DNA of 24,985 nucleotides from a virus, in IMG/VR virus record IMGVR_UViG_3300030099_000439, positions 1 through 24,985 of that record; one strand, written 5' to 3'. Below the pieces are notes generated by a model, which saw only the letters and a list, made by a program, of their open reading frames with translations, made no database searches and was not told the origin of the DNA. Below are positions 1 through 24,985 of the stretch, piece after piece; position 1 is the first letter of the stretch; each line of letters starts with the position of its first letter. The translations under genes were made by a program, and so were the position numbers.

Positions 1-1
1 T

Positions 2-136
2 GTGTGGCAATTTAAAGAAAGTCCACAACAAGCTGCATTTGCCTTAGAAGATTATAAAAAATCATTAAAACAAATGAAGTCAAGTTTAATTAACCCTACC
101 CCAAGAGAAATGGTAGATGACAGACTTTATTATTAG
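2..136 (+). CDS. C-terminal end of an unidentified phage gene (partial)
   Basis: An open frame runs from the left edge to a TAG at 134-136 and gives 44 residues ending in DDRLYY. The segment is polar and probably helical, with many Gln and Lys residues. The start lies outside the window. The stop is followed 9 bases later by the ATG of the first fibre gene, whose ribosome site (AGGAGA) begins at the stop codon, so the two are probably co-transcribed. It lies directly upstream of tail fibre and neck genes, so a head-to-tail or tail structural protein is likely. The visible residues do not identify a family. Confidence 0.6.
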   Translation: MWQFKESPQQAAFALEDYKKSLKQMKSSLINPTPREMVDDRLYY

Positions 137-145
137 GAGATATAA

Positions 146-871
146 ATGACAACTAAAATACCTGTAGAATTATCAAGTACCCCCGGAATAGATGATAGTA
201 GTAATGCTACTGCTATTACGATTGACAGTAGTGAAAATGTTATAGTAGGTGCTACATCCTATAATAATGATAATGCTGGTGTTGGTTTAGGCTCTTCAGG
301 ATTTTTTTATGCAACAAGAGACGGTAGTTTAGCAGCTAGTTTTAAAAGACTATCTTCTACAGGTTCTATAGCAGATTTTAGAAAAGATTCTTCTACAATA
401 GCAAGTGTTACTAGTGATGGTATTTGTTTTGGCTCAGATAGTGCAGCAGCAAATGCTTTAGACGATTATGAAGAAGGCATTCATGTAGCAACTATTACTT
501 GTGGAACAAGTGGAACTGTTTCACTTAATGGTGCTTACTCAGATTTAAGTTACACTAAAATAGGTAGATTAGTTACAGTTACAGGATTTATAATTGTTTC
601 TGCGATAAGCAGTCCTGTAGGATATTACTCAATAAGTTTACCATTTACCAGTGCAAATCTTACTGACAGAGCAGGAGACTCTAATGCATCAATACATCAG
701 CACTATGGAAATAATGTTAAACCAAGCGACATGATAGCTTTTCTCCCTGAAAGTAGTTCACAACTTCAGGTTTATAGAGGAGATGTAGGAGTTACCAGAA
801 GTGAAACTTCAGCAGAAGACCTAAGAGTATCAACACAAATAGTAATTTCAGTAACTTATACTGTAGCATAA
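146..871 (+). CDS. Tail fibre-like protein with a marine phage C-terminal tip module
   Basis: A 241-residue Ser/Thr/Gly/Asn-rich protein with the low-complexity beta character of phage fibres. Residues about 14-35 (DDSSNATAITIDSSE) match the start of the protein at 1172-2374 (SDSSDATAITISSSE), so the two share an N-terminal module. From about residue 104 it carries an LDDYEEG motif followed by a beta-rich region with YTKIGRLVTVTG. This combination recurs at the C-terminus of many phage fibre proteins, where it probably forms the receptor-contacting tip. There is no catalytic motif. AGGAGATATAA before the ATG fixes the start. It is probably a short fibre or spike attached to a larger one. The fibre class is clear from composition and motifs; the receptor role is inferred. 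Confidence 0.7.
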   Translation: MTTKIPVELSSTPGIDDSSNATAITIDSSENVIVGATSYNNDNAGVGLGSSGFFYATRDGSLAASFKRLSSTGSIADFRKDSSTIASVTSDGICFGSDSAAANALDDYEEGIHVATITCGTSGTVSLNGAYSDLSYTKIGRLVTVTGFIIVSAISSPVGYYSISLPFTSANLTDRAGDSNASIHQHYGNNVKPSDMIAFLPESSSQLQVYRGDVGVTRSETSAEDLRVSTQIVISVTYTVA

Positions 872-882
872 AGGAGGAAAAA

Positions 883-1167
883 ATGGCAATAACAAAAGAA
901 ATAGTAGTAGATAAAATTGAAACACTTGAAAAAGGTCAAGTACAAATTAGAACTGCTACTAAAATAATGGAAGATGGTAAAGAACTTAATCGTAATTTTC
1001 ATAGGCATGTTTTAGAACCAAGTGTTAAAAATGGTGATACTTGGGAAGACACTGACATATCTGGTGAAGATGCAAAAGTTCAAGCTATCTGTAATGCTGT
1101 ATGGACTGATGAAGTCAAAACAGCTTATCAAGAAATGATGGATGCTCGAAATACTTTAGGAGAGTAA
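883..1167 (+). CDS. Small conserved phage protein between two fibre genes
   Basis: A 94-residue, charged, soluble protein with no signal peptide or membrane segment. The first half (VDKIETLEKGQVQIRTATK) looks beta-stranded. The second half, after DISGEDAKVQ, looks helical (VQAICNAVWTDEVKTAYQEM). An AAAGGAGG ribosome site lies just before the ATG, among the strongest in the window, which suggests high expression. It lies between two fibre genes with gaps of only a few bases. It recalls short proteins seen beside fibre genes in marine phages, but I cannot name a family. A fibre-assembly or accessory tail role is inferred from position only. Confidence 0.65.
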   Translation: MAITKEIVVDKIETLEKGQVQIRTATKIMEDGKELNRNFHRHVLEPSVKNGDTWEDTDISGEDAKVQAICNAVWTDEVKTAYQEMMDARNTLGE

Positions 1168-1171
1168 TAAT

Positions 1172-2374
1172 ATGGCACTAACAAAAATTTCAAGAGGTTT
1201 ATTAGACACAGGAGTTTCTGATAGCTCTGATGCAACGGCTATAACTATTAGTAGTAGTGAACAAGTTATGATTGGTACAACCGATGCAGGTTATCCTGAT
1301 TATGGTGATAGCTTAACTCTTGGCGATGTCGATGGTGGTGGTGGTAATTCTGGAATGACCATAAGAAGTGGTACATCAAGCTATGGTACTTTTTATTTTT
1401 CTGATGCTACTGGAACAGCAGCAGGTACTTACGCAGGAAAAATGCAATATAACCATAGTACTAATTCAATGGTATTTGGTACTAATAGTTCTGATAGATT
1501 AACTATTGACTCTTCTGGAAATATTGGTCTTGGAACTACAAGTCCTGCTGCAGAATTACACATAAACGATACAGGTGGTCTATCAAGAATAAGACTAACA
1601 GGAACTGCAGCAAATGCAGATGATTTTGAATTTGGTCAAGGCATGACAGGAGTTGCAAATGGAGGTTTTGAAATTTATGATGTAAATGCAAGTGCAACAC
1701 GTTTTGTTATAGATTCTTCTGGAAATATTTTAATAGGCACTACTACAACAAATATATCTACAGAGGGTACTGTTATTTATGGAAGTGGAAATGAAGGTGT
1801 TTTAACTTTATCTAGTACAGGCATGACTGCTTTATATGTCAATAGAAGTAATGATGGTACATTAGTAGATTTTAGGTCAGGAAATGTTTCTCAAGGTTAT
1901 ATATCTGTATCAGGCAGTACAGTTTCTTATGTTGGTTTTACAGGTACACACGAATCATCTGGTATCGCTGATAATGAGAAAATAGGAACTGTAGTATCAA
2001 CTATAGATGAATTAGATGTATATGCTAATACTCAAACAAGTCCAGAAGGTAGCACAGAAGAAAATCCAAAAGCAGGACAAACTAGAGCCAACCATGCAAA
2101 AATTAAAATAAGTGATGCAGAGGGCGATAAAAGAGTTTATGGAGTATTAGAAAGATACGATGATAATAACAAACCAATAGTAGCTTCTGTAGGCATTGGC
2201 TCAGTATTAGTAACAGGAGCTTGTGCTGGTGGAGATTTGTTAGAATCTAATGGCGATGGCACTGCTAAAGTTCAAAACGATGACATTATTAGAAATAAAA
2301 CAATAGGTAAAGTTACAATAGGAAATTCAGATACAAATGTTAAATTAGTATCTTGTGTTTTGTATTGTGGTTAA
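1172..2374 (+). CDS. Tail fibre protein with a Peptidase G2-like C-terminal region
   Basis: A 400-residue fibre protein. The N-terminus shares the SSDATAITISSSE module with the protein at 146-871. The middle carries repeated beta motifs of the type LTIDSSGNIGLGTTSP and FVIDSSGNILIGTT, also present in the giant fibre at 3991-8031. From about residue 258 the protein changes character: HESSG, then a KRVYGVLERYD stretch, then VGIGSVLVTGACAGGDLLESN and a final KLVSCVLYCG. This C-terminal block is common on marine phage fibres and resembles domains annotated as Peptidase G2 or intramolecular chaperone autoproteolytic domains. I cannot confirm that it cleaves itself. AGGAGAG upstream fixes the start, 4 bases after the preceding stop. 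Adhesin function is inferred. Confidence 0.7.
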   Translation: MALTKISRGLLDTGVSDSSDATAITISSSEQVMIGTTDAGYPDYGDSLTLGDVDGGGGNSGMTIRSGTSSYGTFYFSDATGTAAGTYAGKMQYNHSTNSMVFGTNSSDRLTIDSSGNIGLGTTSPAAELHINDTGGLSRIRLTGTAANADDFEFGQGMTGVANGGFEIYDVNASATRFVIDSSGNILIGTTTTNISTEGTVIYGSGNEGVLTLSSTGMTALYVNRSNDGTLVDFRSGNVSQGYISVSGSTVSYVGFTGTHESSGIADNEKIGTVVSTIDELDVYANTQTSPEGSTEENPKAGQTRANHAKIKISDAEGDKRVYGVLERYDDNNKPIVASVGIGSVLVTGACAGGDLLESNGDGTAKVQNDDIIRNKTIGKVTIGNSDTNVKLVSCVLYCG

Positions 2375-2377
2375 TAA

Positions 2378-3988
2378 ATGAGTAGAAGTCAACCATATAC
2401 TGTAGCATGTGCTGGAGGTTTAGTTACTTCATCAAATGCTATTGACTTACTTAAAACTCCCGGAGTAGCAACTGAGTTAAAAAACTTTGAAGTTTCTACT
2501 AAGGGTGGTTATAGACGTATCAATGGCTTTACAAAGTTTGGTGGTGGTAGTGCAGTACAACCTACAGGTAGTTCAACAACTATTTTAGGTGCAATACCTT
2601 ATGCCGATGGTGTAGTTGTTTGTGCAGGTACAAGTATTTATTTTAGTCAAACTGGTACAAGCTGGTTAGAAATAAATAGAGCTAGTGTCGCTAGTAGTGG
2701 TGATAATCATACAGCTTTTACAGGTCGTAGTGTTGCTGCTAGAACTGGACAAGGACAATGCCAGTTTGCTTTGTTTGAAAGTGCAACATCAAATTATGGT
2801 ACATTAATTATTTCTGATGGAGCTAATGAACCTTTCTTTTTTAGAATGGAAGGTACAGGTGCTAATATAAATACTAGAACTTTTTTTGCTGGTGAAATAA
2901 CAGTAACTGGTACAAAGTCGGTTGAGTATGTAACAGTACATGACAAACACTTAATAGCTGCTGGAGTTGAAGATAATTTAAATACTATATTTTTTAGTGG
3001 AACTTTAGACCCAACAGATTTTACTAGCACTGGTTCTGGCTCGATTGCTTTAGAAGACCAAATAAAAGGTATCAAAAGTTTCCGTAACGAATTATTTATA
3101 TTTTGTGAAAACTCAATATTTAAACTACAGAATATAAACAATTCTAGTACGATAGCTGTAATTCCAGTTACTAAAAACGTAGGTTGTTTAAGTGGTCATA
3201 GTATTCAAGAAATTGCTGGTGACTTAATATTTTTAGCACCAGATGGATTAAGAACAGTAGCTGGTACAGCAAGAATTGGAGATGTGGAGTTAGGAACTGT
3301 TAGTAGTAACATACAAAATCTTGTTAGTGATTTAGCAGAAACTGTAAATCAATTTGTTATTAGTAGTGTTGTTCTTAGAGAAAAATCACAGTACCGATTA
3401 TTTTATACAAATACTGGAGCTGATGATACTACCCAAAGAGGTATTATCGGCACACTAAGACCTAACGGTTTTGAATGGTCAGAGACTAGAGGATTAGAAG
3501 TTACTGCTATCGGTTCTGGTTTTGATAGTAGTGGTATTGAACAATACTATCATGGTGATACTAACGGTAATGTTTATCAGCACGATACTGGTGATGACTT
3601 TAATGGTAGTGCTATTTTAGCAAGATATACTACACCAGACTATGACTATGGTGATTTAGGAACTTTAAAAACTTTACACTATCTTAGAGTTTCTATGGCA
3701 ACAGAAGGTATTGTAGAACCTGATGTACAAATTAAATTTGATTACAACAGTTCAGATGTACCACAACCAACAGATTTATTTGACTTAGGAGTTATAAACC
3801 CACCTTCTTTATTTGGTGATGCAGTATTTAACACAAACAAATTTGCTGGACAAAATAATCCAATGATAAGAGTACCATTACAAGGCAGTGGTACAAGTAA
3901 TAATTTTACAGTAACAAGTAATGATACAAAACCAAGCTACACAGTTAATGGACTTTATGTAGACTTTATACCTTCAGGTAGGAGATAA
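2378..3988 (+). CDS. Likely beta-propeller tail/neck structural protein
   Basis: A 536-residue protein rich in beta strand. Residues about 13-56 hold GGLVTSSNAIDLLKTPGV, then LKNFEV and GGYRRINGFTKFGG. This N-terminal signature occurs in phage tail or neck proteins with a beta-propeller body, such as the P22 gp10-like tail accessory group. The rest shows repeated short strands with Gly and Asp turns, as expected of propeller blades, and a C-terminal beta domain (VQIKFDYNSSD onward). There is no signal peptide or enzyme motif. It lies between two fibre genes, which suits a hub or adaptor bearing fibres. The ATG follows the previous stop by 3 bases with only a weak ribosome site, suggesting translational coupling. 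The fold is inferred from motif memory, not alignment. Confidence 0.6.
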   Translation: MSRSQPYTVACAGGLVTSSNAIDLLKTPGVATELKNFEVSTKGGYRRINGFTKFGGGSAVQPTGSSTTILGAIPYADGVVVCAGTSIYFSQTGTSWLEINRASVASSGDNHTAFTGRSVAARTGQGQCQFALFESATSNYGTLIISDGANEPFFFRMEGTGANINTRTFFAGEITVTGTKSVEYVTVHDKHLIAAGVEDNLNTIFFSGTLDPTDFTSTGSGSIALEDQIKGIKSFRNELFIFCENSIFKLQNINNSSTIAVIPVTKNVGCLSGHSIQEIAGDLIFLAPDGLRTVAGTARIGDVELGTVSSNIQNLVSDLAETVNQFVISSVVLREKSQYRLFYTNTGADDTTQRGIIGTLRPNGFEWSETRGLEVTAIGSGFDSSGIEQYYHGDTNGNVYQHDTGDDFNGSAILARYTTPDYDYGDLGTLKTLHYLRVSMATEGIVEPDVQIKFDYNSSDVPQPTDLFDLGVINPPSLFGDAVFNTNKFAGQNNPMIRVPLQGSGTSNNFTVTSNDTKPSYTVNGLYVDFIPSGRR

Positions 3989-3990
3989 TT

Positions 3991-6900
3991 ATGGCACAAG
4001 CTTATATAAGACAAAGTACTTTTGCAGACGGTGATACTATTACCGCAGCTTTGTTTAATGATGAATATAATCAATTAGTAAATGCTTTCGCATATTCTTC
4101 TAGTAGTGCTAGTTCTACTGGACACAGACACGATGGTACTGCTGGACAAGGTGGTAACATATTTAAAATTGGTGACTTAGACTTTTTAAATAAAATAGAA
4201 GTTGATGGTTCAAATAATAGATTAGGATTTTATGTAGAAGTTTCTTCTGCTGCTGTAGAACAAATAAGAATACAAGACGGTGCTATTGTTCCTGTTACTG
4301 ATAGCGATATAGATTTAGGAACAACATCATTACGTTTTAAAGATACTTTTACTGACTCCATAACTACTACAGGTAATGTAGATGTAGGTGGTAATTTAAC
4401 AGTCACAGGTACTACAACTTTTAACGGTGGCACAATTACTATGGGTGATGCTGCTACTGATAACGTAGTCTTTGGAGCTGATGTAGACTCAAGTATTATT
4501 CCTGATGATGATGATACTTATGATTTAGGTAGTTCTTCACAACAATGGCGAAACATATTTATTGATGGTACTGCTGAAATTGATACTCTTGCTCTTGATG
4601 GCACTACAGTAACTTCAACTGCTGCTGAACTTAATATTCTTGATGGAGTAACAAGTACTGCTGCAGAATTAAATTTACTTGATGGAGTTACAAGTACAAC
4701 TGCAGAACTTAATATACTTGATGGAGTTACATCAAGCACAGCCGAACTTAATATTCTTGACGGAGTTACTTCAACTACAGCAGAACTTAACATCCTTGAT
4801 GGGGTAACTTCTACTACAGCCGAACTAAACATTCTTGATGGAGTTACTTCAACTGCTGCAGAATTAAATATTTTAGATGGTGTTACAGCTACAGCAACAG
4901 AATTAAATTTACTTGATGGTGTAACATCGACAACTGCTGAATTAAATATACTTGATGGAGTTACTTCTACTACTGCTGAATTAAATATACTTGATGGTGT
5001 AACTGCAACTGCAGCAGAAATAAACGCACTTGATGGTATTACTTCTACAGTTTCAGAATTAAATATTGTAGATGGCGATACCTCTGCTACATCTACTACA
5101 CTTGCAGATGCTGATAGAGTAGTAGTAAATGACAACGGTACTATGGTACAAGTTGCATTAACAGACTTTGAAACTTATTTTGAGTCTGCTCTTGATACAC
5201 TTTCTAATGTTACAACTGTTGGAGCACTAAACGCAGGTAACATTACAAGTGGCTTTGGTGCAATAGATAACGGTTCGTCTGCTATTACTACAACAGGTAC
5301 AGTTACTTATGGTTCTTTATCAGATGGCACAATAACTATTACAGCTTTTGTAGATGAAGATGACATGTCTTCAAACTCTGCAACGCTTGTACCAACTCAA
5401 CAATCTGTTAAAGCTTATGTAGATACACAACTAACTGCAGAAGATTTAGATGTAACAACTGATAGTGGAACTATTGCGATTGATTTAGATAGTGAAACTT
5501 TAACTATTGGTGGTACATCAAATGAAATAGAAACATCTGCTACAGGTAATGCCGTAACTATAGGTATTCCGGCTGCTGCTCAGATTACAACTTCATTAGG
5601 AATCGGTGGTGGTTCTACTAATGGAGTACAAATTTCTCAAGGTTCTATAAAAATTAAAAATGGTGGTACACAATCAAGTGTAGATTTTTATTGTGAATCT
5701 AATAATGCTCACTACGCAAGATTACAAGCACCAGCTCATGCTAATTTTAGTGGTAATCCAGTTATTACTTTACCTAATACTACAGGAACATTAGCACTTA
5801 CTTCAAGTGATATTACAGGTAATGCAGCCACTGCTACGGCTTTAGCAACTGCTAGAACTATTCATGGTGTTTCTTTTGATGGTACTGCCAATATAGACTT
5901 AACAGAGGTTATTCAAGATACTGTAGGTGCTATGGTAACTGGTAATACTGAATCTAATATTACTGTAACCTATGAAGACTCTGATGGCACATTAGACTTT
6001 AGTGTTACAGGTGGTGGTTCAGTATCAGAAGCATTTAAAACTATATCTGTTTCTGGTCAAGATGATGTTGTTGCTGACAGTGCTACTGATACACTTACTT
6101 TAGTAGCTGGTAGTAATATGACTATTACTACTAATGCATCTGGTGATACAATTACTTTTGCTTCTTCAGGAAGTGGTGGTAGTCAAAACTTATTTTCTAC
6201 CATTGCAGTTAGTGGACAATCTAATGTAGTTGCTGATAGTACTACTGATACTTTAACATTAGTAGCCGGTAGTAATATTACATTAACAACTGATGCAAGT
6301 AGTGATTCAATTACAATAGCTTCTTCAGCTAGTGGTAGTGGAGGAAGTTCTTCTACGTTTGCTAAAAATACTTTTACTGGAGACGGCTCTACTACAGCCT
6401 TTACATTATCTACAAGTATGACCAATGAAGATGGTTTAATTGTATTTATTGATGGTGTTTATCAAGCTGATAATGTTTACTCAGTTTCTGGAACTACTTT
6501 AACATTTGCTACAGCTCCTGTTAATAGTAGAGTTATTGAAGTCTTTCAATTAGAAGGTGGTATTGTTGGTACAGCTCCAAGTATAGATACTATGACTGGA
6601 GATGGTTCAGATACTACATTATCTCTAAGTGTAACTCCAACATCAGAAAATCAAACCTTTGTAACTATTGATGGTGTTGTCCAACATAAAGATACTTATG
6701 CAGTTTCAGGTAGCACACTAACATTTAGTGCTGCTCCTCCTACTGGTACTAAAGTAGAATGTATAACATTTAGTAATGTAAGTATTGCAACTTTCCAAGA
6801 TGCTGATAGTGATACTAAAATTCAAGTAGAAGAAAGTACTGACGAAGATAAAATTAGATTTGATATAGCAGGTACTGAAGAAATGGTAATGGATGCTTCA

Positions 6901-8031
6901 GGTATCGTTATCAATGATGGCAGTAATGACAGAGACTTTAGAATTGAATCTAATGGCGATGCTAATATGTTCTTTGTTGATGGTACTAATGATAAGATTG
7001 GAATTGGTACTGCTAGTCCTGCTGCACAAGTAGAAATAAATGGTGATGGAGAACTTTTAAGATTAGATGGTACTGGAGGTTCTGCTAGAAGTATTCGTTT
7101 TAGAGGTCTATCAACATCAACTCCTGCTTTTATTACAATAGATGGTTCATTTAAACTGCATTGCGAAGATTCAGGAACACACATGGAGTTTCATACTGCA
7201 GATACGGAAAGAATGCGTATTGATTCTTCTGGTGGTGTTGGTATTGGCACTACAACCCCTAGTTCTTATGATTTTAATGACCCTGCAAAATTAGTTGTTG
7301 CTAATACTTCTGGTAATTCAACAATATCTGTAGTAAGTGGAACTTCAAGTAATGGGTATTTAGCATTTGCAGACGGTACTTCAGGAACTGCTAGATATGC
7401 AGGTTCTATACTATATAGTCACTCTTCTCATTATATGTCTTTTCAAACTAGCGATGGTACAGAAAGAATGAGAATTAATGGTTCTGGTCATTTATTAATA
7501 GGTACTTCAGATGCTAGTACTTCAGGTTCAGGATTTAAATTTATTGATAGTAGCACAGAACCTTATGTGGTAACTTCTGTAGATACTAGCAGTAATCACA
7601 TGAGTAATTATCATCATTATAATCAAAATGCTTCATACAATGGATATAGATTTTATATTAGAAATAACGGTGGAGTTGTAAATTATTCTGGAAATAATGT
7701 AAATCTTTCAGATGAAAAAGTAAAAACTAATATAGAACTTTCAGGAAACTATCTTGAAAAAATTTGTAACATTCCTGTTAAGTTGTTTAACTATAAAGAT
7801 GAGCCTGAAGGTGTAGCAAGAAGCTTAGGAGTTATTGCTCAAGACGTAGAAGCTGTCGCACCTGAATTAGTAAACAATGAAGGATTTGGAGATACTCCCG
7901 AAGATGGAGTACCTTTAAAAACAGTTTATACAACAGATATGATGTATGCTCTTATGAAAGCAATTCAAGAACAACAAGAACAGATTGAAGCCTTACAATC
8001 TGAAATTAGCACACTCAAAGGAGGTGAATAA
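3991..8031 (+). CDS. Giant tail fibre with TAELN repeats and C-terminal Peptidase S74 chaperone
   Basis: A 1346-residue fibre. The N-terminus (FADGDTITAALFNDEYNQLV, then GHRHDGTAG) is typical of virion-anchoring ends of phage fibres. Residues 208-363 are twelve tandem 13-residue repeats of consensus TSTTAELNILDGV. Two copies of a beta module begin with GDGSTTAF (about residue 797) and GDGSDTT (about 870), each followed by an IDGV motif. Next come DSSGGVGIGTTTP-type repeats. From about 1240 the protein has LSDEKVKTNI, then a VIAQDVEAVAPELV motif and a helical end with a coiled coil (IQEQQEQIEALQSEISTLK). This is the Peptidase S74 endosialidase-type chaperone, which trimerises the fibre and then cleaves itself off near the conserved Ser (S1240 D1241, with K1244 and K1246 nearby). 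AGGAGATAATT precedes the ATG. It is probably the main receptor-binding fibre. Confidence 0.85.
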   Translation: MAQAYIRQSTFADGDTITAALFNDEYNQLVNAFAYSSSSASSTGHRHDGTAGQGGNIFKIGDLDFLNKIEVDGSNNRLGFYVEVSSAAVEQIRIQDGAIVPVTDSDIDLGTTSLRFKDTFTDSITTTGNVDVGGNLTVTGTTTFNGGTITMGDAATDNVVFGADVDSSIIPDDDDTYDLGSSSQQWRNIFIDGTAEIDTLALDGTTVTSTAAELNILDGVTSTAAELNLLDGVTSTTAELNILDGVTSSTAELNILDGVTSTTAELNILDGVTSTTAELNILDGVTSTAAELNILDGVTATATELNLLDGVTSTTAELNILDGVTSTTAELNILDGVTATAAEINALDGITSTVSELNIVDGDTSATSTTLADADRVVVNDNGTMVQVALTDFETYFESALDTLSNVTTVGALNAGNITSGFGAIDNGSSAITTTGTVTYGSLSDGTITITAFVDEDDMSSNSATLVPTQQSVKAYVDTQLTAEDLDVTTDSGTIAIDLDSETLTIGGTSNEIETSATGNAVTIGIPAAAQITTSLGIGGGSTNGVQISQGSIKIKNGGTQSSVDFYCESNNAHYARLQAPAHANFSGNPVITLPNTTGTLALTSSDITGNAATATALATARTIHGVSFDGTANIDLTEVIQDTVGAMVTGNTESNITVTYEDSDGTLDFSVTGGGSVSEAFKTISVSGQDDVVADSATDTLTLVAGSNMTITTNASGDTITFASSGSGGSQNLFSTIAVSGQSNVVADSTTDTLTLVAGSNITLTTDASSDSITIASSASGSGGSSSTFAKNTFTGDGSTTAFTLSTSMTNEDGLIVFIDGVYQADNVYSVSGTTLTFATAPVNSRVIEVFQLEGGIVGTAPSIDTMTGDGSDTTLSLSVTPTSENQTFVTIDGVVQHKDTYAVSGSTLTFSAAPPTGTKVECITFSNVSIATFQDADSDTKIQVEESTDEDKIRFDIAGTEEMVMDASGIVINDGSNDRDFRIESNGDANMFFVDGTNDKIGIGTASPAAQVEINGDGELLRLDGTGGSARSIRFRGLSTSTPAFITIDGSFKLHCEDSGTHMEFHTADTERMRIDSSGGVGIGTTTPSSYDFNDPAKLVVANTSGNSTISVVSGTSSNGYLAFADGTSGTARYAGSILYSHSSHYMSFQTSDGTERMRINGSGHLLIGTSDASTSGSGFKFIDSSTEPYVVTSVDTSSNHMSNYHHYNQNASYNGYRFYIRNNGGVVNYSGNNVNLSDEKVKTNIELSGNYLEKICNIPVKLFNYKDEPEGVARSLGVIAQDVEAVAPELVNNEGFGDTPEDGVPLKTVYTTDMMYALMKAIQEQQEQIEALQSEISTLKGGE
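4612..5079 (+). repeat. Twelve tandem 39-base coding repeats (13-residue TAELN unit)
   Basis: Twelve in-frame units of 39 bases encode TST(T/A)AELN(I/L)LDGV. The last two are divergent (TATAAEINALDGI and TSTVSELNIVDGD). Units differ mostly at synonymous third positions, for example GGAGTT, GGTGTT, GGGGTA and GGTGTA for the Gly-Val pair. The protein pattern is therefore kept while the DNA drifts. The repeat probably forms a repetitive shaft segment of the trimeric fibre. Confidence 0.9.
8017..8026 (+). promoter_or_regulatory. Ribosome site that fixes the start of the 107-aa gene at 8033
   Basis: AAAGGAGGTG lies inside the last codons of the giant fibre gene, 6 bases before the ATG at 8033. 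The same frame is open further upstream to an ATG at 7985, but that segment lies wholly inside the S74 domain coding sequence and has no such site. Confidence 0.75.
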
Positions 8032-8032
8032 A

Positions 8033-8356
8033 ATGGCAATTAACTATACATGGAATGTAAGCACTGTAGATGTTAAAGAAATAGACGGCAACGCTGATAC
8101 TGTCTTTAATGTCCACTGGAGACTTACTGGAACTGATGATGCTAATGATGAATCTGCTACAGTATATGGTACAGTAGGTTTAGATACTGAAGACTTATCA
8201 GACTTCATAGCCTTTGCAGACTTAACTGTAAGTGATGTACAAGGTTGGGTTGAAGAAGCTATGGGCGAAGAAGCAGTTACTAATATGAAAGCTGGTCTAG
8301 ATGCTCAGATTGAAGAGTTAGTAAATCCAGTAGTTCAAACTAAACAGGTGGGCTAA
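8033..8356 (+). CDS. Small conserved marine phage protein (DUF7936-like)
   Basis: A 107-residue acidic protein. It has a beta-rich first half (YTWNVSTVDVKEIDGNADTV, then FNVHWRLTGTDD and VYGTVGLDTEDLSDFIAF) and a helical second half (VQGWVEEAMGEEAV). The pattern of W-V near the start, VHWRLTGTD in the middle and V-GWV-EA-GEE later matches small proteins found downstream of fibre genes in many marine phages, a family I associate with DUF7936. Its biochemical role is unknown. The start is set by AAAGGAGGTG just upstream; the fibre stop ends 1 base before it. Like the gene at 883, it directly follows a fibre gene, so a role in fibre assembly is plausible but unproven. Confidence 0.7.
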   Translation: MAINYTWNVSTVDVKEIDGNADTVFNVHWRLTGTDDANDESATVYGTVGLDTEDLSDFIAFADLTVSDVQGWVEEAMGEEAVTNMKAGLDAQIEELVNPVVQTKQVG

Positions 8357-8357
8357 T

Positions 8358-8600
8358 ATGGAAATATCTTCATACCTGATTTGGAATGCTTTTATAACAT
8401 TAGTCCTAGCTCCAATACTCTACAACATTCGACAAAACTCTCAAGAGAATAAACGTATTGATATTTTGTTAAATAAAACCAGAGAAGAGATAGCTAAAGA
8501 TTATGTAACAAAAGACGAGTCCAGAGCAGTTATGAAAGACTTAGTAGATAGGCTAGATAAACTAGACGAAAAACTTGACAAACTATTTGAATTAAGGTAA
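8358..8600 (+). CDS. Small one-TM coiled-coil membrane protein
   Basis: An 80-residue protein. A hydrophobic segment at residues 5-22 (SYLIWNAFITLVLAPILY) is followed by a charged, heptad-patterned helix (YVTKDESRAVMKDLVDRLDK, then LDEKLDKLFEL). The layout is N-terminal membrane anchor plus cytoplasmic or periplasmic coiled coil, with no cleavable signal peptide. It starts 1 base after the previous stop, with AGGTGG upstream. Proteins of this shape in phages include holin-like and spanin-like lysis proteins and membrane-associated accessory proteins, but it lies far from the lysis cassette at 18637-20099. The function is unassigned. Confidence 0.65.
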   Translation: MEISSYLIWNAFITLVLAPILYNIRQNSQENKRIDILLNKTREEIAKDYVTKDESRAVMKDLVDRLDKLDEKLDKLFELR

Positions 8601-8608
8601 AATAGTAT

Positions 8609-10642
8609 ATGAAGAAAAAGTACAAAAGAGCAGGTACTACTTCTGAACGTCAAGACTATCGCAAAGGTGGTCAAGTTTCTAAAGACGGTAACAAAAGAGT
8701 AAAACTTATGCCCGGTGGTATGACTGCAGCTATGGGTGCTGACTTTAGCAGACAACTTAGTAATGCTTATAGCGGTGGTATTAATCTAGATTTTTCTAAA
8801 ATAGCAACCACACCAACAGTTAAAAAAACAACACCAGTACAGGCAAATATAATGGCAACAACAGCAGAACAAAAAAGAGAATTAGCTAGAGCATCTGAAA
8901 TAGCTCAGGGTCAAGTAAGTAATTTACCTACACCTGAAGTTGCATCTATTCCATTAGAAGGAGGAAGTGCTCCTATTGTAACAATAGATAAACAAGCTCC
9001 AGTAAGTACTACACAAATAGCTACCCCACAGCAAGAAACAGTTACAACTACTGCTTCTCCAACAACAGTTGCTCAACCAGAAGCTATAACTCCTGCAACT
9101 GTAGAAGCTGCTCAAGTTGAAGCTCCACCTACTTTAACTGCTGCTCAAACTCAAGTTGATGAAACTAAGTTAGCTACTACAGATAAAATAGAAAAACCTG
9201 CAGATATAACTCCTGCTACAGTTGAAATTAAAGAAGGAGCTCTAACACAAAATGTTATTGGAACATTAAGTAGTGAAGCTAAATCTCAAGCTGCTCAAGT
9301 TGCTGGATTAGATTTAGGAAAAGTTACCAGAGCTAAAAAACAATTAAAAACTGCTGGAGTATCTGATAGTACTATTACAAGTTTAGGTAATGACCCAGAA
9401 GCATTAGAAAATGCTTTGATGAATATACCTGAATCAGAAAGAGGTGTCATTGAGGGTTTACCACAAGAAGCATTAGTTAGTAATCAAATTAATACTCTTT
9501 TAGCTGGTATTGAACAAGGACAGATTCCAACATGGGCAAAACCTGCAGTGGCTGCTGTAGAACAAATTTTAGCTTCTAGAGGTTTAGAAGCTTCTACAGT
9601 TGGTAGAGATGCACTTGTAAATACTATTATTCAAAATGCAATGCCTATTGCTCAATCTAATGCTCAAGCAATACAAGCTGCAGTTGCTCAAGAAAGAAGT
9701 ATAGAAGCTCAAGTAGCTATAAAAGAAGCAGAGTTTCAACAACAAAGTGCAATTCAAAACGCACAGAATGTTTTTCAATTAGATTTAGCACAGTTTAGTG
9801 CAGACCAACAAACTGCTTTATCTAATAGTAAATTTTTACAAACAGTCAGTATTACAGAAGCTAATGCTCAACAACAAGCTACTATTCAACAAGCGACACT
9901 AACTGCTCAAGCTAATGTAGCTGATGCAAGTGTTCAAGGTAGATTAGCAATAGAAAATGCTAAAGCTTTTTTACAAACTGATTTAGCTAATTTAAGTGCA
10001 GAACAACAAGTAAATATTCTTGCAGCTCAACAAGACCAACAAAGAATGTTATCTAATCAAGCTGCTCTAAATACTGCTAGACAAATTAATGCTGCTAATG
10101 AAAATCAATTAAATCAATTTTCAGCAAACTTGGCAAATGAAATAAATAAGTTTAATGCTCAAACTAAATTAGCAGCAGAACAATTTAATGCTTCTTCTTT
10201 AAATGCTGCAGAAGCCAGAAGATTAGCTAATGATACTCAATTAGCTCAAGCTAATGCTCAACTTAAATCACAAATAGAAGAATTTAATGCTCAGTTAGAA
10301 TTTAATAGAAATCAATTTAATGCTTCAAATACACAAGCAATATTACAATCTAATACTCAGTGGCGAAGACAAGTTAATTTAACAAATACAGCGACACAAA
10401 ATGCAGTCAATCAACAAAATGCACAGAATGCTTTTAATTTAACAACTCAAGCAAATGCATTTATTTGGCAAACTTTAAGAGACCAAGCAGACTTTGATTT
10501 TAGAGCTGTACAGAATGAAAGAAATAGAGAATCACAAATTATAGCAACAGCACTTTCGGCTGACCCAAAAAGTTTTGCAAGTTCTAAAGCTGACTTACAA
10601 AGTTTAGCTAGGTCATTAGGTGGAAGTGTGTATATAGCATAG
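8609..10642 (+). CDS. Ala/Gln/Asn-rich internal virion or ejection-type protein
   Basis: A 677-residue protein in three parts. Residues 1-50 are basic (MKKKYKRAG, then GGMTAAMGADF). Residues about 105-210 are Thr/Pro/Ala-rich low complexity with two ITPATVE motifs (about 160 and 200). Residues about 305-677 are a long, almost uninterrupted Ala/Gln/Asn helix region, probably coiled coil. A conserved-looking knot at about 307-356 (VEQILASRGLEASTVGRDAL, then NAMPIAQSNAQ) recalls a motif in marine phage virion proteins of this position. There are no membrane segments or catalytic motifs. It leads the block of large proteins before the lysis genes, as internal ejection proteins do in podoviruses. 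A virion role is likely; the exact location is inferred. Confidence 0.65.
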   Translation: MKKKYKRAGTTSERQDYRKGGQVSKDGNKRVKLMPGGMTAAMGADFSRQLSNAYSGGINLDFSKIATTPTVKKTTPVQANIMATTAEQKRELARASEIAQGQVSNLPTPEVASIPLEGGSAPIVTIDKQAPVSTTQIATPQQETVTTTASPTTVAQPEAITPATVEAAQVEAPPTLTAAQTQVDETKLATTDKIEKPADITPATVEIKEGALTQNVIGTLSSEAKSQAAQVAGLDLGKVTRAKKQLKTAGVSDSTITSLGNDPEALENALMNIPESERGVIEGLPQEALVSNQINTLLAGIEQGQIPTWAKPAVAAVEQILASRGLEASTVGRDALVNTIIQNAMPIAQSNAQAIQAAVAQERSIEAQVAIKEAEFQQQSAIQNAQNVFQLDLAQFSADQQTALSNSKFLQTVSITEANAQQQATIQQATLTAQANVADASVQGRLAIENAKAFLQTDLANLSAEQQVNILAAQQDQQRMLSNQAALNTARQINAANENQLNQFSANLANEINKFNAQTKLAAEQFNASSLNAAEARRLANDTQLAQANAQLKSQIEEFNAQLEFNRNQFNASNTQAILQSNTQWRRQVNLTNTATQNAVNQQNAQNAFNLTTQANAFIWQTLRDQADFDFRAVQNERNRESQIIATALSADPKSFASSKADLQSLARSLGGSVYIA

Positions 10643-10646
10643 GAGG
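10641..10646 (+). promoter_or_regulatory. Strong ribosome site with no usable start codon behind it
   Basis: AGGAGG overlaps the TAG of the 677-aa gene. Six bases further on, at 10653, the frame of the 125-aa protein has TTC where a start codon would be expected. The site points to a real N-terminal extension of the next gene. Confidence 0.5.
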
Positions 10647-10754
10647 TGCGACTTCAAATTTATAAGTAATATAGTAAAAGGAGCTGTTAAAGGTGTAAAA
10701 AACGCTGTTAAAGGTGTTGGTCGTTTTGTAAAAAAACACAAAAAAGCAATTTTA

Positions 10755-11132
10755 ATGGCAGGATTAATAGCGGGTATGGTGTTTACAGGTGGTGCTCTAG
10801 CGGGAGCATGGGGTACGGTAGTTCCCGGAAGTGTCGCTGCAGCCTCTGGAGTTGGTGCAGCTAATTTAGGTGCAGCCAGTGTCTTAGCAACTGCAGGAGC
10901 TGCTTCTCCCGGACTTGCAGCACTTGGTACTACTATGTTAGGAACTGGTCTTACTATGGGTGTAGGTCAAGTTGTCCAAAAAATAGAAGGCACACCTGAA
11001 CCGCAATTATTTGGGCAAAATCCCGGACTCGATGTAGAGGGTTCTGGCATGGCTAGACAGCCTATGGGCTTAGGCTATCAACCTACACAGATACAATACG
11101 GTATTGATGGGATTAATGTTCAAGCAGTATAG
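10755..11132 (+). CDS. Gly/Ala-rich hydrophobic virion-like protein, N-terminus probably longer
   Basis: From the first ATG this is a 125-residue protein. Residues 1-75 are hydrophobic and Gly/Ala-rich (AGLIAGMVFTGGALAGAWG, then AAASGVGAANLGAASVLATA), consistent with membrane insertion. A polar tail (GTPEPQLFGQNPGLDVE) follows. No ribosome site precedes 10755. The same frame is open back to 10638 and encodes a basic amphipathic stretch (FKFISNIVKGAVKGVKNAVK, then GVGRFVKKHKK) that looks like a genuine N-terminus behind AGGAGG at 10641. It contains no ATG, GTG or TTG; TTC at 10653 is one base from TTG. The natural protein may be about 159 residues. Its place among the large virion proteins suggests a membrane-active ejection component. 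Confidence 0.6.
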   Translation: MAGLIAGMVFTGGALAGAWGTVVPGSVAAASGVGAANLGAASVLATAGAASPGLAALGTTMLGTGLTMGVGQVVQKIEGTPEPQLFGQNPGLDVEGSGMARQPMGLGYQPTQIQYGIDGINVQAV

Positions 11133-11140
11133 GTAATATT

Positions 11141-11902
11141 ATGGCAGAAAAAGATTTTCAATTAACACAAGAAGAAATAGCAAGTACTCGAAAAAGTACT
11201 CCTACTGAAGCAATAGTTGCTATTCTTGAATTAGCAGAACAAAAAGGAGTTTCTCCTGAAGAACTTGCAAAAATGTTAGGTGTAGATTTAAATGCTGCAG
11301 ATAATAAATTACCTATTGTTGAACAAGACTCAGAAGAAAACTTTAACGAGTTTGTTAAAATAAAATCAAAGGGTGCTGCAATTCCCGGACAGTCTTTGAC
11401 TAACTCTCCAGACGAGCAGTATGCATGGGAGCAGCCCCCTGAATTTGTTAATTTACAAGATTATTTAGGAGATATTTATAATCGTTTATTAACTAAAGAA
11501 TCTATTCAGTCTATTATGAGTGCCTTGGCAAAGGGTACTTCAGTAGAAGATGTAGTTAATCTTATAGTCTATTTAGATTTTACAAATGGTAAAATGAACC
11601 CAGACTTATTAATGTTATCTATAGAACCTATTTTTTATGTAATTTTAACTATAGCAGAAAAATCAAATGTTGATTATCGTTTAACTAATGATGACGAAGA
11701 TGCTATTGCACAAGATTCAGAAAAGTATACAAAGTCTGGAATAGAGGTTATTAAAAATTTAAGTAGGTCAGTAATTGCTGAAGGTATAGATGCAGAAAGT
11801 GTGCCTAAAGAATTACAACAAGAAGTACAAGAAAAAACAGAAAGTTTATTAGCTAGACCAGAAGTTACAAAAGCTAATGACAGTTTATTAGCAGGAGACT
11901 AA
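11141..11902 (+). CDS. Acidic conserved marine phage virion-associated protein
   Basis: A 253-residue acidic protein. The first 75 residues are helical with an EELAKMLGVDL segment. At about residue 80 comes AAIPGQSLTNSPDEQYAWEQ followed by PPEF. This Pro-Gly...Trp-Glu-x-Pro-Pro-Glu signature recurs, as I recall, in marine phage proteins encoded beside virion genes. The central part (about 105-180) is helical with a hydrophobic stretch (LLMLSIEPIFYVILTIAEKS) that is too mixed to be a clear membrane segment. The C-terminus is charged and helical. It begins 8 bases after the previous stop with a weak AGGTAA. I cannot assign a function; its position between ejection-type proteins suggests a virion or assembly role. 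Confidence 0.6.
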   Translation: MAEKDFQLTQEEIASTRKSTPTEAIVAILELAEQKGVSPEELAKMLGVDLNAADNKLPIVEQDSEENFNEFVKIKSKGAAIPGQSLTNSPDEQYAWEQPPEFVNLQDYLGDIYNRLLTKESIQSIMSALAKGTSVEDVVNLIVYLDFTNGKMNPDLLMLSIEPIFYVILTIAEKSNVDYRLTNDDEDAIAQDSEKYTKSGIEVIKNLSRSVIAEGIDAESVPKELQQEVQEKTESLLARPEVTKANDSLLAGD

Positions 11903-11903
11903 C

Positions 11904-14444
11904 ATGGCAACAAGATATGAAAAACCTTTTGCACAAAAACCTTTGGTTCAAAATCTTTTAGGTAAAAAATTTGAAGCTATTTCAGATGCTAGTGATACTA
12001 GCTTTTTAGGTATAATTAAAGCCATGATACCTAGTTTTCTTACAAGCTATCTAGGTAATTATAATTCAGAAATAGCTAGAAGAAAAGATGCTGCTATTCA
12101 AGAAGTAAGAGATAACTTTTTAGATGCTCAAGATGCAGTGCAAGAAAATATTGATGCAAATGAAGTTTTTAGAAAAGAATTAAATTTATTTACAAACGAT
12201 AAAAGAACTTGGGAAAAGCAAACAGGAGATAAAATTTGGGAAGCTTCTCCTCTTTTTGAATTTTATGAAAAACCAGAAAATACAGGACTTTTCTATAGTA
12301 AATCGGAAGCTAGACGACAATATCTTGCTAATAATATGCCTAGAGAATTTCAAAGAGTACAAGGTTATAAAGATAAAGAATTTATTGCTCAACCTAAATC
12401 TTTTTTTACAAAAAGAGATAGAGAAAAAATGAATGCTGAGATAGCAGCAATAAATAATGACCCACAGTACAGAGGAGCATTATTTAATATTGCATCTAAA
12501 ATAGGAGAAGTTTTTAAAAGAGATGGTATGTCTGATATAGATGCAACAACTGAATCTAAAAATATAGTTCAAGAGGGTATCGCTACAGATGAAGTTCCTA
12601 AAGAAGTAGAAAAAATAAATATTGAAAAAGAAGCTAGAGGGTATACTGCAACTCCCTATTCTAGTACTGACTTTAATAGTGTTATAAGTTCTAATACCGA
12701 CCTTATAAATAATTTAGATAAAATTAGTTTAAATAATAATTATTTTCAACCTAATATAGATGCTATGGAAACAGGTATTTCAGAAATTAATAAAAGTATA
12801 GGTACTTATCTTAATGACAAAGGAAAAGTAAAAGATGAATATGAAGATTTAACAATACAATATACTAATAAAGGAGGAGGTTCTGATATAAAATTAAATC
12901 CTTTTGCTCTTTTTGAAAAAGACCCTGATATTAAATTACAAATAAGAAGAGGTGGAAATGTTATTGAGCATGAAGAACCTAGAGGCTATTTATCTAGAGT
13001 AATATCTGTAATAAACAATGGAGGTAAAAAACAACTCAATGCTCAGGGAATACCTATTAATAATGATAATGCTTTTCAAATGTTTTTTAATAGTTTAAGA
13101 GAAACTGGCAGGGGTTATTTTGATGGTAAAAATACTTTTGTTATAGATTTACCTAATACTTCTGAATTATATTTAGAAAGAGATGAAATTTTAAATTTAT
13201 CACAAGATAAAATAGGTGCTAACAAAAAAGTGTTTAATGTTATTCTTGGTAATGCTATTAAAGAGCAAGGAGGAGTACATGACTTAGTATCTGTAATACA
13301 AAAAGTTAGACAAGCAGAAATTAATATGTATCAACAAAATGCATTAGAATTTATGCGTAATGACGATACTTTTGATAAAGGACAAAACGAACTTGCAAAA
13401 GTAGAAGCAATAAAAGCTAGAGGTCCAGAAGAAGAAAGTGAAGCAGTTTTAGATTTTTTTATGAATAGCTATAGAGCAAAAGACATAGAAAATTTAAATG
13501 TTGTATATGGTGTAAATGAAAAGGGTGAGCTACAGTCTAAAACAATCCTTGAGTTAAGTAGAGATAGAGATTTTATAAATGATTTATTAGAAAAACACGA
13601 AGAAAAATTTGGAGCAGATAAAGCTATACGAGATAGGGTAAATTTACATTTTCAAGGTATAGCAATAGATAAGAATACTTTTGAAAATATGGGAGTAGAG
13701 TTAAATTCTAATTTTGTTACTGACCATCATTGGCAAACAGGAACTAATTATTTAAGTAACATTCAAGGTCCAGAAATGGCTGAAGACATAAATGCAGTTT
13801 TATCTACTTTATCTACAGAAGAATTAGCTGGTCTTGCTGAAATGAACGATAAAGAAATTTTTGAAAAAATAGGACTTAAAGATTTTTCATACGACAAGTA
13901 TGAAGGTTTAAAAAATACTTTTAACTCTGTTTCTAAATATGTAGTTTCTGGAGGAGCTACGGTAGCATCTATAAAACCAACTGTAGATATGAAAACAGGT
14001 TTTAAATCTGGACTTTATCAAGCTGTTAGAACTCCTTATGCTTCTTTAGGAAGTAAGTTTGGTGCTCCTCTTACAGCAGGTAGATTGGGAGTAACTGCTG
14101 CTTTAGGTACAGTAGGAAGTGTTGCTACTCTTGCAGGAACAGTAGCGTATGGTGCTTATTCTTTAGCAGAAAATTTAATAAGACAAAGAAATCCATTTAA
14201 ATATTATATTAAAGATTATTTTGAAGCTTCTTTACCTACTAGAACAAGAGAAGTTGGGATGACTGTTTTTACTGGACAAGACCCTTTTGTTACAGAAACA
14301 ATACCCTTTAGAGGAAAAGCAGCTCCTGTACCTCAAGAATTTTTTGATGATTTAGCAGTAGCTATTGGAATAAAAAATAAAGTAAATACTACTAATTCTT
14401 TTTCACAAGCACTTCTAGAACAAGAAAGTCGTAAAACAAACTAA
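11904..14444 (+). CDS. Large putative ejection protein (846 aa) with C-terminal Gly zipper
   Basis: An 846-residue, highly charged, mostly helical protein with no recognised enzymatic domain. Residues about 100-640 are rich in Lys, Glu, Asn and Asp. At about 715-755 there is a Gly/Ala-rich hydrophobic segment (LTAGRLGVTAALGTVGSVAT, then LAGTVAYGAYSLAENL) that could insert in a membrane. A conserved-looking end contains GMTVFTGQDPFVTETIPFRG. AGGAG lies upstream of the ATG, 1 base after the previous stop. It is followed by the even larger 1395-aa gene. In podoviruses such as T7, two or three large internal proteins in this position are injected with the DNA and form a conduit across the cell envelope. 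The role here is by position and architecture only. Confidence 0.6.
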   Translation: MATRYEKPFAQKPLVQNLLGKKFEAISDASDTSFLGIIKAMIPSFLTSYLGNYNSEIARRKDAAIQEVRDNFLDAQDAVQENIDANEVFRKELNLFTNDKRTWEKQTGDKIWEASPLFEFYEKPENTGLFYSKSEARRQYLANNMPREFQRVQGYKDKEFIAQPKSFFTKRDREKMNAEIAAINNDPQYRGALFNIASKIGEVFKRDGMSDIDATTESKNIVQEGIATDEVPKEVEKINIEKEARGYTATPYSSTDFNSVISSNTDLINNLDKISLNNNYFQPNIDAMETGISEINKSIGTYLNDKGKVKDEYEDLTIQYTNKGGGSDIKLNPFALFEKDPDIKLQIRRGGNVIEHEEPRGYLSRVISVINNGGKKQLNAQGIPINNDNAFQMFFNSLRETGRGYFDGKNTFVIDLPNTSELYLERDEILNLSQDKIGANKKVFNVILGNAIKEQGGVHDLVSVIQKVRQAEINMYQQNALEFMRNDDTFDKGQNELAKVEAIKARGPEEESEAVLDFFMNSYRAKDIENLNVVYGVNEKGELQSKTILELSRDRDFINDLLEKHEEKFGADKAIRDRVNLHFQGIAIDKNTFENMGVELNSNFVTDHHWQTGTNYLSNIQGPEMAEDINAVLSTLSTEELAGLAEMNDKEIFEKIGLKDFSYDKYEGLKNTFNSVSKYVVSGGATVASIKPTVDMKTGFKSGLYQAVRTPYASLGSKFGAPLTAGRLGVTAALGTVGSVATLAGTVAYGAYSLAENLIRQRNPFKYYIKDYFEASLPTRTREVGMTVFTGQDPFVTETIPFRGKAAPVPQEFFDDLAVAIGIKNKVNTTNSFSQALLEQESRKTN

Positions 14445-14449
14445 TAAGT

Positions 14450-17400
14450 ATGCAAGATAAAGAACTTACAGATTTTTTGTATGATACTGTTTATGGAACT
14501 AAAACAGTAAAAGATGAAAAGTCTGTTTATACCCCAACAACTAGAGAAAGCTATTCTTTAAAAGACTTAAAAAAAGATAATACTTTTAATACAACAGCAG
14601 CTCGTTTTTTAACTTCTGTTGGTAGAAACAGTGAAAATATTTTTGAATATTTAAGAGATACAGATGCTTCTCCTTTAAGTGCTATTACAAGGAGTTTTGA
14701 AATAGGAGATTGGTCTAGTCAAGATGTGCAAGATTATAATTATTTACGAGAAACATTTGATAATGCAGAAGTTGGAGGTTTTCAAGAACGCTTAGGATTA
14801 GTTAAAGATTATGCTATAGATATTTTTACTGACCCTATAAGTATTTTAGCTGGTATTTTTGCTGTTCCAACTAGAGGTACTTCTCTTAAAGCACAGGCTG
14901 CTGCTAGGGGCTTAGTGCAAAAAGGTTTAAAAAAATTAAGTGCTGAAGCTAAAAGTAAGTTTAGAAAAGAAGGTTTTAAAACTGGACTTTATAGAGGTGC
15001 TCCTGCTTTTGCTGTAGAAGGAGGTCTCTATGATTATTTTAATCAAACTTCTGATATTAAATTAGGAGTTGATTACGATGATAAAATAAATTGGGATTCT
15101 TTATTAGGCACTGCTGCTTTTTCTGGAGTTGCCGGAGGTGCTCTATCAAGTCTTACTCAGGGTTTAAATGCTTCAAGATTACTTAAAAAAGAATTTGATT
15201 TTTCAAATGATATGATGATAGCTAAAAGAGCTACCTCAAAAGATAAAAATTTACAAGCTAAAGATTTTTATAAAGAGTACGAAGACTTTAATGACTTTGA
15301 ACATGTACCATATAAAGAAAATATGTCTGAATGGACTGATAGAATATTTAAAACTTTTCTTTCTAAAACTGTAGGTAAAACTACTACTGAATACTTAAAT
15401 GCTTCAAAAAGTTCTAAAACTTTAAGAGAATTTATAAAAAATTTACGAAATGATTTTGATTATACACTGGGCGACCCTTCAATAAAAAGAGTTGCAGAAG
15501 AAACCTTTGGTCAATACAGAGGAAGATTACAGGGTTTTGGATTAGCTCGAGTTGAAAAGGCTTTAGATAATTTAAGAAGAACTGGATTTTTTAATGTTAA
15601 AGTTAATCCTGATGATAATCTTGCATTATTTACTTATTTAAATGATAAAACAGCAAAGACTTTTTTAAAAAATGGTGTTGAAACACCTATTCCTAATTAT
15701 GTAATTGATTCGGGTAAAGAAATTAGAAAAGTTTTAAATGTATTATTTAGAGAAGCAAATAAATCTGATGTTATAGATAAGTTTAGATTTATAAAAGATT
15801 ATTTTCCAAGAATGTTTAATTATTCTGCTCTTTCTCAGAAAGACGGTAGAGAGTTATTAAAAAATAAAATAATAGAATACAATCATGCTGAACCAATAAA
15901 TGTATTAAAGAAATCTAAATTCAGATTAGATAACGCTAAAAATCAAAGACTACGAGATTTAAGTGATGATGATTTATTATTAGGTATTGACGAAAATGAA
16001 GTCGGACTTGATGTAGAGTTATTTAATAGAAACTTTGAAAAAGATGCTTATAGATTTTATTTAAAAGAAAGTGGTATAGGTAATAAACAACTTAAAAAAA
16101 GATTAAACGAATATGATGATTATGCTAGAGATAATGCAGGTGAAAGTATTTTAGAAACTTTTGATGATGAAACTCTTGTTAATAGAATTTTAGACGATGC
16201 TAGAGAATTAAAAGCTGATGCAATTATTGATAATATGTTGGAGTACAAATGGACTCCTTTTGAATTTAGACCTACTGGACAAGTAGGACAAGGTAAATCT
16301 TTTTTAAAACAAAGAGTATTTTCAAATATACCAGCAAATGAAATAGCACCTATATTAGAAACTGATGTTGAAACTTTATTAAAAAATTATGTAGTTCAAT
16401 CTGCTCAAACTACAGCAAGAGGAAAATATTTTGGTTTTAGTTTAGATACATTTAATAGTAGATATTTACAACCAATAAGAACAGAACTTATAGATGCTGG
16501 TATGCCTGAAGCCGATGTTTTAAAAATTCAAAAAAAAATACAGGATACTTATTTACAAGTTACTGGTCTAAGTCCACAACGTATTCAAAATAATGTTTTA
16601 AGTAAAGCTTCGGATGCTACAAGATTATTTAATCAAATGGCTCACTTACCTCTAGCTACTATATCAAGTTTATCAGAGCCAGTTATACTTTTACAAAGAG
16701 CAGGACTAGAAGATACTCCGGCAGTAGTAAACGATATTGCTGGTAGTTTAGTTAAAGAAGTTAAAAGAACTGCTAATAGGGTTATAGGTGGTATAAAAAG
16801 AAAAGTGGCTGGTAAAGAAGGGGCTAGAAATACTTTTAAAGATTTAAAAGATGATGAATACTTTGAGTTGTATGAAACTGGATTAGCTTTAGAATCTGCT
16901 GTATTAGATAGAATTGAAGGTTTAACAGGAGAAGCTTTAGAAACTGGTTGGATGAAAGGTGCACAAAATATATTTTTTAGACTTAATGCATTAGAACAAT
17001 GGACAAGAAGCGTACAACTAGCATCTTTCACAACTGGTAAAAGATTAATAATGAGAAACATAGAAAACTTATATAATCATTCTATGGGTGTAGAAAAAAA
17101 GAGGTTTTTTAAATTAAATAAAACAGATTTTGATTATTTTCAAGACCAACTTGCAGAATTACAAATAAATCCTAAAGAGGCTGTTGAGTGGTACGGTAGT
17201 CAAACAGATAAGTTTGGTGTTTTCCAAGAAGTAAATGCTAAGTCTAGTAAATTTTATAAACAAAATATTTTAAGAGGAGCTAATCAGTTTACAAAAGAAG
17301 TAATTTTAAATCCTAGTAATGCCGAAGCTAATAGACCTTTATGGTTTGGTTCTCCAGCAGGACAATTACTAATGCAATTTGCAGGTTATCCTACAGTATT

Positions 17401-18637
17401 TAGTAATACAGTTTTAAAAAGATTTGCTAGGGAATCAGGTCTTCAAGATTTAGCTAAAGGTAATATTAGAAAAGCTTTTATGGTAACAAGTCCTAAAACC
17501 ATAGGAACTGTTATAGCTATGACTGGTGTTGCAGTTCTTGGTGATTATCTTAGAAGTAGAGGAGAGTCTTTTGAAAATAAAGAACCGGGAGAAATAATAG
17601 CTAGAGGTGTAAGACGATTTGGTGGCTTTGGTCCTTTTGACTACGGTGATAGATTTATGAAAGAGTTAGAGTTTAATCGTAATCTTTTAGTTGGTGTACC
17701 TAAATCTGTGTTAGGTCCAGCAGCTCAAGATGTTGTAGATGGAATTAGATTTGGAACTGGTGTAGGAGATTTAGTTAGTAGAAATTTTCCGGGAATAGCT
17801 GCTTTTGATTTATTTGGTGGTAAAGGAACTAAAAAAGATTTTAATAAATATTTTAGAGAACTTGATAAAGATTTATATGAAGCTATAACAGACTCTGTAG
17901 GAGTGTCTTCTGAAAAAGACCTAGAAGGCATAGCAACTTTCTCAACCGGAGGAGAAGTTAATATACCTAATGCTCCTATAGAACCTGACCAAAGAGTTGA
18001 CAGAATGACTGGAGTTCCTTATGACGAACAAGCTGGACCCGCTTTTCAAGACGAGGAAGACAGAATAGGTTTTTTAGGTGGTGGTTTATTAAAAACACTA
18101 CAGAGAAGACAAAGAAAAGTTGTAGGCGGAAAGATAGCAAAGTTAGTAAAACTTAATTATTCAAAATTAAAAGGTAAAGATATAAAGATTCCTAGTACAC
18201 CTAAACAAGGAGATACTAAAAGTTTAGAAAACTTTTTAACAGATGATAAATTTAAAAATTTTGGGGTGCTAACTTTTGATAAAAGTCGCTTAAATAAAAT
18301 GGAAAAAGATTTTTCTTTAGATTTAGATGACTATGAAAATACTTTAAGAGAGTTATTTTTTACAAAACAAGAAGATTATAGGTTTTTAAAAGATATGGTA
18401 AAGAAAAATAAAAATTTACCAGACGAACTAATTTCTAAAAAAATTAAACAAATTAAAAATCTTACTAATGAACTATCAATTTCAGATGTTCAAAAATTAA
18501 ACAAGCTAACTGATGAACAAGTTTCTAAAGTATTAAAAAAACTTCGAGCAGAAATTAAAAATAATGAGAAATTTTATGGCGGAATGAATTACATAGATGT
18601 TGAAGCCATAATTAACTCTGTAAAAAATCTTAAATAA
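14450..18637 (+). CDS. Giant internal/ejection-type virion protein (1395 aa)
   Basis: A 1395-residue protein, the largest in the window and comparable in size to T7 gp16, but without a visible N-terminal lytic transglycosylase. Features in order: a DIFTDPISILAGIFAVP motif (123-140); a Gly-rich hydrophobic segment at 183-240 (GTAAFSGVAGGALSSL); a QMAHLPLATISSLSEP motif near 729; a GQLLMQFAGYPTVFSNTVL motif near 970; a hydrophobic stretch near 1015-1031 (TIGTVIAMTGVAVLGDYL). At about 1162-1215 comes FSTGGEVNIPNAPIEPDQRV followed by DRMTGVPYDEQAG, a block I associate with marine phage internal proteins. It ends in a Lys-rich helical tail of about 180 residues. The ATG has a poor ribosome site and lies 5 bases after the previous stop, so coupling is likely. 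The ejection role is inferred. Confidence 0.65.
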   Translation: MQDKELTDFLYDTVYGTKTVKDEKSVYTPTTRESYSLKDLKKDNTFNTTAARFLTSVGRNSENIFEYLRDTDASPLSAITRSFEIGDWSSQDVQDYNYLRETFDNAEVGGFQERLGLVKDYAIDIFTDPISILAGIFAVPTRGTSLKAQAAARGLVQKGLKKLSAEAKSKFRKEGFKTGLYRGAPAFAVEGGLYDYFNQTSDIKLGVDYDDKINWDSLLGTAAFSGVAGGALSSLTQGLNASRLLKKEFDFSNDMMIAKRATSKDKNLQAKDFYKEYEDFNDFEHVPYKENMSEWTDRIFKTFLSKTVGKTTTEYLNASKSSKTLREFIKNLRNDFDYTLGDPSIKRVAEETFGQYRGRLQGFGLARVEKALDNLRRTGFFNVKVNPDDNLALFTYLNDKTAKTFLKNGVETPIPNYVIDSGKEIRKVLNVLFREANKSDVIDKFRFIKDYFPRMFNYSALSQKDGRELLKNKIIEYNHAEPINVLKKSKFRLDNAKNQRLRDLSDDDLLLGIDENEVGLDVELFNRNFEKDAYRFYLKESGIGNKQLKKRLNEYDDYARDNAGESILETFDDETLVNRILDDARELKADAIIDNMLEYKWTPFEFRPTGQVGQGKSFLKQRVFSNIPANEIAPILETDVETLLKNYVVQSAQTTARGKYFGFSLDTFNSRYLQPIRTELIDAGMPEADVLKIQKKIQDTYLQVTGLSPQRIQNNVLSKASDATRLFNQMAHLPLATISSLSEPVILLQRAGLEDTPAVVNDIAGSLVKEVKRTANRVIGGIKRKVAGKEGARNTFKDLKDDEYFELYETGLALESAVLDRIEGLTGEALETGWMKGAQNIFFRLNALEQWTRSVQLASFTTGKRLIMRNIENLYNHSMGVEKKRFFKLNKTDFDYFQDQLAELQINPKEAVEWYGSQTDKFGVFQEVNAKSSKFYKQNILRGANQFTKEVILNPSNAEANRPLWFGSPAGQLLMQFAGYPTVFSNTVLKRFARESGLQDLAKGNIRKAFMVTSPKTIGTVIAMTGVAVLGDYLRSRGESFENKEPGEIIARGVRRFGGFGPFDYGDRFMKELEFNRNLLVGVPKSVLGPAAQDVVDGIRFGTGVGDLVSRNFPGIAAFDLFGGKGTKKDFNKYFRELDKDLYEAITDSVGVSSEKDLEGIATFSTGGEVNIPNAPIEPDQRVDRMTGVPYDEQAGPAFQDEEDRIGFLGGGLLKTLQRRQRKVVGGKIAKLVKLNYSKLKGKDIKIPSTPKQGDTKSLENFLTDDKFKNFGVLTFDKSRLNKMEKDFSLDLDDYENTLRELFFTKQEDYRFLKDMVKKNKNLPDELISKKIKQIKNLTNELSISDVQKLNKLTDEQVSKVLKKLRAEIKNNEKFYGGMNYIDVEAIINSVKNLK

Positions 18638-19002
18638 TGTATAAATATTTTAACGAAGACGAATTAAAGTGTAGACATACTGGTCAGTGTGATATGGACT
18701 GGGCATTTATGCAGACCATAGAAAGAATTAGGGAACGCTGTGGTTTTCCTTTTAAAGTAAGCAGTGCCTATCGTTCCACTGAGCACCCTATAGAAGCTGC
18801 AAAGGATAATCCAGGTGCTCATACAACAGGTAAAGCTATGGATATATTGGTTAGTGGCGAACAAGCTATGACTCTTATAAAGATAGCTATCGAAGAGGGC
18901 ATTAACAGGATTGGAGTCGCACAAAAAGGAGACCGTGCTTCAAGATTTATTCATTTAGATATGGATAATTCTAGAGCTACTCCTAGAGTTTGGAGCTACT
19001 AA
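18637..19002 (+). CDS. M15-family peptidoglycan peptidase (endolysin)
   Basis: A 121-residue single-domain enzyme of the Peptidase M15 type, the zinc D-Ala-D-Ala or L-Ala-D-Glu peptidase fold used by phage endolysins. The pattern is complete: FKVSSAYRS (39-47) with the substrate-binding Arg46; GAHTTGKAMDI (60-70) supplying zinc ligands His62 and Asp69; and FIHLDM (104-109) supplying His106. There is no signal peptide, so it needs a holin or equivalent to reach the wall. The ATG overlaps the stop of the giant virion gene by one base (TAATG). It opens a small-gene block with two membrane proteins, as in a lysis cassette. The family assignment is firm; the exact peptide bond cut is not known. 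Confidence 0.85.
   Translation: MYKYFNEDELKCRHTGQCDMDWAFMQTIERIRERCGFPFKVSSAYRSTEHPIEAAKDNPGAHTTGKAMDILVSGEQAMTLIKIAIEEGINRIGVAQKGDRASRFIHLDMDNSRATPRVWSY
18992..18995 (+). promoter_or_regulatory. Ribosome site supporting a TTG start at 19003
   Basis: GGAG lies 7 bases before TTG at 19003, itself directly after the endolysin stop. The first in-frame ATG is 24 codons later and would remove the likely conserved N-terminus. Confidence 0.55.
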
Positions 19003-19248
19003 TTGATACTCTATAGAGAAAAAGACTTAGACGAAGCTTACAAAATAGATTGTAAAGCTCGTTCTCGTAATAACATGCCTTGGATAAAGCGAGAAGATTT
19101 TAGAAAGATATACGAAGACTTAATGGATTTGTATATGATACAACTAAGTCCTAGACAGCTCTTAGAAGTTGAAGAGATACCAGAAGTAGTTTTAGATTCA
19201 CTAAAAGGAATATTAAATAAAAGTTTACATTTTGAACCGGAGGAATAA
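19003..19248 (+). CDS. Small charged phage protein in the lysis cassette, TTG start
   Basis: An 81-residue, charged, soluble protein. It reads as LYREKDLDEAYKIDCKARSR, then MPWIKREDFRKIYEDLMDL, then an acidic helical end (EEIPEVVLDSLKGILNK). It has no membrane segment, signal or enzyme motif. A similar small protein beside lysis genes is familiar from marine T7-like phages, but I know no function for it. Translation starts at TTG directly after the endolysin stop, supported by GGAG 7 bases upstream. Its own stop overlaps the next ATG (TAATG), so endolysin, this gene and the holin-like gene are tightly coupled. Confidence 0.65.
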   Translation: MILYREKDLDEAYKIDCKARSRNNMPWIKREDFRKIYEDLMDLYMIQLSPRQLLEVEEIPEVVLDSLKGILNKSLHFEPEE

Positions 19249-19649
19249 TGCCAGACCCAATAACAAATTCAGTAGTAGGAATAGCAGGTAGTGTTTTAAA
19301 TAAGTTTGTCGCAGACAAAAACTTAAAAATGAAACTTGAGCATGAACTCAAGACACAATTACAGACTGCTAATCTTGCTCAAGTACAAATTAATAAAATA
19401 GAAGCCGGACACAAATCTTTATTTGTAGCAGGTTGGAGACCTTCTGTAGGTTGGGTATGTAGCATTGCTATGGCATACCACTTCATCTTAGCTCCAATAG
19501 TTGAGTTCGGTGTTAACATCGCAGGTATTCAAGTAAGTTTACCTGAGTTTGACTTTTCACAACTGTCCACGATTCTAATGGCTATGCTTGGCATGGCAGG
19601 TCTTAGGACATACGAAAAGCAAAAGAAAGTTGCCAAAGGTGACGACTAA
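19248..19649 (+). CDS. Holin-like protein of the GTA 3TM type
   Basis: A 133-residue protein matching the GTA_holin_3TM pattern. It has an amphipathic N-terminal helix (VVGIAGSVLNKFVADKNLKM), a charged helix to about residue 55 and a conserved GWRPSVGWVCSIAMAYHFIL (62-81). This is followed by a second part of the membrane region (APIVEFGVNIAGI) and a third hydrophobic helix (about 104-120, FSQLSTILMAMLGMAGL) ending in a basic tail (RTYEKQKKVAKGDD). Holins of this group form lesions in the inner membrane that release or activate the endolysin, here the M15 peptidase two genes upstream. GGAGG precedes the ATG, which overlaps the preceding stop by one base. Family confidence is good from the GWRP signature. 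Confidence 0.8.
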   Translation: MPDPITNSVVGIAGSVLNKFVADKNLKMKLEHELKTQLQTANLAQVQINKIEAGHKSLFVAGWRPSVGWVCSIAMAYHFILAPIVEFGVNIAGIQVSLPEFDFSQLSTILMAMLGMAGLRTYEKQKKVAKGDD

Positions 19650-19654
19650 TAATA

Positions 19655-19939
19655 ATGACAGGTGAATGGATAACAGTAGTAGAAACTATCGGTATACCAG
19701 CAGTGGTAGCGATAGGTCTTGGTTATTTAGTTTGGACATTATTTAAATCGTTGATAGCTGACTTACATAAAAAGTTAGATACTCAACATCAAATGATTGT
19801 TGCCTTGATAGATAGAATCAGGCAAATGGATAATGATATGATTCGTATAGATGCAATGTGTCGAGCTGCAATGGGTATCAAGCCCGATACGAATCGAATA
19901 GCCAGAGCAGACGGTCAAAAAGACCAACGCAAAGACTAA
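19655..19939 (+). CDS. One-TM coiled-coil protein of the lysis cassette
   Basis: A 94-residue protein with one membrane helix at about 10-31 (IGIPAVVAIGLGYLVWTLFK). A charged heptad helix follows (LHKKLDTQHQMIVALIDRIR) and then a short tail with AAMGIKPDTNRIARADGQ. It has the size and layout of phage accessory holin or spanin-like inner-membrane proteins, and similar proteins are common beside 3TM holins in marine phages. No lipobox is visible, so it is not a typical outer-membrane spanin; an inner-membrane spanin or second holin are both possible. AAAGGTG inside the end of the holin gene, 11 bases before the ATG, is the likely ribosome site. Confidence 0.65.
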   Translation: MTGEWITVVETIGIPAVVAIGLGYLVWTLFKSLIADLHKKLDTQHQMIVALIDRIRQMDNDMIRIDAMCRAAMGIKPDTNRIARADGQKDQRKD

Positions 19940-19964
19940 TCAAAATTTTATTAAAAGGTGCTGA

Positions 19965-20099
19965 ATGTTCTTGTCATTCGGTAGAATTAACTATTTTCAC
20001 AAAGGAGGTAAAAGAGTGAGAACAGACGAAACTGTATGCGTATTATGCATAATGTTTTGGGTTGCTTGTGGTATGTTTTATGCTACTGTAACTTTTTAA
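19965..20099 (+). CDS. Tiny membrane peptide with two possible starts
   Basis: A 44-residue frame from ATG 19965, or 27 residues from GTG 20016 in the same frame. The C-terminal 20 residues (CVLCIMFWVACGMFYATVTF) form one Cys-rich hydrophobic segment. The longer form adds 17 residues with several basic side chains (FGRINYFHKGGKRV). Both starts have ribosome sites: AGGTG 4 bases before the ATG, and a stronger AAAGGAGG (20001-20008) 7 bases before the GTG. It is the last gene of the late operon, just after the lysis genes, so a lysis-related membrane peptide is plausible. It is too short to identify by family. Its stop is interlocked with that of the convergent gene. Confidence 0.5.
   Translation: MFLSFGRINYFHKGGKRVRTDETVCVLCIMFWVACGMFYATVTF
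20001..20008 (+). promoter_or_regulatory. Ribosome site for an internal GTG start at 20016
   Basis: AAAGGAGG is one of the strongest ribosome sites in the window and is placed 7 bases before GTG 20016. It lies within the longer reading frame that begins at 19965, where it encodes Lys-Gly-Gly. Confidence 0.5.
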
Positions 20100-20329
20100 T
20101 CCGTATTTTGAACACGGGCATTTAAACAAGATTCAATATAACTATGTATTTCATCAAGTTTAACTGTAGCTTCTCTTATGATAACCCGAAGATTTTCATA
20201 GTCTTGTCGGGATAAATATTTTTTAAGTTTCGCTATGTCAACTTTGGTTCTTTCCGTGACAAGGTTTCCGCTTTTGTCATATAGTAATCTATAAGCTAAG
20301 AGTTGTGCTTCATTTCGTTTCGTTTTCAT
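20096..20329 (-). CDS. Small charged protein after nrdB
   Basis: A 77-residue, basic, helical protein (KRNEAQLLAYRLLYDKSGNL, then LKKYLSRQDYENLRVIIREA, then EIHSYIESCLNA). It has no membrane segment or catalytic motif and I do not recognise the family. It starts inside the last 20 bases of nrdB, with AGGAT upstream of the ATG, so it is translationally coupled to the reductase small subunit. It is the last gene of the minus-strand operon and meets the late operon stop-to-stop. The coupling to nrdB is visible; any role in nucleotide metabolism is only suggested by position. Confidence 0.65.
   Translation of the reverse strand: MKTKRNEAQLLAYRLLYDKSGNLVTERTKVDIAKLKKYLSRQDYENLRVIIREATVKLDEIHSYIESCLNARVQNTD
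20101..20117. other. Short hairpin at the operon convergence point
   Basis: The sequence CCGTATT-TTG-AACACGG can fold as a 7-bp stem with a 3-base loop. On the plus strand it has one A-C mismatch; in the minus-strand transcript that pair is a G-U wobble. It sits in the last codons of the 77-aa gene, immediately beyond the plus-strand stop. No U-run follows in either direction, so it is not a textbook terminator, though it is placed where one would be useful. Confidence 0.3.
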
Positions 20330-21302
20330 TGTTAAATCCTGTAAAGGTTAATTGTCCATAATCACCTCTCAGTCCGGCTTTTTGATATGAGGTAGCTCTA
20401 CCTTCAAAAAAGTTTTGATGCTCTACTCCCAACACATCATCTAACCATCCTAAAGGATTATCTTTCTGATTAAAGTTAGGTTTAAGTCCTAACTGTAACA
20501 GTCTTCTATCAGCAATGTATTTGTTGTACGCATACATTTCTTCTTTAGTTAATCCTTCAATATCTCCCATTTCGAATACTAAGTCCAAGAACTTTTCTTC
20601 TAGTTTTACCATATCTCTACATATCTGATAGATTTCTTTTTTAAAGTCATCTGTCCAAATATCTAAATTTTCTTTGATAAATTCTCTAAATAGTTTAGTC
20701 ATTGCTTCTACATGTAAGCTTTCATCTTTAATAGAGTAAGCCACAATCTGACACATACCTTTCATCTTTCCATATCTTTGAAAGTTCATGAGTATAGCGA
20801 AGCTACTGAATAGCTGTAAGCCTTCCGTAAAGGCTGAATAAACGGCTAAAGCTTTGGCGATAGTCCTTTTATCAGACTTAACAGTTCTAAGGTCTGTAAT
20901 GTACTCATGTTTGTTAGACATTTCTTCATACTCTGCAAAAGCTTTATACTCCATTTCAGGCATACCAACAGTATCTAATAATAAACTATAAGCATGTTGA
21001 TGAATTGCTTCCATGTTGCCAAAGGATAACATCATCATTCTAGCTTCTGGAAGTTTAAAAAGTTGCATGTACTTTTCTACATATCCTGAAGCAACATCTA
21101 CATCTGATTGCGTAAACAATCTAAATATTTGAACTAAAAGATTCTTTTCTGAATCAGTCAACCTTTCATTCCAATCTTTTACATCAGTATGTAGTGGTAC
21201 TGACATAGGATGCCAGTGCATTCTGTTTTGTAAATCGTAATACTCAAACATCCAACCATAGTCAAAAGGTTTGTAGTAATCTCTAGTTTTTAATAGACTC
21301 AT
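20310..21302 (-). CDS. nrdB: Class I ribonucleotide reductase small (radical) subunit
   Basis: A 330-residue R2 protein that generates the tyrosyl radical used by NrdA to reduce ribonucleoside diphosphates. All expected metal ligands are present: Asp67 (QSDVDV), Glu98 and His101 (NMEAIHQHAY), Glu160 (FTEGLQLF), and Glu194 and His197 (KDESLHVEAM). Tyr105, in the E-x-x-H-x-x-x-Y pattern, is the radical Tyr. It is therefore of the tyrosyl-radical type rather than the Phe-substituted class Ic type. The length suits phage R2 proteins. The ATG overlaps the stop of the 69-aa gene, with AGGAGG upstream. It lies downstream of nrdA in one operon, giving a complete enzyme for phage DNA synthesis. Confidence 0.95.
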   Translation of the reverse strand: MSLLKTRDYYKPFDYGWMFEYYDLQNRMHWHPMSVPLHTDVKDWNERLTDSEKNLLVQIFRLFTQSDVDVASGYVEKYMQLFKLPEARMMMLSFGNMEAIHQHAYSLLLDTVGMPEMEYKAFAEYEEMSNKHEYITDLRTVKSDKRTIAKALAVYSAFTEGLQLFSSFAILMNFQRYGKMKGMCQIVAYSIKDESLHVEAMTKLFREFIKENLDIWTDDFKKEIYQICRDMVKLEEKFLDLVFEMGDIEGLTKEEMYAYNKYIADRRLLQLGLKPNFNQKDNPLGWLDDVLGVEHQNFFEGRATSYQKAGLRGDYGQLTFTGFNNENETK

Positions 21303-21511
21303 TAAAATTCCTCCTGTATTATTTTTAATTTCTCAGAAGCACTAGCATATTTTTTTACAAGTTCATCCATAGATTTGACCACATTAGGATGGTCTGCTAC
21401 GGCTACTTTATGCTCAAAAAATATTTCGAGATTAGCTTTAGCTTCTGCTTTTTCTGCTTTGTATTTTGTTTCTAGAGCTTTATACAATAGTGCTCCTGAA
21501 TATTTAGTCAT
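21302..21511 (-). CDS. Small protein between nrdA and nrdB
   Basis: A 69-residue charged helical protein (MTKYSGALLYKALETKYKAE at the start, then KAEAKANLEIFFEHKVAVAD, then ELVKKYASASEKLKIIQEEF). The start at 21511 is chosen because it lies one base after the nrdA stop with GAGGGA upstream. An in-frame ATG 11 codons earlier would sit inside the nrdA C-terminus. It has no membrane segment or enzyme motif, and I do not recognise it. Its stop overlaps the nrdB ATG, so it is translated with both reductase subunits. A structural or regulatory link to the reductase is possible but rests on position alone. Confidence 0.65.
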   Translation of the reverse strand: MTKYSGALLYKALETKYKAEKAEAKANLEIFFEHKVAVADHPNVVKSMDELVKKYASASEKLKIIQEEF

Positions 21512-21512
21512 A

Positions 21513-23402
21513 TTATCCCTCACAAGCAATACATTCCACTTCATCTAACTTAATTCGTGGAACTTTAATGTTAACATTCTCTGCAGCTTTAGCAGCATCA
21601 GACCTAAAATAGTAAAGTGATTTTAATTTATTCGCACCGTACCAGTGAACATCACTAACATACTGTAAGTATTCATTGTGCTGTTCTTGGTCTTGAGTTG
21701 AGTCAGGTAAGATAAAAAATAAATTAACACTTTGACTTTGACATATAAACTCTTGTCGCTTATACGCATGTTCGACAACCCAGATTTGATTTATCTCATC
21801 TGCGGTTTTAAATACTTCTTTTTCTTCTTTTGTAAATAACTTTAACTCTTGTATTGACCCACGATTATCACTAATATCTTGCCAAACTTTCTTACGCTTT
21901 TTAGGGTCGGTTACTTTTTTGTTGATGATTTTTTCGAGGCTTTTATTTCTAACTTTGTAGCTTCCAGATAGCGTTTTGTGAGTGAAGACGTTAGCCCTGA
22001 TAGGCTCGATGGACGGAGAAGTTCCCCCACAAATAATACTGGAACTAGCATTAGGTGCAACAGCAAGGAGATGGCAATTCCTAAGACCAGAATTAGAAAT
22101 ATCAGGAGCTTCCCCCCGTAATACAGCAAGTCTTCGAGATGCAAGAACAGCAGCTCCTTTGATGAACTTAAATAATTTATAGTTGATTCCAGTCGAGAAG
22201 ATTCCCTCAAAGGGAATGTTTTGACTTTGTAAATAAGAATGAAAACCCATTGCACCAAGACCGATAGACCTTTCACGATAGGCTGAATAAGCAGCTTTTG
22301 TAAAACCTTCTTTACCTTCTTTAATGTGTTTTTTAAATCTTTCATAATTTGCATTATAACCTCCAAGTGAATTTAAATCGACTGCATTTTCAATAAAGTG
22401 TTCTAGCACATTGTCAAGCATAGTTACTAAATCATCTATAAATTTATCATCTTTAGACCATTCATCAAAGTGTTCAAGGTTGACACTTGACAAACAACAG
22501 ACTGCAGTTCTTTCATCATTAGTAGGTAAAGTTATTTCTGAACATAAGTTACTTTGTTTTACCTCTAATCCTAAATCTTTTTGTCCTTGTGGTAGAGCAT
22601 CATTACAATTATCTATATTAACAATGTAAGGCTCTCCAGTTTCTGCTCTAGCATCTAATAGTTTAGACCAGAGTTCTCTAGCTTTAATAATCTTAACAGC
22701 TTCATTTGTTTTTGGGTCAATCAATCGCCAGTCATCATCTTCTTCTACAGCTTTTAGAAATGCATTAGTTATGTTAACTCCATTGTGTAAGTTCAAACAT
22801 TTTCTATTTACATCGCCACCGGATTCTTTTCGCATGACCATAAACTCTTCAATCTCTGGATGTGATATATCCATGTAAGCAGCATAACTACCTCGTCTAG
22901 TTACCCCTTGATTAAAAGCTAACATCTGCGAGTCTACTACTTTCATAAATGGTATTGAGCCAGTAGACTTACTACCATTACTTGTAGGTATGCCGTCACT
23001 TCTAACATCTCCCCAATAACCACCAATACCACCACCAGAACTAGCTAACCAAATGTTTTCATCATAGTGGCTAGATAAACCTTCACGATTATCAGGAACA
23101 TAATTAAGAAAACAACTGATAGGTAATCCTCTAGTTGTACCGCCATTAGAAAGAATAGGAGTAGAAAACATAAACCAAAGATTAGAAACATAGTTATAAA
23201 TTCTTTGAGCCATGTCAAAGTCAGTTTCTTCTTTGAATGTCGAAACAAATACTGAAGCTCTAGCAAAAGCTTCTTGTGGCGAAGTTTCGTTCTGCCATAA
23301 ATATCTATCTTGAAGAGTATCTAAACTAAACTTGTCTAACTTTTTATCTCTGTCATAGTTTATAATTATTCCTAGATAAGGGTGCTCACCTTTTTTCTCC
23401 AT
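21513..23402 (-). CDS. nrdA: Class I ribonucleotide reductase large (catalytic) subunit
   Basis: A 629-residue R1 protein. The catalytic set is complete: Cys97 (PISCFLN); Asn285, Cys287 and Glu289 (SNLCSEI); and Cys302 (AVCCLSSVNL), the partner of Cys97 in the redox pair. Tyr597-Tyr598 (LKSLYYFRS) are for radical transfer, and the C-terminal shuttle pair is Cys624/Cys627 (ECIACEG). A GGGIGG loop lies at 123-128. It is shorter than the E. coli enzyme (761 aa) because the N-terminal ATP-cone is missing, as in many phage enzymes, so dATP shut-off at that site should not occur. AGGAGG lies 6 bases before the ATG. The first codons overlap the end of the DUF3310-like gene. With NrdB it supplies dNTP precursors during infection. 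Confidence 0.95.
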   Translation of the reverse strand: MEKKGEHPYLGIIINYDRDKKLDKFSLDTLQDRYLWQNETSPQEAFARASVFVSTFKEETDFDMAQRIYNYVSNLWFMFSTPILSNGGTTRGLPISCFLNYVPDNREGLSSHYDENIWLASSGGGIGGYWGDVRSDGIPTSNGSKSTGSIPFMKVVDSQMLAFNQGVTRRGSYAAYMDISHPEIEEFMVMRKESGGDVNRKCLNLHNGVNITNAFLKAVEEDDDWRLIDPKTNEAVKIIKARELWSKLLDARAETGEPYIVNIDNCNDALPQGQKDLGLEVKQSNLCSEITLPTNDERTAVCCLSSVNLEHFDEWSKDDKFIDDLVTMLDNVLEHFIENAVDLNSLGGYNANYERFKKHIKEGKEGFTKAAYSAYRERSIGLGAMGFHSYLQSQNIPFEGIFSTGINYKLFKFIKGAAVLASRRLAVLRGEAPDISNSGLRNCHLLAVAPNASSSIICGGTSPSIEPIRANVFTHKTLSGSYKVRNKSLEKIINKKVTDPKKRKKVWQDISDNRGSIQELKLFTKEEKEVFKTADEINQIWVVEHAYKRQEFICQSQSVNLFFILPDSTQDQEQHNEYLQYVSDVHWYGANKLKSLYYFRSDAAKAAENVNIKVPRIKLDEVECIACEG

Positions 23403-23667
23403 TCTTTTCCTCCTGTCTTAATATGTAAATTGCTATCATTGTATAGTGTATAATTTTTAGTAAATCATCAACATTTTTACCATCTTTTTTACCAAACCTC
23501 ATGGCATATTTCATAATGTTACCCATAGTAAAACCTTCGCCATAACCGGCATCAAGTATCATATCGGTAGCTTGATATTTTCCATGTGAATAGTGCTTAT
23601 CATAAGTACCATCAACATAATGTTCTATCATTTTTAATATTATTTTTTCGTCAAATTTATAATTCAT
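23386..23667 (-). CDS. DUF3310-like phage protein (T7 gp1.7-related group)
   Basis: A 93-residue protein. It carries a DUF3310-like pattern: HYSHGKYQATDMI (25-37), then DAGYGEGFTMGNIMKYAMRF (39-58), GKKDGK and DDLLKIIHY (67-75), with a charged C-terminal tail. DUF3310 proteins are short, common in lytic phages and related to T7 gp1.7, a nucleotide kinase. Whether this short form has kinase activity is not known. The start at 23667 is chosen because the frame upstream lies inside the endonuclease I gene. It overlaps that gene by 11 bases and nrdA by 17 bases, so the three are coupled. The nucleotide-metabolism setting fits the family. Confidence 0.7.
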   Translation of the reverse strand: MNYKFDEKIILKMIEHYVDGTYDKHYSHGKYQATDMILDAGYGEGFTMGNIMKYAMRFGKKDGKNVDDLLKIIHYTMIAIYILRQEEKNGEKR

Positions 23668-24100
23668 TGTCTTTCCATTCATCAGGTAAATTGCCTTCAT
23701 AAAACCAACGGAAGTCGTTAGCTTCTGCCCATTCAGCATGAGTTCTTTTACTACCATCTCTTCTTTTCTTAGCTTGAGGCATAGGGGCATAAGGTTTTTG
23801 AAAAAAGAAAACTAACTCAACATTATCAGGTAAAGCATCACGAATGTGAATGTATTTACTATACTCTGCATAATCCCAAAACCTGCCTTTAGCTTCAATT
23901 AAGATAACCTTTTCATCATCAAACACTCTGACAAAATCAGGTTCGTATTTTTTAGGAATATTATAACTAACCGTATCGTAATGATGCAGCCACTTATTAA
24001 ATAATCTTTGATGTATTTCGTATTCCCAATGACTGTCATAGCCTCTAGGAACACCTGCTTCTTTTTTAGGTCTTGGTTTTCTTGGTTTTCTTCTTGCCAT
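23657..24100 (-). CDS. T7 endonuclease I-like Holliday junction resolvase
   Basis: A 147-residue protein, close to T7 gp3 (149 aa). It has the endonuclease I metal site: an N-terminal acidic residue (Glu26 or Glu28 in DSHWEYEIHQ), Asp55 (YEPDFVRVF), and Glu69 with Lys71 (VILIEAKGRF), followed by YIHIRDALPDNVELVFFF, the conserved core strand. The enzyme cuts four-way junctions and branched DNA. In T7 it resolves phage DNA before packaging and helps degrade host DNA. The first 13 residues (MARRKPRKPRPKK) are very basic and overlap the end of the upstream nuclease gene in another frame. No later Met is available before the core, so the start is secure. Confidence 0.85.
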   Translation of the reverse strand: MARRKPRKPRPKKEAGVPRGYDSHWEYEIHQRLFNKWLHHYDTVSYNIPKKYEPDFVRVFDDEKVILIEAKGRFWDYAEYSKYIHIRDALPDNVELVFFFQKPYAPMPQAKKRRDGSKRTHAEWAEANDFRWFYEGNLPDEWKDNEL

Positions 24101-24920
24101 TTTTCTTTACAGTAGAGTCATAGTTCTTAGCAAGTTTCCAATACTCTAAAATATTATTAAACATTCCTAAGTGTTTAGTGTGTGATTCTTTATCCCAAAC
24201 ATGGTACAAAATAATGTCAGTATCTTTTCGGTCTACAAAAATAGATACTCGTTCTGCTTTTTTAAAACCACAACCTTGAGCATAGGCTGAAAGTTGCATA
24301 CCATGTTCATCATAAACTAATTTAGCAGGGTCTTTACCTTCTAAGTTATCTTTAGTTTTAAAGTCAATAAATATTCCTGATTTAGAATATAAATCGACCT
24401 TACCACCATAACCTTGTTTAGCACAAAAAGAATCTTCTGCTATCCAATCTTCATTAGGAAAAGTTTCATCTAACCAATCTTTAATAATTTTATAAGGTTT
24501 AGTTTTCTCTTTACCTAAAAAACCTCTTTCAATCATGCCATGTATTTTAGTACCTTGTTCTGCAGCTTCAATACTAATCTTTTTAGAATCATATTTACAT
24601 CTAGCAGAAAACTCGTCCAACGATTCATCTTCATGTTTTTCTAAAGATAGTGCTGAGTTTAAAGCCTGATTTATTTTCCAGTTTTCTAAAGATGGTTTAG
24701 CTATCATACCAATAATCGTTGTGACAGAGGGTACTAAACCTAGTGTTTTAGCATCTCTTAACGTGGTATTTCTTTCCCTACCATTAGCACCAATGATAGT
24801 GTACATCGGTTCTCCTTCTTGAGTGTACCAATGCCCTGATTCGGATGTGAACTTATTATAGTTGTCCGGTTTGATTAAGTCAAACTCTTCTTCGTTTTTA
24901 TTACTTTTTGGTATCATCAT
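24066..24920 (-). CDS. RecB-like PD-(D/E)XK exonuclease
   Basis: A 284-residue nuclease of the RecB/Cas4-like PD-(D/E)XK superfamily. The motifs are in order: VPSVTTIIGMI (63-73), a typical N-terminal stretch; GTKIHGMIE (123-131) with His127; GGKVDLY (172-178) with Asp176; IDFKTK (185-190) with Asp186 and Lys188; and QLSAYAQG (209-216), the helical Q-x-x-x-Y motif with Gln209 and Tyr213. Such enzymes in phages act as exonucleases in recombination or host DNA breakdown. The C-terminus is Lys-rich (KKNGKKKTKKTKT) and is encoded in the same DNA as the start of the endonuclease I gene. AAGGAG precedes the ATG. Substrate polarity cannot be read from the sequence. Confidence 0.8.
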   Translation of the reverse strand: MMIPKSNKNEEEFDLIKPDNYNKFTSESGHWYTQEGEPMYTIIGANGRERNTTLRDAKTLGLVPSVTTIIGMIAKPSLENWKINQALNSALSLEKHEDESLDEFSARCKYDSKKISIEAAEQGTKIHGMIERGFLGKEKTKPYKIIKDWLDETFPNEDWIAEDSFCAKQGYGGKVDLYSKSGIFIDFKTKDNLEGKDPAKLVYDEHGMQLSAYAQGCGFKKAERVSIFVDRKDTDIILYHVWDKESHTKHLGMFNNILEYWKLAKNYDSTVKKNGKKKTKKTKT

Positions 24921-24985
24921 CTAACTCCTTAAATGCTTTTATTACATCTGTTGAAAATAATTTAGGTAAATTAACTAAAAACATT
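24901..24985 (-). CDS. C-terminal end of an unidentified gene (partial)
   Basis: An open frame enters from the right edge and ends at 24901 after about 27 residues (FLVNLPKLFSTDVIKAFKEL, then DDDTKK). It overlaps the start of the PD-(D/E)XK nuclease by 20 bases, like other gene pairs in this operon, which supports it being a real gene end. An ATG lies at 24984, at the very edge, but the gene probably continues beyond the window. Too little is visible to identify the family. Confidence 0.45.
   Translation of the reverse strand, partial: MFLVNLPKLFSTDVIKAFKELDDDTKK

What the first reader, a model, noticed from the sequence alone, without database searches (positions are those of the whole stretch)
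10638..10754. N-terminal coding sequence of a virion gene without a usable start codon
The frame of the 125-aa protein is open for 39 codons before its first ATG and encodes a basic amphipathic stretch (FKFISNIVKGAVKGVKNAVK). This is just what a small membrane-active virion protein might begin with. AGGAGG at 10641 is ideally placed for a start at 10653, but that codon is TTC, one base from TTG, a start already used at 19003. Possible explanations are a non-canonical start, a one-base sequence variant or error, or +1 frameshifting. Frameshifting could run from GTG 10646 (GTG CGA CTT C AAA), or at the TAG of the 677-aa gene, which would make a fusion.
Basis: partly seen in the sequence, partly recalled or inferred. 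Interest (0 to 1): 0.55.

Follow-up and report, generated by a model that had tools for sequence, protein, structure and literature searches.

The report
Phage gene missing its start codon
In one marine phage population a conserved small gene keeps its full coding sequence and an unusually strong ribosome-binding site but has TTC about where the examined relatives have ATG, so it either starts translation in an unusual way or has lost its proper start.

Summary
The frame of the 125-aa ORF is open for 39 codons before ATG 10755, without ATG/GTG/TTG. The extension is real coding sequence: in HMO-2011-type phages and related viral contigs the gene in this slot begins with a Lys-rich amphipathic stretch running into a hydrophobic core, and 56 of 56 HMM-positive relatives with an intact 5' end start it with ATG (52 with ATG GGN). 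Met 10755 has no Shine-Dalgarno (SD) and aligns inside the hydrophobic segment of homologues. In the window the upstream stop TAG overlaps AGGAGGTG, the strongest SD of this gene among the 57 sequences; TTC follows AGGAGG after six bases. A second contig, 19 SNPs away (18 synonymous), has the same site, so a single-contig error is unlikely.

Frameshift and fusion are not supported: relatives have two separate genes, and no stop codon follows CTT. I favour weak, SD-driven non-AUG initiation at UUC 10653, as in Streptomyces sigR (GTC behind AGGAGGTG). Against it: with IF3 present UUC is rejected in vitro, no relative shares it, and alignment does not fix the codon. Loss of the start, initiation at AUA 10662, or a shared consensus error remain possible. 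Reads, ribosome mapping or peptides must decide.

The parts
8609..10642 (+). 677-aa upstream gene; its stop TAG 10640-10642 overlaps the SD of the small gene
   Evidence: C-terminal 280 aa 57-59% identical in L099-L102 and L109
10641..10648 (+). extended Shine-Dalgarno AGGAGGTG (8-nt complement of the E. coli 16S tail)
   Evidence: duplex energy -13.9 kcal/mol, second strongest of 23 window genes; 56 relatives at the same gene -3.7 to -11.0
10646..10648 (+). GTG internal to the SD, in another frame; rejected as start
   Evidence: same trap as the annotated GTG of sigR (PMC5472188)
10653..10655 (+). TTC in frame, 6 nt after AGGAGG, about where relatives have ATG; leading candidate initiation codon by spacing
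10662..10664 (+). ATA in frame, near-cognate alternative start (15 nt after AGGAGG)
10653..10754 (+). coding extension FKFISNIVKGAVKGVKNAVKGVGRFVKKHKKAIL: Lys-rich amphipathic helix, net charge +10
   Evidence: (residues 1-20 pLDDT about 80)
10755..11132 (+). 125-aa core (hydrophobic Gly/Ala-rich segment, then C-terminus); ATG 10755 aligns inside the hydrophobic segment of L014, L015 and L020 and has no SD
   Evidence: (SD energy -0.1)
11141..11902 (+). 253-aa gene, conserved marker of the locus used to find relatives

Best explanation
The gene is intact and runs from about 10653 to 11132 (159 codons including TTC). It is translated at low level by non-AUG initiation: ribosomes finishing the 677-aa gene at TAG 10640-10642, or free 30S subunits, are held by the extended SD AGGAGGTG that overlaps the stop, and start at UUC 10653 (usable spacing, about the position of ATG in relatives), perhaps with some starts at neighbouring codons; AUA 10662 as the sole start is counted apart below. 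fMet would be inserted. The product would be a small membrane-active protein of the presumed ejection module with a cationic amphipathic N-terminal helix; a weak start would keep its amount low and make it sensitive to IF3. Shown: coding extension, absent canonical start, strong SD, ATG in relatives, same site in two haplotypes. Inferred: that translation starts here, which codon, low yield, IF3 control, ejection role.
For: Frame and SD. Homologues share the extension and start it with ATG. SD strongest of 57 versions of this gene (-13.9 against -3.7 to -11.0) and second of 23 genes in the window. L099-L102 and L109 have TAGGAG + 6 nt + ATG at the junction; window TTC lies one base further. 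Twin contig keeps TTC across 19 SNPs, 18 synonymous, the one in this gene synonymous. ORF fully open. ATG 10755 has no SD and lies inside the hydrophobic segment. Precedents, passages read: sigR GTC start behind AGGAGGTG, annotated GTG inside the SD, IF3-repressed (PMC5472188); non-AUG (AUA, AUU) starts with extended SDs at about 10% of AUG in poor medium, up to 30% in rich, in S. aureus (PMC13009471); without IF3, subunits join on UUC at nearly the AUG rate (PMC7907450).
Against: UUC mismatches the initiator anticodon at two positions and formed no 30S complex in vitro with IF3 present (PMC7907450). None of the relatives examined outside this population has a non-AUG start here, L070 being unclear. 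The Lys repeat makes the register uncertain: of 38 good alignments 16 imply a Met at the impossible 10608, 5 at 10641, 5 at 10653, 1 at 10659; a profile ranks 10677 and mean BLOSUM ranks 10707 just above 10653. Counted from AGGAGGTG the spacer to TTC is 4 nt, shorter than in any of the 56 relatives (5-18), though two other window genes have 4. AGGAG at the junction is common in the family, so only its extension by GTG is special; AGGAGGTG occurs twice in the window and 7 of 100 shuffles have as many. SD compensation was not significant in alphaproteobacteria by cumulative substitutions (PMC5622118), the likely host class. The window protein scores weakly against the family HMM (E 0.09 and 0.45).
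Confidence: 0.42

Rival explanations
1. Start loss: in this population the ATG was destroyed (two substitutions, or a small in-frame deletion of the first codons) and the gene is silent or makes only a trace of N-truncated protein from ATG 10755. The strong SD is a relic.
For: Relatives have ATG; UUC is a very poor start (PMC7907450); TTC sits at about the expected SD spacing, as a replaced or deleted ATG would leave; by hand count the window has 44 residues from TTC to the TGG motif and L015 has 46 from Met, which fits loss of two codons (the pairwise alignment puts the gap elsewhere).
Against: ORF fully open, its one SNP synonymous; state shared by two haplotypes 19 SNPs apart; ATG 10755 has no SD. 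A gene fills this slot in the loci examined with enough upstream sequence (56, 22, HTVC033P). Whether a second copy exists elsewhere is open: on the twin contig the HMM gives this gene only E 0.2 and two other ORFs 0.025 and 0.16.
Confidence: 0.25
2. Shared consensus error or mixed population: the real majority genome has a normal start codon and both contigs carry the same wrong or minority bases.
For: Besides the window's record only one contig with the site was found in IMG/VR, and the tool says that records very near the window may be left out; reads cannot be seen; the origin of the window's record is unknown, so the contigs may share samples or methods.
Against: Two separately stored contigs that differ by 19 SNPs and one non-aligning 40-base stretch agree at every base of 10638-10741.
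Confidence: 0.18
3. Near-cognate AUA at 10662 is the real and sole start; TTC is merely spacer.
For: AUA is a mapped natural start with extended SDs (PMC13009471); L090, L084 and L011 align their Met one codon upstream of it, at 10659 (0, 27 and 16 of 300 shuffles reach their scores). Six of 56 relatives also have spacers of 12-18 nt by the same measure.
Against: 15 nt from AGGAGG, 13 from AGGAGGTG, outside the usual 5-9 nt quoted in PMC2268962; 50 of 56 relatives have 5-11 nt.
Confidence: 0.12
4. Programmed +1 frameshifting, from GTG 10646 or at the TAG of the 677-aa gene (fusion protein).
For: The frames permit it; CTT C can slip in principle; an SD lies upstream.
Against: GTG is inside the SD; the codon after CTT is CAA, not a stop; in the loci looked at the small gene has its own ATG.
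Confidence: 0.03

Closest known systems
Streptomyces sigR (GTC start codon, IF3-repressed; PMC5472188, passages and section 6 read)
   Same: Extended RBS AGGAGGTG; a GTG internal to it that invites mis-annotation; the true start would be an NTC codon with two mismatches to the initiator anticodon.
   Different: sigR: GTC 6 nt after AGGAGGTG (derived from the codons named in section 6), present in 32 of 34 species and proven by mutation; here TTC, 4 nt after AGGAGGTG, in one phage population, untested.
infC/ccpN/cvfC1 type AUA/AUU starts with extended SD (PMC13009471, passages read)
   Same: Strong extended SD at a non-AUG site.
   Different: Those are single-mismatch codons, conserved and mapped by ribosome profiling.
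Small basic protein of the HMO-2011-type structural module (for example HTVC104P gp60, HTVC115P gp45, annotated hypothetical)
   Same: Lys-rich amphipathic N-terminus, hydrophobic segment, place between the 677-aa-like side and the 253-aa-like gene (in these two phages further small genes lie between).
   Different: Those start ATG GGN; the window protein is shorter (159 aa against 413 and 417).
prfB-type +1 frameshift (recalled, not tested by any search)
   Same: SD-like element upstream of a CTT codon.
   Different: No stop codon after CTT; relatives do not have the arrangement.

Membership tests
Small basic gene of the HMO-2011-type structural module | Position between the 677-aa-like and 253-aa-like genes | tested here: met
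Small basic gene of the HMO-2011-type structural module | Lys-rich amphipathic N-terminal stretch followed by a hydrophobic Gly/Ala core | tested here: met
   alignment with L014, L015, L020 over extension and core
Small basic gene of the HMO-2011-type structural module | Significant match to the family HMM built from relatives | tested here: inconclusive
   E 0.093 and 0.45; tblastn without composition correction 3.6e-11 to 7e-11 against L020, L014 and L015, but with composition correction none of these three was listed at E up to 10
Small basic gene of the HMO-2011-type structural module | ATG start (mostly ATG GGN) | tested here: not met
   56 of 56 relatives ATG, window TTC AAA
Small basic gene of the HMO-2011-type structural module | Product present in the virion | not testable with these tools
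   one search of the held library for HMO-2011 virion proteomics listed only an Alteromonas siphophage paper
Genes with a functional non-canonical start codon | No canonical start in frame for a conserved N-terminus | tested here: met
Genes with a functional non-canonical start codon | Strong or extended SD at proper spacing | tested here: met
   6 nt from AGGAGG, 4 nt from AGGAGGTG
Genes with a functional non-canonical start codon | Non-canonical codon conserved between species | tested here: not met
   seen only in the two haplotypes of one population
Genes with a functional non-canonical start codon | Initiation shown by mutation, ribosome profiling or N-terminal peptide | not testable with these tools
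   needs experiment
Programmed +1 frameshift | Stop codon in the A site after the slippery codon, arrangement shared by relatives | tested here: not met
   CTT followed by CAA; relatives have a separate ATG gene

The most novel reading that the evidence does not exclude
A marine phage translates a membrane-active structural-module protein from UUC, a codon that IF3 normally rejects, by means of an SD that overlaps the upstream stop codon, so that the protein's dose is tied to translation of the gene before it and to the IF3 level of the host. It would be the first natural UUC start that I know of (from memory; one search of the held library for four phrases, listed a single paper, an in vitro study).
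Probability: 0.2. Interest if true: 0.7.

Novelty: new variant of a known kind. Interest (0 to 1): 0.42.

Why it matters
A gene caller that allows only ATG/GTG/TTG would miss the true N-terminus of this gene, and the protein would look like a 125-aa product without its cationic helix. If initiation at UUC (or AUA) is real, it extends natural start codons in phages and offers a clean case of SD strength offsetting a bad start codon. If the start is simply lost, it is a phage population that carries a disabled structural-module gene.

Tried and rejected
Frameshift or fusion: rejected from relatives and local sequence. Start at ATG 10755: no SD (-0.1 kcal/mol) and it aligns within the hydrophobic segment. 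Fixing the exact codon by alignment failed: leave-one-out recovery of Met by the profile was 37 of 46; the window's best profile positions were 10677 and 10653, best mean BLOSUM positions 10707 and 10653; pairwise registers scatter because of the Lys repeat, 16 of 38 good ones implying the impossible 10608. RNA hairpin around the site: z = -0.20, no signal. Structure: mean pLDDT 48, only the first 20-30 residues usable, so no fold search was run. PDB, Pfam and PHROG searches of the small protein gave nothing significant (best E 0.01, 0.12 and 0.42). Searches for closer relatives through the small protein, the 253-aa, 846-aa and 1395-aa genes gave the twin contig, L004 (which does not reach the site) or nothing. 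INPHARED tblastn with the small protein: no match at E 0.01.

Counts: the A1 search kept the best 80 of 416 confirmed stretches, so the relatives are a capped list. 97 loci were scanned with the family HMM, 58 matched at E < 1e-6, 2 of these were cut at the 5' end, leaving 56. The script takes the first in-frame ATG; that it stands at the start of the motif was seen in the printed N-termini; for 55 it is also the first listed start, for L024 a TTG comes 18 codons earlier. Several are near-identical: 46 distinct N-termini. Of the 39 loci without a match I looked at 22 with enough upstream sequence: 21 have ATG as the first listed start of the slot gene, L070 has TTG five codons before an ATG. 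The other 17 were not tallied, mostly because the contig begins too near; among them HTVC033P (L011) has ATG, and HMO-2011 (L010) has in the slot only an unannotated ORF of about 68 codons unlike the family.

Full report
What is there. The window is part of a 28.5-kb virus record. Its 536-aa gene matches HTVC104P (46%), HTVC103P, HTVC115P, HMO-2011 and other phages, 33 records in all, so the phage belongs to or near the HMO-2011-type marine podoviruses; its host is probably a marine alphaproteobacterium (inference). The 677-aa gene (8609-10642) ends in TAG 10640-10642. The TAG overlaps AGGAGGTG (10641-10648). Six bases after AGGAGG comes TTC 10653, which opens the frame FKFISNIVKGAVKGVKNAVKGVGRFVKKHKKAIL and runs without a stop into the 125-aa ORF that starts at ATG 10755.

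The extension is coding sequence. Through the conserved 253-aa neighbour (A1; best 80 of 416 confirmed stretches kept) and the 677-aa gene I collected viral contigs that carry this locus, and annotated phages. In most of them the gene in this slot starts ATG GGN and encodes MG followed by a Lys-rich amphipathic stretch and a hydrophobic segment. Of 97 loci scanned, 58 match the family HMM at E < 1e-6 and 56 of these have a complete 5' end; 56 of 56 have ATG at the motif, 55 as the first listed start, and 52 of 56 have GGN next. In 22 further loci the slot gene is more diverged; 21 have ATG as first listed start. L014, L015 and L020 align with the window over extension and core together, and ATG 10755 falls within their hydrophobic segment. 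The extension beats its own shuffles against 9 of 12 relatives with at most 2 of 1000 reaching the score, but not against L013 (995), L017 (40) and L099 (55). The window's own HMM score is weak (E 0.09 and 0.45), and tblastn support from L014, L015 and L020 (about 1e-11 to 1e-10) vanishes when composition is corrected for; a short basic repeat can hardly do better, but it is a limit. AlphaFold gives the first 20 residues pLDDT about 80 within one helix (2-28), later blocks 67 and less. Hydrophobic moment 0.77, 2 of 2000 shuffles as high; net charge +10.

The start codon. No ATG, GTG or TTG is in frame between the last stop and 10755. Relatives closest in the upstream gene (L099-L102, L109) have TAGGAG-6 nt-ATG at the same junction; TTC lies one base further. 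L017-L019 begin ATGAAATTTATA against window TTCAAATTTATA. Yet the Lys repeat blurs the register: among positions that are possible at all, 10641 and 10653 tie (5 each of 38 good alignments), L090 points to 10659 (with L011 and L084, weaker), and 16 of 38 imply the impossible 10608. By hand count L015 would also fit a loss of the first two codons. I therefore claim the region 10653-10662, with TTC first on spacing and ATA 10662 first on codon quality.

Not a simple assembly error. A 42.7-kb contig, IMGVR_UViG_3300030330_000396, agrees with the window at every base from 10638 to 10741. The two differ at 19 of 24,945 aligned positions, 18 of them synonymous, including the only one in this gene (10742); nine lie in one 80-base patch. 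So two haplotypes share the site. Whether they come from separate samples is not known. No other contig with the site was found, with the caveat that near records may be left out by the tool.

The SD. Duplex energy with the E. coli 16S tail (host tail unknown) is -13.9 kcal/mol, second strongest of 23 genes in the window (the strongest, -17.5, belongs to ATG 8033). In the 56 relatives the same gene has -3.7 to -11.0, median -6.2. AGGAGGTG occurs twice in the window, expected 0.36, and 7 of 100 shuffles have two or more. Two cautions: AGGAG at the stop is common in the family, so only the added GTG needs explaining; and the spacer from AGGAGGTG to TTC is 4 nt where relatives have 5 to 18, 50 of 56 of them 5 to 11. 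ATG 10755 has no SD (-0.1).

How it may work. Non-AUG initiation aided by a strong SD is known: sigR of Streptomyces starts at GTC behind AGGAGGTG, with a wrongly annotated GTG inside the SD, and is repressed by IF3 (PMC5472188, passages and section 6 read). In S. aureus AUA and AUU starts have extended SDs and yield about 10% of AUG, up to 30% in rich medium (PMC13009471, passages). Genes with GUG/UUG tend to have stronger SDs, though in alphaproteobacteria the difference in cumulative substitutions was not significant (PMC5622118, passages). UUC itself is harder: with IF3 no 30S complex formed on UUC in vitro; without IF3 subunits joined at nearly the AUG rate (22.9 against 25.6 per s, amplitude 30% lower; PMC7907450, passages). 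Re-initiation after a nearby stop is helped by an SD (PMC2268962, passages), and here the SD overlaps the stop. I put 0.42 on non-AUG initiation led by UUC 10653, 0.12 on AUA 10662 as the sole start, 0.25 on start loss, 0.18 on shared consensus error, 0.03 on frameshifting.

Role. The run 677 - small - 253 - 846 - 1395 aa lies just before genes that match endolysin and holin families, and the 1395-aa protein itself matches PHROGs of virion proteins and of an endolysin. By position and by its cationic helix plus hydrophobic core the small protein is probably part of the DNA-ejection set. This is inference; one search of the held library found no proteomic study of these virions.

Noticed in passing
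19003-19248: 81-aa ORF with TTG start directly after the stop of the 121-aa peptidase-like gene; contig L004 has the same TTG and the identical 81 aa, so TTG is probably a real start in this population.
   Followed up: partly
17432-18129, L004: L004 (IMGVR_UViG_3300030108_000837) is 96.6% identical to the window over 18115-21303 and 95.7% over 21508-23468, but 86% over 17432-18088 with several hundred extra bases before 18115, and it lacks about 200 bases near 21303-21508: possible recombination boundaries.
   Followed up: no
22757-22836: Nine of the 19 SNPs between the window and its twin contig fall in this 80-base patch of the 629-aa gene, all synonymous; 23786-23825 does not align at all.
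   Followed up: no
8018-8033: Strongest SD of the window (AAGGAGGTGA) before ATG 8033; the TTG 7985 start listed for this ORF is probably mechanical only.
   Followed up: partly
8609-10642: The 677-aa protein has a weak sequence match (E 0.05) to a chain named Cargo protein 1 gp45 (7qog_M), residues 466-556.
   Followed up: no
L009 25861-26310: HTVC115P carries a gene annotated toxin-activating lysine-acyltransferase just before its small basic gene.
   Followed up: no
L010 32525-32712: HMO-2011 has about 190 bases without an annotated gene between its 706-aa gene and its 253-aa-family gene, where other phages carry the small gene; an ORF of about 68 codons unlike the family is open there.
   Followed up: partly
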